Assembly (NCBI RefSeq): GCF_940670685.1
Contig: NZ_OW711693.1
Span: 310,001 to 374,000, forward strand
Reading direction: 5' to 3'
From: Anaeropeptidivorans aminofermentans
Lineage (GTDB): Bacteria > Bacillota > Clostridia > Lachnospirales > UBA5962
Length of the DNA stretch: 64,000 bases
Program-made: the position numbers and the translations under genes
Part shown: positions 1 to 64,000 of the stretch, piece by piece
Numbering within the stretch: the first letter of the stretch is position 1
Layout: every line of letters begins with the position of its first letter
Notes under the pieces: generated by a model
Told to the model about the DNA's origin: nothing
Database searches by the model: none
Seen by the model: the letters and a program-made list of their open reading frames with translations, nothing else

Positions 1-1
1 A

Positions 2-466
2 TTTCAAGAGCTTACTCGTTCAGGTGTTAAAACTACGTCGAAAATCATTTCTTACAGAATATTATGGGACGAGAACAAGTTCATGGAAATCTTTGATTGC
101 GGTCCATTAGATAATATCATAGAGATTTCAAGGCTGCGATATGCAGATGACGACGTTTTTTCTATACAGACTATATATCTTTTGGAAGAGGTTTTTCCCG
201 ATTTTAACCCATGGGGCCTTGTGGGTAACCCTACACAGGATATTCTCTCCACAGGCTATAATATAGAAATAGGCAGCACCGTTCAGGTGGTAAATGTCGC
301 TTCTTCGAGCAAAAGGCAAAGTGTTCTTTTAAACATTCCCCAGAAAACTCCCCTTTTATTTACGAAAAGTACTATGTATACGAAGGACAAGCGGGTTATT
401 GAATATCAGGAAACCTATGTAAACACAAATAAAATACCTTATTCTTATCGGGTAAATATGGGCTGA
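2..466 (+). CDS. GntR-family regulator, C-terminal UTRA domain (5' truncated)
   Basis: The reading frame is open from base 2 and ends at TAG/TGA-type stop 464-466, giving 154 residues. The ending (NKIPYSYRVNMG), the run of beta strands and the 'TPLLFTKSTMYTKDKRVIEYQETYV' style segment match the effector-binding UTRA domain of HutC/FarR-type GntR regulators, which bind a small ligand and release DNA. The N-terminal winged helix must lie upstream of the window. An internal ATG at base 83 is not the true start because the frame continues upstream with UTRA-like sequence. The ligand cannot be told; sugar or nucleoside metabolites are common for the family. Confidence 0.8.
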   Translation, partial: FQELTRSGVKTTSKIISYRILWDENKFMEIFDCGPLDNIIEISRLRYADDDVFSIQTIYLLEEVFPDFNPWGLVGNPTQDILSTGYNIEIGSTVQVVNVASSSKRQSVLLNIPQKTPLLFTKSTMYTKDKRVIEYQETYVNTNKIPYSYRVNMG

Positions 467-637
467 AATTTGGGTTTTTACAGGTTGAAGAACAAATATA
501 GAGTTATTTTTTTGGCGGCTTAGGTCGCTTTTTTAGAAACATGAAGATGATGGTATTTTATGTGAATTCCTTTAAAGCTTTTTATTGGCACCGGCTTTGA
601 AACTCCAAGGAAAAAACGCAAAATTCTAAAATTTATC

Positions 638-666
638 TTGACATTTTAGCATTTATGTAAGATAAT
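638..666 (+). promoter_or_regulatory. Sigma-A promoter for tRNA-Gln
   Basis: A perfect -35 TTGACA (638-643), a 17-base spacer and a -10 GATAAT (661-666) lie about 33 bases before the tRNA. Position and spacing fit a strong vegetative promoter. Confidence 0.8.
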
Positions 667-698
667 AGCTTAGTCGGAACAAAGCGGCTTAATAATAA

Positions 699-770
699 TG
701 GGCTGTCGCCAAGCGGTAAGGCAATGGACTCTGACTCCATCATCCGCAGGTTCGAATCCTGCCAGCCTAG
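699..770 (+). tRNA. tRNA-Gln (anticodon CTG)
   Basis: A full cloverleaf can be drawn: the acceptor arm TGGGCTG pairs with CAGCCTA, the anticodon stem ATGGA/TCCAT encloses loop CTCTGAC with anticodon CTG, and the T arm GCAGG-TTCGAAT-CCTGC is standard. CCA is not encoded. It has its own promoter and terminator, so it is a single-gene unit. Confidence 0.95.
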
Positions 771-779
771 TTTTTAAAA

Positions 780-805
780 GGAACCGGATTATCGGTTTCT
801 TTTTT
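780..805 (+). terminator. Rho-independent terminator of tRNA-Gln
   Basis: An imperfect hairpin of GGAACCGGAT with ATCGGTTTC is followed by six T residues, ten bases after the tRNA. Confidence 0.75.
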
Positions 806-897
806 GTTTGCTATAAAATGTATGAAGGCCCTTTTGAAGTTTAAAAAATTTCTTATCCTTGAATTCATATGAATAATGGCATTGTAAATTTATTTTT

Positions 898-960
898 TGT
901 TATTTTATGTTCGCTATAACTAAAATACTCACAGGGTCATAAAAGCAAATTGGCTATACG
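898..960. repeat. R4-type repeat remnant
   Basis: The stretch ends in ATAAAAGCAAATTGGCTATA, close to the R4 right end (AAAAGCAAATTGAC) found at 12184-12261, 46698-46768 and 59057-59127. It looks like a decayed or one-ended copy. The rest of the 806-1072 gap holds nothing I recognise. Confidence 0.45.
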
Positions 961-1072
961 GCAAAGGAAATTATGAAGCAATAAAGCTATTTTCCTAAAG
1001 AATGATGCTTTATTTAAGATTTCTGAAATGCATCAGGCATAAATTTATCTTATTACAAACAAGGCATATAAT

Positions 1073-1106
1073 AAAAAAGGAATCCTTTTTAAAGGATTCC
1101 TTTTTT
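1073..1106. terminator. Bidirectional terminator after the LacI gene
   Basis: An A-run, the stem GGAATCC/GGATTCC and a T-run form a hairpin that can terminate on both strands. It lies 70 bases past the 3' end of the minus-strand LacI-type gene. Confidence 0.8.
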
Positions 1107-1175
1107 ATTATGTAAAGAATTTATAAATAATTTTAGGAAGCAAATATGTATAGGCTTCAGCAGGCGTATACGAAA

Positions 1176-2201
1176 TTAACCTTCAAAGGATTTCGGAGGA
1201 GCAGTGCTTTTTCTTATAATCAGCTTAGGCTCAAAGGAGGAAAAAGGTTCAATTTGCTTTCCGGATTCGATGGCGGCTATAAGGGCATCTGTTGCCGCGG
1301 CTCCGGTTTTTTCTATGGGCTGATGGATGGTCGTAAGGGGAACTTCCATAAATTCGGAAAAAAAAGTATCGTCATAGCCGATAATGGAAACATCGGCAGG
1401 AATTTTAATGCCGTTTTCCGAGAAAGCTTTATATACGCCTAAGGCCATCATATCGTTAAAGGAAAATATGGCGGTAAAGTCTTTGCCTATAAGTTTTTCT
1501 GCGGCGGCCATTCCGCCGTCCATCTGATAATTGCCTTCCATAAGAAGCGATTCATCAAAAGAAATGTTATGTTCTTTAAGGGCTCTTTTAAAGCCCACAA
1601 GCCTAAGGCGGGAGTCTTCCAGATTTGAAGGACCGGCAATACAGGCTATTTTTTTATGGCCTAAAGATATTAAATGGCTTCCGGCAAGAAAACCACCCAT
1701 TTCATGGTTTAAAGTAGCTACGGGGGCGGGGATTGAGGGAACGAAACGGTCAACCATAATAAAGGGTATATCATATCCTTTAAAAAGCCCTATTGTATCA
1801 GGAAGGGTTTCGGTAGCGTCTTTTGACATGGAATATATAATGCCGTCGACACCTTTTGAAGAAAGGACGCGAATGCTTTCGGCATCTCTTACGCCGTTAT
1901 CCCCTGTATTACATAAAATCATGGTCCAGCCATTTTTCTGGCATGTATCTTCTATTCCCTTTGCAAGCAAAGAGAAGAAACTGTTTCGTATATCGGGAAC
2001 AATGAGCCCTATGGTTTTCGTTCTTTTCTTAATAAGCCCTATAGCCAGCTGATTTGGACGATAGCCCATTTCCTTCGCAGTTTTCAACACCAGCTCTTTT
2101 GTTTTTTCAGAAATTTTATTAGGGCGGTTATTTAGAATCAGTGAAACAGAGGTTGTTGAAAGCCCTGTTTTTTTAGCAATATCCTTGAGTGTAACCCGCA
2201 T
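1176..2201 (-). CDS. LacI-family transcriptional repressor
   Basis: The protein has 341 residues, the usual family length. An N-terminal LacI helix-turn-helix (residues 1-54, MRVTLKDIAKKTGLSTTSVS) is followed by a hinge with RPNQLA and a periplasmic-binding-protein-like effector domain beginning at IGLIVPDIRNSFF. The ATG is preceded by AAAGGAG on the minus strand. It is divergent from the BMP/ABC nucleoside cluster, with an 827-base spacer holding a candidate operator, so it probably represses that cluster in response to a nucleoside or ribose ligand. The ligand is inference; the family assignment is firm. Confidence 0.92.
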   Translation of the reverse strand: MRVTLKDIAKKTGLSTTSVSLILNNRPNKISEKTKELVLKTAKEMGYRPNQLAIGLIKKRTKTIGLIVPDIRNSFFSLLAKGIEDTCQKNGWTMILCNTGDNGVRDAESIRVLSSKGVDGIIYSMSKDATETLPDTIGLFKGYDIPFIMVDRFVPSIPAPVATLNHEMGGFLAGSHLISLGHKKIACIAGPSNLEDSRLRLVGFKRALKEHNISFDESLLMEGNYQMDGGMAAAEKLIGKDFTAIFSFNDMMALGVYKAFSENGIKIPADVSIIGYDDTFFSEFMEVPLTTIHQPIEKTGAAATDALIAAIESGKQIEPFSSFEPKLIIRKSTAPPKSFEG

Positions 2202-3028
2202 GTGTGTAATCTCCTTTTGTGTTTCAAATTACCATATCATGCAATTGCTTTTTTTATGTAAAAATGCCCGTGCCGGCTTTGCTGAATTAATAAAAAGCGT
2301 ATTGCATAAAGTAAAAAGCAAAATCCTGTTAATCATATATAGTAAGAATTTATAAATTGTAATTATGAGTATTATGCATTTAGCAAGAAAAAAGAAAGTA
2401 AACGATTGCTATTATACTGCATTTTATCATAGCAGATTTATTATACTGTGCCAATAGGATTTTACAAGAATATATCGGATTTGTGAGAAATCAGGCTTAT
2501 ATTCCTATGAGGAATGTTTTTAAATATAAAGAATTCGCAGGGCAAAATAAACAAGTTACGGCGCAAATATATTTTATATTATTTTAAATATATACTCTCC
2601 AGTTTTTAACACTTGATTTTATATAGAAATTTATTGCAAGATGTTCTAAGGATAAAGCACAGATTTACACTTTTATATTGATAATATATTAACAATTTCA
2701 TATAAGTTTAAAAAGAAAACGCGTTGGCGGAAAATCCTTATAAAGAGATATTTTATGAAACAGATATTTGCTATACCCTGTCTCTATTTAAAAAGAGGAT
2801 TGTTAAATTTTTATATAAGACTAAAGTTTTTTAAGAGTGTTTTGCATAAAAGTATCAATTTTTTTTTGGTTAAATTGTCATAGCTGAATTTATTTACAAA
2901 ACCATTTTGATATGTTAATATGTTTTCATCATGAGGTAAAACGTTTAATCTCACGCTTTATCCTAATGTAGAAAAATGGCTTATTATGACTAAAATAACC
3001 ATCATTTATTTTTTAAGGAGGAAAGTTG
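2202..3028. other. Divergent regulatory region between LacI gene and BMP operon
   Basis: This AT-rich 827-base spacer has no credible ORF. It contains two CG-centred LacI-like sites (near 2399-2410 and at 2937-2948) and the AAGGAGG of the BMP gene at 3015-3021. I looked for a purine riboswitch core and saw none. Confidence 0.55.
2937..2948. promoter_or_regulatory. Candidate LacI-family operator
   Basis: TAAAACGTTTAA is a near-perfect palindrome with the central CG typical of LacI/GalR-family operators. It lies 80 bases before the BMP start. A weaker look-alike (GTAAACGATTGC) is at 2399-2410. Binding by the adjacent repressor is inferred. Confidence 0.45.
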
Positions 3029-4093
3029 ATGAAAAAGTTTTTGGCAGTAGCTTTATCAATGATAGTTTTTGCATCTGTTTTTTCAGGCTGCAGCGGCACC
3101 GGAGAAAAGGCAGCAGGGGACAAAGGCGGCAGCGGAGATAAGAAAATCAAAGTAGCTTTAATTTATTCAGGCTTTCTCGGTGACAAATCTTTTAACGATT
3201 CGGCCCATGCCGGTGCTATGAAGGCGGCAGAGGAACTTGGTGTAGAAATTAAGGAAATGCAGTCCAAAGAGCCTACAGAGTGGGAATCCAACTTTGTTGC
3301 TATGGCATCTGAAGATTATGACCTTATAATCGGCGTATCCACACAGTTCCAGGAAATCATGGCAAAACACTGCCCTGAATATCCCAATAAGAAATTTGCT
3401 TTAATTGACGGCGTTGTAGAAGGCGATAATATTGTTTCTTCAACATTTGCACAGAACGAAGGCTCTTTCCTCGCCGGAGCAGCGGCGGCGATGTTTACGA
3501 CAAAGACAGATATTGAAGGCGTAAACGAAGATAAAGTCATCGGCTGGGTTGGCGGTATGGATATTCCTGTTTTACAGGACTTTTTCATTGGCTACGAGCA
3601 GGGCGCAAAATATATCGATCCTGATGTTCAGATACTTCGCTCTTTTGCAGGCTCCTTTACAGACCCGCTTAAAGGCAAGGAGTTAACTCTTGCTCAGTAC
3701 AGCCAGGGTGCAGACATCGTTATGAACGTAGCTTCAGGCACAGGCGTTGGCATTTTGGAAGCGGCTAAAGAAGACGGCAAGTATGCTATCGGCGTTGACC
3801 TTAATCAGGACGGCGAATTCCCAGGCTCCATACTTACTTCTATGCTTAAGAATGTTGACCAGGCTACTTATCTTGCTATAGAGTCAGTTGTTAACGGAAC
3901 ATTTGAAGGCGGTTCCGTAACTTATCTTGATATTAGTAACGGCGGCGTAGGCCTTACAGATATGTCCGTTATGAAGGAAGCTTTAGGCGACAAATTCCCT
4001 CAGGATATTTTAGACAGAATTAAAGAGCTTGAAGAAAAGGTTAAATCAGGAGAAATCAAGGTTGATTTCTATGATGGTTTCGGCCCTAAATAA
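3029..4093 (+). CDS. BMP-family nucleoside-binding lipoprotein
   Basis: This 354-residue exported lipoprotein has a signal peptide ending in lipobox FSGC (Cys21). The body follows the Med/BmpA pattern: KIKVALIYSGFLGDKSFNDSAHAG, then IIGVSTQFQEIM, GWVGGMDIPVLQDFFIGYEQGA and IGVDLNQDGEFPGSILTSMLKNVD. The family binds purine nucleosides and delivers them to ABC importers such as B. subtilis NupNOPQ. The ATG at 3029 sits 7 bases after AAGGAGG and is preferred over the in-frame TTG at 3026. An 857-base gap with a hairpin, a terminator and repeats separates it from its ATPase, which may allow the binding protein to be made in excess. Confidence 0.93.
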   Translation: MKKFLAVALSMIVFASVFSGCSGTGEKAAGDKGGSGDKKIKVALIYSGFLGDKSFNDSAHAGAMKAAEELGVEIKEMQSKEPTEWESNFVAMASEDYDLIIGVSTQFQEIMAKHCPEYPNKKFALIDGVVEGDNIVSSTFAQNEGSFLAGAAAAMFTTKTDIEGVNEDKVIGWVGGMDIPVLQDFFIGYEQGAKYIDPDVQILRSFAGSFTDPLKGKELTLAQYSQGADIVMNVASGTGVGILEAAKEDGKYAIGVDLNQDGEFPGSILTSMLKNVDQATYLAIESVVNGTFEGGSVTYLDISNGGVGLTDMSVMKEALGDKFPQDILDRIKELEEKVKSGEIKVDFYDGFGPK

Positions 4094-4149
4094 ACATAAT
4101 TTAAAATCCTGCAGAAATTAAAGGCTTGGGGTTCATTGCTTAAAAAATG

Positions 4150-4188
4150 GTATAAACAGGATTTGTTCATGATAAATCCTGTTTATAC
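4150..4188 (+). terminator. Stem-loop after the BMP gene
   Basis: A 15-base-pair inverted repeat (GTATAAACAGGATTT...AAATCCTGTTTATAC) follows the stop by 57 bases. It lacks a long T-run, so it may stabilise or only partly terminate the BMP mRNA. Confidence 0.5.
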
Positions 4189-4361
4189 TTATGAATGAAA
4201 ACCGGATTATTTATGAAATTTGGTTTTCGTTAAAGTCACATGTTTTTTTCGGTAAAATTATTCATAGGACTCAGTAGGCATTGACGGAAAACATAAGTTT
4301 ATTTTGCCGGAAAAATAGATTTAAAAGAAAGGTCTCGATGGCCTATGCAGTAAATGCATTA

Positions 4362-4438
4362 TATAGATAAATTCATTTTAAACAGTAAGCAGGCTGTGAT
4401 TTTATCATATTATTTAATCAGATAAAATAATATTGTCT
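4362..4438. repeat. Diverged copy of the inner module of the R1 repeat at 57778-57927
   Basis: The segment TTCATTTTAAACAGTAAG...AATCAGATAAAATAA...TTGT matches 57826-57897 with many substitutions and has the same inverted-repeat layout. It is non-coding. Confidence 0.5.
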
Positions 4439-4586
4439 TACTGCTATTTGAAGTGAAAACTAACTATAACTTATAAATCTTTTTTTACGGCAGAGCAAAC
4501 AATATTCCAATATAGTAAAATAAGCTAGACAAGGCCCTGTATTGATATCGATTCCAGGCGAGGTTTTGTAACTTTATTTTACTTAT

Positions 4587-4626
4587 CGCCTGATTATTCA
4601 ATAAATCTATTAGGCGGCTTTTTTTA
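4587..4626 (+). terminator. Probable terminator between BMP and ATPase genes
   Basis: CGCCT at 4587 pairs with AGGCG at 4612, followed by GC and seven T. It would uncouple the BMP transcript from the downstream ATPase-permease genes. Confidence 0.55.
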
Positions 4627-4630
4627 TATT

Positions 4631-4671
4631 TATAGTAAATTAACTTGAAAAAGACTAAGTTATTTACTATA
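4631..4671. repeat. Minimal R1 palindrome
   Basis: TATAGTAAAT and ATTTACTATA face each other across 21 bases. This is the shortest R1-like unit in the window and could be a deletion remnant. Confidence 0.5.
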
Positions 4672-4700
4672 AACGCAAGGAAAACATGTTTTTAAAGCTA

Positions 4701-4860
4701 GGGCGTGTCTGAAAACTCCAAACTCTAGGATATTTTGCCATAAAAGCGCGACTTCATCGTTGTAAATCCTCAAGATAGCACCGCTATCTTTGCGGTTTTC
4801 TCCTCGAATTCACACTTTCTTACAAAATATCCGTCGGTTTTCCGGTTTTCAGACACTGCC
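4701..4860. repeat. R2 repeat, copy 1 (160 bp, MITE-like)
   Basis: Left end GGGCGTGTCTGAAAA and right end TTTTCAGACACTGCC are inverted repeats, with TA directly outside both ends. The interior (TAGGATATTTTGCCATAAAA...ACTTCATCG...CTCCTCGAATTCACAC) matches the copy at 57526-57751 almost base for base, but lacks that copy's inner palindrome. There is no ORF. Confidence 0.75.
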
Positions 4861-4950
4861 TAGGGTTGACTTATTATGATTTTTGCCGGTTTGCAGCAAA
4901 TAAGCTTTTTAGGAATCGTCTTTAACCGATTTTTCTGAGGGAGTGGAACA

Positions 4951-6492
4951 ATGAATGAATATATAATAGAAATGAAGGGTATCGTAAAGAACTTCGGCCC
5001 GGTAAAAGCTGTACAAAACGGAGAATTTAACCTTAAAAAGGGCGAGATACACTCTCTTATAGGCGAAAACGGCGCCGGAAAATCTACTATGATGAAAATG
5101 CTCTACGGAATGTACCCTATTGACGACGGCTCTGTGGTTATACACGGAAGCGAGGCGGGTGTACATGACACGAAAACCGCTATAGAAAAGGGCATCGGCA
5201 TGGTTCATCAGGAGTTCATGCTTGTAGATGAGCTTACAGTATTGGAGAATATAATTCTGGGATTTGAGCCGAAAAAGGGAATTACTATAGATTTTGATAA
5301 AGCAAGAACAGAGGTCCGCAGGTATATCGAAGATTATAATATGGATATACAGATGGATAAAAAGATTAATCAGATTTCTCTTGGAGAGGCCCAGAGGGTT
5401 GAAATTATAAAGACCCTTTACCGGGGGGCTGAAATTATTATCTTGGACGAGCCGACGGCGGTGCTTACCCCACAGGAATGCGATAAGTTCTTTGAAATCC
5501 TCATCAATCTTAAAAATGACGGCAAATCCATAGTTTTTATATCGCATAAGCTTGACGAGGTAATGGAAATTTCCGACCGTATCACCGTAATGAGACATGG
5601 AAAATACATAAACAGCGTAAATAAATCAGAAACAAATTCAAGAGAACTTGCAAAAATGATGGTTGGAAGAGAAGTTTTCCTTAATATTAATAAATCTGAA
5701 GAGCATGCGGGGGAAACCGTTTTGGAGGTATCAGATTTATGGACATCAGGGGAAAAGGAGCTTTCAAAAATCAGAGGTATTTCCTTTAATGTCCGCTCCG
5801 GAGAAATTGTAGGAGTAGCAGGTATTGACGGAAACGGCCAAAGCGAAATGATAGAGGCCATAGCCGGCCTTCGAAAAGTTGAAAAGGGCAGAATCACCCT
5901 TGACGGTAAAAATGTAACCAATTTATCCCCTAAGAAAATAAGGGAGACAGGCCTTGCCCATATTCCTGAAGATAGAAACGTAAGAGGCCTTAACAGAGAA
6001 TTTACCATAATGGATAATCTCGTCGCCGTAAAGCTTGACGATAAGCAATTTTCAAAGGGTATAGCAAGAAACTTCAAAGAAAGCAAGGAGTTTTCAGAAG
6101 CCCTTATTAAGCGTTTTGATATCCGGCCGGCAGACGCCATGGCGCTTGCCAGAGGATATTCAGGTGGAAATGCCCAAAAGGTCGTTGTAGCAAGAGAAGT
6201 TGATGCTGAAAGCAAGCTTCTTATAGCCGCTCAGCCCTCCAGAGGTGTTGATATAGGGGCTATCGAGGCCATAAGAAAAATCCTTGAAGAAGAAAAAAAT
6301 AAAGGCAAAGCAATCCTCTTGATATCTGCGGATTTAGAGGAAATACTTTCCCTTTCAGACAGAATCATCGTTATGTATGAAGGAAAAATATCAGGAGAGC
6401 TTCACGCCGCCGAAGCAAATGAAGAAAATGTCGGTATGCTGATGATGGGCGGCTATGAAGAAGAAAAAGCTTCAGAAGGAGGCAGAGCATGA
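4951..6492 (+). CDS. Nucleoside ABC importer, ATPase with two ATP-binding domains
   Basis: This 513-residue protein has two fused ABC domains, as in RbsA or NupO. Domain 1 has Walker A GENGAGKST (38-46), signature SLGEAQRVEI and Walker B ILDEPTAVLT. Domain 2 is degenerate: GIDGNGQSE replaces Walker A, and AAQPSRGVD stands where DEPT would be, which is normal for this class. SGGNAQKVVVAREV is its signature. It would power import of the nucleoside delivered by the BMP lipoprotein. Its stop overlaps the next start by four bases (ATGA), so translation is coupled to the permease. Confidence 0.93.
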   Translation: MNEYIIEMKGIVKNFGPVKAVQNGEFNLKKGEIHSLIGENGAGKSTMMKMLYGMYPIDDGSVVIHGSEAGVHDTKTAIEKGIGMVHQEFMLVDELTVLENIILGFEPKKGITIDFDKARTEVRRYIEDYNMDIQMDKKINQISLGEAQRVEIIKTLYRGAEIIILDEPTAVLTPQECDKFFEILINLKNDGKSIVFISHKLDEVMEISDRITVMRHGKYINSVNKSETNSRELAKMMVGREVFLNINKSEEHAGETVLEVSDLWTSGEKELSKIRGISFNVRSGEIVGVAGIDGNGQSEMIEAIAGLRKVEKGRITLDGKNVTNLSPKKIRETGLAHIPEDRNVRGLNREFTIMDNLVAVKLDDKQFSKGIARNFKESKEFSEALIKRFDIRPADAMALARGYSGGNAQKVVVAREVDAESKLLIAAQPSRGVDIGAIEAIRKILEEEKNKGKAILLISADLEEILSLSDRIIVMYEGKISGELHAAEANEENVGMLMMGGYEEEKASEGGRA

Positions 6493-7535
6493 GCGATAAA
6501 TCAAAATATATCAATCTCCTTATAACAATAGGGGTGTCTATGGCTATCGGAGCCGTTCTCATGGTTGCCTTGGGCTATAACCCCATTGACGCCTATTTTC
6601 ATCTTTTCAGAGGCGCGTTTTACGGAAAGCTGAATTTAGGAACGACCTTGCAGAAATTTACGCCGCTTTTAATCACCTCTCTTGCATTTATTGTATCTGC
6701 AAGGGCAGGCGGCTTTAACGTAGGGGTTGAAGGCGAAATGTACCTGGGAGCTATCACAGCTGCATGGCTTGGCTTTGCACTTCACGGTATCCCTGCCCCC
6801 TTGCACATATTGATATGCTTCTTGGGTGCAATGGCTGTAGGCGCGGCATGGGCTTATATCCCTGCATCTTTAAAGGCTTATTTCGGGGTTAACGAGGTCT
6901 GCGTTACCATACTTTTAAACTACGTGGCAAAATATATAACCTCATTTTTAGTAAACGGCCCTTTAAGTGCAAAAACAGGTGTTCCTCAGACACCGGTAGT
7001 AGACAAAAGCATTATGCTTTTCAGATTACTTAAACCCAGCCAGGCCAATGCCGGATTTTTCATCGGTATTATCGTAGCCATATTTATTTACTGGCTTTTA
7101 ACAAAATCAACCATAGGATATAAATTTACTACGGTAGGCTTTAACCCAAAGCATGCAGAGTACATAGGCATCAATCCTAAAAAGCAGCTTATTTATTCCA
7201 TGATGGTTTCAGGTGTAATGGGCGGTATTGCGGGAGCAATAGAAGTATTAGGCGTTTACGGTTACTTCCTTGATAATTTCTCCTCCGGCATCGCTATGGA
7301 CGGAATGCTTGCGGCCCTAATTGTTAAAAACGATATCAGAATGGCCCCCCTTATGGCGCTTTTCCTTGCTGTCTTGAAATCCGGTGCCTTGGGAATGGAA
7401 CGCTATACGGGTGTTCCAAAGGGAATCGTTGATACGATTATAGCCATATTTATTATATTTGCCACTATGGACGCCTTATTCAGCTGGCACAGAAAGAAAA
7501 AGGCGGCTAAAGAGACTTTAAAGCCTGCGGCTTAG
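6489..7535 (+). CDS. Nucleoside ABC importer permease (NupP/BPD_transp_2 type)
   Basis: This 348-residue integral membrane protein has about nine hydrophobic segments and the BPD_transp_2 pattern: LITSLAFIVSARAGGFNVGVEGEMYLGA in the first third, NEVCVTILLNYVAKY, and SGVMGGIAGAIEVLG before the last helices. A basic tail (WHRKKKAAKE) marks the cytoplasmic C-terminus. It starts inside the ATPase stop codon and is followed 18 bases later by a second, shorter permease. Together they form the heterodimeric channel usual for BMP-dependent importers. Confidence 0.92.
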   Translation: MSDKSKYINLLITIGVSMAIGAVLMVALGYNPIDAYFHLFRGAFYGKLNLGTTLQKFTPLLITSLAFIVSARAGGFNVGVEGEMYLGAITAAWLGFALHGIPAPLHILICFLGAMAVGAAWAYIPASLKAYFGVNEVCVTILLNYVAKYITSFLVNGPLSAKTGVPQTPVVDKSIMLFRLLKPSQANAGFFIGIIVAIFIYWLLTKSTIGYKFTTVGFNPKHAEYIGINPKKQLIYSMMVSGVMGGIAGAIEVLGVYGYFLDNFSSGIAMDGMLAALIVKNDIRMAPLMALFLAVLKSGALGMERYTGVPKGIVDTIIAIFIIFATMDALFSWHRKKKAAKETLKPAA

Positions 7536-7553
7536 AGCAAAGGAGAGATCAAA

Positions 7554-8477
7554 ATGGATCAAATACTGGATTTTACTTTGATATATGCAACTATCCGTGC
7601 TTCGACTCCTATACTTTTTGCGGCTCTGGCGGCGGTTATCACTCAGCAGGCCAACATCATTAATATAGGTACGGAGGGCATTATGCTTACAGGCGCTTTT
7701 ACCGCCGTATGTGTAAGCTTCTTTACGGGCAGCTGGGTTGCCGCCCTTATCGCTGCCATTATTGCTGGAGTTTTCATGGCCCTTATAATGGGGGTTGCCC
7801 ATATAAAATATGGGGCGGATATATGCGCCATCGGTACGGCTATCAATATGTTTGCTCTGGCCATAACGAAATTTGGCATACAGCAGTTTTTAGGAACTGC
7901 GGGCAGCTTCACAAGCCCTAAAATCATTGCCATACCAAGAATTCATATTGCCGCATTAAGCAACAATCCTTACCTTAACGGACTTTTTAACAATTGGTCC
8001 TTGATGGAGGTTATAGGCATTATTCTTGTTTTTATAATCGCATTTTTCCTTTACAGAACAGCTTGGGGCTTAAGGCTCCGTTCTGTAGGCCGCTTTCCTC
8101 TTGCTGCGGAAACAGCGGGAATTAACGTTACTAAAATGAAATATCAGGTAATTATAATTTCAGGTGTTTTAGGCGGGCTTGCAGGAGCGCACCTTTCCAT
8201 TGGCTATTCCCAGATGTTTACGGAAAACATGACGAACGGCCGTGGTTTCATGGGGGTTGCCGCTATGTTCTTCGGCGGCGCAAATCCTGTAATCGCATGG
8301 CTCGGCTGCTTGCTTTTCGGATTTACCGATACGGTAGGGGGAAGGCTTCAGGCTTATGGCTGGCCGTCACAGTTTATACTCATGCTTCCTTATGTAATTA
8401 CAGTAACTGTTCTTGCGGTTTCCTTGTGGCAAAAGCAGATCAGAGAAAGAAAGATGAAAAGCTCTTTAAGGGCATAG
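7554..8477 (+). CDS. Nucleoside ABC importer permease (NupQ type)
   Basis: This 307-residue membrane protein of the same superfamily as the preceding gene has the family marker INIGTEGIMLTGAFTAV near residue 35 and ISGVLGGLAGAHLSIGYSQMF in the second half. The start is set by AAAGGAGA seven bases before the ATG. It is the second channel subunit of the BMP-type importer. About 215 bases separate it from the nucleoside hydrolase, with a small CCCTGTTACAGGG hairpin just before that gene's ribosome binding site. Confidence 0.92.
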   Translation: MDQILDFTLIYATIRASTPILFAALAAVITQQANIINIGTEGIMLTGAFTAVCVSFFTGSWVAALIAAIIAGVFMALIMGVAHIKYGADICAIGTAINMFALAITKFGIQQFLGTAGSFTSPKIIAIPRIHIAALSNNPYLNGLFNNWSLMEVIGIILVFIIAFFLYRTAWGLRLRSVGRFPLAAETAGINVTKMKYQVIIISGVLGGLAGAHLSIGYSQMFTENMTNGRGFMGVAAMFFGGANPVIAWLGCLLFGFTDTVGGRLQAYGWPSQFILMLPYVITVTVLAVSLWQKQIRERKMKSSLRA

Positions 8478-8692
8478 GGCTTAACCGCAGCTTTATGGTA
8501 AATTGACTTAAAAATACAAGTTGATTTAATAAAGACATATGAAATACATTATTTAACCTCAAAACAAAAGATGTTTTATAGGTAAATGCGTATAAGCCTG
8601 CAGAATCATTACAATAAAAAACCTCGCCGGAACCTGTTTTCTGCGAAGGATAAAACCCTGTTACAGGGAAAATAATAAAGGGGTTGTTAAAA

Positions 8693-9625
8693 ATGGATAG
8701 ACGTAAAATTATTTTAGATTGTGACCCGGGGCATGACGATGCAGTTGCCATATTGATGGCAGCAAAGCACCCTAAAATAGAGCTTTTGGGCATTACTGTT
8801 GTTGCAGGCAATCAAACGCTTGAAAAAACAACGACAAACGCTCTTAATGTATGCCAGTATTTAGGCCTTGACGTTCCTGTATACGCCGGCTGCGGACAGC
8901 CTCTTGTAAGAGCAAAGCAGGTTATAGCAGACGATATTCACGGTGAAACAGGTCTTGACGGCCCTGTGTTTGAGCCGCTTACAAAGAAGGTTGAAGATGA
9001 GCACGCCGTCGATTATTTAATCAGAACCCTTCTTGCATCCGACGGAGATATTACTTTAGTAATTACAGGCCCTGAAACAAACGTTGCTATGGCTATGAGA
9101 AAAGAGCCCAGAATCGTTGAAAAAATTCAAGAAATCATTATCATGGGCGGCGCCTACCAGTTAGGCAATATGACACCTGCGGCAGAGTTCAACATCCTTG
9201 CAGACGCAGAGGCAGCTTATGTAGTATTTACCTCAGGCAGACCAATCGTTATGATGGGCCTTGACTTAACAAGACAGGCTCTTTGCTATCCTGCTATCAT
9301 TGAAAGAATGGAAAAAATAGACGGCAAAGGCGCAAAACTTTTCGCTGATTTAATGAGATTTTTCAGCAAAACTCAGAAGGCAGTATTCGGCTGGGAGGGC
9401 GGCCCTCTTCATGACCCTACTTGCATCGCTTATCTTATTGACCCAAGCTGCATCGAAACAAAAGACGTATTTACAGAAATTGAAATCAGAAGCGAAAAGT
9501 GTTACGGACGTACCCTTTGCGACTATTTCGGCATTTTAAAGCAGCCTGCCAACTCTAAGCTTTGCTTAAAGATCGACTTGGATAAATTCTGGGATATCGT
9601 TGAAGACTGTATCAGATTATACTAA
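8693..9625 (+). CDS. Nucleoside hydrolase (IUNH family)
   Basis: This 310-residue cytoplasmic enzyme should cleave the N-glycosidic bond of ribonucleosides to base plus ribose. The calcium-binding signature is seen as [12 protein letters not shown] (residues 9-20), with [27 protein letters not shown] in the middle and [13 protein letters not shown] carrying the late catalytic-site His and Asp. The ATG at 8693 follows AAAGGGG by nine bases; an in-frame TTG at 8684 overlaps the ribosome binding site and is less likely. Its place right after a nucleoside importer and before a ribokinase gives a complete route. Base preference cannot be read from sequence. Confidence 0.94.
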
Positions 9626-9661
9626 TTTCCGTATTTATTCCCCAAGGAGGGCTTAAAGCTT

Positions 9662-10942
9662 ATGGAAGACAATAAAAGAATAGAAATATTAAGAAACACC
9701 CTTAATGCCAATAAAGATAAATATATAAAAAGGCTTGGAGAGCTTGTAGCCATAGATACCCACGACATAGGCCACGGTATTGACGGAGGCCTTGAAAAAA
9801 AAGGGCAGGAATATATGGCGGAGCTTTTTAAAGCGCTTGGCGCATCAGAAGTTATCTGCGACCAGATGGAAGAAAAGGTGATTTTAGAAAGCCTTGAAAA
9901 GTATAACGAAGGAAACGAAGGCCATAATTACGACGGCAGATTCAACGTATACGCAACCTTCAAAGGCGAAAGCGAAAAATCCATCCTTTTTAACGGCCAT
10001 ATAGATACTATGCCTGTGGGCGATCCCGCTCTTTGGAACACAAATCCCCACGACCCTGTGATTAAAGACGGCCGTATGTACGGCCTTGGCGTATGCGATA
10101 TGAAGGCAGGCCTTATGGCTTCTACCCTTGCAGTAGAGCTTTTAAAGGATGCCGGAATACCCCTTCCCGGGAAGGTCGTAATCACAAGCGTTGTAGACGA
10201 AGAAGGCGGCGGAAACGGTTCCATTCAGGCTGCCATGAGAGGCATAAAGGCCGATGCGGCGGTTGTTTGTGAGCCTACGGACCAAAGTATTATCGCCGCC
10301 CATATGGGATTCATCTTCTTTAAAATAGAGGTTGAAGGAAGAGCTGTTCACTCAGGAGCCAAATGGCTTGGGGTAAGCGCCATAGAGAAGGCACAAAAGC
10401 TCATAGAAGCAATAGACGAGCTTGAGCATCAATGGCTTATGAATTATAAGCATGCCCTCCTTCCTGCGCCCACTTCAAACGTAGGCGTTATATCAGGGGG
10501 TTCCGCAGGCTCCACTGTAGCAGATTACTGCGAATTTAAGACCTGCGTTCACTATCTTCCGGGCAAGATGAGCCATGAACAAGTCGTTAAGGAATATACG
10601 GACGCCATTTACAGACGCTGTGAAGGCGACGAATGGCTGAAAGACCATAAGCCTAAAATTTCCATTTATCAGGCCGGCGGCGCCTTTGAAATGGACCTTG
10701 ACCATGAATTTACAAAGACATTTGCAGGAACCTGTGAGAAGATTAAAAACGAGGCAGTTATTGTAGGTTCGCCTGCAGGCTGCGATGCGAGAGTTTGGCG
10801 GAATATGGCAAACATGCCTACTTTGCAGTACGGACCGGGAAGGCAATCCGAATGCCACATTGCAAATGAATATGTAGAGCTTCAGCAATACCTTGATGCA
10901 ATTTTGATCTACGCTCAGTTAATTTTAGACTGGTGCAAATAA
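9662..10942 (+). CDS. M20-family metallo-amidohydrolase (ArgE/DapE-like)
   Basis: This 426-residue zinc hydrolase fold has NGHIDTMPVGD (first metal ligands), GVCDMKAGL, VVDEEGGGNGS (catalytic and metal Glu pair), VCEPTD and a late ECHIANEYVEL His. These are the M20 landmarks in order, so the metal site looks intact. Family members deacylate amino acids, cleave dipeptides or hydrolyse carbamoyl compounds. Here it sits 36 bases after the nucleoside hydrolase and 18 before a GATase1-like gene, so a role on a purine- or pyrimidine-derived amide is possible, but that is inference. The start follows AAGGAGG at 9644-9650 by 11 bases. Confidence 0.88.
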   Translation: MEDNKRIEILRNTLNANKDKYIKRLGELVAIDTHDIGHGIDGGLEKKGQEYMAELFKALGASEVICDQMEEKVILESLEKYNEGNEGHNYDGRFNVYATFKGESEKSILFNGHIDTMPVGDPALWNTNPHDPVIKDGRMYGLGVCDMKAGLMASTLAVELLKDAGIPLPGKVVITSVVDEEGGGNGSIQAAMRGIKADAAVVCEPTDQSIIAAHMGFIFFKIEVEGRAVHSGAKWLGVSAIEKAQKLIEAIDELEHQWLMNYKHALLPAPTSNVGVISGGSAGSTVADYCEFKTCVHYLPGKMSHEQVVKEYTDAIYRRCEGDEWLKDHKPKISIYQAGGAFEMDLDHEFTKTFAGTCEKIKNEAVIVGSPAGCDARVWRNMANMPTLQYGPGRQSECHIANEYVELQQYLDAILIYAQLILDWCK

Positions 10943-10960
10943 ATTTTTTTGGAGGATATT

Positions 10961-11704
10961 ATGGCAAAGAAAGTTTTAATCGCCGGGGAGTCATGGATGA
11001 GCTATACGACCCACGTGAAAGGCTTTGACAGTTTTTACACAACACTTTATGAGGAAGGCGTAAAATATATTAGAGCTGCTATTGAAAAGGCCGGATATGA
11101 AGTTGATTTTCTTCCGAACCATTTAGCAGCAAGTGATTTCCCCTATACAATGGAAGAACTTAAGAAGTATGATTGTGTAATTTTATCTGATATCGGTGCA
11201 AATACTTTGCTTCTTCCCGCTGAGACATTTACTAAGAGCATAAAAATGCCGAACCGCTGCCAGCTTATCAAGGATTATGTATTAGAAGGCGGTTCCCTCA
11301 TTATGGTAGGCGGATATCTTACGTTTTCAGGTGTAGATGCAAAAGGCCGTTGGGGTGTAACGCCGGTTCAGGATGTTCTTCCTGTAAAGGTTCTTGACAT
11401 TGACGACCGTATGGAGCATCCGGAAGGTATTGCCCCTGTTCTTGTGAAAGAACATGACGTTATCAAAGACGTTCCAAAGAACTGGCCTGAATTCTTAGGC
11501 TATAACAAAACCGTTTTATTGGAAGGCGCAGAAGAAGTTATGACCATAGGCGGCGACCCATTTATAGCCGTAGGCAATTACGGAAAAGGCAAGTCTGCAG
11601 TATTTACATCAGACTGTGCTCCTCACTGGGGTCCTCATGAATTCATAGAATGGGAAGGCTATGACCTTTTATGGAAGAACATGGTGGATTATCTCGTTAA
11701 ATAA
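10961..11704 (+). CDS. GATase1-like (ThuA/PF07090-type) protein of unknown reaction
   Basis: This 247-residue soluble protein opens with KKVLIAGESWMSYTTHVKGFDSF and contains YDCVILSDIGANTLLLP, YVLEGGSLIMVGGYLTFSG and GKGKSAVFTSDCAPHWGPHEFIEW. That layout matches the glutamine-amidotransferase-like fold of PF07090/ThuA relatives. The usual nucleophile-elbow Cys is not obvious in the GGY region, so amidotransferase chemistry is not assured. GGAGG ends five bases before the ATG at 10961, which decides the start over an upstream TTG. It is the last gene of the tight hydrolase-M20 run; an R1 repeat starts 14 bases after its stop. Confidence 0.75.
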   Translation: MAKKVLIAGESWMSYTTHVKGFDSFYTTLYEEGVKYIRAAIEKAGYEVDFLPNHLAASDFPYTMEELKKYDCVILSDIGANTLLLPAETFTKSIKMPNRCQLIKDYVLEGGSLIMVGGYLTFSGVDAKGRWGVTPVQDVLPVKVLDIDDRMEHPEGIAPVLVKEHDVIKDVPKNWPEFLGYNKTVLLEGAEEVMTIGGDPFIAVGNYGKGKSAVFTSDCAPHWGPHEFIEWEGYDLLWKNMVDYLVK

Positions 11705-11717
11705 TTATCCGAATACT

Positions 11718-11855
11718 TATAGTAAATTTAAAGTAAACAGGGAGAAAACTGTAGATTTGCCTAGACCAAAAAATATACTGTTCCTAAAGGAAATCCGTAT
11801 TTTTATGTCTCCAGAGAAACGGTTTTTGCTGCTTCTTTATGATAAATTTACTATA
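11718..11855. repeat. R1 repeat (138 bp)
   Basis: Ends are TATAGTAAATTT and AAATTTACTATA, with the R1 core AAAGGAAATCCGTATTTTTA in the centre. It begins 14 bases after the GATase1-like stop codon and is non-coding. Confidence 0.75.
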
Positions 11856-11875
11856 AAGTATTGAACCTTGGCATC

Positions 11876-12108
11876 TATAGTAAAATAGCTTTAAGGCAGT
11901 AACAAAAGCCTATTTATCATAAACGGCTTAAATATAACAGAAGCACTTATATGAAGCCATTCATAGCCAACAAAGATAAAAAGAGCTTTGCTGACTATAA
12001 AAGAGAGTGAACCTGAAAACCCTTTTACAGCTTTCCTGTAAGTGTTTTCAGGTTCACTAAGTATAAAATATACGGTTTTTGTTACTGTAATCAAATTATT
12101 TTACTGTA
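11876..12108. repeat. R1-variant repeat with nested palindrome
   Basis: Outer ends TATAGTAAAATAG and TTATTTTACTGTA carry inner GTAACAAAAGCC / GGTTTTTGTTAC arms. Inside, 12006-12058 is a separate near-perfect palindrome (AGTGAACCTGAAAAC...GTTTTCAGGTTCACT). Confidence 0.6.
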
Positions 12109-12183
12109 ATTCAAAAAGACGGCGTTTTTACAGATATAAACTCTCTTCTTGTTTTAAAGTTCAATATGTTTTCCTGCATGCGC

Positions 12184-12261
12184 ATAGTCAATTTGCACTT
12201 TTCTTGTTTTTTAAGCTTTCTTAGACCAAATATTCACATCGGAATAAAAGCAAATTGCTAT
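12184..12261. repeat. R4 repeat
   Basis: ATAGTCAATTTGC at the left and GCAAATTGCTATA at the right are inverted ends across about 50 bases. The same ends occur at 14754-14830, 46698-46768 and 59057-59127. The rest of the 12262-12442 spacer shows only the ribosome binding site TGGAGG of the next gene. Confidence 0.6.
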
Positions 12262-12442
12262 ACATTCTTACTTTAGAGAAATCGCCGTCTTTTTGACAAA
12301 GCCAGCTCCTTTAATTATGCCTTGAATTTTGCAGTTAAAATTATTTCTTAGCGGAGCTTTTAAATGCAGAATTTTTGGCATTACTAAAGATGAATCAATT
12401 TAAAATACATCTATTTTACAGCTTACGTCTGGAGGTTTTAAA

Positions 12443-13597
12443 ATGTCGGGACTTAGGGGCAACTGGAAAGAAGAAGCTCTGGGCCTTTTAAAAAATGCTT
12501 TGGAGATTGTTACAGTCACAAATCAGAATAACGAAAAAGAGCTTGCAGAATATATCGCAGGCTTCCTTAAAGATACCATTAAAGCAGAAATACAGGAGCT
12601 TTCCCCCGGCAGGGCAAATATCATTGCGGAAATAAAAGGGGAAGATGAAAATAACGCTATTCTCCTTAACGGCCATCTTGATACGGTGCCCTTTGGAGAT
12701 TTGGAAAATTGGCAGACACCTCCCCATAAAGCCACAGAAAAAGACGGATATATTTATGCAAGAGGCGCAAGCGATATGAAAAGCGGCTTGTGCGCTTATT
12801 TATATGCTTTCTGCACTTTGGCGAAGGAAGGATATAAGCCTAAGAATTCCATTATTTTTACAGGAACTGCCGACGAAGAAATAAACGGCCTTGGGGCCTA
12901 CGGTATCGTCCAAAAAGGCCTTTTAGACAGGGTTTCAACAATCATCATCGGCGAGCCTACGGGAAACGGCATTTCTGTTGCGGCTAAAGGTACATTATGG
13001 ATAGAATTTCATATTGACGGCAAAACATGCCACAGCTCTTATCCCCATAACGGAGTGAATGCCTGTGAAAAGGCATATGAGCTTTATCAAAGGATAAAAG
13101 CCCTTACCGGTGACGAAACCCATTATCTTCTTGGAAAAACAACCTGCACTATGACGAAGATGAACGGCGGCGTAGCCAATAATATGGTTCCCGATAAATG
13201 CAGCTTTTCTGTAGATATCCGTACGATTCCCGGGGTTTCCCATAAAGCGCTTTTAGAAGAAATAGACAGGGAAATCTCCGCTATGGCAAATACAAATAAA
13301 GAGCTTTTCATAGAAAAAAATATCATCACCAATCGAATTTCCGTTGAAATAGAAGAGAAAAGTTCTTTTGTGAAAGAATTTGCCCGTTCAGCTGAAAAAG
13401 TCAAAGGGGAGAAGCCCCTTATTACCTCTACGAATTTCTTTAGCGATGCTTCAATATTCTGTATTGACTATTCGCCTTCCGTTCTTCTTTTCGGACCGGG
13501 AGAAAGCGGCGAAGCCCATAAGCCCAATGAGCATGTGGAAATAAAGAAGTATTTTGAAGCTATTGAAATTATGTATGAATTTCTTAAAACCCTGTAA
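12443..13597 (+). CDS. M20-family metallo-amidohydrolase (second copy, shorter)
   Basis: The 384-residue protein has the same M20 landmarks: NGHLDTVPFGD, RGASDMKSGL, TADEEINGLGA, IGEPTG and GEAHKPNEHVEI. The dimerisation (lid) domain lies at about residues 175-290. It is clearly diverged from the M20 gene at 9662 and has a shorter N-terminus, so the two probably take different substrates. TGGAGG ends eight bases before the ATG. It is separated from the preceding operon by about 740 bases of repeats and is followed by the ribokinase after another R1 repeat. The exact substrate (acyl amino acid, dipeptide or ureido compound) is unknown. Confidence 0.88.
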   Translation: MSGLRGNWKEEALGLLKNALEIVTVTNQNNEKELAEYIAGFLKDTIKAEIQELSPGRANIIAEIKGEDENNAILLNGHLDTVPFGDLENWQTPPHKATEKDGYIYARGASDMKSGLCAYLYAFCTLAKEGYKPKNSIIFTGTADEEINGLGAYGIVQKGLLDRVSTIIIGEPTGNGISVAAKGTLWIEFHIDGKTCHSSYPHNGVNACEKAYELYQRIKALTGDETHYLLGKTTCTMTKMNGGVANNMVPDKCSFSVDIRTIPGVSHKALLEEIDREISAMANTNKELFIEKNIITNRISVEIEEKSSFVKEFARSAEKVKGEKPLITSTNFFSDASIFCIDYSPSVLLFGPGESGEAHKPNEHVEIKKYFEAIEIMYEFLKTL

Positions 13598-13649
13598 TTT
13601 CAATTGGATTTAATATAGAAGGAAAATTTTGAAAAGATAAATCTACCTT

Positions 13650-13786
13650 TATAGTAAATTTATCCCAAAGAAGTAACAAAATCGATTCTCAGGAGATTTA
13701 AAAATACGGATTTCCTTTAGAAGCGGTATATTTTTAGGTCCAGGTAAATAGACGGTTTTGTTACGGTTTCGCTTTAAATTTACTTT
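13650..13786. repeat. R1 repeat (137 bp)
   Basis: ATAGTAAATTTA and a decayed TAAATTTACTT bound the core ACGGATTTCCTTTAGAAGCG and the arms AAGTAACAAAA / TTTTGTTACGG. It lies between the M20 gene and the ribokinase gene. Confidence 0.7.
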
Positions 13787-13853
13787 TAATACAGCATTAT
13801 TTTTTAACGCAGCTGAACCTTTAAACTGAGGCAGGCGGCGAAAGGAGAGGCAA

Positions 13854-14747
13854 GTGAAGATATTAAACTTCGGTTCACTTAATTTAGACAATGTATACCA
13901 TGTAGACCATTTTGTGAGAGCGGGGGAAACCCTTTCATCTGATGCCATGCATATTTACTGCGGAGGAAAAGGGCTTAATCAAAGCATCGCCCTTGCCCGT
14001 TCCGGGGCCAAGGTTTTTCATGCAGGGGCAATAGGCCTTGAAGACGGGAATATCCTGAAAGAAGCCCTTAAAAGAAATGGCGTCAATATAGACCATCTGC
14101 TTCAATTAAAGGATAAAAAAACAGGCCATGCTATTATTCAGATAGATAAAAGCGGCCAAAACTGCATATTGCTTTTTCCGGGAGCAAATCACTGTATTAC
14201 CCGAGAGCATATAGATAAGACCCTTGAAAATTTTTCAAAGGGGGATTTGCTTATTCTTCAAAATGAAATTAATAATATCGATTACATAATAAATCAGGCG
14301 CATGAAAAGGGAATGCAGATTGTTTTAAACCCTTCTCCCATGAATGAAAAAATCCTTGCGCTTCCATTGGAATATGTGGATTATTTCATATTAAACGAAG
14401 TGGAAATGGCCGATATATCGGAAGATGATAATGAAGAAAAGGGCCTTCAGAGCCTTAAAGAAAAATATCCCAATGCTTCTGTCGTACTCACTTTGGGAAG
14501 CCGGGGTGTAAGATTTGAAAACGGCAGCCTAAGTCTAAGCCGCGGCATATTTAAAGTGGACGCCGTGGATACGACTGCGGCAGGCGATACCTTTACAGGC
14601 TATTTCTTTGGAGCCATATCCCAAGGGGAGCATGTTTCGCAAGCCCTTAAAATAGCCTCCATGGCTTCTGCCATAGCTGTATCAAGACAAGGGGCCGAAC
14701 CTTCCATCCCTTATATGGAAGAAGTCGCAGAAAGGCTTAATCCTTAA
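13854..14747 (+). CDS. rbsK: Ribokinase / PfkB-family sugar kinase
   Basis: This 297-residue kinase should phosphorylate ribose at O5 with ATP. Both PfkB signatures are present: GGKGLNQSIALARSGAKV near residue 38 and DTTAAGDTFTGYFFG near 240, with the catalytic Asp in AAGDT. It has the typical NFGSLNLDNVYHVDHFVRAGET opening of ribokinases. The start is GTG, fixed by AAAGGAGA six bases upstream. In this cluster it would take up the ribose released by the nucleoside hydrolase and feed the pentose phosphate pathway. Other PfkB substrates (deoxyribose, pseudouridine) cannot be excluded. Confidence 0.85.
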   Translation: MKILNFGSLNLDNVYHVDHFVRAGETLSSDAMHIYCGGKGLNQSIALARSGAKVFHAGAIGLEDGNILKEALKRNGVNIDHLLQLKDKKTGHAIIQIDKSGQNCILLFPGANHCITREHIDKTLENFSKGDLLILQNEINNIDYIINQAHEKGMQIVLNPSPMNEKILALPLEYVDYFILNEVEMADISEDDNEEKGLQSLKEKYPNASVVLTLGSRGVRFENGSLSLSRGIFKVDAVDTTAAGDTFTGYFFGAISQGEHVSQALKIASMASAIAVSRQGAEPSIPYMEEVAERLNP

Positions 14748-14753
14748 TAAGGG

Positions 14754-14830
14754 TATAGTCAATTTTCTTTTATCCCGCTGTAAGTATTCGAGCTTAGAGG
14801 GATTAAAACAGCGTAAAAGTAAATTGAAAA
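14754..14830. repeat. R4 repeat
   Basis: TATAGTCAATTTTCTTTTATCC faces GCGTAAAAGTAAATTGAAAATA, with CGCTGT/ACAGCG just inside. It begins seven bases after the ribokinase stop. A third copy's right end is seen at 15140-15203. Confidence 0.55.
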
Positions 14831-14872
14831 TACGATGCTTCATATTAAATCCAGCATAGTATAAAAAGCAAA

Positions 14873-14907
14873 TAAACTGCCCAAAGCTTAAGCCTTGGGC
14901 AGTTTTA
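14873..14907 (+). terminator. Rho-independent terminator of the ribokinase transcript
   Basis: AAACTGCCCAAAGC pairs with GCCTTGGGCAGTTTT; the stem is about 13 base pairs and ends in T residues. Confidence 0.85.
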
Positions 14908-15139
14908 ATTTCGGATAAAAGTTTAGTTCAGGATATGGTCAGTTACCCCTATGAGTATTTGGCTGCAGGGGCCTAGCCCTATCACTTTCTATATGTAGCA
15001 TATTTTCACTCAATATTTGGCATTTTCCATAAAAAATCGAAGAATGCAGAAATACATATAAAAATGTGGTAATATAAAAGATAAGGCAAAAATATGCATT
15101 GTACTTGATTAAATATAAAATAGTATCATTGTTAATTTG

Positions 15140-15203
15140 AATTTAATTTATTTTAAGCTTTCTATGGGCCGATATTAATAATGGAATAAAAGTAAATTGA
15201 CTG
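15140..15203. repeat. R4 repeat fragment before the permease gene
   Basis: The string AATGGAATAAAAGTAAATTGACTGTA matches the R4 right end at 46745-46772 and 12240-12262. It abuts the ribosome binding site of the peptide permease gene, so the repeat supplies the DNA immediately upstream of the operon. The 14908-15139 stretch before it shows nothing recognisable. Confidence 0.45.
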
Positions 15204-15216
15204 TATGGAGACGATT

Positions 15217-16110
15217 ATGGTTAAATACATAGGAAAACGAATACTGCAGATAATTCCAACGCTTCTTGTATTAAGCTTTATCTTGTTTTTTTCTATATGG
15301 TTTATGCAATATAAAAGCATAAGCTTCGGAGGGGAAGACTCGACCTTTAAACAGTATCTGGACTATATGGGTAATGTCCTCAGAGGTGACTTTGGGATAC
15401 ATTATAGATACGGAAGGCCTATAAATGGGGAACTTATGAGAAGATATCCGCTCACTATGCTTCTTGCCATAGGGGGAACGTTAACATCTGCCATTGTGGG
15501 GATTTTCCTCGGGGTAATTTCAGCTGTTAATCAAAACAAGCTTATTGATAATATCATTATGTTTTTTTCTCTTGCGGTTACATCAATTCCTTTATTTTTC
15601 CTTGCGCTTATTTTTATGGTAATATTCAGCGTCTTTCTTGGGGTTCTGCCTTCCAGAGCCATGGGCTCTTGGCAGAGCTTTATTATGCCTGTCATTACCC
15701 TCGGCCTTCCGGCAGCGGGATTTGTGGCGCGAACCACCCGTTCGGCAATGCTTGAAGTAATTAATCAGGATTATATCAGGGCATCTCAGGCAAGGGGCAT
15801 TGCCGATAAGACGATTATTTATTACCATGCCCTTAAAAACACGTTTATTCCTATTATCACTGTAATAGGGGTAAGATTCGGAGAGCTTCTGGCGGGAACC
15901 GTTCTTGTGGAAAATGCCTTTTCCATCCCCGGCCTTGGAAGGTTTATTATAGAAGCTATCGATTACAGGCAGGGGAACGCCATTTTGGGCTGTGTTCTTG
16001 TTCTGGCGGCTACCTTTATGGTTATAAACCTTCTTATTGACATATTGTACGCCTTGATAGACCCAAGGGTAAAATACGGCAAAAGGGAAAGCAGTACCTC
16101 GGGTAAATAA
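15217..16110 (+). CDS. Peptide-type ABC transporter permease, DppB family, with short first loop
   Basis: The 297-residue inner-membrane protein has the DppB/OppB ending (INLLIDILYALIDPRVKYG), the EAA loop ASQARGIADKTIIYYHALKNTFIPI and about six hydrophobic helices. After helix 1 the usual loop with an RLxPGDP-type motif and the LGLD segment is missing: IWFMQYK runs almost directly into TFKQYLDYMGNVLRGDFG. That makes it some 20-40 residues shorter than typical members. GGAG lies six bases before the ATG at 17-base offset from an alternative ATG at 15205. It opens a four-gene importer operon that lacks a substrate-binding protein. Confidence 0.85.
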   Translation: MVKYIGKRILQIIPTLLVLSFILFFSIWFMQYKSISFGGEDSTFKQYLDYMGNVLRGDFGIHYRYGRPINGELMRRYPLTMLLAIGGTLTSAIVGIFLGVISAVNQNKLIDNIIMFFSLAVTSIPLFFLALIFMVIFSVFLGVLPSRAMGSWQSFIMPVITLGLPAAGFVARTTRSAMLEVINQDYIRASQARGIADKTIIYYHALKNTFIPIITVIGVRFGELLAGTVLVENAFSIPGLGRFIIEAIDYRQGNAILGCVLVLAATFMVINLLIDILYALIDPRVKYGKRESSTSGK

Positions 16111-16130
16111 ATACAGCCGCCTGTAAAGCA

Positions 16131-16262
16131 AATTTCATATAAAGAAGCAGCAAAAACCGATTCATTAAAAACTCAAAAACATGGATTTCTTTCGGAAACA
16201 GTATATTTTTGAGCCTTCGTGAATATACGGCTTTGCTACTGTTTAACTTTAAATTTACTATA
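16131..16262. repeat. R1 repeat inside the peptide ABC operon
   Basis: The left end is decayed (CTGTAAAGCAAATTTCATAT) and the right end is standard (ACTTTAAATTTACTATA). The core ATGGATTTCTTTCGGAAACA and the CAGCAAAAACCG arm are present. A short extra right-end-like piece follows at 16263-16303. The repeat lies between two permease genes of the same operon, so it is probably transcribed. Confidence 0.7.
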
Positions 16263-16384
16263 TACGGTGTTGCTTCCGTTTCATTTTAAATTTAGTGTAA
16301 AAAGGCTTTATGGTTTATAATTACAGATTTTAAATTTCGTCATAAATTTCATACAGAATCGGGCTTTTGCCTGTGGGGGTCAAA

Positions 16385-17221
16385 ATGAAGAAAAATTCCG
16401 CTTTTTTAAGAAAGTTTGCCAAGAGAAAGGCTTCTGTCATTAGTACATTTTTGCTTTTAATATTAATTTTTACTGCCATATTCGGGCCGGCGTTATGCAA
16501 AAGATATCACCCTAATCATCAGAATCAGGCGGAGCGCTTTGCCCCTATAAGCCGTGACCACTGGCTGGGGACGGACTATGCAGGAAGGGATATCTTTACC
16601 CGGCTTGTCTACGGAGCAAAATTTTCTATTTCCGTAAGCTTTTTCGGCGTGCTCGCAGGAGGGATTATAGGCGTTTTTCTGGGCCTTGTTTCAGGTTATT
16701 TCGGCGGAGTTTCCGATAATCTTATTTCAAGGCTGATAGAGCTTTTGATGGCTGTGCCGGGGCTTTTACTTGCCATTATTATTATAGCCGTTATGGGAAA
16801 GAGCGATTTCAATACGGTTATTTCCGTAGCTGTTTCTGTAATAGCTTCTTTTACCCGTATCATCCGAAGCTCTGTCATATCCTTAAGGGAATCGGATTAC
16901 GTTAAAAGCGCTTATATCTTAGGAGCGTCAGACTGGCGGATTATTTTCACCCACATTTTGCCCAATTGCATTTCTTTTATTATAGTGACATTTACCCTTA
17001 ATCTTGGTACGGCCCTTTTGACGGTTTCTTCCTTATCCTTTTTGGGTATCGGGGTTCAGCCGCCAAATCCCGAATGGGGCTCTATGATAAGCCTTGCAAA
17101 GGAATATATGCTTTCGTACCCCCTTGGCATACTTGCCCCGGGCCTTGCCATAACCATATTTGTCATAAGCTCAAGCCTTGTAGGCGACGGACTGAGGGAC
17201 GCTCTCGACCCGAGGATTTAA
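16385..17221 (+). CDS. Peptide-type ABC transporter permease, DppC family
   Basis: This 278-residue membrane protein has the N-terminal OppC helix (ISTFLLLILIFTAIFGPAL), the DppC landmark HWLGTDYAGRDIFTRLVYGAK, the EAA loop KSAYILGASDWRIIFTHILPN and the C-terminal GDGLRDALDPRI. The ATG at 16385 is preceded by GGGGGT; an in-frame TTG at 16367 has no better site. It pairs with the DppB-like permease at 15217 and runs into the ATPase genes. Confidence 0.9.
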   Translation: MKKNSAFLRKFAKRKASVISTFLLLILIFTAIFGPALCKRYHPNHQNQAERFAPISRDHWLGTDYAGRDIFTRLVYGAKFSISVSFFGVLAGGIIGVFLGLVSGYFGGVSDNLISRLIELLMAVPGLLLAIIIIAVMGKSDFNTVISVAVSVIASFTRIIRSSVISLRESDYVKSAYILGASDWRIIFTHILPNCISFIIVTFTLNLGTALLTVSSLSFLGIGVQPPNPEWGSMISLAKEYMLSYPLGILAPGLAITIFVISSSLVGDGLRDALDPRI

Positions 17222-17243
17222 GATGAAAGCACAGGAGAATACC

Positions 17244-18212
17244 ATGGACGAAAAAATAATTCAGGTTAGAAATCTTAAAACTTATTTTTATTCCTATGAA
17301 GGCGTAATGCCTGCCGTTGACGATCTTTCCTTTGAAATATCAAAGGGGGAAACTTTGGCTGTGGTAGGAGAATCCGGCTGCGGAAAAAGCGTAACCAGTA
17401 TGTCTTTATTAAAGCTTATAAAGCCCCCGGGGAAAATTGTCTCCGGCGAAATCTTATATAAAAACGAAAACCTCCTCGATAAAACCCACGAGGAAATGCG
17501 CTCTATCAGAGGGAAGGAAATATCCATGATATTTCAGGAGCCTTCGGCCTCTTTAAACCCTGTGATAAAAATAGGCAGGCAAATGACGGAGTCCATATTG
17601 ACCCATATTGCCATGAGCAGAAAGGAAGCTTATGAAAGGTCCGTCGCGCTTTTGAGGAAGGTAGGAATCCCTTCTCCTGAAAGAATAATGGAGAGTTATG
17701 CCTACGAGCTTTCAGGGGGAATGTGCCAAAGGGTAATGATTGCCATGGCCATTTCCTGCAATCCTAAAATACTCATATGCGATGAGCCGACCACCGCCCT
17801 TGACGTGACCATACAGGCCCAGATATTACGGCTTTTAAAGGAGCTTAAAAAGGAAACAGGGGCTTCTATTATGCTGATAACCCACGATATGGGTATTGTC
17901 GCCCAGATGGCGGAGAAGGTTATGGTAATGTATTCAGGCCAGGCGGTTGAATATACAGACGTAAGGGAAATATTTAAAAACCCGCTCCACCCTTATACGG
18001 TAGGCCTTTTAAATTCCATACCCAAGCTTACAGAAAATCAGGACAGGCTCTACAATATAGAGGGTATGGTACCGGGGCCTAAAGATTTGCCTAAGGGCTG
18101 CCGCTTTGCCCCCAGATGCGAGTTTGCAAAAGAACGGTGCTATGAAATCATGCCGGAGCTTATTGACGCGGGAAAGGGCCATCAGGTAAGGTGCTTCAAA
18201 TATGGAAAATAA
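17244..18212 (+). CDS. Peptide ABC transporter ATPase, DppD family
   Basis: The 322-residue ATPase has Walker A GESGCGKS, signature LSGGMCQRVMIAMA, Walker B ILICDEPTTALD and switch His THDMG. The C-terminal oligopeptide-transporter domain carries four Cys in the order GCRFAPRCEFAKERCYE...VRCF, the pattern linked to an iron-sulfur cluster in DppD/DppF proteins. ATG 17244 has AGGAG six bases upstream; ATG 17223 is an alternative seven codons earlier. The ORF overlaps the next gene by 11 bases. Confidence 0.9.
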   Translation: MDEKIIQVRNLKTYFYSYEGVMPAVDDLSFEISKGETLAVVGESGCGKSVTSMSLLKLIKPPGKIVSGEILYKNENLLDKTHEEMRSIRGKEISMIFQEPSASLNPVIKIGRQMTESILTHIAMSRKEAYERSVALLRKVGIPSPERIMESYAYELSGGMCQRVMIAMAISCNPKILICDEPTTALDVTIQAQILRLLKELKKETGASIMLITHDMGIVAQMAEKVMVMYSGQAVEYTDVREIFKNPLHPYTVGLLNSIPKLTENQDRLYNIEGMVPGPKDLPKGCRFAPRCEFAKERCYEIMPELIDAGKGHQVRCFKYGK

Positions 18213-19182
18213 AGATAAAAAGGAACTCCTTAAGGTTTCCGGCCTAAAGGTATATTATGCATCACAAAAAAGCAAAGGAAAGCCTGTAAAGGCCGTAGAC
18301 GGTATCTCTTTTTCCGTATATGAAGGAGAAACCTTCGGTATTGTAGGAGAATCGGGCTGCGGAAAATCCACTACAGGCAGGGCCATCGTTTCTTTAATAA
18401 AGCCCACAGAGGGAGAAATCCTTTTCAAAGGCCAAAGTCTTTCAGGCTTTACAAGAAAAGACAGGCTTCACCTTGCAAAAAACCTGCAGCTTATTTTTCA
18501 GGATTCGGCTTCTTCTCTTGACCCGAGATTTACCATAGGAAAAACCATAGAAGAGCCTTTATCCATACATAAATTAAAGGACAGTAAAAAGAGAAAAGAA
18601 ATCGCCCTAAAGCTTATGATAGATGTAGGCCTAAGGGAAGAATATTATGACAGGTTCCCTCATGAGTTTTCAGGAGGCCAAAGGCAAAGAATCGGTATCG
18701 CAAGGGCATTGGCCTTAAACCCTTCCCTTATTGTATGCGACGAGCCGGTATCGGCTCTTGATGTATCCATACAGGCCCAAATACTGAATTTAATGAAGGA
18801 TATTCAGAAGGAATATAATTTAACTTATATTTTCATATCCCATAATCTTTCCGTAGTGCGGTTTTTCTGCGACAGGGTAGCCGTGATGTATTTGGGGCAT
18901 ATTGTTGAAATTTCTTATAAGGACGAAATATTTAATAATCCCCTTCACCCCTATACCAAGGCTCTCCTGGATTCAATACCGCTGCCTGACCCTGATGCAA
19001 AAACCATGGAGGAAATGCTCGAAGGGGACGTTCCAAGCCCCGAAGACCCGCCTTCCGGCTGTGTCTTCCATACAAGATGCAAATATGCCTGTGAAGAATG
19101 CACCCAAAAGGCTCCGGCGCTTCTGGAAAGAGTAAAAGGCCATTGGGTTTGCTGCCATAGAATAGGGCAGGGACTGTTTTGA
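18202..19182 (+). CDS. Peptide ABC transporter ATPase, DppF family
   Basis: The 326-residue partner ATPase has Walker A GESGCGKST, signature FSGGQRQRIGIARAL, Walker B IVCDEPVSALD and HNLSVVRFF. The C-terminal Cys set (GCVFHTRCKYACEECTQ...VCCH) is complete. It starts inside the 3' end of the DppD gene, so translation is coupled. An R1 repeat begins 29 bases after its stop. No binding protein is encoded on either side of this operon. Confidence 0.9.
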   Translation: MENKDKKELLKVSGLKVYYASQKSKGKPVKAVDGISFSVYEGETFGIVGESGCGKSTTGRAIVSLIKPTEGEILFKGQSLSGFTRKDRLHLAKNLQLIFQDSASSLDPRFTIGKTIEEPLSIHKLKDSKKRKEIALKLMIDVGLREEYYDRFPHEFSGGQRQRIGIARALALNPSLIVCDEPVSALDVSIQAQILNLMKDIQKEYNLTYIFISHNLSVVRFFCDRVAVMYLGHIVEISYKDEIFNNPLHPYTKALLDSIPLPDPDAKTMEEMLEGDVPSPEDPPSGCVFHTRCKYACEECTQKAPALLERVKGHWVCCHRIGQGLF

Positions 19183-19210
19183 CGAAAGAAGCAAAAGAGC
19201 ACATAAAAAG

Positions 19211-19346
19211 CGGATTTATTATGAAGAAGCAGCAAAAGCCTATTCTCCGCAGGTTCAAAAACACGGCTTCCCCTTGGAAACGGTACATTTTTGAGTTTTC
19301 GCGAATATACGGTTTTGCTGCTATTTAACTTTAAATTTACCATAGT
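19211..19346. repeat. R1 repeat (about 136 bp)
   Basis: GGATTTATTATGAAGAAGCAGCAAAAG at the left is a decayed R1 arm; the right end is ACTTTAAATTTACCATA. The core reads CTTGGAAACGGTACATTTTT. It follows the peptide ABC operon. Confidence 0.65.
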
Positions 19347-19426
19347 ATCTTTGAAAAGGTCATTCTTTTACTGTTTTTGCTGTAAAATTTATACTTTATT
19401 AATAGTGAATAAATTAATTAAAAAGC

Positions 19427-19445
19427 TGTTATAATCTGTTATAAT
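19427..19445 (+). promoter_or_regulatory. Tandem extended -10 elements before the toxin gene
   Basis: CTGTTATAATCTGTTATAAT contains two TGnTATAAT extended -10 boxes ten bases apart. The -35 region is weak. A transcript from here would carry a leader of about 55-70 bases before the toxin ATG. Confidence 0.55.
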
Positions 19446-19508
19446 TAAAATTAGCGCAAGAGCGATATGGTCGGTTAGGCTTAGCTTCCTGCATAAGGGG
19501 GTGATGCC

Positions 19509-19598
19509 ATGACAGACTATCAAATGTTTGATTTAATTATCAAAGTTACAAGTCTGTTTTTTGTTATATTAGCGTATGCTAATAGCACAAAAAAATAG
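19509..19598 (+). CDS. Type I toxin, holin-like small membrane peptide
   Basis: A 29-residue peptide, MTDYQMFDLIIKVTSLFFVI then LAYANSTKK, consists of a short polar start, one hydrophobic helix and a polar lysine tail. This is the layout of Fst/TxpA/BsrG-type and 'putative holin-like toxin' peptides, which depolarise the membrane when over-expressed. AAGGGGGTGAT gives a strong ribosome binding site. The gene ends in a bidirectional terminator shared with a convergent RNA whose promoter is clear, as in par-type loci. The function is inferred from size, composition and locus architecture. Confidence 0.7.
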   Translation: MTDYQMFDLIIKVTSLFFVILAYANSTKK

Positions 19599-19634
19599 CC
19601 GTCCCTATCCCAAAGGTTTGACGACTATTTTTGT
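19592..19634. terminator. Bidirectional terminator shared by toxin mRNA and antitoxin RNA
   Basis: AAAAAAATAGCCGTC and GACGACTATTTTT form a hairpin with an A-run before and a T-run after, so it can end transcripts from both strands. It begins within the last codons of the toxin. Confidence 0.75.
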
Positions 19635-19726
19635 ATAGTTTTGCAAGCTTAACCGTCTTTAAAGCCGCTACGCTACTGAGTGCCAATGTTGACGCATCGG
19701 TACTCTTTTTATTCTTATCTTATTAT
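19600..19726 (-). ncRNA. Candidate antitoxin RNA convergent with the toxin gene
   Basis: A minus-strand promoter (19733-19761) would start an RNA near 19726 that runs to the bidirectional terminator around 19600 and so overlaps the toxin 3' end. Inside it, GAGTACCGATGCG...CATTGGCACTC (19676-19705) forms a stable hairpin. Size and placement match the RNA II antitoxins of Fst-type loci. The ends are estimated. Confidence 0.55.
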
Positions 19727-19732
19727 ATGCCT

Positions 19733-19761
19733 ATTATACTATAAAAAGTTATAAAATACAA
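19733..19761 (-). promoter_or_regulatory. Promoter of the candidate antitoxin RNA
   Basis: On the minus strand the -35 TTGTAT (19756-19761), exactly 17 bases of spacer and the -10 TATAAT (19733-19738) form a good sigma-A promoter pointing at the toxin gene. Confidence 0.7.
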
Positions 19762-19960
19762 ATCTATTAATTATTTTTCTCATGGATCCGGAGCTGCCGC
19801 AGGAAGGATTTATTTTTTAAAATTTTATACTTGGTCGTCGGTGAAACTATTAAGGAGACTTTTTGATACTTTTCTTAAAATATAATTAATATGACAACAA
19901 AAACAATAAGTACTTATGTTGAATGTTGTTATCATTATTTATTTTAAGAAAGGTGATATT

Positions 19961-20395
19961 ATGAGATTAAGAGAGCGTGTAAAAACATTTGATTTAACAG
20001 TAGCAGATGTTTCCAATTTAATTAAATTTCAACGAGAAATTCAAAGTGCCTTTGACATGAATACTACTCAGAGTAAATTATCTAATGCAATAAGTGCGAT
20101 TACCGGTTTATACGGAATTATAGGAACATTTTATTCCTTACCCTATTCCTACGCTTCCGGTATAGCTGCATTAGTTATAGATACGGCTAATCAGATGTAC
20201 CAAGATAGTACAAGCAGTGGATCTACGCTTTGTAGATATGGCTATTACGGTCTTACAGATTTACATTATGAAATGACATCAAGGGGCTGGAGACAAGTAA
20301 GAGTACAATTTGGTATGCTGGAATTTTTAGATCAAGGTTGGCAGATGGTAACATCGGAAGATTACACCTTAATAAGTGTTGACGGCCAGCATTAA
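19961..20395 (+). CDS. Unrecognised protein, 144 residues, with a hydrophobic centre
   Basis: I do not recognise this family. The protein starts MRLRERVKTFDLTVADVSNL, has a weakly hydrophobic Gly/Ala/Tyr-rich stretch at about residues 40-75 (AISAITGLYGIIGTFYSLPY) and a polar C-terminal half with aromatic residues (YYGLTDLHYEMTSRGWRQVR). No signal peptide is evident. The ATG at 19961 follows AAAGGTGAT; an upstream TTG-type start at 19916 lacks a site. Codon use is plainer and more AT-rich than in the neighbours, which fits recent transfer. It converges on the next gene with 15 bases between stops. Confidence 0.65.
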   Translation: MRLRERVKTFDLTVADVSNLIKFQREIQSAFDMNTTQSKLSNAISAITGLYGIIGTFYSLPYSYASGIAALVIDTANQMYQDSTSSGSTLCRYGYYGLTDLHYEMTSRGWRQVRVQFGMLEFLDQGWQMVTSEDYTLISVDGQH

Positions 20396-20410
20396 TATAT
20401 TAGACCCTAT

Positions 20411-20899
20411 TTAAGGGGCCTTCTTCAATATGCTTTCGATAGTGTTTTTTTCAATACTATAATAAATAGAATCATAATATACAATTGTTTCTTGCTTTTC
20501 TAAATCAGAATATATTATTATTCTATTATTTTTTTCATTGGTATGTAAATAAATAGTAATATCTGGTATAGCCCCCATATCTATTATATAATGGTCTAAT
20601 TTTTTTTGGTCCAGAATCATATTAAATTTTATATCTTTTAACTGAGTTATCATAGCATTAATCTCATCTGCGTTCTCTATTTGATAAATATTAGTATTTT
20701 CATTGTAGCTAAGTGAAATTTTTTTAATTTCATCAGGTTTAATGATTTCGGAAGATGAATTTAAAACTATATTTTCAAATGTACCGCCTTTAATACTGAT
20801 AATATATTTAAGAGGGCGTCCGAAGATTAGAATAGTTAAACATAGTATAAAAACTGTCTTTAAAACAATAGTTTTTGTTTTTTTCTTGTTAGTTTCCAT
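20411..20899 (-). CDS. Unrecognised membrane-anchored protein, 162 residues
   Basis: A basic N-terminus (METNKKKTKTIVLK) leads into one hydrophobic helix (TVFILCLTILIFG, residues 14-27), giving an N-terminal anchor with the rest outside the cell. The outer part is polar, rich in Ile, Asn and Lys, with a strand-rich look (ISLSYNENTNIYQIENADEI, DITIYLHTNEKNNRIIIYSD). AAAGGGG precedes the ATG. It is notably AT-rich. It may be an immunity or accessory protein for the convergent gene, but nothing in the sequence proves a partnership. Confidence 0.65.
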   Translation of the reverse strand: METNKKKTKTIVLKTVFILCLTILIFGRPLKYIISIKGGTFENIVLNSSSEIIKPDEIKKISLSYNENTNIYQIENADEINAMITQLKDIKFNMILDQKKLDHYIIDMGAIPDITIYLHTNEKNNRIIIYSDLEKQETIVYYDSIYYSIEKNTIESILKKAP

Positions 20900-20952
20900 A
20901 AAAACCCCTTTCTTATTTATAAAAATATATAAATACCATTATAGCATAAAAT

Positions 20953-20982
20953 AAGTGTGTTCTTTGTTATATTAGCATATTC
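20953..20982 (+). pseudogene. Fragment of a second holin-like toxin gene
   Basis: About 26 of 30 bases match the middle of the toxin gene at 19550-19579, including the identical stretch TTTGTTATATTAGC. No start codon or tail is present. The two unrecognised genes lie between the intact toxin and this fragment. Confidence 0.6.
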
Positions 20983-21315
20983 GGGGCATATCTTGACAGA
21001 CACTATTCTAAAAACACAGCCAATAAATATTATCACTCCATAACGAAACTATTTAAAAATATACTTTCTGAAAAAAGCGTATGTAGGCAAAAGAAATATG
21101 AAGATCAAAAAGCATAGTTAAATTCAAATGAAACCATACGGTTTTGCCAGAGTAGAGAATACCTAAATAAGCGTTCTGCCCGTTCTATGGATTAGGCAAA
21201 TATTTCATAGGGATAAACGCAAATGAAAGGTTATATTTACCGCACTTCTTCAAGAGCATTTATTACAGTAGGTCTGTTTTATCTGCCGTTTCGTAAGAGA
21301 CTATAACAGGAAAAT
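20983..21315. other. Intergenic stretch without recognised features
   Basis: No ORF with a ribosome binding site, no repeat of families R1-R4 and no structured RNA was seen here on either strand. Confidence 0.5.
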
Positions 21316-21317
21316 GC

Positions 21318-21350
21318 AAAAAAGCCTGAAATTTGCTCAGGCCTTTTTAG
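21318..21350 (-). terminator. Terminator of the hemerythrin gene
   Basis: AAAAAAGCCTGA...CTCAGGCCTTTTTA forms a hairpin with A and T runs on its two sides, just past the minus-strand stop. Confidence 0.8.
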
Positions 21351-21354
21351 TCTT

Positions 21355-21753
21355 TTAGTTTTTGCTTTTTGCATATTCTCCTATTTTTTTATCCATGGAT
21401 GAAATATGCTTTGTAAGCCAGCCGATTACCAATTGATTTGCGTCCATGATTACAAGAAGGTTTCCGCCGGATGCATTGTAGTCGTTTCTAAGTTTTGTAA
21501 GCTGTCCCATGAAATCGGTATGGGCCTTTTTCTGTTCCGCATACCCGGGATAATGAATGCTTAACATGTATTTTTCTTCGTCTGCAAAATGCTTTTTGGT
21601 GTAATCCTCAAGGAAATCAAGAAGTTCGCCGATGTATTCGCTGGCTTGTCTGTTTCTTCCTGCCTCAAAAAGCTTTTCGGCCTTTTCAAACCATACTTTA
21701 TGCTGATCGTCAATAATCTCTACGCCTACGGAAAGATTGGGTGTCCAGGGCAT
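21355..21753 (-). CDS. Bacteriohemerythrin
   Basis: The 132-residue di-iron oxygen-binding protein has the HHE four-helix pattern: VEIIDDQHKVWFEKAEKLFE, then YTKKHFADEEKYMLSIHYPGY, KKAHTDFMG and WLTKHISSMDKKIGEY. All expected His and acidic iron ligands appear to be present (DQH, HFADEE, H...H, HISSMD). In anaerobes it is thought to scavenge or sense oxygen. AAAGGAGG precedes the ATG, and it is transcribed alone. Confidence 0.93.
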   Translation of the reverse strand: MPWTPNLSVGVEIIDDQHKVWFEKAEKLFEAGRNRQASEYIGELLDFLEDYTKKHFADEEKYMLSIHYPGYAEQKKAHTDFMGQLTKLRNDYNASGGNLLVIMDANQLVIGWLTKHISSMDKKIGEYAKSKN

Positions 21754-21872
21754 TGTATTACCTCCTTTGTGCTGCTTTAATATGTATCAGTTCTATTTTA
21801 AGGTGAACTGTCAATATATTCAAGAGGTTTATGTTAAAATTGCGCTCCTATAGGAAAACAAAGTACAAAAGC

Positions 21873-22334
21873 CTACAGCTTTAGACAAAGGAAATGAGTG
21901 CCTGCAAGAGGATTGGCATAATATGGTTCAATTTCTTTAAAGCCGAGGCGTTTGTAAAGCGCGAAGGCCTTTTCCATAGAAGAAAGAGTATCCAGCAAAA
22001 GAGAATCATAGCCTATTTCCCTTGCTTCGAGAATAATCTTTTCCGAGAGCATTTTTCCTATTTTTAAGCTGCGGAATTGGCTTCGGACGTAAAGCCTTTT
22101 CATTTCGCATCTTTTTTCGTCAAAGGGACGAAGCGCAATACAGCCGGCAGGAAAATCTTCCGCATAGGCAATATAGAGCCTGCCAAGGGGCTTCGCATAT
22201 TTTCCCGGTAAGGCTGAAAGCTCTTCTGCGTAATTTTGAAAGGTCAAATCGACCCCTAAAGAAGATACGTATTCATTAAAAAGTATTTTAATATCTTCCA
22301 TATGAGTATAGGCTTCTATTATTTTAATATTCAT
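21873..22334 (-). CDS. GNAT-family N-acetyltransferase
   Basis: The 153-residue enzyme has the GNAT acetyl-CoA-binding core: CEMKRLYVRSQFRSLKIGKMLSEKII matches motif A, and SLLLDTLSSMEKAFALYKRLGFKEIEPYY gives the C-terminal motif. The substrate cannot be inferred. AGAGGTGTTAA precedes the ATG. A strong hairpin at 22397-22446 lies upstream, so the gene has its own transcript. Confidence 0.9.
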   Translation of the reverse strand: MNIKIIEAYTHMEDIKILFNEYVSSLGVDLTFQNYAEELSALPGKYAKPLGRLYIAYAEDFPAGCIALRPFDEKRCEMKRLYVRSQFRSLKIGKMLSEKIILEAREIGYDSLLLDTLSSMEKAFALYKRLGFKEIEPYYANPLAGTHFLCLKL

Positions 22335-22396
22335 TTAACACCTCTTTATAAACAATGTAAAACTTTTCCTTATAAGCATTGTAGCGCAAAAAAATA

Positions 22397-22446
22397 AAAG
22401 AAGTCAACCATTATACTGAGCCTAAAAGTATAATGGTTGGCTTCTT
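22397..22446. terminator. Bidirectional hairpin upstream of the GNAT gene
   Basis: AAGAAG-CAACCATTATACT pairs with AGTATAATGGTTG-CTTCTTT over about 18 base pairs. T-rich tracts on both sides fit termination on either strand. Beyond it, 22447-22690 shows nothing recognisable. Confidence 0.7.
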
Positions 22447-22691
22447 TCTGCTTTAAATATATTTTATAATTACGGTATAGTTTATGCCGAAGGCTTGTAG
22501 AGGATTGGGTAAAAGAGGCCCTTCTGGCTGTTTTTGCCTTTAATTTTCCTTTATGGATATACTCGGCCTTTCATTAAAAGGGGGTGTTTAATATAGAGAC
22601 AATTTACGGTAATAGATACCATCCTGGCCTTTAAATACGATGCGGGCTATTTATAATTAATTTAAATGGAATATTTGCAATAGAAATATAA

Positions 22692-22745
22692 TAAAATCCG
22701 AACTATTCAAACAGGTAAATCCTGTTTGAATAGTTCGGATTTTAT
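22692..22745 (-). terminator. Terminator of tRNA-Leu
   Basis: AAAATCCGAACTATTCAAAC and its complement form a stem of more than 20 base pairs with a four-base loop, ending in A/T runs. It is placed right after the 3' end of the minus-strand tRNA. Confidence 0.85.
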
Positions 22746-22752
22746 GTGCGTA

Positions 22753-22836
22753 TGCCCGAAGGGGGACTTGAACCCCCACGGTATCGCTACCATACGGACC
22801 TGAACCGTACGTGTCTGCCAATTCCACCATCCGGGC
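22753..22836 (-). tRNA. tRNA-Leu (anticodon CAG)
   Basis: Read on the minus strand, acceptor GCCCGGA pairs with TTCGGGC, the D arm is of class II type (TGGAATTGGCAGACA), the anticodon stem TACGG/CCGTA encloses loop TTCAGGT with anticodon CAG, a long variable arm follows, and the T arm GGGGG-TTCAAGT-CCCCC is standard. CCA is not encoded. Confidence 0.95.
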
Positions 22837-23327
22837 TTAATGCCTAAAAAATAAATAAAATTATGAAGTATTTAATATAAATCATAACCTTTCATATTAT
22901 AAAGGAAAAAAACATGAAAGTCAATGTGCGTTTTTCTAAAAATAAAGCAGATGGGCCGATTATTATCTATTGTTATATTTTTATTAAGCGCGCTTATTTG
23001 CTTGCAAAAAAGGATTTTTTATGGTATATTTGCATACAATTATTTATTTATTATAAAGCTCTTCTTTAAAGCAGCTTATACAAATCGGAGGCTTTTCATT
23101 TCTTTCATATAAAGCAATTTGAAAAATTTCCTTTAGAATCTGCCTTTCCCTGGAAGGCTGTAAAGGCAAATTCATTGTACATTCCCTTATTTTGTAAATT
23201 TAATATTATAGGCATACTATGTTTTTTTAGATGTATTTTCCATACGAAAAAGCTGGTGCTTTAAAAACTGGAAAAACAGTTTTTAGATAAGTTCCGGTTA
23301 AATTGTGATATTATGGTAAGTTTACTA

Positions 23328-23526
23328 GGCATTGTTTGCAAAAAAGTGTGAATTCGAGGAGAAAACCGCAGAGATAGCATGCATTTACATTTTTGCTTTA
23401 TGCAAAAATGTTGAGCGTACAGGTTTACCCTGGGTAAACCTGTACGGCATATCTTGAGGATTTTCAACGAAGAAGTCATACCTTTTAGGCAAAATAAACT
23501 AGAGTTTTGATTTTACAAACAAGCCC
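23328..23526. repeat. R2 repeat, copy 3 (199 bp, inverted, diverged)
   Basis: Ends GGCATTGTTTGCAAAA and TTTTACAAACAAGCC are inverted repeats flanked by TA. The interior AAGTGTGAATTCGAGGAGAA...TTGAGGATTTTCAACGAAGA is the reverse complement of copies 1 and 2. It carries the inner palindrome (GTACAGGTTTACCC...GGGTAAACCTGTAC) also present in the copy at 57526-57751. Confidence 0.7.
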
Positions 23527-23585
23527 TAGAAAATTTAGGCATGGCTTTTACAGGAGGGCAATTTAAAAGGCCCCCTGTCCATTTA

Positions 23586-23638
23586 GGCTTGCTTTATTTT
23601 ATATTGATACAGCCAGGATAAAAGCAAATGGACTATGC
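23586..23638. repeat. R4 fragment upstream of homoserine dehydrogenase
   Basis: GGATAAAAGCAAATGGACTATGCAT resembles the R4 right end, preceded by TTTATTTTATATTG as in other copies. The left end is not clear. Confidence 0.4.
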
Positions 23639-23773
23639 ATTAAAAGGCATAAGTTTTATTTCTGATATTTTACGGCAGATTTGCATTTTAATGTTATTTA
23701 TATTTATTAAAGAAATAAAAAATCCTTCCATTTGGGATATTTTAAAAATATATTATTATTCAGGAGGTTGATT

Positions 23774-24985
23774 ATGGTTAATATTGCTGTTTTGGGTAAC
23801 GGTACTGTAGGTTCGGGAGTGGTTGAAGTCATGTCTAACTATGTAAGCAATATTTCCGAAAAGGCCGGTGAAAAGATCAAAGTAAAATATATACTTGAAA
23901 GGCCCGATTATCCCGAGGCTTTGAAAAAAGAAAATATGGTATTTGACTTTAACACTATTTTGGAAGATGACGAGGTTGAAATCGTTGTAGAGGTCATAGG
24001 CGGCTTAAGCCCTGCCTATGAATTTGTAAAAAAATCTCTTCAAAAAGGAAAATCCGTAGTTACAAGCAATAAAGCCCTTGTTGCCGAATACGGCAAAGAG
24101 CTTATGGATATTGCCGCCGATAAAAATGTCAATTTTCTCATCGGTGCAAGCGTAGGCGGCGGTATTCCCGTATTAAGACCGATGAATGTGTCTCTTACGG
24201 CAGATATCATAAAAGGAATAGACGGTATCCTTAACGGAACGACGAATTTTATACTTACGCAAATGTATGAAAACGATATGAGCTTTGAAGAAGCCCTGAA
24301 ACTTGCCCAGAATAACGGCTATGCAGAGCTGAATCCGGAAGCCGATGTGGAAGGCCATGATACGACAAGAAAAATTGCCATTCTTCTTTCTCTGGCAACA
24401 GGTAAAAGAGCAGATTATAAGAAAATAAGCTGCGAAGGCATAACGAAAATTACAAAAGAACATATGGAAAAGGCAAAGGCGCTGAACTGTGACATAAAGC
24501 TTCTGGCTTTTTCAAGAGTGTGTGACGACGGTGCATACGCCTTCGTGTCTCCCGTATTGGTTTCAAAGGAGCACCCTTTAAATAATGTAAGAGACGTATT
24601 TAATGCAGTTTTAATCCACGGAGAAATTACAGGTGATGTTATGTTTTACGGCCAGGGGGCAGGGAAGCTCCCTACGGCAAGTGCGGTTATTGCAGATATT
24701 ATAGACTGCGTTAAGAATAAGGGCAGGGCTATTTTAAAGCCTTGGGCAGATGAAGAGCTTAAGATAAAGGACAATGGCGATTTAATCCTTAAGGAATTCA
24801 TCGCCTTCGATAAAGATGCAAAAGATATTGCAGAGAAGTATTTTAAAAATATAGAATTTATTTCAGGTGCCGGAGAAAATACAGCCTTTATCATAGAAAG
24901 TATGGCAAGAAAGGATATTGACAGTGCCCTTTCTTCTATCTTATCCGAGAATGTAAAAATCACCGAAAGACTTCCTTTGATTTGA
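23774..24985 (+). CDS. hom: Homoserine dehydrogenase
   Basis: The 403-residue enzyme reduces aspartate semialdehyde to homoserine with NAD(P)H on the way to threonine and methionine. The Rossmann motif GNGTVGSGVVEV is at residues 8-19; the catalytic domain shows GASVGGGIPVLRPM, GILNGTTNFILTQM and the family signature region AELNPEADVEGHDTTRKIAIL. The last 80 residues form a degenerate ACT-like regulatory tail. AGGAGG ends six bases before ATG 23774; the longer frame from 23732 lacks a site. An aspartate kinase follows after 519 bases. Confidence 0.95.
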   Translation: MVNIAVLGNGTVGSGVVEVMSNYVSNISEKAGEKIKVKYILERPDYPEALKKENMVFDFNTILEDDEVEIVVEVIGGLSPAYEFVKKSLQKGKSVVTSNKALVAEYGKELMDIAADKNVNFLIGASVGGGIPVLRPMNVSLTADIIKGIDGILNGTTNFILTQMYENDMSFEEALKLAQNNGYAELNPEADVEGHDTTRKIAILLSLATGKRADYKKISCEGITKITKEHMEKAKALNCDIKLLAFSRVCDDGAYAFVSPVLVSKEHPLNNVRDVFNAVLIHGEITGDVMFYGQGAGKLPTASAVIADIIDCVKNKGRAILKPWADEELKIKDNGDLILKEFIAFDKDAKDIAEKYFKNIEFISGAGENTAFIIESMARKDIDSALSSILSENVKITERLPLI

Positions 24986-25504
24986 AACATGGAAAAGCCT
25001 GCCGGAATATAACTATATTAGGTAGGACATTTGCTTAAGAAAATTTAGGTATAAATTCTCAAAGCCGCTATTTTTATAAATTATTCTATAAGATTTTTAT
25101 TATTAAGGGCAGATTAATAATAGAAGGAAAATCTTTAATTATTGATAAACCTACTTACATTAAATTACGAAATAGTGTAAAATAAAAAAGCCTTTTCTTT
25201 TTGGAGTAATTTGAATTATAGCGGCGTTTTAGGACAAAATTTCAGTGACGTATTTTATGTTTAATCGCGTATAATAATTAAACAGGAATGTTTATAATTT
25301 ATTTTAAGCAATTTAAAAACGATATAAGCGCAAGTTTGTAATCTTTCTAAGCGGGCGTTGATTTATCGTTAATAAACCTGTTTTCGGCTTGTTAATGATA
25401 AGCTGGAAAAGCACCATTAATATATTCTTTAATTTACTTTATTTATCCTGAAATATGAAAGATTATTTTGAGATAAAGCTTTATTCTTAAGGAGGTTTAA
25501 TCTC
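24986..25504. other. Spacer between hom and aspartate kinase, with an R3-like fragment
   Basis: The region is AT-rich. At about 25321-25408 the series GCGCAAGTTTGTAATCTTT, GCGGGCGTTGATTTATCGTT and GGCTTGTTAATGATAA resembles the inner module R3 of the composite repeats at 46629-46969 and 58856-59196. I looked for a lysine riboswitch or T-box and saw neither. AAGGAGG at 25490 is the next gene's ribosome binding site. Confidence 0.45.
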
Positions 25505-26725
25505 ATGCTTATTGTTCAGAAATTTGGCGGGAGCTCCGTGGCGAATGTGGAGCGGGTTATGAATGTTGCGAATAGGATTGTTGACACTTATAAAGCAGGC
25601 AATTCTGTTGTAGTAGTGCTTAGCGCCCAAGGCGACACTACAGACGAGCTTATTGAAAAGGCAAAAGAATTAAATAAAAATCCTTCAAGGCGTGAGATGG
25701 ATATGCTTTTAGCTACCGGCGAGCAGCAGTCGGTTGCGCTTATGGCTATGGCCATACATTCTCTTGGCTATCCGGCAGTTTCTTTAAACGCAAATCAGGT
25801 TGGAGTGCTTACGTCTTCCAACCATCAAAATGCCCGAATAAAAAGAATCAATACCGAAAGAATAAATTCGGAGCTTGATAAAAATAATATTGTTATTATA
25901 GCCGGGTTTCAAGGCTATAACAGGTATAACGACCTTACGACTTTAGGCAGAGGCGGCTCCGATACGACGGCGGTTGCCCTTGCCGCGAGCCTTAACGCGG
26001 ATTTATGCGAAATATATACAGACGTTGACGGTGTTTATACAGCCGATCCCAGAGTTGTGAAAGGGGCTGTTAAGCTTGAAGAAATAAGCTATGACGAAAT
26101 GCTTGAGCTTGCTTCTTTGGGTGCAAAGGTTCTTCATAACAGGTCTGTTGAGCTTGCTAAGAAATATAATGTTAAGCTTGTGGTTCGCTCAAGCATGACA
26201 AAAGAAGAGGGTACTTTAGTTAAGGAGGAAACAAAAATGGAAAAAATGTTTGTAAGCGGCCTTGCCGTAGACGACAATGTGGCAAGAATATCCCTTATTG
26301 GTATAGAAGACTCGCCTGGAAAGGCTTTTAAAATATTTTCTTTGCTTGCGAAAAACGATATTATGGTAGATATCATTCTTCAGTCTCTTGCAAAGAATAA
26401 CACAATTGATATTTCCTTTACCGTAACTAAAGATGAGGCGCAGGAAACTGTAAAAATCCTTAATGAGAATAAAGAACGTATTAATTTCAACTCTATCAGC
26501 TATGACGACGATATAGCCAAGCTCTCTATCGTAGGCGCAGGAATGGCGACGAATCCGGGGGTTGCTTCCGTGATGTTTGAAGCCCTTTACGATGTGGGGG
26601 TAAATATACACCTTATTTCAACTTCTGAAATAAAGATAACCGTTCTTATTGATAAAGATGATGCAAATAAAGCGGCAAATTCCGTTCATGATAAATTTTT
26701 CAGCCAGTTTTTGCTGAGTAAATAA
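25505..26725 (+). CDS. lysC: Aspartate kinase
   Basis: The 406-residue enzyme phosphorylates aspartate, the first step towards lysine, threonine and methionine. KFGGSSVANVERV near the start is the kinase signature, with GRGGSDTTAVALAASLNADLCEIYTDVDGV as the Asp-binding region. Two ACT domains fill the C-terminal 140 residues (VARISLIGIEDSPGKAFKIF and AKLSIVGAGMATNPGVASVMF), so feedback control by lysine and/or threonine is likely. Length and order match monofunctional Gram-positive kinases. AAGGAGG precedes the ATG, and the GrpB-like gene follows after 36 bases. Confidence 0.95.
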   Translation: MLIVQKFGGSSVANVERVMNVANRIVDTYKAGNSVVVVLSAQGDTTDELIEKAKELNKNPSRREMDMLLATGEQQSVALMAMAIHSLGYPAVSLNANQVGVLTSSNHQNARIKRINTERINSELDKNNIVIIAGFQGYNRYNDLTTLGRGGSDTTAVALAASLNADLCEIYTDVDGVYTADPRVVKGAVKLEEISYDEMLELASLGAKVLHNRSVELAKKYNVKLVVRSSMTKEEGTLVKEETKMEKMFVSGLAVDDNVARISLIGIEDSPGKAFKIFSLLAKNDIMVDIILQSLAKNNTIDISFTVTKDEAQETVKILNENKERINFNSISYDDDIAKLSIVGAGMATNPGVASVMFEALYDVGVNIHLISTSEIKITVLIDKDDANKAANSVHDKFFSQFLLSK

Positions 26726-26761
26726 TATCTGGCAGGCCTTATCTTTATCAGGAGGCAGGAT

Positions 26762-27283
26762 ATGCATATAGAAATTGTTGATTATAGTGAAAACTGGCGG
26801 ATTTTATATGAGAAGGAAGCCTTATTCATAGGCAATATCCTTAAGGACGAGATTATAAGCATCTTTCATATTGGAAGCACCTCCGTAAGCGGCCTTAAGG
26901 CAAAGCCCATTATAGACATTATGCCTGTGGTTTCCGATATCGAAAAAATAGATGCGTTGAACCCTTACTTTGAAGCAATAGGCTATGAGCCTATGGGAGA
27001 ATTCGGCATAGAGCGCCGCAGATATTTCCGAAAGGGAAAAGAAAAGCAAGCCTTCCACGTCCATATCTTTCAATATGATAATTTATATGAAATTGAGCGG
27101 CATCTTGCTTTCAGGGATTATTTAAGAAATTTCCCTGATGCAAGACAAGCTTACGGAAGCCTTAAAGCGGAGCTTGCAAAAAAATACCCAAATGACATCG
27201 ACGCTTACTGCGACGGAAAAGACAGCCTTGTAAAAGAAATCGAAGCAAGGGCTATAAAATGGAAATGGCAGAACAGAAATTAA
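26762..27283 (+). CDS. GrpB/UPF0157-family protein (nucleotidyltransferase-like)
   Basis: The 173-residue protein matches the GrpB family: HIGSTSVSGLKAKPIIDIMPVV near residue 40, ERRRYFRKGKEKQAFHVHIF, and LAFRDYLRNFPDARQAYGSLKAELA. The fold is nucleotidyltransferase-like, and the biological role of the family is not established. GGAGG lies seven bases before the ATG. It is probably co-transcribed with the aspartate kinase and ends at a strong terminator. Confidence 0.88.
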   Translation: MHIEIVDYSENWRILYEKEALFIGNILKDEIISIFHIGSTSVSGLKAKPIIDIMPVVSDIEKIDALNPYFEAIGYEPMGEFGIERRRYFRKGKEKQAFHVHIFQYDNLYEIERHLAFRDYLRNFPDARQAYGSLKAELAKKYPNDIDAYCDGKDSLVKEIEARAIKWKWQNRN

Positions 27284-27286
27284 TAA

Positions 27287-27320
27287 AAGCTTGTCCCTTA
27301 TAAGGGACAAGCTTTTATAT
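27287..27320 (+). terminator. Terminator after the GrpB-like gene
   Basis: AAAAGCTTGTCCCTTATAAG and its complement form a 15-base-pair stem with T residues after it. It can also serve the convergent kinase gene. Confidence 0.85.
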
Positions 27321-27391
27321 TTTCGCTTTATAATGGAGAATCCTTGGGTTTATTTAAATTTAAAAGCGGCAGAAAATGAAACTTGTTCTTA

Positions 27392-29638
27392 TTATTTATA
27401 AAGAATAAGAATCACCTTGAACAAGTCTCCATCTATGGAAATATCCATTTTTCCCCCGTGGAGGTCTATGATATTTTTGGCGATGGAAAGGCCCAGGCCG
27501 CTTCCTTCGGTGGTTCTTGAAGAGTCCCCTCTTTTGAACCTTTCAAAAAGCTCCGAGGCATCGAAATCAAGTTCATGGTTTGATACGTTTTTAAGGATTA
27601 TTTCAGCGTATCGGTCGTGGTCTATGAAAGAAACATACACCCGGGAGCCTTTGGGAGAATAATTAATAATATTATTAATGAGGTTTTCAAATACCCGCCA
27701 CATTTTTTTGCCGTCAAGCCACAGCATTATTTTTTCTGAGGTAGTGCTTAAACGGAAGTCAAGGCCGGATTCTTCTATTTTTTCATTTAACTCCCCTTGA
27801 GACTGTTCATAAAGCTGTATTACGTCTACCGGCTCTAAATCAAGCTCTACAGACTGGCTGCTTAATTTTGAGGCTTCAAAAAGGTCGTCGATTAATATTT
27901 TAAGCCGATAGGATTTTTGCTTCAGGACCTCTACATAGCTTCTTGCTTCGGGGCCTAAGCCGTTCAGCCTTGAAAGCAGATCGACATAATTTATAATAGA
28001 GGTGAGGGGGGTTTTTAAGTCGTGGGATACGTTTGTAATAAGCTCTGTCGTGGTACGCTCGCTTTTAAGGGTCTCATCAAGGGAGCGGTAAAGGCCTTCG
28101 CTAAGCTCGTTCAGCATATTTACAGGGGTGGCAAAAAGCCCTGTTTCTCTCGGAACCTCTATTTTCTTGCCCCCTGAAATGATATTTATATAGTATCCAA
28201 GCTTTGAAAAGCTGGAGATGATATCCATGGTTATAAATATAACGGCGCATACGAAAAGGGCTACGATGACAAAAAATGCCGTTTCTATATAAAGCCCTGC
28301 AGTTCCTACAAGCATTATAGTAAAGATTAAAATAATTATAATAACAAAAAGCATAAGCACCCATAAGAAGGTTAGGAAAAACGGGCTAAAGGCCCTAATG
28401 ATTTTAAGATTTTCTCCTATTTTTAAGATGGACTTATACTCAAATTCATTTTTAAGCCGCCGTATATCCTTTAAAATATAAACAGCGTATGCAAAAGAAA
28501 AAATAATTGCAATGATGTAAATAAAAAGCATGGCGGAATCAAAAACAAGGTCTGTTCCGCCGTAGCCATTCATGTTCAGAGCGCTTATATTTCCTGCAGT
28601 ATAGCGGAATATATTGCTTCCTGCCCAAACGATGAGAAAAAGCTTTAGAAAAGCAGGAATTTTAAGATAAGGCCTGAAAAACAGACAAAAGCCCTCTTTT
28701 ACAGAGGAACCGGAGCTTCTGTAGGCCTCAAAAATAAGGCTTATAATTGCCCCTGCCGCTGCAAGAGCTAAAATAATATATTTAATGAGCAAATTCCTGT
28801 ATCTTTCAATTTCGCTGTTTCTGTAACGGATTGCCGATTCTATGGAAGGGCCAAGGATGCTTTGAAGAGGCTGCTCCTTGGGTATTATAATATATCCGGT
28901 TATTCCGTTAAGCTCAAAGCTTGTGTTTAAATTTACGCCGTTAAAGGTTTCGGATATTTCCGAGAGGTTAATATTGAGATAGGCCTCGTTTTGCATATAA
29001 TACTCAATATTATCTACGCCGGCTATGTTTTTAAATGTACGGTTCAGGACGGAGTCGTTGATGTAATAGACGAATTCGTCTGTCTGCTCAAGATAGTTAT
29101 AAATAATGGTGTAATTTTCATTCTTTTCTTTTAATATGGATTTTTTAATATTATTGACTTCGTCTCTGTAATTTTCTATAAGCTTTTCAAAGGAATTCCG
29201 GAGCTGTTCTTCGGCTACGGCAATATCTTCTTTTGTGCTTTCGCTGTTAAAAGCCGTTTCGTTATAAAGGTCTATGGCCCTTTGCTGAGAGGCATACAAA
29301 TTCTGCTGGAGCTTTGCCGTGTCCTCGGCAATATCCATTTCCGTAACCTTTTTATCCTCCGGCAGCGTAAGAAAATTTCTGTAATAAATAAAAAACCTGT
29401 TTAAGTTTTTAGCGTATCTCGTGATATTTTCATTTACTACATAATCGGAGCGGAGGGCGTTTTCAAAAATAATCCTGGAATTGTAATCATTTTTAAAATA
29501 TTTATATTTTTCTATATAGCCGTCTATGCTTACGAGGCTGATATAAAAAAGCACAGACGAAAAAATAAGAATAAGCATAGAGATTCCGTATTTTTTGGAA
29601 AGAATCATGCCGTCTTTTAATAAGCTGCTATTTTTCAA
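27392..29638 (-). CDS. Multi-pass sensor histidine kinase
   Basis: The 748-residue kinase has an unusual front half. One helix (about 20-37) is followed by a large outside domain to about 280 with coiled-coil character, then about five more helices (285-305, 330-348, 365-390, 418-443, 450-472), a HAMP-like linker, HisKA with phospho-acceptor His539 in NVSHDLKTPLTS, and a HATPase domain with NLINNIINYSP and GSGLGLSIAKNIIDLHGG. The start is TTG with TAGGAT upstream and overlaps the response regulator stop by 11 bases, so the pair is translated together. The signal is unknown; cell-envelope or antimicrobial peptide sensing is common for such pairs. Confidence 0.92.
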   Translation of the reverse strand: MKNSSLLKDGMILSKKYGISMLILIFSSVLFYISLVSIDGYIEKYKYFKNDYNSRIIFENALRSDYVVNENITRYAKNLNRFFIYYRNFLTLPEDKKVTEMDIAEDTAKLQQNLYASQQRAIDLYNETAFNSESTKEDIAVAEEQLRNSFEKLIENYRDEVNNIKKSILKEKNENYTIIYNYLEQTDEFVYYINDSVLNRTFKNIAGVDNIEYYMQNEAYLNINLSEISETFNGVNLNTSFELNGITGYIIIPKEQPLQSILGPSIESAIRYRNSEIERYRNLLIKYIILALAAAGAIISLIFEAYRSSGSSVKEGFCLFFRPYLKIPAFLKLFLIVWAGSNIFRYTAGNISALNMNGYGGTDLVFDSAMLFIYIIAIIFSFAYAVYILKDIRRLKNEFEYKSILKIGENLKIIRAFSPFFLTFLWVLMLFVIIIILIFTIMLVGTAGLYIETAFFVIVALFVCAVIFITMDIISSFSKLGYYINIISGGKKIEVPRETGLFATPVNMLNELSEGLYRSLDETLKSERTTTELITNVSHDLKTPLTSIINYVDLLSRLNGLGPEARSYVEVLKQKSYRLKILIDDLFEASKLSSQSVELDLEPVDVIQLYEQSQGELNEKIEESGLDFRLSTTSEKIMLWLDGKKMWRVFENLINNIINYSPKGSRVYVSFIDHDRYAEIILKNVSNHELDFDASELFERFKRGDSSRTTEGSGLGLSIAKNIIDLHGGKMDISIDGDLFKVILILYK

Positions 29639-30329
29639 TTTTATATCCTACCCCCCATACGACCTTAAGGTACATAGGCTCCTTAGGGTTTACCTCTATT
29701 TTTTCCCTTATTCTTCTGATGTGTACGGCTACGGTGTTTTCACTGTTGTAAAAAGGCTCTTTCCATACTTTTTCATAGATTTCTTCTATGGAAAAGGTAA
29801 TATTCTTATTTTCCATAAGAAGCTGAAGGATTTTAAATTCTATCGGCGTGAGGTGAACCTGAGTGCCGTTTACAAAGACTTCATTTGTCTTTTTGTTAAG
29901 CACAAGGCCCCTTATGGATAGAACGCCGTCATCTTCCTTGTTTTTTTGGTAATTTTCATATTTTGTATAGCGCCTTAAATTGCTTTTTACCCTTGCAATA
30001 AGCTCAAGAAAATTAAAAGGTTTTGTCATATAATCGTCGGCACCGATATTAAGGCCCAAGATAACGTCTCTGTCTTCGCTTTTTGCAGATAATATGATGA
30101 TGGGGATATCCTTATCCTGCCGTATTTTTAAAGTTGCTTGAATTCCGTCCATTTTAGGCATCATGATATCCATGATAATTAGGTGGACGTCTGTTTTTTC
30201 AAGAATTTCAAGGGCCTCTGCCCCGTCTGCCGCAAGAAATACATTCATGCCTTCGTTTGTAAGATAAATGTCAAGCGCGTTTCTAATTTCCTTATCGTCA
30301 TCTGCTACTAAAATATTATATTCGTTCAT
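29628..30329 (-). CDS. OmpR-family response regulator
   Basis: The 233-residue regulator has a receiver domain with acidic pocket DDD (10-12), phospho-acceptor Asp54 in IMDIMMPKMDG, and KPF in DYMTKPFNFLEL. The C-terminal winged helix (from about 135) carries LTPIEFKILQLLMENKN and AVHIRRIREKIEVNPKEPMYLKVVWGVGYKIE. The ATG at 30329 has AAGGAGA upstream; a longer frame to 30380 has none. It lies first in the operon with the kinase and probably controls nearby or unlinked envelope genes. Confidence 0.94.
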   Translation of the reverse strand: MNEYNILVADDDKEIRNALDIYLTNEGMNVFLAADGAEALEILEKTDVHLIIMDIMMPKMDGIQATLKIRQDKDIPIIILSAKSEDRDVILGLNIGADDYMTKPFNFLELIARVKSNLRRYTKYENYQKNKEDDGVLSIRGLVLNKKTNEVFVNGTQVHLTPIEFKILQLLMENKNITFSIEEIYEKVWKEPFYNSENTVAVHIRRIREKIEVNPKEPMYLKVVWGVGYKIEK

Positions 30330-30544
30330 ATCCAATCTCCTTAGTATTACTTTTTTTGTAGTATTCGGGGAACATATCAAGATTCAATTTCATCGCGTCT
30401 AGCAGTACATAAGGTATGAAACTAAATCCACTATATAATATACGGATTACAAAAGAATTATTTTATTATTAAACTATTATTAAAAATATAATAATAAATT
30501 GATGAATTTTTAGATTTGAAAGTAAATAAGCCCTATGCTATTAT

Positions 30545-30705
30545 TATAATTAAATAATGTTTCAAGGTATTTACAGCAAAATAAGCTTGTAGCAACAAAG
30601 ATCCATTTTCTATAAACGGCTTAAATGTGTAAAAACGCTATAACCCAAGCCGTCTAAAATATACAATTTTTATTACTGTAACTAATTGGTTTTACTATAT
30701 AGGGT
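30545..30705. repeat. Diverged R1-variant repeat
   Basis: It contains AGCAACAAAGATCCATTTTCTATAAACGGCTTAAATG...ATATACAATTTTTATTACTGTAA, matching the variant at 11876-12108 in order and spacing. The ends have decayed. Confidence 0.45.
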
Positions 30706-30758
30706 ATTTGAAGTATTTTACATTATCTGCTAAGTTATACTATAAAAGCCTATTTATA

Positions 30759-30892
30759 TATAGTAAATTTCTTATAAAGAGATAACAAAAAAACATTCAC
30801 TATAGACTAAAACAGGAATTTCCTTCGGAATGATACATTTCACGTCTATGTAAATATCGGTTTTATTACGGTTTAATTTTAAAATTATTATA
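30759..30892. repeat. R1 repeat (134 bp)
   Basis: The left end is TATAGTAAATTTCTTATAAA and the right end is GGTTTAATTTTAAAATTATTATA. The core reads GGAATTTCCTTCGGAATGATACAT. It lies 31 bases before the GTG of the next gene, so it may supply or displace that gene's promoter region. Confidence 0.7.
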
Positions 30893-30923
30893 ATTATATC
30901 AAATTAGAACGAGGAGGGATAGA

Positions 30924-31373
30924 GTGCTTAGAATAAAGCTTGATTATTTGAAAGAGCTTCTTGATAAAAAAATGGGGGCGTTAAGTAAAATATATAATAT
31001 CACCGAAAACCAGAATATGATTTTATTAAGCAAAGAAAGCTCTCCGGAAGCCAATGTGTTTTTCGCGGAAATGAATAAGGAGAAGCTTCATTTAATCGAT
31101 GAGGTGATAGACCTTGACAGGCTTTTTCAGTCCTCCTTTAAAGAAATAGAAGATAAATTAGACGAAGCCGGAAAAGAATACCCGGAAACCGTAAAAAATA
31201 TGCAGACCCTTATTAATGAAATCCTTGAAAAAGATATTTCCATAAGAGCATGGGAACAAAAAAACAAAGAAATCCTTGATCAAATCAAAAAACCTTCCCA
31301 AAAACCTGTTCAAAAGGCAGGGAAGAATTATATATTAAATAGGTATAAAAGCAATTCGAAAAAGGATTCTTAG
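30924..31373 (+). CDS. Small coiled-coil protein, possibly FlgN-like
   Basis: The 149-residue protein is nearly all helical, with heptad-like spacing (LDYLKELLDKKMGALSKIYNITENQN, EKLHLIDEVIDLDRLFQSSFKEIEDKL) and a lysine-rich tail. This resembles flagellar chaperone FlgN-type proteins, but no flagellar gene is in the window, so the name is tentative. It starts with GTG after a strong GAGGAGGG. The TAG stop (31371-31373) coincides with the first bases of an R2 repeat, so the original C-terminus may have been altered. It lies just upstream of rpmG but under a separate promoter. Confidence 0.6.
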   Translation: MLRIKLDYLKELLDKKMGALSKIYNITENQNMILLSKESSPEANVFFAEMNKEKLHLIDEVIDLDRLFQSSFKEIEDKLDEAGKEYPETVKNMQTLINEILEKDISIRAWEQKNKEILDQIKKPSQKPVQKAGKNYILNRYKSNSKKDS

Positions 31374-31490
31374 GGCACAGCTGAAAGATTGAGAATCCAG
31401 AATATTTTGCCGTAACAATACGGCTTCTTCATTAAAAGCCTTCGAATGTACATTTTCGTACAATATCCGGAAGTTTGACTATTTTTAGAT
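31373..31490. repeat. R2 repeat, copy 4 (diverged, right end unclear)
   Basis: TAGGGCACAGCTGAAAGATTGAGAATCCAGAATATTTTGCCGTAA follows R2 copy 1 position by position with substitutions, then CTTCTTCAT and ACAATATCCGGAAG match the inner parts. The right terminal repeat is not clear. Confidence 0.5.
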
Positions 31491-31684
31491 ATAAATTGAG
31501 CTTGCAGGGCTGTCTTATAGCAATCCAGACTTTAATCCTCAGATATATACAATTTAAAGCCTTGATTTAAATTATAAGCCTTGCACAGCAAGGTGCTGCG
31601 GCCGGTTCTTACCTATAATATGTTCCTGAAATTTCCTTTCGGAGAAAAACAAAGGCCTAAAAATAGTTGTCTTCTAAAAAACAT

Positions 31685-31713
31685 TTGACATTGTTTTAGC
31701 TGTGTGATAGTAT
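31685..31713 (+). promoter_or_regulatory. Promoter of the rpmG-secE-nusG-rplKA operon
   Basis: -35 TTGACA (31685-31690), a 17-base spacer and -10 TAGTAT (31708-31713) lie 159 bases before rpmG. The leader holds a short GGCC-type hairpin near 31790-31805. Confidence 0.75.
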
Positions 31714-31871
31714 TATTTGGTGACGAGAGTCTTTTTTTTGTGTCTAAAAAAAGTATCGGATATATATTCCGCTTTGTTTTATATCGTGCGGCCTAAAGGC
31801 CCGCAGCTTATAAAATTAAAAGACGGAATGAAATTTTAGATTTAAGCTATTAATAAAGAGAGGTGTAATCA

Positions 31872-32021
31872 ATGAGAGCCAATATTACATTAGCATGCAC
31901 AGAATGCAAGCAGAGAAACTACAACACTTCAAAGGAAAAGAAAAATCATCCTGACAGATTAGAAACTAAGAAATTCTGCAAATTCTGCAATGCTCACACT
32001 CTTCACAGAGAAACCAAGTAA
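31872..32021 (+). CDS. rpmG: 50S ribosomal protein L33
   Basis: The 49-residue ribosomal protein has the zinc-ribbon form with two Cys pairs (CTEC near the N-terminus and CKFC near the C-terminus). GAGAGGTG precedes the ATG. The position immediately before secE and nusG is the standard Gram-positive arrangement. It ends 13 bases before the secE start. Confidence 0.95.
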
Positions 32022-32034
32022 GGATGTGAATATT

Positions 32035-32271
32035 TTGGATAAGGATAATAAAAAGCAGGATGCTAAGCCTGTTGAAGCCAGTAAAGGCCTTTCCGACAAG
32101 ATAAACGAATACAAAGGCGAATTTAAGAGAATAGTTTGGCCTACAAGGGCCGAGCTTAAGAAGAATACGATTACTGTCATTATTACATGTATATTGTTTG
32201 GGGTTCTCATTTTCTGTATGGATTTTGTGTTTAATACAGGGATGGACCTTTTTGCAAAGCTTGTAAGCTGA
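32035..32271 (+). CDS. secE: Preprotein translocase subunit SecE
   Basis: The 78-residue SecE has one transmembrane helix. The conserved amphipathic segment EYKGEFKRIVWPTRAELKKNT precedes the helix VIITCILFGVLIFCMDFVF. The TTG at 32035 is the best start because AGGATG lies about nine bases before it; the frame further upstream overlaps rpmG out of frame. It stabilises SecY in the membrane channel. Confidence 0.92.
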   Translation: MDKDNKKQDAKPVEASKGLSDKINEYKGEFKRIVWPTRAELKKNTITVIITCILFGVLIFCMDFVFNTGMDLFAKLVS

Positions 32272-32420
32272 TAGGGCTTTTTATGTCTGTAAGTATATCT
32301 TTTAAAGCAGATGAGATAGGCTCAAGGCTTTGGTTTTGAGATGATTCTCATGGGGTTTTAAGGGGTTTTACTTAAAGAAGGTCACCTTAAAAGCGAATAG
32401 CGTAAGCAAAGGATGGTAAT

Positions 32421-32942
32421 ATGTCTAATGAAGCCCGGTGGTATGTTGTTCATACCTATTCAGGATACGAAAACAAGGTAAAGGCGAATATTGAAAAAAT
32501 CGTTGAAAACCGAAATATGCAGGACCAGATTTTAGAGGTTCAGGTTCCCACTCAGGAGCAGATAGAAATTAAAAACGGCCAGAAGAAAAGCGTTCAAAGG
32601 AAGGTTTTTCCGGGCTACGTGCTTCTTAAGATGATTATGAACGACGAAACCTGGTACATCGTAAGAAATACAAGAGGCGTTACAAGTTTTGTAGGCCCCG
32701 GCTCAAAGCCCGTTCCTCTTACAGAAGAGGAAATAGGAACCATGGGCATAGAGCTTTCTGCGGAAACCATAGACGCTAATCTTGGGGACAGCGTAAGAGT
32801 TACCTTTGGTCCCTTTGAAGATTCTATCGGTACTGTAAAAGAAATCAATTTCAACAAAAGAACCGTTACCGTTACTCTTTCCGTATTCGGAAGGGAAACG
32901 CCGGTGGAACTTGATTTCAATCAGATTCAAAATCTCATATAG
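32421..32942 (+). CDS. nusG: Transcription termination/antitermination factor NusG
   Basis: The 173-residue protein has the N-terminal NGN domain (ARWYVVHTYSGYENKVKANIEK...FPGYVLLKM, WYIVRNTRGVTSFVG) and the C-terminal KOW domain (GDSVRVTFGPFEDSIGTVKEIN). It binds RNA polymerase and couples transcription with termination or translation. The start follows AAAGGATGG. Confidence 0.96.
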   Translation: MSNEARWYVVHTYSGYENKVKANIEKIVENRNMQDQILEVQVPTQEQIEIKNGQKKSVQRKVFPGYVLLKMIMNDETWYIVRNTRGVTSFVGPGSKPVPLTEEEIGTMGIELSAETIDANLGDSVRVTFGPFEDSIGTVKEINFNKRTVTVTLSVFGRETPVELDFNQIQNLI

Positions 32943-33049
32943 CTTAACGTGAGTTCGACAACTGCCCTTTTGGTTAACCAAGGGAAAATTACAAGAATTT
33001 TTCGTATTATGAGTATAAAACTTTAAGTACACCTTTAGGTGTACGCACG

Positions 33050-33120
33050 GCAGTGTTTTTCTGCAAATTCGTACAAATAGTATCAAAAGCTTGATGGAAT
33101 TTTAATTCCGCTGAATTCAT
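33050..33120. repeat. R5 repeat copy 1 in the nusG-rplK spacer
   Basis: GCAGTGTTTTTCTGCAAATT...GTACAAATAGTA...GATGGAATTTTAATTCCG matches 35536-35608 at about 58 of 70 positions by eye. Looser similarity (GGTTAACCAAGGGAAAA against GGTTTATCAAGGAAAA) extends upstream to about 32970. The palindrome GGAATTTTAATTCC ends each copy. Confidence 0.6.
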
Positions 33121-33317
33121 ATTAGCTTAGGTTTTCTGTAGGGTTAGGTTCAATTGATTACAGCCAGAAAATACACTTCGGTATTTTCACATGCTTTAGT
33201 ATTTTTAAAATTTATTATTGAAATGTTTTTCTTTCATACATGAAGGGAAATATTTATAAAGGGCACACACCGCCCGTTTATACCGCAGGCAATGGCTTGC
33301 GTATGCGCTTTTTGCGC

Positions 33318-33346
33318 GTGGGAGGGAAAATCCCGTTAATTACCAC
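33318..33346 (+). promoter_or_regulatory. Candidate L1-binding leader element before rplK
   Basis: GTGGGAGGGAAAATCCCGTTAATTACCAC folds into a hairpin whose outer stem is GTGG/CCAC. A matching element lies before rplA at 33806-33834. The form resembles L1 leaders that mimic the 23S rRNA site and let L1 repress its own operon. Confidence 0.6.
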
Positions 33347-33363
33347 ATTTCAGGAGGTGCCAT

Positions 33364-33789
33364 ATGGCAAAGAAAGTTACAGGTTATATCAAATTGCAAA
33401 TTCAGGCTGGTAAAGCCACCCCAGCACCGCCGGTAGGACCCGCTTTAGGTCAGCACGGCGTTAACATTATGGGCTTTTGCAAGGAATTTAATGAAAGAAC
33501 ACAATCACAGGTAGGTTTAATCATCCCTGTTGTTATCACTGTTTATCAGGACAAGTCTTTTACATTCATCACAAAGACTCCTCCTGCTGCCGTTCTTTTA
33601 AAGAAGGCCTGCAAGATCGAATCCGGTTCAGGGGTTCCCAACAAAACAAAAGTTGCTAAGATCAATCGTGAAGAGCTTCGCAAAATCGCAGAGCAGAAAA
33701 TGCCCGACTTAAACGCAGCAAACGTTGATTCGGCCATGAGCATGATTGCAGGTACTGCCCGCAGCATGGGTATCGTAGTTGAAGACTAA
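33364..33789 (+). CDS. rplK: 50S ribosomal protein L11
   Basis: The 141-residue protein has the standard L11 sequence: [32 protein letters not shown] at the N-terminus and the RNA-binding C-terminal domain ending [15 protein letters not shown]. It forms the GTPase-associated stalk base on 23S rRNA. AGGAGGTGCCAT precedes the ATG. Confidence 0.97.
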
Positions 33790-33805
33790 TACTATATTAG
33801 TATAA

Positions 33806-33834
33806 GTGGGAGGGAGCTCTCCCGATATTACCAC
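33806..33834 (+). promoter_or_regulatory. Second candidate L1-binding element, between rplK and rplA
   Basis: GTGGGAGGGAGCTCTCCCGATATTACCAC repeats the architecture of the element at 33318-33346 with a different loop. It ends two bases before the rplA Shine-Dalgarno sequence, a good place for translational repression. Confidence 0.55.
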
Positions 33835-33850
33835 ATAAGGAGGATTTTTG

Positions 33851-34546
33851 ATGAAAAGAGGAAAGAAATATATAGAAAAAGAAAAGCTTGTAGACCGCTC
33901 AAGCCTTTATGACATAAAAGAAGGCATCGAGCTTGTTCAGAAGCTTTCCTATGCTAAATTTGACGAAACAGTTGAAGCTCATATTAAATTGGGCGTTGAC
34001 TCCCGCCATGCAGACCAGCAGGTTAGAGGTGCAGTTGTTCTTCCCCATGGTACAGGTAAAAAGGTAAGAGTTCTTGTTTTTGCCAAAGGCGATAAAGCCG
34101 CCGAAGCGGAAGCCGCCGGCGCAGACTTTGTAGGCGCTGAGGAGCTTGTTTCAAGAATTCAAAACGACAACTGGTTTGACTACGACGTAGTAGTTGCAAC
34201 CCCGGATATGATGGGTGTTGTTGGCCGTTTAGGTAGAGTATTGGGTCCAAAAGGCCTTATGCCAAACCCAAAAGCCGGAACCGTTTCTATGGATGTTAAG
34301 AAGGCTGTTGAAGATATTAAAGCCGGTAAAATCGAATACCGTCTCGATAAAACAAACATTATCCACGTTCCCATTGGAAAGGTTTCCTTCGGAACTGAGA
34401 AGCTGAAAGAAAACTTTGACACGCTGATGGGTGCTGTTGTTAAGGCGAAGCCTGCCGCTTCCAAGGGAACTTACTTAAGAAGCGTTGTTGTAACTACAAC
34501 TATGGGCCCAGGAGTTAAATTAAACGCTTCAAAAATCGTAGGTTAA
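33851..34546 (+). CDS. rplA: 50S ribosomal protein L1
   Basis: The 231-residue protein matches L1: [74 protein letters not shown] and the ending [17 protein letters not shown]. The ATG at 33851 is 7 bases after AAGGAGG; a TTG at 33848 is in frame but too close. It binds the L1 stalk of 23S rRNA and, in many bacteria, its own mRNA. Confidence 0.97.
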
Positions 34547-34675
34547 GAAACATTATTCTGCATATTTTTTCATGGGATGACTTGATGAAGCACAGAATAA
34601 AGCATGAAAAGATACGAAACACTAAATTTTTTCACACCATAGGGTTTAATCTTTTATGGGAATATAATTTAGTGA

Positions 34676-34704
34676 TTGACAAAATTATTAAAACAAGCTA
34701 TACT
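34676..34704 (+). promoter_or_regulatory. Promoter of rplJL
   Basis: -35 TTGACA (34676-34681), a 17-base spacer and -10 TATACT (34699-34704) precede the L10 leader. Confidence 0.8.
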
Positions 34705-34725
34705 TATTTAGCTTGATTAATTAAA

Positions 34726-34838
34726 TACTGCCTAAGACAGCAGGCATGCTTTTCGCATGTAACCTTTGTGGCCTGCCGAGGAATATTGTTTATTTAAACG
34801 GATAATTCTCCCTGTCTTTGGCAGGGAGTTTTTTTGAA
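34726..34838 (+). promoter_or_regulatory. Ribosomal protein L10 leader
   Basis: CCTAAGACAGCAGGCATGC...GCATGTAACCTTTGTGGCCTGCCGAGG has the conserved kink-turn and stem layout of the Firmicutes L10 leader. It ends in a terminator hairpin, CTCCCTGTC...GGCAGGGAG plus seven T (34808-34835). L10/L7-L12 binding would favour termination. Confidence 0.85.
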
Positions 34839-34921
34839 GTAGCGGCTGTTGGTTTTTGTATTATATCGCTATATTACAAAGCTTAAACTGTCCGCAAGAT
34901 TTTTAAAGGAGGTGTGTCTGC

Positions 34922-35434
34922 ATGCCAAAGATTGAAAAAAAGCAGGTCGTTATTAACGAAATTAAAGAAAAGCTTGACAAAGCTGCTTCTATAGTTTTAG
35001 TAGACGGAAGAGGTCTTAGCGTTGAGCAGGATACGGTTTTACGTAAAAAGCTCAGAGAGGGCGGAGTTGATTATAAAGTTTATAAAAACTCCATGATTAA
35101 CTTTGCTATTGAAAATACAGAGTTCTCTGGAATCGCTCCTTATCTTAAAGGGCCAACTACAGTTGCTTTTTCTTATGGTGACGCTACCGCAGCGGCAAGA
35201 ATTATCTCTAAAGAGCTTAAGGGTATGCCTAAGCTTGAGTTTAAAGCCGGTGTTGTAGAAGGCGTTGTTTATGATGCAGCAGGTGTTGACGCAATAGCGA
35301 AGATACCTTCAAGAGAAGAGCTTTTATCAAAATTGCTTGGTTCCTTCCAGGCGCCTATGGCTTCTTTTGCAAGAGTAGTAAACGCGATTGCAGAAAAAGG
35401 CACAGAGGGAGCAGAGGCTCCGGTAGAAGCATAA
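34922..35434 (+). CDS. rplJ: 50S ribosomal protein L10
   Basis: The 170-residue protein has the L10 features DKAASIVLVDGRGLSVEQDTVLRKKLREGGVDYKVYKNSM and AIENTEFSGIAPYLKGPTTVAFSYGD, with a C-terminal helix for L7/L12 dimers (MASFARVVNAIAEK). AAAGGAGG precedes the ATG. It forms the stalk base with L11 and is controlled by the upstream leader. Confidence 0.97.
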   Translation: MPKIEKKQVVINEIKEKLDKAASIVLVDGRGLSVEQDTVLRKKLREGGVDYKVYKNSMINFAIENTEFSGIAPYLKGPTTVAFSYGDATAAARIISKELKGMPKLEFKAGVVEGVVYDAAGVDAIAKIPSREELLSKLLGSFQAPMASFARVVNAIAEKGTEGAEAPVEA

Positions 35435-35535
35435 GGAATATGCTTGATTCTTATGTAACGTGATTTCGGTGAAGCCGAATCCTTGGTTTATCAAGGAAAA
35501 GTCCGAAGGGCTTTTTGCGTTATAAGTATCGGTTT

Positions 35536-35608
35536 GCAGTGTTTTTCTGTAAATTTGTACGAATAGTACCATAAGCTCGATGGAATTTTTATTCCGTCGA
35601 AGGCTCAT
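35536..35608. repeat. R5 repeat copy 2 in the rplJ-rplL spacer
   Basis: It matches 33050-33120 over its full length. Upstream, CCGAATCCTTGG...AAAAGTCCGAAGGGCTTTTT could act as a weak terminator. It ends 30 bases before rplL and has no coding potential. Confidence 0.6.
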
Positions 35609-35637
35609 TATTTAATTATATTTGGAGGTGCGTATAA

Positions 35638-36018
35638 ATGGCAAAGTTAACAATTGATGAAATCATCGAGGCTATAAAGGAATTAACAGTTTTAGAGCTT
35701 AACGATTTAGTTAAGAAGGCAGAGGAAGAATTCGGCGTATCCGCAGCAGCAGGCGTTGTAGTAGCAGCAGGCGCAGTAGGCGGCGCAGCTGAAGCAGCTG
35801 AGGAAAAAACTGAGTTCGACGTAGAACTTACAGAAGTAGGCGCAGAAAAGATTAAGGTTATCAAGGTTGTTAGAGAAATCACCGGCCTTGGCTTAAAAGA
35901 AGCAAAAGACCTTGTTGAAGGCGCTCCTAAAATGGTTAAGGAAGGCGTTTCCAAAGAGGAAGCTGAATCCCTTAAAACTAAGATTGAAGAAGTTGGAGCT
36001 AAAGTTACAGTTAAGTAA
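35638..36018 (+). CDS. rplL: 50S ribosomal protein L7/L12
   Basis: The 126-residue protein has the N-terminal dimerisation domain ([31 protein letters not shown]), an Ala/Gly/Val-rich hinge and the C-terminal factor-binding domain ([27 protein letters not shown]). It is the multicopy stalk protein that recruits translation GTPases. GGAGGTG lies before the ATG. Confidence 0.97.
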
Positions 36019-36032
36019 TTGCGGCGAAAGTC

Positions 36033-36065
36033 AAAGGGCACTGTGTTACAGTGCCCTTTTTATTG
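36033..36065 (+). terminator. Terminator after rplL
   Basis: AAAGGGCACTG...CAGTGCCCTTTTT is a strong 11-base-pair hairpin with a T-run. It separates rplJL from rpoBC, which in many relatives are read through. Confidence 0.88.
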
Positions 36066-36136
36066 TGTTAAAATAGTATTACAGATATTGGAATTTATTG
36101 CAAACCATGTTATCTTTATAGTATGTGGACAGTATA

Positions 36137-36271
36137 TATAGTAAGTTTCTCATAAAGAAGGAACAAAAGCCTGTTCACCGGAGATTTAAAAACACGGTTT
36201 TCGGAAATGCTACGTTTTTAAGTCTATGTGAATATACTGTTCTGGTCCCGTTTAATTTTAAATTTACTATA
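36137..36271. repeat. R1 repeat (135 bp)
   Basis: The ends are TATAGTAAGTTTCTCATAAAG and TTTTAAATTTACTATA, with core ACGGTTTTCGGAAATGCTACG. It lies between rplL and the stalk-domain gene. A second R1 copy at 37345-37426 lies just after that gene. Confidence 0.7.
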
Positions 36272-36336
36272 GTATTTGCAGACCTTAAGCCGAAGGATAT
36301 TTGATAAAAATATAATTAAAGCTGGGAGGAATTTAT

Positions 36337-37230
36337 TTGAAAAAGATTATTTTTGCTGTAATTCTTGTGCTTGTCATTTTTAACCCAAATAAAAGCAAGG
36401 CTTTTGGCGCCGAGGAGAGAAACGGCCCTGTATGGCGGATTTCCGGGGACGATATTATGTATGAAAAGGACGGCATAATTGATGAAACTACCGAAGTTTT
36501 AAGACATGAAAATTATATTATCTTGTTCTTAAACGGAAGCCCTCTGAAAGGAGCTGAAGGCATTATCTTGGAAAACCGTGCTCTCGTTCCTCTAAGGGCA
36601 GTGGGAGAAGGCCTTGGAGCCGTTATTGGCTGGGATAATGAAAGCAGAAAAACCACCATAGAAAAGGATGGAAAGGTATTTTCTTTTTCTGAGGCAACAG
36701 AAGGAAAGGAACTTTCAGACAATTCCTATAGAATCATTGACGGATATGCCTATACGCTCGCAGATTCCCTTTGCTTTCAGCTTAACGCCTTTTATTCCTA
36801 TGCGGACCCTGAAAAAGGTCAGGATAAAAATTCTGTTACGGACCGGGCGCCGGTTATCTATATTGATGAAATTACAGAAGAAAAGCCTCTCCCAAAAGAA
36901 GAAGCTCTCATTTGGGCAAAAAAAATCTGTCTTGAAGGCCTTGGAAGGTTTAAAAAAAGCCCTGTCCTTTTCAACAGAAATGATATGACCTATGAAGAAA
37001 TTGTGGAAGAACATCAAGACGAATTTCGCTTTATCGAAGAGTGTATTCAGGCCATGGAATTTGAAGGGGAATTTTCAAGATATTATAAATTTGACATGAA
37101 GGTTTATAAAATTATTTTTGATAAATATACGGGAGACATGTATTACGTCATCAGAAACGACGCTGAAACCGTGAAGAAACTTCAGATAGATGACCCTTAT
37201 TTATATATTCCTTTGTTTTTTGTTGGGTAG
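36337..37230 (+). CDS. Secreted protein with copper-amine-oxidase-type stalk domain
   Basis: The 297-residue protein has a signal peptide (MKKIIFAVILVLVIFNP) and one stalk repeat at about residues 65-105: LFLNGSPLKG, NRALVPLRAVGEGLGAVIGWDNESRKTTI. This is the 'copper amine oxidase N-terminal' module that is common in Clostridia and unrelated to enzyme activity. The C-terminal two thirds is acidic and not recognised (EALIWAKKICLEGLGRFKKS, YKFDMKVYKIIFDKYTGDMYYV). The start is TTG after GGGAGG. It is bracketed by R1 repeats in the rplL-rpoB gap. Confidence 0.82.
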   Translation: MKKIIFAVILVLVIFNPNKSKAFGAEERNGPVWRISGDDIMYEKDGIIDETTEVLRHENYIILFLNGSPLKGAEGIILENRALVPLRAVGEGLGAVIGWDNESRKTTIEKDGKVFSFSEATEGKELSDNSYRIIDGYAYTLADSLCFQLNAFYSYADPEKGQDKNSVTDRAPVIYIDEITEEKPLPKEEALIWAKKICLEGLGRFKKSPVLFNRNDMTYEEIVEEHQDEFRFIEECIQAMEFEGEFSRYYKFDMKVYKIIFDKYTGDMYYVIRNDAETVKKLQIDDPYLYIPLFFVG

Positions 37231-37344
37231 TTTAAAGAGAAACTGCTATACCGGATTTAAAAAGAATCGTACTTTATCAGTTTGCTTTTGCTTTTTTAAG
37301 CCCTTTAATATCAAAGATTTATTCTAGGATAAAAGAAAAGGGGC

Positions 37345-37426
37345 TATAGTAAATTTAAAGTGAAACAGCAGCAAAGCCGTATATTCACACAGGCTTTTGC
37401 TACTTCTTTATATAAAATTTACTATA
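37345..37426. repeat. Short R1 repeat (82 bp)
   Basis: TATAGTAAATTTAAAGTGAAACAGCAGCAAAG and CTTTTGCTACTTCTTTATATAAAATTTACTATA are the two R1 arms with the core deleted, leaving one long hairpin. A similar 79-bp form is at 61943-62021. Confidence 0.75.
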
Positions 37427-37457
37427 TATTTTCTCATTTTGGTTTTTTATAATAAAA

Positions 37458-37488
37458 GAAAACCCATGGCTTTAAGCCATGGGTTGAA
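37458..37488 (-). terminator. Terminator of the YcxB-like gene
   Basis: AACCCATGGC-TTTAA-GCCATGGGTT is a perfect 10-base-pair stem; on the minus strand it is followed by TTCTTTTATT. Confidence 0.8.
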
Positions 37489-37490
37489 AT

Positions 37491-38045
37491 TTAAACCTGT
37501 ACGAAATTCTCGTTAAGCCTGCCCCTAAGAATTGCTCTTAAAGAAGTGGTTTGCTTTTCCGAAAGAGAATTTTTGCTTATTACATAATGCTGGGCGGGTA
37601 CTTCGGTTCCTTTGTTGGTGTAAATATAAAAACCGATACCTGTTTCGTAAGCCCTGCCTATATTATCGTATTGAACACCGCTTTGGGATTCAGAACCTGC
37701 TATATTAAAGGATACATTAAAGAAATCATGAAAGAAGGTGTAAGAATAGGCTAAATCGCTTTTAGCGGAAATCTTCTTAAACTGGGATTTAGGCCTTTGT
37801 CGGTACATTGAAAAAGCAAAAACAATTGCAACCACAATAAAAAATAAAAGGGAATTTCGCAGTATTGCCTGAGGGGTCGCCCTAAAGAGAAAGTTTATAA
37901 CTAAATTCACCGTAAGCAAAAACAAAAACATTACAAAAAGATTTTTTATAATGGATTTTTTATTATTGTTGAAATTAAGCTTGTAAAAGTCGCTGAAGGT
38001 TTCCAAATCGATTTTTGAGTTTATGGAAAGAAGTGGAGCAGCCAT
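37491..38045 (-). CDS. YcxB-like membrane protein
   Basis: The 184-residue protein has two adjacent hydrophobic helices (residues 35-53 and 64-80: NLFVMFLFLLTVNLVINFLF, LRNSLLFFIVVAIVFAFSM) and a C-terminal domain with the YcxB-like pattern (YDNIGRAYETGIGFYIYTNKG...HYVISKNSLSEKQTTSLRAIL). Family function is unknown. AGAGAGGTGAACC precedes the ATG. It is transcribed against rpoB and lies in the gap between rplL and rpoB. Confidence 0.75.
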   Translation of the reverse strand: MAAPLLSINSKIDLETFSDFYKLNFNNNKKSIIKNLFVMFLFLLTVNLVINFLFRATPQAILRNSLLFFIVVAIVFAFSMYRQRPKSQFKKISAKSDLAYSYTFFHDFFNVSFNIAGSESQSGVQYDNIGRAYETGIGFYIYTNKGTEVPAQHYVISKNSLSEKQTTSLRAILRGRLNENFVQV

Positions 38046-38105
38046 GGTTCACCTCTCTAACAGAATTTTGAGAATAAGGTTTTTTAAAAAGCAATAAAAA
38101 AACCC

Positions 38106-38134
38106 TTGACACGCAAGGAAAATAGTGATAACAT
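38106..38134 (+). promoter_or_regulatory. Probable rpoBC promoter
   Basis: TTGACA (38106-38111), a 17-base spacer and TAACAT (38129-38134) point towards rpoB. A transcript from here would carry a leader of about 780 bases. A possible second -10 (TATAAT at 38561-38566) lacks a clear -35. Confidence 0.6.
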
Positions 38135-38922
38135 AATTTAATGTATCGTTATGTACATAATCAAGATATTTGCAAAATTAGTATATCATAAAACTTTAGT
38201 GAATTCAACATATTTTTTAAAAAAAGCTTATATAAAATGTTTTATATGACTATACTTTATTTAAAGTTTCGTTCCTAAGGTAAATAATTGATAATTTTAA
38301 GACGCCTTGATAAATAAAAATTGAAGGATGCCCTTACCTATGAGAAAAACCTTTTCTGATAGTAATTATATTTTTTCACGCTTTGTTATAGAACCGATAT
38401 ATTGAGAAAAATCAATGTCTCGGTAATTTTTTGCGTTCAAAATAATCTAGGTTTTATAATTTTCGCCTGATTAAAGGCTTTTGACATTTTTAAATTTAAC
38501 TGTTGAGCTATAGGAAATTATAAATATATTTTATACTGAAACAAAAAAGCGAAATTTTATTATAATTTGAACATCTTTCAAAAAAAGGTGGTTACAGCTA
38601 AACAAATCATTCAAGAGAACAAAAATCGTGTTTTTTGATTGGCTTAAACATAAGGTTTTGAATATTTAAGTTATTTATGAAAAGTAGATTTTTGTTACTG
38701 CTTTAAGATGGTTTTGCTATAAACTGTTTTCGAGGTCTTTGGAGAAAGACAGCAGGTTTATCTTTCGCCAAAAGCTTCGAAGGCACTGTATTATGTCTGT
38801 AAGCCCATGTAAAATTTGGAGATATAGCTAAATTTTACATTCAGCATTGCTTACTAACTTTTTAGAATTGAAATATATACTTTTTGTTAAACCTGTATAA
38901 TTAAACTAAGGGGTGATTTTTC
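38135..38922 (+). other. Long leader or spacer before rpoB
   Basis: There is no ORF with a ribosome binding site in 788 bases. At 38640-38730 there is a decayed R1-variant segment (GGCTTAAACATAAGGTTTTG...AAAAGTAGATTTTTGTTACTG) like that at 57295-57385. No known ribosomal or polymerase leader RNA is recognised. Confidence 0.4.
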
Positions 38923-41900
38923 ATGGAGAAAAACAGAGTACGTTCTCTTAAGCAAGGCAGGACTGAGCGTATGTCTTATTCCAGAATCGACGAAGTCCTT
39001 GAAATGCCTAACTTAATTGAGGTACAAAAGGATTCCTACAAGTGGTTTTTGGAGGAAGGCCTTAGGGAGGTATTTGAGGATATTTCTCCTATTACGGATT
39101 ACAACGGCAATCTTGTGCTTGAATTTATTGATTTCAGACTGGACGACCAGCCTAAATATTCCATTGAAGAGTGTAAGGAGCGGGACGCTACCTACGCAGC
39201 CCCTATGCGGGTAAAAACCCGTTTAAGAAATAAAGAGGTTGACGAAATCAAAGAGCAGGAGCTCTTTATGGGCGATTTCCCTCTGATGACGGATACAGGG
39301 ACCTTTATTATTAACGGTGCTGAACGTGTTATCGTTAGCCAGCTTGTTCGTTCTCCCGGAATTTATTATTCTCTTGAGCATGACAAGGTAGGCAAAAAGC
39401 TTCTTTTTTCAACGGTTATTCCAAACAGGGGTGCATGGCTTGAATATGAAACCGACTCAAACGATGTTTTCAGCGTAAGAGTTGACCGAACAAGAAAGGT
39501 TCCCATAACCGTATTAATCAGATGCTTAGGCATCAGCAGCGACAGCGAGATTATAGACCTTTTCGGTGAGGACCCTAAAATTTTATCAACTTTGGAAAAG
39601 GACGTTTCAAAAAATTACGAAGAAGCCCTTATTGAGCTTTATAAAAGAATCCGTCCCGGCGAGCCGCCTACAGTTGAAAGCAGCGAAAGCCTTGTAAGAA
39701 GCATGTTCTTTGATCCGAAGCGCTATGACCTTGCGAAGGTGGGCCGTTATAAATTCAATAAAAAGCTTGCATTTAAAAACAGAGTGCGGGGCCACGCCCT
39801 TGCCCGTCCGGTTGTTGACCCTATGACGGGAGAAGTTCTTGCGGAAGCAGGAGAGATTTTAACCTCTGACAAAGCAAGAGAAATACAGAATTCCGGTGTT
39901 CCCGCTATATTTATAGCTCAGGACGATAAGGAAGTTAAGGTTCTTTCGAATCTTGCGGTAGATATTAATAATTTCATCGCCCATTTAGGCCTTAAAGCTT
40001 CGGATTTCAAAATAACAGAGGACGTTTATTTCCCTGTTTTAAAAGAGCTTATTGCTGCAAATGAGGACGTTAACGACCTTAAAGAAGCAATTTCTATGAA
40101 TATCCACAGGCTTATTCCTAAAAACATTACCGTAGAAGACATTGTGGCTTCTATTAACTATACCATTAATATTGATTACGGCATCGGAAACATAGATGAT
40201 ATCGACCATTTAGGAAACCGCCGTATCCGTTCCGTAGGCGAGCTTTTACAGAACCAGTTCAGAATCGGTCTTGCCAGAATGGAAAGAGTCGTAAGAGAGC
40301 GTATGACCATTCAGGACTTAGATATAGTTACCCCTCAGGCCCTTATAAATATACGCCCTGTGACGTCTGTTATTAAGGAATTTTTTGGAAGCAGCCAGCT
40401 TTCCCAGTTTATGGACCAGACCAACCCCCTTGGTGAGCTTGGCCATAAGAGGCGTCTTTCTGCCTTAGGCCCCGGCGGTCTTTCAAGAGACCGTGCAGGT
40501 TTCGAGGTTCGTGACGTTCACAGCTCTCATTACGGCCGTATGTGTCCTATTGAGACCCCTGAAGGTCCTAATATCGGTCTGATTAACTATCTTGCAACGT
40601 ACGCGAGAATTAACGAATACGGCTTCATAGAAGCCCCTTATAGAATCGTAGACCAGTCCGGTGAGGTTCCAAGGGTTACAGATGAATGCCGCTATATTAC
40701 GGCAGACGAAGAAGAAGAATACACCATAGCCCAGGTTAATGCCCAGCTGAACGAAAAAGGCGAATTCGTAAGCAAAAGAGTAGCCAGCCGTTTCGGTGAG
40801 GAAATTATCGAGGTTGACTGTAAAAATGTAGACCTTATGGACGTTTCCGCAAAGCAGATGGTTTCCGTGGCTACGGCTTTGATTCCCTTCATTGAAAACG
40901 ACGAGGTTACGAGAGCCCTCATGGGTTCTAACATGCAGCGTCAGGCGGTTCCTCTTTTAAAGACGGAAGCCCCTATTGTAGGAACAGGTATGGAATATAA
41001 AACAGCCTATGACTCCGGCGTATGTGCAATTGCCAGAAACGCAGGTATTGTAGAGCAGGTTGTGGCAAAGGAAATCGTCATCAGAACCGATTCGGGAGCA
41101 AAAGATGTTTATAGGCTTACGAAATTCGTCCGTTCCAACCAGAGTACCTGTATCGATCAGAAGCCTGTTGTATACAAAGGCCAAAGAGTTGAAAAGGGCG
41201 ACGTTTTGGCAGACGGACCGTCAACCTCAAACGGAGAGCTTGCCCTTGGAAGAAATCCGCTCATCGGGTTTATGGCTTGGGAAGGCTATAACTATGAGGA
41301 CGCTATTTTATTAAGTGAAAAGCTTGTTGAGGAGGACGTTTACACCTCCATTCATATAGAGGAATACGAGGCGGAGGCCAGAGACACAAAATTAGGCCCC
41401 GAGGAAATTACAAGAGATATTCCAAACGTAGGCGATGACGCTTTGAAGGACCTTGACGCAAAGGGAATTATTCGTATCGGTGCAGAGGTAGGCCCTAACG
41501 ATATTCTTGTAGGAAAGGTTACACCAAAGGGAGAAACAGAGCTTACGGCAGAAGAAAGGCTTCTTCGCGCAATTTTTGGTGAAAAGGCAAGAGAAGTAAG
41601 AGATACTTCTTTAAGGGTTCCCCACGGTGAAAACGGAACCATCGTAGATGTAAAAATATTCTTAAGGGAAAACGGCGACGAGCTTTCTCCCGGCGTAAAC
41701 CAGCTTGTGCGGGTTTATATAGCCCAGAAGAGAAAGATTTCCGTAGGAGATAAAATGGCGGGCCGTCATGGTAATAAGGGCGTTATTTCAAGGGTGCTTC
41801 CCGTTGAAGATATGCCGTTTCTTCCTAACGGAAGGCCTTTGGACGTTGTACTGAACCCTCTTGGCGTTCCTTCCCGTATGAATATCGGTCAGGTGCTTGA

Positions 41901-42957
41901 AGTCCATCTGGGTCTTGCTGCAAAGGCTTTAGGCTGGAACATTGCAACCCCCGTATTCGACGGAGCAAACGAAATTGATATTATGGATACCCTTGACCTT
42001 GCAAACGACTATGTAAATCTTACATGGGAGGAGTTTGCGGAGAAATGGGAGGATATTCTTGAAAAAGATATATTCCAGAGCCTTTATGAAAACAAAGACC
42101 ACAGAGACGAGTGGCGAGGCGTTCCCTTAAGCCGTGACGGAAAGATACACCTTCGGGACGGCAGAACGGGAGAATATTTTGATAATCCTGTAACCGTAGG
42201 TTATATGCATTATCTGAAGCTTCACCACCTTGTAGATGATAAAATTCATGCCCGTTCCACAGGACCTTACTCCCTCGTTACTCAGCAGCCATTGGGCGGT
42301 AAAGCCCAATTCGGCGGACAGCGTTTCGGAGAGATGGAAGTTTGGGCCCTTGAGGCGTACGGCGCAGCTTATACCCTTCAGGAAATCCTTACTGTTAAGT
42401 CCGACGATATCGTGGGAAGGGTAAAAACCTACGAAGCAATTGTAAAAGGCGAAAACGTTCCCGAGCCGGGGGTTCCCGAATCCTTTAAGGTATTACTGAA
42501 AGAGCTTCAGGCTCTTGGCCTTGACGTTCGGGTGCTTCTTGAGGACTCCTCTGAAATAGAAATCAGAGAATCCATTGATGATTATGACGAAATAAACGTG
42601 AATATCGAAGGCAATGAAGACGAAGAAAACAGCAGCCCCTTCATTAAAAAAGGAATCGATGACCTTATAAGAGAGCTTGACGACGAAGACGAAGAGCTTG
42701 CAGACGATGATTACACCGAAGAAGAGGACTTTGATGAGGATGAGGACCTTACGCCTGCGCCTAAGAAGGAAAGCAAAGTTTCTTCCGGCGGATATTCCGC
42801 AGGAAGTGATTTTGAGATTGATGGCTTCTTCCTTGATGAAGAAGATGACCTTCCGGCTGATATTGACGATTCTGACATTCCGGATGACGACGACAAAGAC
42901 GATTTATACAGAAGCATAATCTCCGATGATGATGATTTAGATGATTTCGAGGATTAA
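38923..42957 (+). CDS. rpoB: RNA polymerase beta subunit
   Basis: The 1344-residue beta subunit opens with [33 protein letters not shown] and shows the rifampicin-pocket region [47 protein letters not shown]; the active-site region [16 protein letters not shown] is intact. The rifampicin-contact residues appear wild type. The core ends near residue 1215 and is followed by about 130 residues dominated by Asp and Glu, well past the 1193-residue B. subtilis protein. GGGGTGA precedes the ATG. rpoC follows after 21 bases. Confidence 0.97.
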
Positions 42958-42978
42958 TTTTGAAGGGAGATAAGGTAT

Positions 42979-45900
42979 ATGCCTAATGAAAACACAGAAC
43001 AATCCATTATATTTGATTCTATAAAAATTGGCCTGGCGTCTCCTGAAAAAATCAGGGAATGGTCAAGGGGCGAAGTGAAAAAGCCCGAGACCATAAACTA
43101 TAGAACATTAAAGCCCGAAAGGGACGGACTTTTCTGCGAGCGTATTTTCGGTCCTTCTAAGGACTGGGAATGCCACTGCGGAAAATATAAAAGAATACGC
43201 TATAAAGGCGTAGTCTGTGACCGCTGCGGCGTTGAGGTTACAAAATCAAAGGTAAGAAGGGAAAGAATGGGGCATATTGAGCTTGCCGCCCCCGTTTCCC
43301 ACATCTGGTATTTCAGGGGAATCCCAAGCCGTATGGGCCTTATTTTAGGCCTTTCCCCAAGAGTGCTTGAAAGAGTATTATATTTCGCCTCTTATATCGT
43401 TTTAGACCCGGGCAGAACAGGTCTTGACTATAAACAGCTTTTAAATGAAAGAGAATATAGAGAAGCCGTAGATAAATACGGCAATACCTTCCGTGTAGGC
43501 ATGGGAGCAGAAGCCATTAAGGAAATTCTCCAGAATATCGACCTTGAAAGAGAGTCGGTAGAGCTTAAGGAACAGCTTAAGGACGCTACGGGGCAAAAGC
43601 GCATCAGGCTTATCAAGAAGCTTGAAGTTATTGAAAGCTTCCGCATATCAAAAAATAAGCCCGAATGGATGATTATGGACGTTGTTCCTGTGATTCCGCC
43701 GGATCTTCGCCCTATGGTTCAGCTGGACGGCGGCCGCTTTGCCACCAGCGACTTAAACGACCTTTACAGAAGGGTTATCAATAGAAATAACCGCCTTAAA
43801 AGACTTTTGGACCTTGGCGCACCGAATATTATCGTTCGAAACGAAAAAAGAATGCTCCAGGAAGCCGTTGATGCCCTTATCGATAACGGCAGAAGAGGAA
43901 GACCTGTAACAGGCCCCGGAAACAGGCCTTTAAAATCCCTTTCAGACTTACTGAAAGGAAAGCAGGGCCGTTTCAGACAAAACCTTCTTGGAAAACGTGT
44001 TGACTATTCCGGCCGTTCCGTTATCGTTGTAGGCCCCAATCTGAAGCTTTACCAATGCGGTCTTCCTAAGGAAATGGCCATAGAGCTTTTCAAGCCCTTT
44101 GCCATGAAAAAGCTTGTTCAGGAGGGCTTTGCCCATAATATCAAAAGTGCAAAAAGAATGGTTGAAAGACTTCAGCCGGAGGTTTGGGACGTACTTGAAG
44201 ACGTTATTAAGGAACACCCTGTTATGCTGAACCGTGCCCCAACACTTCATCGGCTTGGTATTCAGGCCTTTGAACCGGTACTTGTAGAAGGTAAGGCCTT
44301 AAAGCTTCACCCGCTTGTGTGTACAGCGTATAACGCCGACTTCGACGGTGACCAGATGGCGGTTCACGTACCTTTATCGGCAGAGGCCCAGGCAGAATGC
44401 CGTTTCCTCCTTCTTGCGCCAAATAACCTTCTGAAACCTTCTGACGGAGCGCCGGTTACGGTTCCTTCGCAGGACATGGTTTTAGGTATTTACTATCTTA
44501 CCCTTGCAAAAGACGGTGAAGTAGGCGAAGGCAAAATATTTAAAGACGAGCAGGAAGCTATTCTTGCCTATGACAATAAATACATCAGCCTTCATTCAAA
44601 AATAAAAGTAAGGCGTACGCTTGAAATAGACGGAGAAATCCATTCAAGAATCGTTGACACAACTGTGGGAAGAATCATATTAAACGAGGCGATTCCCCAA
44701 GATATCGGCTATGTTGACAGAACTGTATTTGAGAATAAATTCCTTTATGAAATAGATTTTGTGGTAGACAAAAAGACCCTTGGAAAGATTATCAACAGAT
44801 GTATCAACAGATACGGCTCTACAGATACTGCTGAGGTTCTTGACAAAATAAAGACCCTTGGTTTCAGCTATTCCACAAGGGGCGCATTGACGGTTTCCGT
44901 ATCGGATATGGAAATCCCTTCCGCTAAGTACGATATTATCCGTGATACGGAAGGCAAAGTTGAAAATATTACCAAGATGTTCAGACGCGGTCTTATGACC
45001 GACGAAGAGCGTCATGCAAAGATTATCGCTTCATGGGAAAGCGCAACAGATCAGATTACAAAAGCGCTGATTGACGGCCTCGGAAGATACAATAATATTT
45101 ACATGATGGCAAACTCCGGCGCCAGAGGTTCGACAAACCAGATTAAACAGCTTGCAGGTATGCGCGGTCTTATGGCAAGCCCTTCAGGCGGCATTATAGA
45201 GCTTCCTATTAAGGCAAACTTCCGTGAAGGACTTTCTGTTCTTGAGTATTTCATTTCCGCTCACGGTGCAAGAAAAGGCCTTTCGGACACGGCTTTAAGA
45301 ACTGCTGACTCCGGTTATCTTACAAGAAGGCTTGTAGACGTTTCTCAAGACATTATCGTAAGAGAATGGGACTGCGCCGAAGAAGGGGAAGAAGTTCCCG
45401 GCATGTGGGTGTCTGCATTTAAAGACGGCGACGAAGTCATAGAGCCCCTTTCCGACCGTTTAAGGGGCAGGTGGTCTATTCTTGACATTATGCACCCTGA
45501 AACAGGCGAAATTATAGTAAAAGCCGACACCATGATTACCCCAGACCAGGCCGACCTTGTGGAAAGCCTTGGCATTAAGAGTGTTTATATAAGAACCATA
45601 CTGACCTGCCGTTCAAGAATCGGCCTCTGTGCCAAATGCTACGGCGCAAACATGGCCTCCGGCCGTATCGTAAGAATCGGTGAGTCTGTCGGCATTATAG
45701 CCGCCCAGTCCATCGGTGAGCCGGGTACACAGCTTACAATGCGTACCTTCCATACAGGCGGTATTTCTTCAAACGAAGACATTACTCAGGGTCTTCCCCG
45801 TGTTGAGGAGCTTTTTGAGGCAAGAAAGCCCAAGGGCCTTGCCATCATCTCCGATTTTGCAGGTACCGTTACTGTAAGCGACACGAAGAAGAAGCGTGAA

Positions 45901-46554
45901 GTTATCGTTACAAGCCCCGACGGAGAGGTGAAGGAATATTTGATTCCTTACGGCTCCCGTATTAAAGTCTTTACCGGAGACGAAATCGGCGCCGGTGACG
46001 AGCTGACAGAAGGTAGCGTATATCCTCATGATATTCTTAAGATAAAAGGCATAAGAGGCGTTCAGGACTATATGCTTGCAGAGGTTCAAAGAGTATACAG
46101 GCTTCAAGGTGTTGATATTAATGATAAGCATATTGAAGTTATCGTGCGCCAGATGCTTAAGCGAGTGAAAGTAGAAGAAAACGGCGATACGGATCTCCTT
46201 CCCGGAAGCTTGGTAGACTGGCTTGAATTTGAAGAAATCAACAAAAAGGTCATTGAAGAAGGCTTAGAACCCGCTATCGGAAGCAGAGTTCTCCTCGGTA
46301 TCACAAAGGCTTCTCTTGCAACGGATTCCTTCCTTTCTGCGGCTTCCTTCCAGGAAACCACAAGGGTTCTTACGGAAGCGGCAATTAAAGGCAAGGTTGA
46401 TCCTCTTATCGGCTTAAAAGAAAACGTAATTATAGGTAAACTGATCCCTGCCGGTACAGGAATGCCTGTTTATAGAAAAATAAAGGTTTCTGCAACGGAT
46501 CCCGACCTTGAAACAGAAGGATTAGACGGCGGAACAGGAGATAATATAGCATAA
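42979..46554 (+). CDS. rpoC: RNA polymerase beta' subunit
   Basis: The 1191-residue beta' subunit has the N-terminal zinc finger [20 protein letters not shown], the catalytic loop [12 protein letters not shown] with three magnesium-binding Asp, the bridge helix and trigger loop ([29 protein letters not shown]) and a second zinc site ([13 protein letters not shown]). Length is normal for Firmicutes. It is co-transcribed with rpoB and ends at a strong terminator. Confidence 0.97.
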
Positions 46555-46558
46555 ATAA

Positions 46559-46588
46559 AAAAGGCGGCCATAGGCCGCCTTTTTTATC
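46559..46588 (+). terminator. Terminator of rpoBC
   Basis: AAAAAAGGCGGCC-ATA-GGCCGCCTTTTTTA lies six bases after the rpoC stop. Confidence 0.92.
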
Positions 46589-46628
46589 TCTCGTAAAAGT
46601 ACCTTCCGTTGCTTTTATGAATTTCAAC

Positions 46629-46969
46629 TATAGTAAATTTGAAGTTAAACAGTAACAAAACCGTATATTTCTTGAATTCATATGAAATAGAAGCGTTGTT
46701 AATTTGCTTTTCTTTTATTTTATATTCCCTAAAGCCAAATATTTACGGCGGTGTAAAAGCAAATTGACTGTACGAGGATTCAAAAATGTACTGTTTCCAA
46801 AGGAAATCCGTGTTTTTATACTACGCGAACTTGGAAAAGGATGCAGGCGCAAGTCTGCAAATCTTTTTTAGTGAGCGTTTTCTTATCGTTATCAAACTTG
46901 TTTTTGTTTGGTAACGATGAATCCGTAGTGATTCGGTTTTTGTTACTTCTTTATAAGAAATTTACTATA
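46629..46969. repeat. Composite R1 repeat, 341 bp, copy A
   Basis: R1 ends (TATAGTAAATTT / AAATTTACTATA) enclose the R1 core plus two inner modules: R4 (GTTAATTTGCTTTTC...AAAAGCAAATTGAC, 46698-46768) and R3 (GCGAACTTGGAAAAGGATGC...GGTAACGATGAATCCGTAGTG, about 46826-46930). The reverse complement of 58856-59196 matches it end to end with roughly 15-20 differences. No ORF. Confidence 0.85.
46698..46768. repeat. R4 module inside composite copy A
   Basis: GTTAATTTGCTTTTC and AAAAGCAAATTGAC are inverted ends across about 43 bases that contain CCCTAAAGCCAAATATTTACGG. Confidence 0.6.
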
Positions 46970-47163
46970 ATAGGTAAGCATAGGTGCGCCGATGCTTTTC
47001 TAGGAAAAGCTTGAAGCCCTCTATTTCCCCCAGACGGGCAGCACTTAAAGGGTTAAAGAAAATTAATCGTCTTACTTAAAGGTATTGTGTAGGAAAGTGC
47101 CTTTTATAATGGCTTAAAATCTTGCAATTTTATTGTAATACAGATATACTTTTATTAATCGAT

Positions 47164-47300
47164 TTTAGTAAATTTAAAATTAAACAGCAACAAACCGTAT
47201 ATTTATGCAGATTAAAAAAATACCCTTTCCGAGAGGAATCCATATTTTTGAGCCTTTAGTGAACAGGCTTTTGTTACCTCTTTATAAGAAATTTACTATA
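47164..47300. repeat. R1 repeat (137 bp)
   Basis: The ends are TTAGTAAATTTAAAATTAAAC and TTATAAGAAATTTACTATA, with the core in reverse (CGAGAGGAATCCATATTTTTGAGCC). It lies just before the broken VOC gene. Confidence 0.7.
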
Positions 47301-47349
47301 CTTTACTGTTGCTTTGTAAGGCAAAGAAGATTATTATGGCTTATCCTGA

Positions 47350-47722
47350 AAAAAGACCCTTTGTGCCATTAAAGGAATCGTTCTCGACTGTGATGAGCCG
47401 GAAAGGCTTGCAGATTTTTATGAAAAGCTTCTGGGCTGGAAGAGGATTCCTGCTTGGGACGGCTGGGCGGCTTTATTAAGCCCTGACGAAAGTATTGCCC
47501 TTGCTTTTCAAAAGATTTTGAGCTATACATCTCCTGCATGGCCTTGGGAAGCTGAAAAGCAAATGCGGATGGTTCATTTTGAATTATTTGCAGATAATAT
47601 GGAGGAGGTCCGTATCTTACGCAATAAAATGCGGTGCCAAGAAAGCGGATATCCAGCATTTTACGACTTCAGTCACCATGATAGATCCGGAAGGCTATCC
47701 TTTCTGCATTGATTCGGAATAA
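47350..47722 (+). pseudogene. VOC-family (glyoxalase-like) protein, frameshifted and lacking a start
   Basis: Translation from 47350 gives GIVLDCDEPERLADFYEKLL, then AALLSPDESIALAFQKI and MRMVHFELFADNMEEV, a typical VOC protein. The continuation IQHFTTSVTMIDPEGYPFCI is in another frame, so a single-base shift occurred near 47630. At the 5' end an in-frame TGA (47347-47349) precedes the homology with no start codon near. Both ends of the gene are therefore broken. R1 copies lie directly upstream. Confidence 0.8.
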
Positions 47723-47775
47723 AAAATGATATGAAGACATTCAGCCCATAAAAGCAAAGAAAAGGAGCTATTCAT

Positions 47776-48429
47776 ATGCTTAAAGAAAAGGAATATATTT
47801 TATTCGACCTTGACGGAACAATAATTAACTCGGGAAAAGGGATTATAAATTCCGCAATATATGCTTTGGAAAGCTTCGGAATAAAAATCGAAAAGCCGGA
47901 AATGCTTAGAAGCCTTATCGGACCGCCTTTAAAAGATTCCATTATAGCCTATTTCGATCTTGATTCTCAAAAGGCTGAAGAAATCGTTTTAAAATATAGG
48001 GAGCATTATGGGGAGAAGGGCCTATATGAATGTGCGCTCTATCCCGGCATCAAAGAGCTTCTTGGAGATTTGGCAAAGGCAGGCAAAAAGCCCTGTATTG
48101 CCACCACAAAATCCACGTATTTTGCTGAAAAGATACTTTCCTATTTGGACGTAGGCCAATACTTCATTAAAATCGCCGGAAGCAATCTGGACGGAAGCAG
48201 GCAGGATAAGCATGAGGTAATCGAATACTGTCTTAAAAGCCTTGCCATAGAGAATCGAAAAAAGGTGCTTATGATAGGTGATAGGAAATATGATATTGAA
48301 GGGGCAAAGAAATCTGAAATCGATTTCATAGCTGTAAGCTATGGCTTTGGGGAACTATCGGAGCTAAAAAAAGCAGGAGCAAAGACCATTGTAAAAGACG
48401 CTTTGGAATTACGAAAAATTATACTTTGA
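47776..48429 (+). CDS. HAD-family phosphatase (phosphoglycolate phosphatase-like)
   Basis: The 217-residue phosphatase has motif I FDLDGTIINSGKGI (nucleophile Asp first), a helical cap, motif II IATTKS, and motif IV MIGDRKYDIEGAKKSEI. It belongs to the GmhB/Gph-like branch with a four-helix cap; the substrate may be phosphoglycolate or another small phosphate ester. AAAGGAGC precedes the ATG. It follows the broken VOC gene by 53 bases, and a terminator follows it. Confidence 0.9.
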   Translation: MLKEKEYILFDLDGTIINSGKGIINSAIYALESFGIKIEKPEMLRSLIGPPLKDSIIAYFDLDSQKAEEIVLKYREHYGEKGLYECALYPGIKELLGDLAKAGKKPCIATTKSTYFAEKILSYLDVGQYFIKIAGSNLDGSRQDKHEVIEYCLKSLAIENRKKVLMIGDRKYDIEGAKKSEIDFIAVSYGFGELSELKKAGAKTIVKDALELRKIIL

Positions 48430-48437
48430 TAAATTTT

Positions 48438-48469
48438 AAGGGATTGTTATTATAACAATCCCTTTTTTA
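48438..48469 (+). terminator. Terminator after the HAD gene
   Basis: AAGGGATTGTTA-TTA-TAACAATCCCTTTTTT is a strong hairpin with a T-run. Confidence 0.9.
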
Positions 48470-48510
48470 TGTACTGATTTAATAAAGGCCCGTAAATTTA
48501 TTTTGCACCT

Positions 48511-49407
48511 TTAAGAAAAGCCTATTTCAGGAAGGTCAGGGTATACTTCTTTGCATATATCCATAAAGTTTTTTGCCGCATGGCTTAATACAGAACTATT
48601 TCGCGCCGCATAAAACTTCTGAACTAAAGGCTTCTGAAGTACGTCAATAAAGCGAATGTCAGAGGCTAAAAAACTCTTTGTGAAAACAGGCATTAATGCG
48701 ATACATACTTTGGCTCTTACCATTGCTATAAATGAAGGAAAAAAATTGCTGTGGGTAAAATTTGAATGAGCCATATTGTTTTTAATGCAGTAAGGCCTTA
48801 CAGGCTCATATTCATTTTCATAAAAGGTAATGACAATCTGGTCTTTGAGAACCGCCTGGTCTTCCGAAGAGAGGTTAAAAAACAGGTGGTCCTTATGAGC
48901 AGCCACTTCAAATTTTGAAAATCCCAGAGGCTCAGAATAAATTTCGCTGATGAGCCCTACACAGGATTCCGAACAAATACCAATATCAACCGTACCGGAG
49001 CGCAAATGGGAAACAAGCCTTTTATAGGTATAATGAGAGCAAAACACCTCAACATCAGGATAGCGCTCAGCAAATAGTTCAAGAGGCTTCGAAACCAAGG
49101 CCCATTCCCAAGGCCCTATCCCTATGGTCAGACGCTGCTCCTGTTCAAGATGGAGCCTTCTTACACTTTCATTAATCATTCTGTATTGCTCCATATAGTC
49201 TTCCGCTCTCGTAGCAAGTCTTTCGCCGGCAGCAGTCAGTTTAAGAGAATTATGAAGCCTATAGAAAAGATGTGAATTAAGCTCTTCTTCCAAAGCGGAA
49301 ATTTGCTTGCTTATGGTAGACTGGGTTACATGGCAGTCTTCGGCGGCCTTCGTGAAGCTAAGATGCCTTGCCGCACTTATAAAATATTTTAATTTAATCT
49401 CATCCAA
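48511..49407 (-). CDS. LysR-family transcriptional regulator
   Basis: The 298-residue regulator has an N-terminal LysR helix-turn-helix: KYFISAARHLSFTKAAEDCHVTQSTISKQISALEEELNSHLFYR (residues 7-50), followed by the two-lobed effector domain (LTIGIGPWEWAL, VDIGICSESCVG, ITFYENEYEP). The start is TTG with AAGGT upstream. Its target is unclear: the peptide ABC operon at 50593 is the nearest candidate on the 5' side, but a DUF3899-like gene lies between. Confidence 0.92.
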   Translation of the reverse strand: MDEIKLKYFISAARHLSFTKAAEDCHVTQSTISKQISALEEELNSHLFYRLHNSLKLTAAGERLATRAEDYMEQYRMINESVRRLHLEQEQRLTIGIGPWEWALVSKPLELFAERYPDVEVFCSHYTYKRLVSHLRSGTVDIGICSESCVGLISEIYSEPLGFSKFEVAAHKDHLFFNLSSEDQAVLKDQIVITFYENEYEPVRPYCIKNNMAHSNFTHSNFFPSFIAMVRAKVCIALMPVFTKSFLASDIRFIDVLQKPLVQKFYAARNSSVLSHAAKNFMDICKEVYPDLPEIGFS

Positions 49408-49935
49408 TGTGCTACCTTCTTTTCAAGTATATTAATAGAAAGCCGGAAACTTACGAAACGATATTTTCACTGCCGATGGATATATTCCCCATCAATACTT
49501 AGAGATATTGAATAGTTACAAATTTATTTTTCATCAGCTTTTTAAGCATAGGTTCAATAAATAATTATATTATTTAATATACGGTATAACTAACAGGCTA
49601 CCGAAATCAATCATAGTTAAACAAACGGAAGCCTGTGATTAATATTTTGATATGAAGGCCCTGTGAATATCCATCTATACCATATAAAATTAAGCTTAAA
49701 ATATAATAGAAGGGTATATTCTTTAATGGAATAGGCCAATTCCTATTTTTCGTTTTACCTGAGTGGACACTTGTGTTATTATTTGACTAATCAAAATCTA
49801 CAAAAAAGTTCAAAATATCCTATAAAATTATACAATATGCATACAGCGCTTCTGAACTAAGGGCAGCTTCAAAAAGATTCAATTCGTGAAACTTTGCATA
49901 GAAGTGTAAGGAGAGCTTCTTATCTGGATACCTAT
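49408..49935. other. AT-rich spacer upstream of the LysR gene
   Basis: No ORF with a ribosome binding site, no R1-R5 copy and no structured RNA was recognised. It probably holds the LysR promoter and operator. Confidence 0.4.
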
Positions 49936-49948
49936 CTATGTATATTTC

Positions 49949-50332
49949 TTACCCTGCAATAAATGATGAAACCGCAGAAACAAGCACAAGGACACCGCCG
50001 ATAAACAGCGGCTCCAGAGAAAAAGGCTTAGGGGCTTTCTCCATTTTAAACTCATGATATGTTTTCGCCTTCTTGCCTTCTTTAAGCTCATCTTCAAAAT
50101 GCTTTGAATAGGACCGGAGGGTTCTGTAACTATATATGAAAATATCCAGCATGCCAATGCTTCTAAGATATGAAATAAGCCCCGGTATGAGAGAAAATAA
50201 GCCGCCAATAAAAAGACCGTTTATTATTCGATAAATAAAAAAATCGGCCTTTATAAATATGATGGAAAATATGCAGGCTACTGTACTGATGCCTGAATAT
50301 ACCAAGAATTTTCTCTTGTCAATTAATTGCAT
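49949..50332 (-). CDS. DUF3899-like membrane protein
   Basis: The 127-residue protein has three hydrophobic helices: FLVYSGISTVACIFSIIFI (9-27), IINGLFIGGLFSLIPGLISYL (36-56) and FIGGVLVLVSAVSSFIAG (110-127). It has a basic, acid-mixed cytoplasmic stretch between helices 2 and 3. This layout fits the DUF3899 family of small Gram-positive membrane proteins; function is unknown. AGGGAGGAGC precedes the ATG. Confidence 0.7.
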   Translation of the reverse strand: MQLIDKRKFLVYSGISTVACIFSIIFIKADFFIYRIINGLFIGGLFSLIPGLISYLRSIGMLDIFIYSYRTLRSYSKHFEDELKEGKKAKTYHEFKMEKAPKPFSLEPLFIGGVLVLVSAVSSFIAG

Positions 50333-50592
50333 GAAGCTCCTCCCTGAAAGTTTTATTTATCTTGCTATAAGAATAACAGGGTTTATACTAAAATGTCAAA
50401 TATATTAAGTTCATTTATTTATATAAGGTAAAAATGCACATATTTTTTATAAAACTGGTTTTATTCTCCAAAGGTTAAAAAATACATAAAGCGAACCGCA
50501 CACAGGGCAAAAGTTCAAATGATTCTTCAAATTTATTAAAGGCTCAGCCTTAAATATATTAATGAATTTAAACATGAAAGAGGGGAATTGCC

Positions 50593-52422
50593 ATGAAAAA
50601 ATTAACCGCTATCCTTATGGCAGGGATAATGGGATTAGCTGTTTTTACAGGTTGTGGGGGAAACGGCTCTTCAAATGATGGGAATCAAAATGCACAAAAG
50701 AGTCAAGAAACAGCTACTGCGGAAGCGCCAAAGGAAGAAGCAAAAGCTTCAGAACCTGCTTCTTCAGAGCCTTATGGCACATTTAATAATTATTTTACCG
50801 GCGACATCGACACCATTAATCCACATATTTATACATTATCCAATAGCGGTGATGTTTTTGCCCTTGTGTCTTTAATGCTTTATAAACAAATGCCTACAGA
50901 AGACGGGAAGGCCTTTGCTTATGTAGGGGAGCTTGCAGAAGGCGAGCCTATAAAGATGGACGAAGAAGGCAAGATTTGGAATATAAAAATACGTGAAAAC
51001 GCTGTTTGGGAAAACGGAGATAAAATAGATATAGATGACGTCATCTATTCATGGAAAATGTGCCTTGACCCGATTCTTGTAAACTCCAGAGCCTCCCAGC
51101 TTGCAAGCGATTATATTACGATTGTAAATGCCACGGATTATTATCTTCAGGGGAGTGAAAACAAAGTAGCATGGGAAGATGTGGGCATAAAGAAGGTTGA
51201 TGATTATACCCTTTCTCTTGAGCTTACAGACCCTGTAACAGAAGCCGACATTAAAGCGCATTTTAACTATGTATGGACCAGCTTAGTACATGAGCCGACC
51301 TATGAAGCAGGCATGGACGCAGGGCGCACAAAGACCACTTACGGTTCAAGCGCAGACAGGTTCATGAGCTGCGGCCGGTTTATATTAAAGGACTGGGTAA
51401 ACGGTTCGCAGGTAAATATGGTTAGAAACCCTGATTATGTAGATAAAGACGAAATTAAAATTGCAGGATATTCTTATAAAATGCTGGATGATGCCAATAC
51501 GGCTCTTGAGCTTTTCCTGAGCGGAGATCTTGATGTTGTTAACCTGAATGCCTCTGTTATAGAGCAGTATATTGACGACCCAAGGGTAAAAATAGCCCCT
51601 GCAACTTCAATACAGACCCTTACAATAAACCATGGAAACACCAATAATAGCGGTATCCTTGGAAATGTAAACTTCAGAAAGGCATTATCCTACGCCGTAG
51701 ACAGAGAAAACATAGCAAAAATGACAAACGGCATAGCCGCAAATTATCTTGTGCCTCAAAAATGCCTCGGTGATACAGACAAAGGCCTTACATTCCGCCA
51801 GATGCCGGAAGCCCAGGAATATTTAGAGCCAAATTTAGGCTTTGATGCTGCAAAGGCCAAGGAATATTATGACAAGGCCATGGCAGAAGCAGGCCTTACG
51901 AATCTTACTCTTACCCTTATGTATAATGAATCCAGTGCTAATAATAAATCTGCTTCCGAGTTCCTTCATAAAGAGCTTCCTAAGATTTTCGGAGACAGCT
52001 TTACTTTAGAGCTTATGGCCGCCCCAAGCTCCGTTCTGAATACATATATTAAAGGCTGGAAAGAAGGCGACCCCAACAGCTTCGAGCTTCAGTGGAGAGG
52101 CTGGAACACAAGCACGGCAGCGCCGTGGAATGGACTTAAGGTTTACAGCTCCATGTATTCAAATAAAAACGAGCCTTATTATAACGATGAATTTGATGCC
52201 TTATGGGAAGAGGCAAACTACAGCCTAGACGCTAAACTGGACCCTGCCTACAGGCTTCAGCTTACACGGGAAATGGAAAAAATAGCTCTTGACGAAGTAG
52301 CTGCATGCCCTGTTTACGAGGCACCGGGATATTACATGATAAGCGAAAGAGTAAACTTAATAAGCGATGGCTATATCCCCGGCTATGGTTTTGGATATAG
52401 CTTAGCAACAATTAGCCAATAA
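50593..52422 (+). CDS. Peptide-binding lipoprotein (solute-binding family 5)
   Basis: The 609-residue extracellular lipoprotein has its lipobox VFTGC at Cys21. A Ser/Gln/Glu/Ala-rich linker leads to the family 5 fold: NNYFTGDIDTINPHIYTLSNSGDVF, then WNIKIRENAVWENGDKIDIDDVIYSWKM, DLDVVNLNAS, FRKALSYAVDRENIAKMTNG and CPVYEAPGYYMISERV. It binds oligopeptides or similar and passes them to the permeases encoded from 53132. GAGGGG precedes the ATG. A 709-base gap with hairpins and an R1 repeat follows, so its expression is probably higher than that of the membrane parts. Confidence 0.94.
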   Translation: MKKLTAILMAGIMGLAVFTGCGGNGSSNDGNQNAQKSQETATAEAPKEEAKASEPASSEPYGTFNNYFTGDIDTINPHIYTLSNSGDVFALVSLMLYKQMPTEDGKAFAYVGELAEGEPIKMDEEGKIWNIKIRENAVWENGDKIDIDDVIYSWKMCLDPILVNSRASQLASDYITIVNATDYYLQGSENKVAWEDVGIKKVDDYTLSLELTDPVTEADIKAHFNYVWTSLVHEPTYEAGMDAGRTKTTYGSSADRFMSCGRFILKDWVNGSQVNMVRNPDYVDKDEIKIAGYSYKMLDDANTALELFLSGDLDVVNLNASVIEQYIDDPRVKIAPATSIQTLTINHGNTNNSGILGNVNFRKALSYAVDRENIAKMTNGIAANYLVPQKCLGDTDKGLTFRQMPEAQEYLEPNLGFDAAKAKEYYDKAMAEAGLTNLTLTLMYNESSANNKSASEFLHKELPKIFGDSFTLELMAAPSSVLNTYIKGWKEGDPNSFELQWRGWNTSTAAPWNGLKVYSSMYSNKNEPYYNDEFDALWEEANYSLDAKLDPAYRLQLTREMEKIALDEVAACPVYEAPGYYMISERVNLISDGYIPGYGFGYSLATISQ

Positions 52423-52460
52423 AAATTTGTAAGGCAATCATGGATACCTTTCGGATATTT

Positions 52461-52505
52461 GTGGATTTACCTTCATTTGACTATCATGCGCGAAGGTAAA
52501 TCCAC
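52461..52505 (+). terminator. Stem-loop after the binding-protein gene
   Basis: GTGGATTTACCTTC and GAAGGTAAATCCAC form a 14-base-pair stem with a 17-base loop and no T-run. A second palindrome (CTATGGCTCAAAAATATA...TATATTTTGAGCCATGG) is at 52605-52645. They are likely mRNA 3'-end stabilisers or partial terminators. Confidence 0.55.
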
Positions 52506-52707
52506 CGTATTCCAAGACATTTTGCCTAAGCATATAGAATTAAACGTTATATTTTTTAAATTAGGCATGAAAAACAGAAGTAAAGGATAAAAACCATATA
52601 TTCCCTATGGCTCAAAAATATAGAATTTATATTTTGAGCCATGGAGAAAGGGTTTTCCTTTACCATATTTTATCTAAGCCTTATAAAGCACTTTAAAGCC
52701 TTGCGGT

Positions 52708-53091
52708 AATAGTAAATTTAAAAAGGAACAAAACCGTATATCCCTTGAATTCATATAGAATAGTATCGTAGCCAAATGGAATTAGGAAGAAATACTGACT
52801 GAATCAATTCTTTATGGTATTTTGAACTTACGGTATTTTGCAGAGCAAAGATCTATATTGCTTTTTTCTTATCTTATGCCCTCTAAAGCCAACATAGATT
52901 TAAGGATATACCGTTTCCTGCGGAAACCTATGTTTTGAACAATATAAAAAAGCACGGCCTTAGACAATAGGGCAGCTTCACTCAAAGACGCCCTGTGATA
53001 GACGGCGGCAGGCCAGGATTTATGGAAATAAATCTATATAGTATTCTTTAAGAAATGGGTTTTGCGGCCTCTTTATAAAAAATTTACTATA
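52708..53091. repeat. Composite R1 repeat (384 bp, diverged)
   Basis: AATAGTAAATTTAAAAAGGAAC at the left and TTTATAAAAAATTTACTATA at the right are R1 ends. CTTGAATTCATATAGAATAG and TTTTTCTTATCTTATGCCCTCTAAAGCC follow the order of the 341-bp composite copies, with extra unrelated DNA inside. Confidence 0.65.
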
Positions 53092-53131
53092 AACATTTTT
53101 TAACTGCAATGCTTTTGGAAAGGACAGATTC

Positions 53132-54082
53132 ATGGTTAGATATATTGCAGAAAGAATTATTGCCATGCTCATAACCCTTTTTATTATCGTAACTCTGGGA
53201 TTTATGGTTATAAGGCTCATGCCCGGAGGTATTTTTGATAATGCGGTAGATATGACTTATGAGCAAAAGGCGGCCCTTGAAGCCAAATATAATCTTGATA
53301 AGCCGATTCCTGTACAGTACGGCTTATTTTTAAAGGGGATTGTTACAGAAGGGGACTGGGGAACCTCTCTTAAAATGCAGATTAACGTTCCTGTATGGGA
53401 GATTATCAAAGATAAAATTCCTGTAACGTTATACATAAACTTTTTTTCTCTTTTAATTTCTTTGCCTCTTGGCATTATTTTAGGCATTTTAGCTGCCATC
53501 AGAAAAAATTCCTCTGTGGATTATTCAGTGTCATTTTTTGTGGTTATATGCATCTCTGTGCCTTCGTTTATCTTTGCTACGCTGCTGCAATATTTTGTCG
53601 CTTTTAAAGGCGGCCTGCTGCCCATTATTTATGACCCTACTGCTTTGGGAATAGAGCGGTTCAGAGGGCTTCTTCTGCCGATTATTGCCCTTTCCTTTAG
53701 CCCTATTGCGAGGGTTACAAGATATTTAAGGGCGGAGCTTGCAGAAACCATCAATTCAGATTTTATGCTGCTTGCAAAGACAAAAGGCCTTACGGAGCTT
53801 CAAGCCACTGTAAACCACGGCATTAGAAACTCTTTGCTTCCTTTAATGAATATTATTGTGCCGATGTTTACAAGCATCATGGGGGGAAGCCTTGTTATAG
53901 AAACCATCTTTGCCATACCGGGAATGGGCGGTATTATGGTTAAATCCATAAATGCACCGGATTATACCGTTACCCTTGCCGCTCTTATATTTTATTCCGT
54001 AATATCCTTGCTTACGGTTCTTATTGTTGACATTTCATACGGAATCATCGATCCCAGAGTAAGAATGGGAGGGAAAGCCTAA
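53132..54082 (+). CDS. Peptide ABC transporter permease, DppB family
   Basis: The 316-residue membrane protein has a complete first loop (RLMPGGIFDNAVDM...AKYNLDKPIPVQYGLFLKGIVTEGDWGTSL), unlike the homologue at 15217. The EAA loop LAKTKGLTELQATVNHGIRNSLLPL and the ending LIVDISYGIIDPRVRMGG are typical. Its stop codon (TAA) shares its last base with the next gene's ATG. It forms the channel with the DppC-like protein. Confidence 0.93.
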   Translation: MVRYIAERIIAMLITLFIIVTLGFMVIRLMPGGIFDNAVDMTYEQKAALEAKYNLDKPIPVQYGLFLKGIVTEGDWGTSLKMQINVPVWEIIKDKIPVTLYINFFSLLISLPLGIILGILAAIRKNSSVDYSVSFFVVICISVPSFIFATLLQYFVAFKGGLLPIIYDPTALGIERFRGLLLPIIALSFSPIARVTRYLRAELAETINSDFMLLAKTKGLTELQATVNHGIRNSLLPLMNIIVPMFTSIMGGSLVIETIFAIPGMGGIMVKSINAPDYTVTLAALIFYSVISLLTVLIVDISYGIIDPRVRMGGKA

Positions 54083-55233
54083 TGGTTAAAATATACGAGC
54101 CGGACTCTCCGGAATTAAAGAATATGCCAAAAGAGAAGTTTATCCTTGTACAAATGGACGAAAACATTGCTGACAGTAAATTTGACAGCAAGCCCATAGG
54201 CTTTTTTAAAGACGCAATGATTCGTTTTTCAAGAAGCAAGGTTTCAATTATTGCATTTGTTGTTATAACCATAATACTTCTTTTTGCAATTATTGCCCCT
54301 GAGGCAAGCCGATACGATTATAATGACCAGAATCTCCAGCATATAAACCTTCCTCCTAAAATGCCGGGCTTAGCGAAATTGGGGATTTTTGACGGTACGA
54401 GGGTTCTTCAGAACAGAAGAAAGGACACCTTAAACGATACCACGCGCTATCCCGAAGGCTCCATATTGTATATTGGAGAAACGAAGATTGTTCAAGGGAT
54501 AGAGCTTTGTGACATTAAGGTAGATTACTATAAATATGCCGGCGTAGAAGACGGAGCAAGCTATTGGATGGGTACTGACTATCTTGGCAGAGACCTCTGG
54601 GTCCGTATGTGGCGGGGGGCCAGGGTATCCCTTTTGATTGCCTTTATATCTGTTTTATGTAATGTTACTGTAGGGATTATTTACGGCTCCATTGCCGGAT
54701 ATTACGGCGGGAAAACAGATATGCTGATGATGCGTGTGACTGAAATTATAGGCGCTTTTCCGGAAATTGTTGTAGTGACTTTGTTTATCCTGTTTTTCGG
54801 CACGGGAATGCTTTCCATCATCCTTTCGCTTGTGGTTCAAAACTGGATTGGTACTGCCCGTATGGTAAGAGGCCAATTTTATAGATATAAGGGCAGCGAA
54901 TACGTTCTTGCCGCGAGAACCTTAGGAGTAAAGGATATGTCTCTTATCTTCAGGCATATTCTGCCAAACTCCATAGGCCCTATTATCACAAGAAGCATGA
55001 TTGCTATTCCAAGCGCCATATTTACGGAATCCTTCCTTGCTTACATCGGCCTTGGCATAAAAGCACCGGAATCTTCCATCGGTGTGCTTCTTTCCCAAGG
55101 GCAGAAGGTAATGCAGCAGTTTCCAAATCAAGTATTTTTCCCGGCAATTGTCATTTCAATCCTTATGATAGCCTTTAATATGCTTTCAAACGGACTTCGT
55201 GACGCATTTGACCCAACCCAGCGGGGCGCATAG
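54082..55233 (+). CDS. Peptide ABC transporter permease, DppC/OppC family
   Basis: The 383-residue membrane protein has a 50-residue cytoplasmic N-terminus (KIYEPDSPELKNMPKEKF), helix 1 (IIAFVVITIILLFAIIAPEA), a long outside loop and DppC landmarks YWMGTDYLGRDLWVRMWRGARVS, the EAA loop AARTLGVKDMSLIFRHILPNS and NGLRDAFDPTQRG at the end. It is about 80 residues longer than the DppC at 16385; the extra length lies in the loop between helices 1 and 2. Confidence 0.93.
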   Translation: MVKIYEPDSPELKNMPKEKFILVQMDENIADSKFDSKPIGFFKDAMIRFSRSKVSIIAFVVITIILLFAIIAPEASRYDYNDQNLQHINLPPKMPGLAKLGIFDGTRVLQNRRKDTLNDTTRYPEGSILYIGETKIVQGIELCDIKVDYYKYAGVEDGASYWMGTDYLGRDLWVRMWRGARVSLLIAFISVLCNVTVGIIYGSIAGYYGGKTDMLMMRVTEIIGAFPEIVVVTLFILFFGTGMLSIILSLVVQNWIGTARMVRGQFYRYKGSEYVLAARTLGVKDMSLIFRHILPNSIGPIITRSMIAIPSAIFTESFLAYIGLGIKAPESSIGVLLSQGQKVMQQFPNQVFFPAIVISILMIAFNMLSNGLRDAFDPTQRGA

Positions 55234-55247
55234 AAGGAGGTAGAATC

Positions 55248-56288
55248 ATGGATAAGATTTTAAGCGTAAACAATTTATCTGTATCCTTTAACGCTTACGC
55301 AGGAACCGTAAAAGCCGTTAGGGATATCAGCTTCGATTTATATAAAGGCGAGACCCTTGCAATCGTTGGGGAATCAGGCTCCGGAAAGAGCGTTACAACA
55401 AAGGCGATTTTAGGAATCCTGCCTAAAAACGGGCGGATTGACGCCGGAAGCGTAATCTATCAAGGGGAGGATATGACAAAATATAAAGAAAAGGATTATT
55501 ATAAAATACGGGGAAAGCGAATTTCCCTTGTATTTCAAGACCCTTTATCTGCTCTGAACCCTATTATGAAAATAGGAAAGCAAATTACCGAGGCCCTTGT
55601 ATTAAGCCATTCCATAGAAAAGTCAAAGGCCAAGGAAAGGGCTATTGAGCTTATGGACGCTGTCGGCATTCCAGATGCAAGAAACCGGTATGACGCGTAT
55701 CCCTTCCAATTTTCAGGCGGAATGCGCCAAAGAATCGTAATTGCCATTGCCCTTGCCAGCAATCCCGAAATACTCATCTGCGACGAGCCCACAACAGCCC
55801 TTGACGTTACTATTCAGACCCGTATTCTGGAACTGATAAACGATATTAAAAAAGAACGTAATCTCTCTATTATCTTTATAACCCATGACCTTGGGGTGGT
55901 TGCCAACATGGCGGACAGGGTCTGTGTTATGTACGCCGGGCGAATTGTAGAGGTAGGTACAAGCGATGAAATTTTCTACAGCCCTGCCCATCCCTATACA
56001 AGAGTGCTGCTTTCGGCCATACCCGATTTAAATACCAAGGAAAAGCTTTTTTCCATACCCGGGGCCCCGCCTAATATGCTTTATCTGCCGAAGGGTGACG
56101 CCTTTGCCCCAAGAAATAAATATGCCCTTGCCATTGATTTTGAGGAAGAGCCGCCTTATTTTAAAATTTCGGATACCCATTACGCCTCAACATGGCTTTT
56201 GCACCCCTATGCGCCGAAGGTAGAAATGCCCGACGTGCTGAAAGAACGTATCAGGCGTATGGAAGAGGAGGAAATGGCCCATGAGTAA
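55248..56288 (+). CDS. Peptide ABC transporter ATPase, DppD family, lacking the C-terminal cysteines
   Basis: The 346-residue ATPase has Walker A GESGSGKSVTT, signature FSGGMRQRIVIAIA, Walker B ILICDEPTTALD and THDLGVV. The C-terminal region begins like the family (PGAPPNMLYLPKGDAFAPRNKYAL) but has Asp, Asn and Ala where the homologue at 17244 has Cys, so the iron-sulfur-type cysteine set is lost. AAGGAGG precedes the ATG. It overlaps the next gene by eight bases. Confidence 0.93.
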   Translation: MDKILSVNNLSVSFNAYAGTVKAVRDISFDLYKGETLAIVGESGSGKSVTTKAILGILPKNGRIDAGSVIYQGEDMTKYKEKDYYKIRGKRISLVFQDPLSALNPIMKIGKQITEALVLSHSIEKSKAKERAIELMDAVGIPDARNRYDAYPFQFSGGMRQRIVIAIALASNPEILICDEPTTALDVTIQTRILELINDIKKERNLSIIFITHDLGVVANMADRVCVMYAGRIVEVGTSDEIFYSPAHPYTRVLLSAIPDLNTKEKLFSIPGAPPNMLYLPKGDAFAPRNKYALAIDFEEEPPYFKISDTHYASTWLLHPYAPKVEMPDVLKERIRRMEEEEMAHE

Positions 56289-57240
56289 TATAATAAACGG
56301 CCAAGAGCCTATTCTTGAGATAAAAAACCTTGCGATGCATTTTACCACGAAAAAAAGAGGGATAAAATCCACAGTGAAGGCTGTTGATGATGTAAGCTTT
56401 AATGTATACCCCGGAGAGACCTTTGGCCTTGTAGGAGAATCCGGCTGCGGAAAAACCACAACAGGCAGAACCATCATCAGGCTCTATGACCCTACAGACG
56501 GCAAGGTCTATTTTAAAGGCAAAGACATCTCGGGAAAATTAGATAAGGAAACAAGAAAATACATAACAGATAATATCGCTATGATTTTTCAGGACCCTAT
56601 CGCTTCTTTGAATCCCAGAATGACCGTTCAGGAAATTGTAGGGGAGGGCCTTAAAATCAGAGGCTATAAAGATGAAGGGGAACGCCATAAGAAAATTATC
56701 GAAATGCTTGAACATGTAGGTTTGCAGGCGGAACACGCCATGCGATACCCCCATGAGTTTTCAGGGGGCCAAAGGCAGCGCATCGGTATTGCCAGAGCAT
56801 TAATTATAAACCCTCAGATGGTAATTGCAGACGAGCCTGTTTCAGCCCTTGACGTCTCGGTGCAGGCCCAGGTAATTAACCTTCTGAATAGCCTTAAAGA
56901 GGAACTGGGGCTTACGATTCTTTTTATCGCCCATAATCTTTCAGTGGTTAAGTATTTTTCCGACAGAATCGGGGTTATGTATTACGGAAAGCTTGTGGAG
57001 CTTGCGGATTCGGAAGAGCTTTTTAAAAACCCCATGCACCCTTATACAAAGGCTTTGCTTTCAGCCATCCCCCAGCCAGACCCAAGAGCTGAAAAGAGAA
57101 GAAAGCGAATCCATTATGACCCGAAGGTTCATGATTATTCTTCTGATAATCCGCCAAGATACCACGAAATATCCGAAGGCCATTTAATATACTGCTCTGA
57201 TGACGAGCTTGAGGAATATATAAAAGACTGGAAAGAATAG
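56281..57240 (+). CDS. Peptide ABC transporter ATPase, DppF family
   Basis: The 319-residue ATPase has Walker A GESGCGKTT, signature FSGGQRQRIGIARAL, Walker B VIADEPVSALD and HNLSVVKYF. The C-terminus (IHYDPKVHDYSSDNPPRYHE) lacks the four-Cys set seen in the homologue at 18202, retaining only one Cys. Translation is coupled to the DppD gene. The operon's transport genes end here, before a dense stack of R1 repeats. Confidence 0.93.
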   Translation: MSNIINGQEPILEIKNLAMHFTTKKRGIKSTVKAVDDVSFNVYPGETFGLVGESGCGKTTTGRTIIRLYDPTDGKVYFKGKDISGKLDKETRKYITDNIAMIFQDPIASLNPRMTVQEIVGEGLKIRGYKDEGERHKKIIEMLEHVGLQAEHAMRYPHEFSGGQRQRIGIARALIINPQMVIADEPVSALDVSVQAQVINLLNSLKEELGLTILFIAHNLSVVKYFSDRIGVMYYGKLVELADSEELFKNPMHPYTKALLSAIPQPDPRAEKRRKRIHYDPKVHDYSSDNPPRYHEISEGHLIYCSDDELEEYIKDWKE

Positions 57241-57257
57241 ATTTATGGCAATGGATT

Positions 57258-57385
57258 ACAGTAAATTTCAAATTAAACAGTAATAAAAATCGTATATTAG
57301 AATAGCTTAAACATAGCACTTCTATATGTTTAAGCCGTTTATGAAAAATAGATTTTTACTGCATCCTTCTGCGAAATTTACTATA
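57258..57385. repeat. R1-variant repeat (128 bp)
   Basis: TACAGTAAATTTCAAATTAAAC and GCGAAATTTACTATA bound an interior with GCTTAAACATAG...TATGTTTAAGC and AAAATAGATTTTTACTGC. It is the first of three R1 copies standing between the ATPase and the deacylase. Confidence 0.65.
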
Positions 57386-57435
57386 AAAGATTTCAAAAAT
57401 AAATTGCTTCTTAGGGATAAGAAGATTATCATAAA

Positions 57436-57777
57436 TATAGTAAGTTTCTCATAAAAAAGTAACAAAAACCGATTCACTGAAGGTTTAAAAGCATAGATGA
57501 CTTTTGTGAATATACGGTTTTGTTAGGGCGTGTCTGAAAACTCCAAACTCTAGGATATTTTGCCATAAAAGTGCGACTTCATCGTCGAAAATCCTCAAGA
57601 TATGCCGTGCAGGTTTACCCAGGGTAAACCTGCACGCTCAACATTTTTGCATAAAGCAAAAATGTAAATGCATGCTATCTTTGCGGTTTTCTCCTCGAAT
57701 TCACACTTCCTTACAAAATATCCGTCGGTTTTCCGGTTTTCAGACACTGCCTAGGGTATAACTTTAAATTTACTATA
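57436..57777. repeat. R1 repeat interrupted by an R2 element
   Basis: The left part (TATAGTAAGTTTCTCATAAAA...ATATACGGTTTTGTTA, to 57525) and right part (GGGTATAACTTTAAATTTAC..., from 57754) together make one ordinary R1 copy. An R2 element at 57526-57751 splits it at GTTA. Confidence 0.75.
57526..57751. repeat. R2 repeat, copy 2 (226 bp), inserted in R1
   Basis: Ends GGGCGTGTCTGAAAA / TTTTCAGACACTGCC are flanked by TA on both sides. The interior matches copy 1 at 4701-4860 nearly exactly, with an extra 66-base block that includes the palindrome GTGCAGGTTTACCC-A-GGGTAAACCTGCAC (about 57607-57636). Confidence 0.8.
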
Positions 57778-57927
57778 TATAGTAAATAGCCTTAAGATAG
57801 TAACAAAAATCTATTTTACTATATAGACAATTTCATTTTAAACAGTAAGGAAGAATAAATTTCACCAAACTATTAATTCAGATAAAATGAAATTGTTTTA
57901 TTCCTATTTAACTTTAAATTTACTATA
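57778..57927. repeat. R1 repeat with inner inverted-repeat module (150 bp)
   Basis: Its left end (TATAGTAAATAGCC) touches the preceding R1 copy, and its right end is ACTTTAAATTTACTATA. The inner module, 57826-57897, has ends ACAATTTCATTTTA / TAAAATGAAATTGT and matches the diverged segment at 4362-4438. Confidence 0.65.
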
Positions 57928-57967
57928 AGCTGTATTTTCAGCAGAAATATTGATTAAGGAGGCCGAT

Positions 57968-58855
57968 ATGGAGAATCAGGAATTCAACATAAGAACCATT
58001 GATTTTAAGGGAGAAAAGGAAGGCCCTTCCATAGTTATTACAGGGGCAATCCACGGTAATGAGCAGACGGGAACTTATACGGCAGAGCTTATAGCCGAAA
58101 GACTTAAAAATGAGAAAATCCTTGGGAATATACGTATCATGCCCATTTGCAACGAGAGCGCATTTAAGGCAAGGCAAAGGCCTGCCGCAGAAGACGGGGA
58201 GGATTTGAACAGAATTTTCCCCGGAGATAAAAACGGCGGTTATAGCTATCGTCTTGCAAACCATATATGGGAACTTACAGAAGGCTATGATTATATTATA
58301 GACCTCCACTGCTGCGGTATTTACGGAAGCACTTATACCATGTGCTGGTACAGCAAATATGATTTTCACTATGATATTGCAAAAAAATTAGGCATAGAAA
58401 CCGTAATACATACAGCCGGAACAGGCGGGCAGTTTTATCTTGAATCCTGTGAGAAAAGAGGACAGAAAGGCCTTTTAATCGAGCTTCCCGGAGGGCAGCC
58501 CGGCGGGGTTATTCACATGGAGTCCGCCGTAAGCACCTGTGAGAAAATAATAAATTATTTAAAGCTTATCAATATCATAGAAGGAGAAGGCATCATGCCG
58601 GAAGGCATAAAGTTCTGCGGTGTTATCGCAAAGGAATGTCTTCCTGCCCATGAAGACGGGGTTTATATAAGAAAGATTATGCCGGGCGATTATGTAAATG
58701 CAGGGGATGTTGTAGGAAGCGTAAACGGAGTAGAATATAAAGCGCCTTTTGATGCCGTTGCCACATCCTCTTCCTTAAGCAGGTATGTTTTTAAAGGGGA
58801 AAACATTATTTCTCTGGCCCCTGCAAGGGAGGTCCAAAAAGGAGAAATTGAATAA
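57968..58855 (+). CDS. Succinylglutamate desuccinylase/aspartoacylase-family deacylase (M14-like)
   Basis: The 295-residue zinc hydrolase shows the family metal and catalytic landmarks: GAIHGNEQTGTYTAEL (His and Glu ligands), EDLNRIFPG, DYIIDLHCCG (second His) and GLLIELPGGQPGG (general-base Glu). The C-terminal 90 residues form the beta-rich lid (PGDYVNAGDVVGSVNGVEYKAPFDA). Members deacylate N-acyl amino acids. AAGGAGG sits five bases before the ATG at 57968. Its position after a peptide importer suggests processing of an imported acyl amino acid or peptide, which is inference. An R1 composite starts directly after the stop. Confidence 0.88.
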   Translation: MENQEFNIRTIDFKGEKEGPSIVITGAIHGNEQTGTYTAELIAERLKNEKILGNIRIMPICNESAFKARQRPAAEDGEDLNRIFPGDKNGGYSYRLANHIWELTEGYDYIIDLHCCGIYGSTYTMCWYSKYDFHYDIAKKLGIETVIHTAGTGGQFYLESCEKRGQKGLLIELPGGQPGGVIHMESAVSTCEKIINYLKLINIIEGEGIMPEGIKFCGVIAKECLPAHEDGVYIRKIMPGDYVNAGDVVGSVNGVEYKAPFDAVATSSSLSRYVFKGENIISLAPAREVQKGEIE

Positions 58856-59196
58856 TATAGTAAATTTCTTATAAAGAAGTAACAAAAACCTAATCACTAC
58901 GGATTCATCGTTACCAAACAAAAAAAGTTTGATAATGATAAGGGAACGCTCACTTAAAAAAGATTTGCAGGCTTGCGCCTGCATTCTTTTCCAAGTTCGC
59001 TTAGTATAAAAACACGGATTTCCTTCGGAAACGGTACATTTTTGAATCCTCGTACAGTCAATTTGTTTTTACACCGCCGTAAGTATTTGGCTTTAGGGAA
59101 TATAAAATAAAAGAAAAGCAAATTGACAACGCTTCTATTTCATATGAATTCAAGAGATGTACGGTTTTGTTACTGTTTAACTTGAAATTTACTATA
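58856..59196. repeat. Composite R1 repeat, 341 bp, copy B (inverted relative to copy A)
   Basis: It is the reverse complement of 46629-46969, of the same length, with roughly 15-20 differences by eye. It begins on the base after the deacylase stop codon. It contains R3 (about 58896-59000) and R4 (59057-59127). No ORF. Confidence 0.85.
59057..59127. repeat. R4 module inside composite copy B
   Basis: GTCAATTTGTTTTTAC and AAAAGCAAATTGAC are inverted ends; inside is CGCCGTAAGTATTTGGCTTTA, as in copy A. Confidence 0.6.
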
Positions 59197-59469
59197 GTAA
59201 ACAAATCTGTAGATTTTAAAGACTTAAGCACAGACGGATTCCCCGGGGGCGGCTCGTCGCATCGAGGAAAATGGCGTGCTTTGAGCTTTTCTTTAGAAAA
59301 GCTATTTATTCCAACAGTCTTTTTCCAAAGCGTATAGGTGAATTCAAAAAAAATAGTAGTATTGTCTATTTACCTTTCTCTTATTTTATGGTTTCTATAG
59401 CCAAAATAAAAGTAAAACAGTAGCGCTGTAATTTGCTTTCCCTTGACTTTATGCATTCTTGGAACCTGT

Positions 59470-59608
59470 TATAGTAAATTTATCATGAAGAAGCAGCAAA
59501 ATCCTATTCCCTTAAGGCTCAAAAACACGGATTTCCTTCGGAAGCGGTACATTTTTGAGCCTTCGTGAATATACGGCTTTGCTACTATTTAACTTTAAAT
59601 TTACTATA
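59470..59608. repeat. R1 repeat (139 bp)
   Basis: TATAGTAAATTTATCATGAAG and ACTTTAAATTTACTATA bound the clean core ACGGATTTCCTTCGGAAGCG plus GTACATTTTTGAGCC. The 59197-59469 stretch before it shows no gene; short R4-like pieces (AGCAAATTTACTATA, 59623-59640) follow it. Confidence 0.75.
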
Positions 59609-59682
59609 CGTACTGCGAAAGAAAAGCAAATTTACTATATAGCAATTTAAAAGTAAATTAACTATAAGGCTTTAAACGAAAA

Positions 59683-59716
59683 AGGGGTATTGCAAATTTA
59701 TTTGCAATACCCTCTC
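59683..59716 (-). terminator. Terminator of the ABC exporter gene
   Basis: GGGTATTGCAAAT-TTATTTGCAATACCC is a 13-base-pair stem flanked by A and T runs. Confidence 0.85.
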
Positions 59717-59718
59717 TT

Positions 59719-61464
59719 TTAGTCCCCTGCCACACTTCCGCTTAAGGCGTAGTATCTGGCGTAGGTGCCTTTTTTACCGATTAGTTCGTCGTGGGTTCCT
59801 CTTTCCACAATGCCGTCCTGTGAAAGAACGAGAATGTTTTCAGCATTTCTTATGGTTGAAAGCCTGTGGGCGATACAGATTGTGGTACGGTTTTTAGCTA
59901 AGCCTTCAAGGCTTTCCTGAACGATTTTTTCCGATTCGTTATCCAGAGAAGAGGTCGCCTCGTCAAAGATAAGGATAGGGGGATTTTTAAGGAATACCCT
60001 TGCGATGGAGAGCCTTTGCTTTTGCCCCCCAGAAAGTTTCACACCTCTTTGACCGATATTCGTGTCATAGCCTTCGGGAAGATTTATGATAAATTCATGA
60101 GCATTGGCGTTTTTGGCGGCTTCTATAATTTCTTCCATAGAGGCCCCGGGCTTTCCGTATTCTATGTTTTCTCTTACGGTACCTGCAAAAAGATATACAT
60201 CCTGCTGAACGATTCCGATATGCTTTCTAAGGGATTTTAATTTAAAATCCTTTATATCCTGCCCGTCTATGAGGATACGGCCTTCCGTAGGGTCGTAAAA
60301 CCTCGGTATCAAAGAGCAAAGGGTGGTTTTGCCAACCCCGGAGGGGCCTACAAGGGCAACGTATTCACCGGCTTTGATGTTCAGGCTTATATTGTTTAAA
60401 ACTCTTTTTTCTTCATGGTCAAGCTCATAAGAGAAAGATACATTATCAAAAGAAATATCTCCCTGTACCTTTTCTATGTCCCTGGCGTTTTCGCTGTCTT
60501 TAATATCTGGAGCAACATCAAGGATTTCAAGGAACCGCTCAAAACCTGTTCCGCCGTTTTGAAACTGCTCGGTGAAGTTTATAAGCTTTTTAACAGGGTC
60601 TATGAGCATTCCGATATAAAGAAGATAAGTAACAAGGTCGGATATGTCGATGATTCCTCTTGTAATAAAAAATGCGCCGAAGAATATCATGGCTATGTTA
60701 ATCAAAGTTATAAAAAATCCAAGGCCGCTGTGGAATCTTCCCATGGCGTGGTAGCTTCCGTCTTTGGATTTAACGTAGTTTTCATTGCCGACGTTAAATT
60801 TGCCAAGCTCCACATCTTCATTGGCAAAACCCTTCACTACTCTTACACCGGATATGCTGTCTTCTATCTGGGCGTTTATTTCTGCCACTCTCTGGCGATT
60901 TTTCTTAAATGCATTTTTCATTTTCTTATTATAATAAAGGGTAAAGACAAACATAAAAGGAAGTATGGCAAATATGATAAGGGTTAAAGGGATATTAATA
61001 TTAATGAGTATAATAAAAGAGCCTATAATTTTAACAGTGGATATGATAATATCCTCAGGGCCGTGGTGGGCAAGCTCCGTAACGTCGAAAAGGTCATTTG
61101 TAAGGCGGCTCATAAGCTGACCGGTTTTTGCATTGTCATAGAAGCTTAAAGAAAGTTTCTGAAAATGGGTGAATAAATCCTTACGCATGTCAAATTCCAT
61201 TTTTGCACCCATTACATGGCCTACATAAGCCACATAATAATTGCAGAAATATTCAATAACCGCTAAAACGACAAAAGCAAGGCACACCTTTCCGATGATG
61301 GCCATGTCAATGCCTGTGGTTTGAGCCGTAGAGGTTACATAGCGTACAAGCAGCGGATATAAAAGAACAATAATTGACGCTGCAAAGGCACAAAACAGGT
61401 CAATGAAAAAAACCTTCTTATGGGGCTTGTAATAAGTAATAAATCGTTTAAGCTTTCCTTCCAT
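59719..61464 (-). CDS. ABC exporter, fused membrane and ATPase domains (MsbA/BmrA type)
   Basis: The 581-residue half transporter has an N-terminal six-helix exporter domain (residues 1-310; VFFIDLFCAFAASIIVLLYPLL) and a C-terminal ATPase with Walker A GPSGVGKTT, signature KLSGGQKQRLSIARV, Walker B ILIFDEATSSLD and switch IAHRLST. It probably acts as a homodimer exporting lipids, drugs or peptides. The ATG at 61464 has GGAGGAAAG upstream on the minus strand; a longer frame to 61503 lacks one. No partner half transporter is adjacent. Confidence 0.93.
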   Translation of the reverse strand: MEGKLKRFITYYKPHKKVFFIDLFCAFAASIIVLLYPLLVRYVTSTAQTTGIDMAIIGKVCLAFVVLAVIEYFCNYYVAYVGHVMGAKMEFDMRKDLFTHFQKLSLSFYDNAKTGQLMSRLTNDLFDVTELAHHGPEDIIISTVKIIGSFIILININIPLTLIIFAILPFMFVFTLYYNKKMKNAFKKNRQRVAEINAQIEDSISGVRVVKGFANEDVELGKFNVGNENYVKSKDGSYHAMGRFHSGLGFFITLINIAMIFFGAFFITRGIIDISDLVTYLLYIGMLIDPVKKLINFTEQFQNGGTGFERFLEILDVAPDIKDSENARDIEKVQGDISFDNVSFSYELDHEEKRVLNNISLNIKAGEYVALVGPSGVGKTTLCSLIPRFYDPTEGRILIDGQDIKDFKLKSLRKHIGIVQQDVYLFAGTVRENIEYGKPGASMEEIIEAAKNANAHEFIINLPEGYDTNIGQRGVKLSGGQKQRLSIARVFLKNPPILIFDEATSSLDNESEKIVQESLEGLAKNRTTICIAHRLSTIRNAENILVLSQDGIVERGTHDELIGKKGTYARYYALSGSVAGD

Positions 61465-61942
61465 AAAATCTTTCCTCCATGAAAATAATAACATTGAGTA
61501 CAATCGTCTATACTTAAGAGGTAGGCGAACAGCATAAGCATATCAAAATTGCAGTATTTACAGTATACCAGAAATGAAAGATATATACCAGTTATAAAGG
61601 CCTAAAGAAAGCAAATTGTTAAAAATAATTAAGAAAGGGCTTATATAAAATATAAATATGTTAATTAATCTTTGTGGCTATGAAGCCGTATTTAAAATAT
61701 GGCCTATCGTATCAATGCCTAAGGAATTTACTCATATCATTGTATTATTTTTAATAAAAGAGAACTTTTTAGGGAAGTTTGGGATGAAAATACATACTTC
61801 TGTCCCTATTAGGGTATTTGGAAAGAAGCTAATTTATGGTAAAATAATAAAAGGGCCTAAATAAAGGCTCTGAAATTTAAGGATAAAGGCTGTTCAAAAA
61901 AACTGCCTTTTAATCTGATATTATTTTATATTGAGTCAAGTA
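61465..61942. other. Divergent spacer between the exporter and tex
   Basis: The spacer has AT-rich promoter DNA for the minus-strand exporter. The 68-codon frame at 61658-61864 has no ribosome binding site and biased composition, so I do not call it. No repeat or RNA structure is recognised until the R1 copy at 61943. Confidence 0.4.
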
Positions 61943-62021
61943 TATAGTAAATTTAAAGTTAACCAGTAGCAAGGCCGAATATTCCAGACTTTTGTTACTT
62001 CTACATAATAAATTTACTATA
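61943..62021. repeat. Short R1 repeat (79 bp)
   Basis: TATATAGTAAATTTAAAGTTAACCAGTAGC and CTTTTGTTACTTCTACATAATAAATTTACTATA are the two R1 arms with the core deleted, as at 37345-37426. It ends 34 bases before the tex start. Confidence 0.75.
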
Positions 62022-62055
62022 GATACAAATGAGTTTATGTTGGAAAGGATAAAAT

Positions 62056-64000
62056 ATGGATATTTTAAAGACCTTGGAAAACGAATTTTTATTAAAAACC
62101 TATCAGGTAGAGAACACAGTAAAGCTTATAGATGAAGGGAACACCATTCCCTTTATTTCCAGATACCGTAAAGAAATGACAGGCTCCATAGATGACCAGA
62201 CCCTGAGAGAAATATATGACAGGCTTCTATATTTAAGGAATATGGAGGAAAGGCGCAGCCAAGTTAAAGCAATTATAGAAGAACAAGGGAACTTAACCGA
62301 AGAAATCGAAAAATCCCTTTCGGAAGCTAAAACCATGGCTGAAATAGAAGATATTTACCGCCCCTATAAGCCTAAGAGAAGAACAAGGGCAATGATTGCC
62401 AAAGAAAAGGGCTTAGAGCCTTTGGCTATGATGATATGGGAGCAGAATATTCATAAGGAAATAGCTGCAATAGCGGAAGACTTTATAAACGAAGAAAAAG
62501 AAATCCTTACTTCTTCCGATGCCATGCAGGGAGCCATGGATATTATAGCAGAGATTATATCGGACGATGCCGATTTCAGAGGAATCATAAGAAAAGAATA
62601 TAACGATAAAGGCTTTCTTTCTTCAAAGGCTGTAGATACGGAAAAAGAGTCTGTATACGAAATGTATTACGATTTTTCAGAGCCTGTAAATAAAATAGCC
62701 TCTCACCGGGTTCTTGCTGTAAACAGGGGAGAAAAGGAAGGCTTTTTAAACGTAAAAATAGAAGCCCCCGACGACGATATCTTAAGAAAAGTATTTTCTA
62801 AAATCAACCAGGGCAATCGATATACGGAAGGGTTTTTGGAAGAGGCCCTTGCAGACAGCTATAAAAGGCTTATAGCCCCTTCCATAGAAAGGGAAATCAG
62901 AAGCGCCCTTACGGAAAAATCCGAAGAAGGGGCTATCAAGGTTTTCGCGGAAAACTTAAAACAGCTTTTACTCCAGCCCCCTTTGAAGGATAAAACGGTT
63001 CTTGCTCTTGACCCGGGCTTTCGGACAGGCTGTAAATTTGCCGTTATGGATAATACGGGAAAGGTCCTTGCAACAGGGGTCGTATATCCTACGCCGCCCC
63101 AGTCTAAAATAAAGGAAGCCAAGGAAAAGCTGATTCCCCTTATAGAAAAGCACAATGTAGATATTGTAGCCATCGGAAACGGAACGGCTTCCAGAGAAAC
63201 GGAAGCCTTTACTGCCGAAATGCTTCACGAGGTTAAAAGAAAGGTATATTATGTCATCGCAAACGAGGCCGGAGCCTCTGTATATTCGGCTTCAAAGCTT
63301 GGGGCAGAGGAGTTCCCTGAATTTGACGTTGCCCTTCGTTCTGCGGTTTCCATAGGAAGAAGAATACAGGACCCTCTTGCGGAGCTTGTTAAAATAGACC
63401 CTAAAAGCATCGGCGTAGGCCAATACCAGCACGATATGAATCAGAAAAGGCTGGGAGAAGCCCTTGGAGGCGTTGTCGAAAGCTGCGTTAATACAGTAGG
63501 GGTTGATTTAAATACGGCAAGCCCCTCTCTTTTAAGCTATGTTTCGGGCATATCTCAAAGCCTTGCAAAAAATATCCTTGAATACAGAGAAGCAAACGGC
63601 AAATTCCAAACAAGGAAAGAGCTTCTTAAAGTGAAGAAGCTGGGCCCCAAGGCTTTTGAGCAGTGTGCGGGGTTTTTACGGATAAACGAGGAAAGCTGTA
63701 AAGAAATCCTTGATTCTACAGGCGTTCACCCTGAAAGCTATCAGGCCTGCGAAATGCTTCTTGAAAAAACGGGGCATACCAAGGAAGATATCCGCCTTAA
63801 AAGAATAGGCAGGCTTTCAGCTGAAATTCATAATCTTGAAGAGCTTTCCAAGGAGCTTAATATAGGCGTATTTACATTGAGAGATATTATAAAGGAGCTT
63901 GAAAAACCCGGCAGAGACCCGAGAGAGGACATGCCGCCCCAGATACTGAGAAGCGATGTTTTATCCATGGAAGACCTGCAGGAAGGCATGGTTCTTCAAG
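62056..64000 (+). CDS. tex: Tex-family RNA-binding transcription accessory protein (3' truncated)
   Basis: The open frame runs to the window edge, covering 648 residues of a family of about 715. In order: the Tex N-terminal helical domain (DEGNTIPFISRYRKEMTGSIDDQ), the YqgF/RuvC-like domain (TVLALDPGFRTGCKFAVMDN, about residue 315), a helix-hairpin-helix block (VGVDLNTASPSLLSYVSGIS, about 480), and the start of the S1 RNA-binding domain (MEDLQEGMVLQ) at the edge. AAAGGAT precedes the ATG. It binds RNA and affects transcription or decay; it is essential or fitness-related in several bacteria. Confidence 0.95.
   Translation, partial: MDILKTLENEFLLKTYQVENTVKLIDEGNTIPFISRYRKEMTGSIDDQTLREIYDRLLYLRNMEERRSQVKAIIEEQGNLTEEIEKSLSEAKTMAEIEDIYRPYKPKRRTRAMIAKEKGLEPLAMMIWEQNIHKEIAAIAEDFINEEKEILTSSDAMQGAMDIIAEIISDDADFRGIIRKEYNDKGFLSSKAVDTEKESVYEMYYDFSEPVNKIASHRVLAVNRGEKEGFLNVKIEAPDDDILRKVFSKINQGNRYTEGFLEEALADSYKRLIAPSIEREIRSALTEKSEEGAIKVFAENLKQLLLQPPLKDKTVLALDPGFRTGCKFAVMDNTGKVLATGVVYPTPPQSKIKEAKEKLIPLIEKHNVDIVAIGNGTASRETEAFTAEMLHEVKRKVYYVIANEAGASVYSASKLGAEEFPEFDVALRSAVSIGRRIQDPLAELVKIDPKSIGVGQYQHDMNQKRLGEALGGVVESCVNTVGVDLNTASPSLLSYVSGISQSLAKNILEYREANGKFQTRKELLKVKKLGPKAFEQCAGFLRINEESCKEILDSTGVHPESYQACEMLLEKTGHTKEDIRLKRIGRLSAEIHNLEELSKELNIGVFTLRDIIKELEKPGRDPREDMPPQILRSDVLSMEDLQEGMVLQ

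Follow-up and report, generated by a model that had tools for sequence, protein, structure and literature searches.

How a 226-bp element (R2) came to lie within a copy of a different repeat (R1), and which transposase carried it there, is the question raised by this locus of Anaeropeptidivorans aminofermentans. We analyzed a window of 64,000 nucleotides (the whole stretch of DNA under study), corresponding to positions 310001-374000 of a closed genome of 3,757,330 bases. In the preliminary description, R2 splits the R1 copy, with TA outside both of its ends here and in two further copies in the window; the coordinates and ends of the element proved exact, and TA was seen on both sides of all 3 copies (Table 1). 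R2 is a recently mobile miniature inverted-repeat transposable element (MITE) of the IS5/IS427 type, a kind of family that is already known.

Table 1. Features of the R2 insertion, other R2 copies in the window, and IS5-relic elements (window coordinates, except for the last 2 rows, which give genome coordinates)
Feature	Coordinates	Strand	Remarks
R2 MITE, 226 bp, 164-bp-class core with tip cassette alpha	57526..57751	+	Single-hairpin fold
Target duplication, left TA (TTAG target)	57524..57525	.	
Target duplication, right TA	57752..57753	.	
Terminal inverted repeat, left, GGGCGTGTCTGAAAA	57526..57540	+	Same end on IS5/IS427-type elements
Terminal inverted repeat, right, GGCAGTGTCTGAAAA read on - strand	57737..57751	-	
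Optional tip cassette alpha, ~66 bp, two hairpins, missing in 4701 copy	57603..57669 (boundaries +-4 bp)	+	Alignment to 164-bp core
Interrupted R1 repeat, left part	57436..57525	+	
Interrupted R1 repeat, right end	57754..57777	+	
R2 copy, core only, 164 bp including both TAs	4701..4860	+	
R2 copy with cassette alpha, ~27-bp internal deletion in right arm	23328..23526	-	
Fourth R2 copy, degenerate, missing from the preliminary list	about 31371..31490	+	Repeat family D7; covariance-model match 31388-31481, E 1e-6
TA-flanked IS5-relic element	2462141-2462406 (L345 1450-1715)		Retains IS5 transposase C-terminal stretch
TA-flanked IS5-relic element	232333-232597 (L346 1418-1682)		Retains IS5 transposase C-terminal stretch

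The right arm of R1 has the layout GAATATACGGTTTTG-spacer-AAATTTACTATA, and the spacer measured 15 in 49 of 71 arms, 17 in 1, and 13 in none. Rejoining the interrupted arm gave a spacer of 15 if a single TA was retained, 13 if both were dropped, and 17 if both stayed; the flanks do restore an ordinary R1 arm, as had been proposed, with the standard length regained only if one TA is kept. Because the rejoined arm reaches 15 only in that case, one TA is the target and the other its duplicate. The restored arm, GTTAGGGTATAAC, differs from the usual GTTACTGTTTAAC by 3 substitutions, so the host R1 copy had either diverged beforehand or has drifted since. The arm-length reconstruction also makes R1 older than R2 at the 57524 locus. 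The proposed order, R1 first and R2 later, thus holds here but not as a general order of the families, because R1-like repeats are nested in several R2 copies (e.g., the elements at 2934435, 3125142, 221009, and 2467001); the R1 and R2 families were mobile during overlapping periods. R1 is far the commoner of the two, with 309 first-look candidates genome-wide (90-bp query), and its arm AGTAACAAAA is common to a third repeat type, whose end is CATAAACGGCTTAA.

Elsewhere in the genome, R2 recurs as a discrete unit, with approximately 50 paired copies delimited. A genome scan for the R2 ends, allowing up to 3 mismatches, gave 115 matches (57 forward and 58 reverse) versus 10 for a reversed control pattern, and BLAST with R2 returned 58 pieces. 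The features of a MITE are present, the element being short, noncoding, multicopy, and bounded by terminal inverted repeats that mismatch each other at 2 bases. In the 38 copies with both TAs intact, the base before TA was T or C without exception, and the base after it was A or G in 36; targets were TTAA (10 copies), TTAG (9), CTAA (9), and CTAG (8), with the consensus YTAR. No copy was placed inside an uninterrupted open reading frame of at least 120 aa. Two minimal derivatives of 50 bp (255253-255302 and 3412756-3412805) consist of hardly more than the two R2 ends.

An empty site was identified by comparison with the MAG UBA11329 (locus L198, genome G039), which has 97-99.9% identity to this genome in shared stretches. 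Contig C67 of UBA11329 carries an R2 copy whose flanks map to one uninterrupted site here, 2179827-2179828, and the flank alignments overlap at this site by 2 bases, TA, so that exactly one TA is duplicated. In a second BLAST, the flanks aligned over 1472 bp at 99.9% and over 1502 bp at 99.1%. Just the two ends of this copy could be read because its interior is an NN assembly gap. The preliminary description had looked to relatives lacking R2 at the 57524 site; the empty site lies at a different locus and bears out a TA duplication, and a search of UBA11329 for the orthologue of the 57524 site returned repeat matches only. At the remaining comparable R2 sites, both genomes carry the element. 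Since a near-identical genome carries R2 at a site that is still empty here, R2 moved recently. Apparent deletions between the 2 genomes were discarded as NN assembly gaps. The stretch 743876-744746 is contiguous in this genome, and its two blocks are separated by ~4.5 kb in UBA11329 contig C140 (L338), reflecting sequence either gained by UBA11329 or lost from this genome.

The polymorphism could also be read in reverse, with the same IS427-type MITE occupying the site ancestrally and being excised precisely from this genome, without any gain in UBA11329. The base before TA differs between the two (A here, C in UBA11329; L265 1472-1475 versus 2179827), and A was never seen before TA at other occupied sites, which fits such a history. 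We consider it improbable, however, as an insertion that duplicates TA explains the difference more simply, and a precise loss must also remove one TA. The A/C difference, at the edge of a left flank of about 99.9% identity, may have arisen by chance or when the element inserted.

With respect to the transposase responsible, GTDB contigs were searched for the R2 end YTAGGGCGTGTCTGAAAA; figures for foreign genomes refer to the matches listed. At least 6 genomes carry IS5/IS427-type elements with the identical 17-nt left end (L205, L106, and L163 among them), and end matches leading into IS5-family transposase genes were found, among the matches listed, at 10 loci (L101, L106, L130, L149, L163, L173, L186, L191, L196, and L205). 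Products of these IS5-type elements, where fragments were long enough to test, matched Pfam PF13340 (DUF4096) and PF01609 (DDE_Tnp_1). The element of P. dokdonensis (L205) is complete at 897 bp including the TAs, is identical to R2-type ends on both sides, and sits in a CTAA target, and ISLpl3-like elements on plasmids bear the closely related ends CTAGGGACTGTCTGAAAA, with CTAG flanks. Duplications of 2 bp have been reported for IS427-group elements (PMC3281130). R2 resembles the IS427 group of the IS5 family, including ISLpl3 and the P. dokdonensis element, in its terminal repeats, TA duplication, and YTAR/CTAG flanks, whereas it has no coding capacity and measures 164-305 bp in its common forms.

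In this genome, profile searches with PF01609 and PF13340 were negative, with no intact IS427-type transposase, and a direct protein search recovered 3 C-terminal fragments of IS5 transposases. Two of the fragments sit in TA-flanked elements of 265-266 bp with related ends, TAGAGCATGTTTTGAAA (Table 1), which are apparently a second MITE family of internally deleted IS5-type insertion sequences. A transposase gene with matching R2 ends, which the preliminary description proposed to search for in the genome, is thus represented only by IS5-type relics, two of them in elements with related ends, and this chromosome no longer encodes a matching IS5-type transposase intact. No intact IS427-type transposase was recognized in UBA11329, where the 2 PF01609 matches (L303 and L304) are ISAs1-/IS4-type in appearance and without R2 ends.

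Judging from the identical ends in other genomes and the IS5-type relics here, the mobilizer of R2 is most likely an IS427-type transposase. R2 is very probably a non-autonomous IS5-family (IS427-type) MITE moved in trans by a DDE transposase of this type, which would recognize the ends GGGCGTGTCTGAAAA/GGCAGTGTCTGAAAA and insert the element at YTAR with duplication of the central TA; at 57524, R2 would have landed in this manner in a pre-existing R1 repeat. Weighing against this reading are that neither genome yielded an intact IS427-type transposase, which current activity would call for although a MITE can do without one, the 2-base mismatch between the R2 ends, the A/C difference at the polymorphic site, and the gapped interior of the UBA11329 copy. 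The IS630/Tc1-like mobilization favored by the preliminary description could account for the TA duplication and for CTAG among the 4 common targets, as IS630 elements use TA-duplicating/CTAG-like targets. It is nevertheless strongly disfavored, and we regard an IS630/Tc1-mariner-type mobilizer as very unlikely, because the R2 ends flank IS5/IS427-type genes elsewhere, and because only IS5-type relics, with no PF13358 (DDE_3) gene, were found in the closed genome. Further, no IS630-type gene was recognized beside R2-like ends in the inspected foreign stretches, and R2 shows no marked preference among TTAA, TTAG, CTAA, and CTAG. The likely mobilizer is thereby corrected from IS630/Tc1 to the IS5/IS427 type, and R2 offers a clean transposition footprint along with an empty-site polymorphism in a genome without an intact matching transposase.

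We analyzed the anatomy of R2 with respect to folding and internal modules. The core, 164 bp including both TAs, forms one long imperfect hairpin (-53.5 kcal/mol, z -7.8), and the 226-bp R2, cassette included, also folds into one hairpin (-90.1 kcal/mol, z -12.2). Across 30 aligned R2 copies, standard pairs made up 96% of paired cells, and double changes occurred in 9 of 32 pairs, with the kinship of the copies uncontrolled; this conservation of pairs and the compensatory changes are no more than suggestive. No match to a curated Rfam family was found for R2. Optional cassettes occupy three fixed points, with ~66 bp at the tip, ~60 bp near core position 103, and ~75 bp near core positions 128-136, and their presence or absence gives rise to the size classes 164, 230, 239, 299, and 305. 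The strong folding, the compensatory changes, the absence of copies from long uninterrupted open reading frames, and the hairpin cassettes might favor an alternative in which R2 does not move as an element but is a structured RNA, or a regulatory hairpin in the DNA, that spread through recombination or gene conversion. This alternative is very unlikely, being contradicted as a full account by the empty site with its clean TA duplication and at odds with the YTAR specificity and the insertion into a repeat. A secondary RNA role for R2 is possible.

Most matches to the R2 end, among those listed, belonged to ~164-bp elements in Paenibacillus, Enterococcus, Cohnella, and Clostridia, and 58 of the 71 foreign elements among the matches listed measured 163-166 bp (length window 140-175; the mode was unchanged when ends were paired over a wider range). 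The R2 interior, stripped of the ends by which the elements had been retrieved, served to build a covariance model that was applied to 0.7 Mb of foreign DNA. The 5 best foreign matches of the model were L125 from a Myxococcales MAG (E 9e-4) and 4 in Enterococcus (E 1e-3 to 2.6e-3), each coinciding with an element, and no significant match was obtained on the Paenibacillus elements. Enterococcus interiors thus appear related to that of R2. When the core interior was searched as a profile of sequence without structure, the Myxococcales L125 (E 1e-6) was the only match besides UBA11329, and a narrower profile of the R2 center gave weak Enterococcus matches (E 0.006 and above). Searches of 38 relatives from R2's host family or order recovered no R2, and neither did those of plasmids and phages.

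A tentative and less likely reading places R2 in a broad superfamily of hairpin MITEs that depend on IS427-type elements, with length held at ~164 bp and a tip conserved across Bacillota and beyond. In this lineage, three exchangeable cassettes would have been gained at fixed positions to give the discrete size classes, which would suggest that the folded form itself, as RNA or extruded DNA, is selected for transposition or a host-side role. Hairpin shape and length as a constraint on the movement of IS5-type MITEs become testable through the fixed length and the cassettes, which are partly shared across genera.

A literature search with the R2 end sequences returned nothing relevant. Efa-1 of E. 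faecalis is 163 bp long and present in 65 copies (PMC2267715), and a passage in PMC3733652, citing De Gregorio 2009, names the EFAR elements as MITEs. These enterococcal palindromic repeats resemble R2 in their ~164-bp size, hairpin, and intergenic place, and a link of R2 to Efa-1/EFAR, likened by description rather than sequence, is plausible. Over the full R2 interior, matches at E 1e-3 to 2.6e-3 were obtained to elements in Enterococcus sp. BWB1-3, whose host genus and size would suggest that they are EFAR.

BOX of S. pneumoniae and ERIC with insertions in Yersinia are modular MITE-like repeats with a hairpin core and optional internal modules. R2 shares this architecture but has other ends and targets, and its cassettes occupy three distinct sites.
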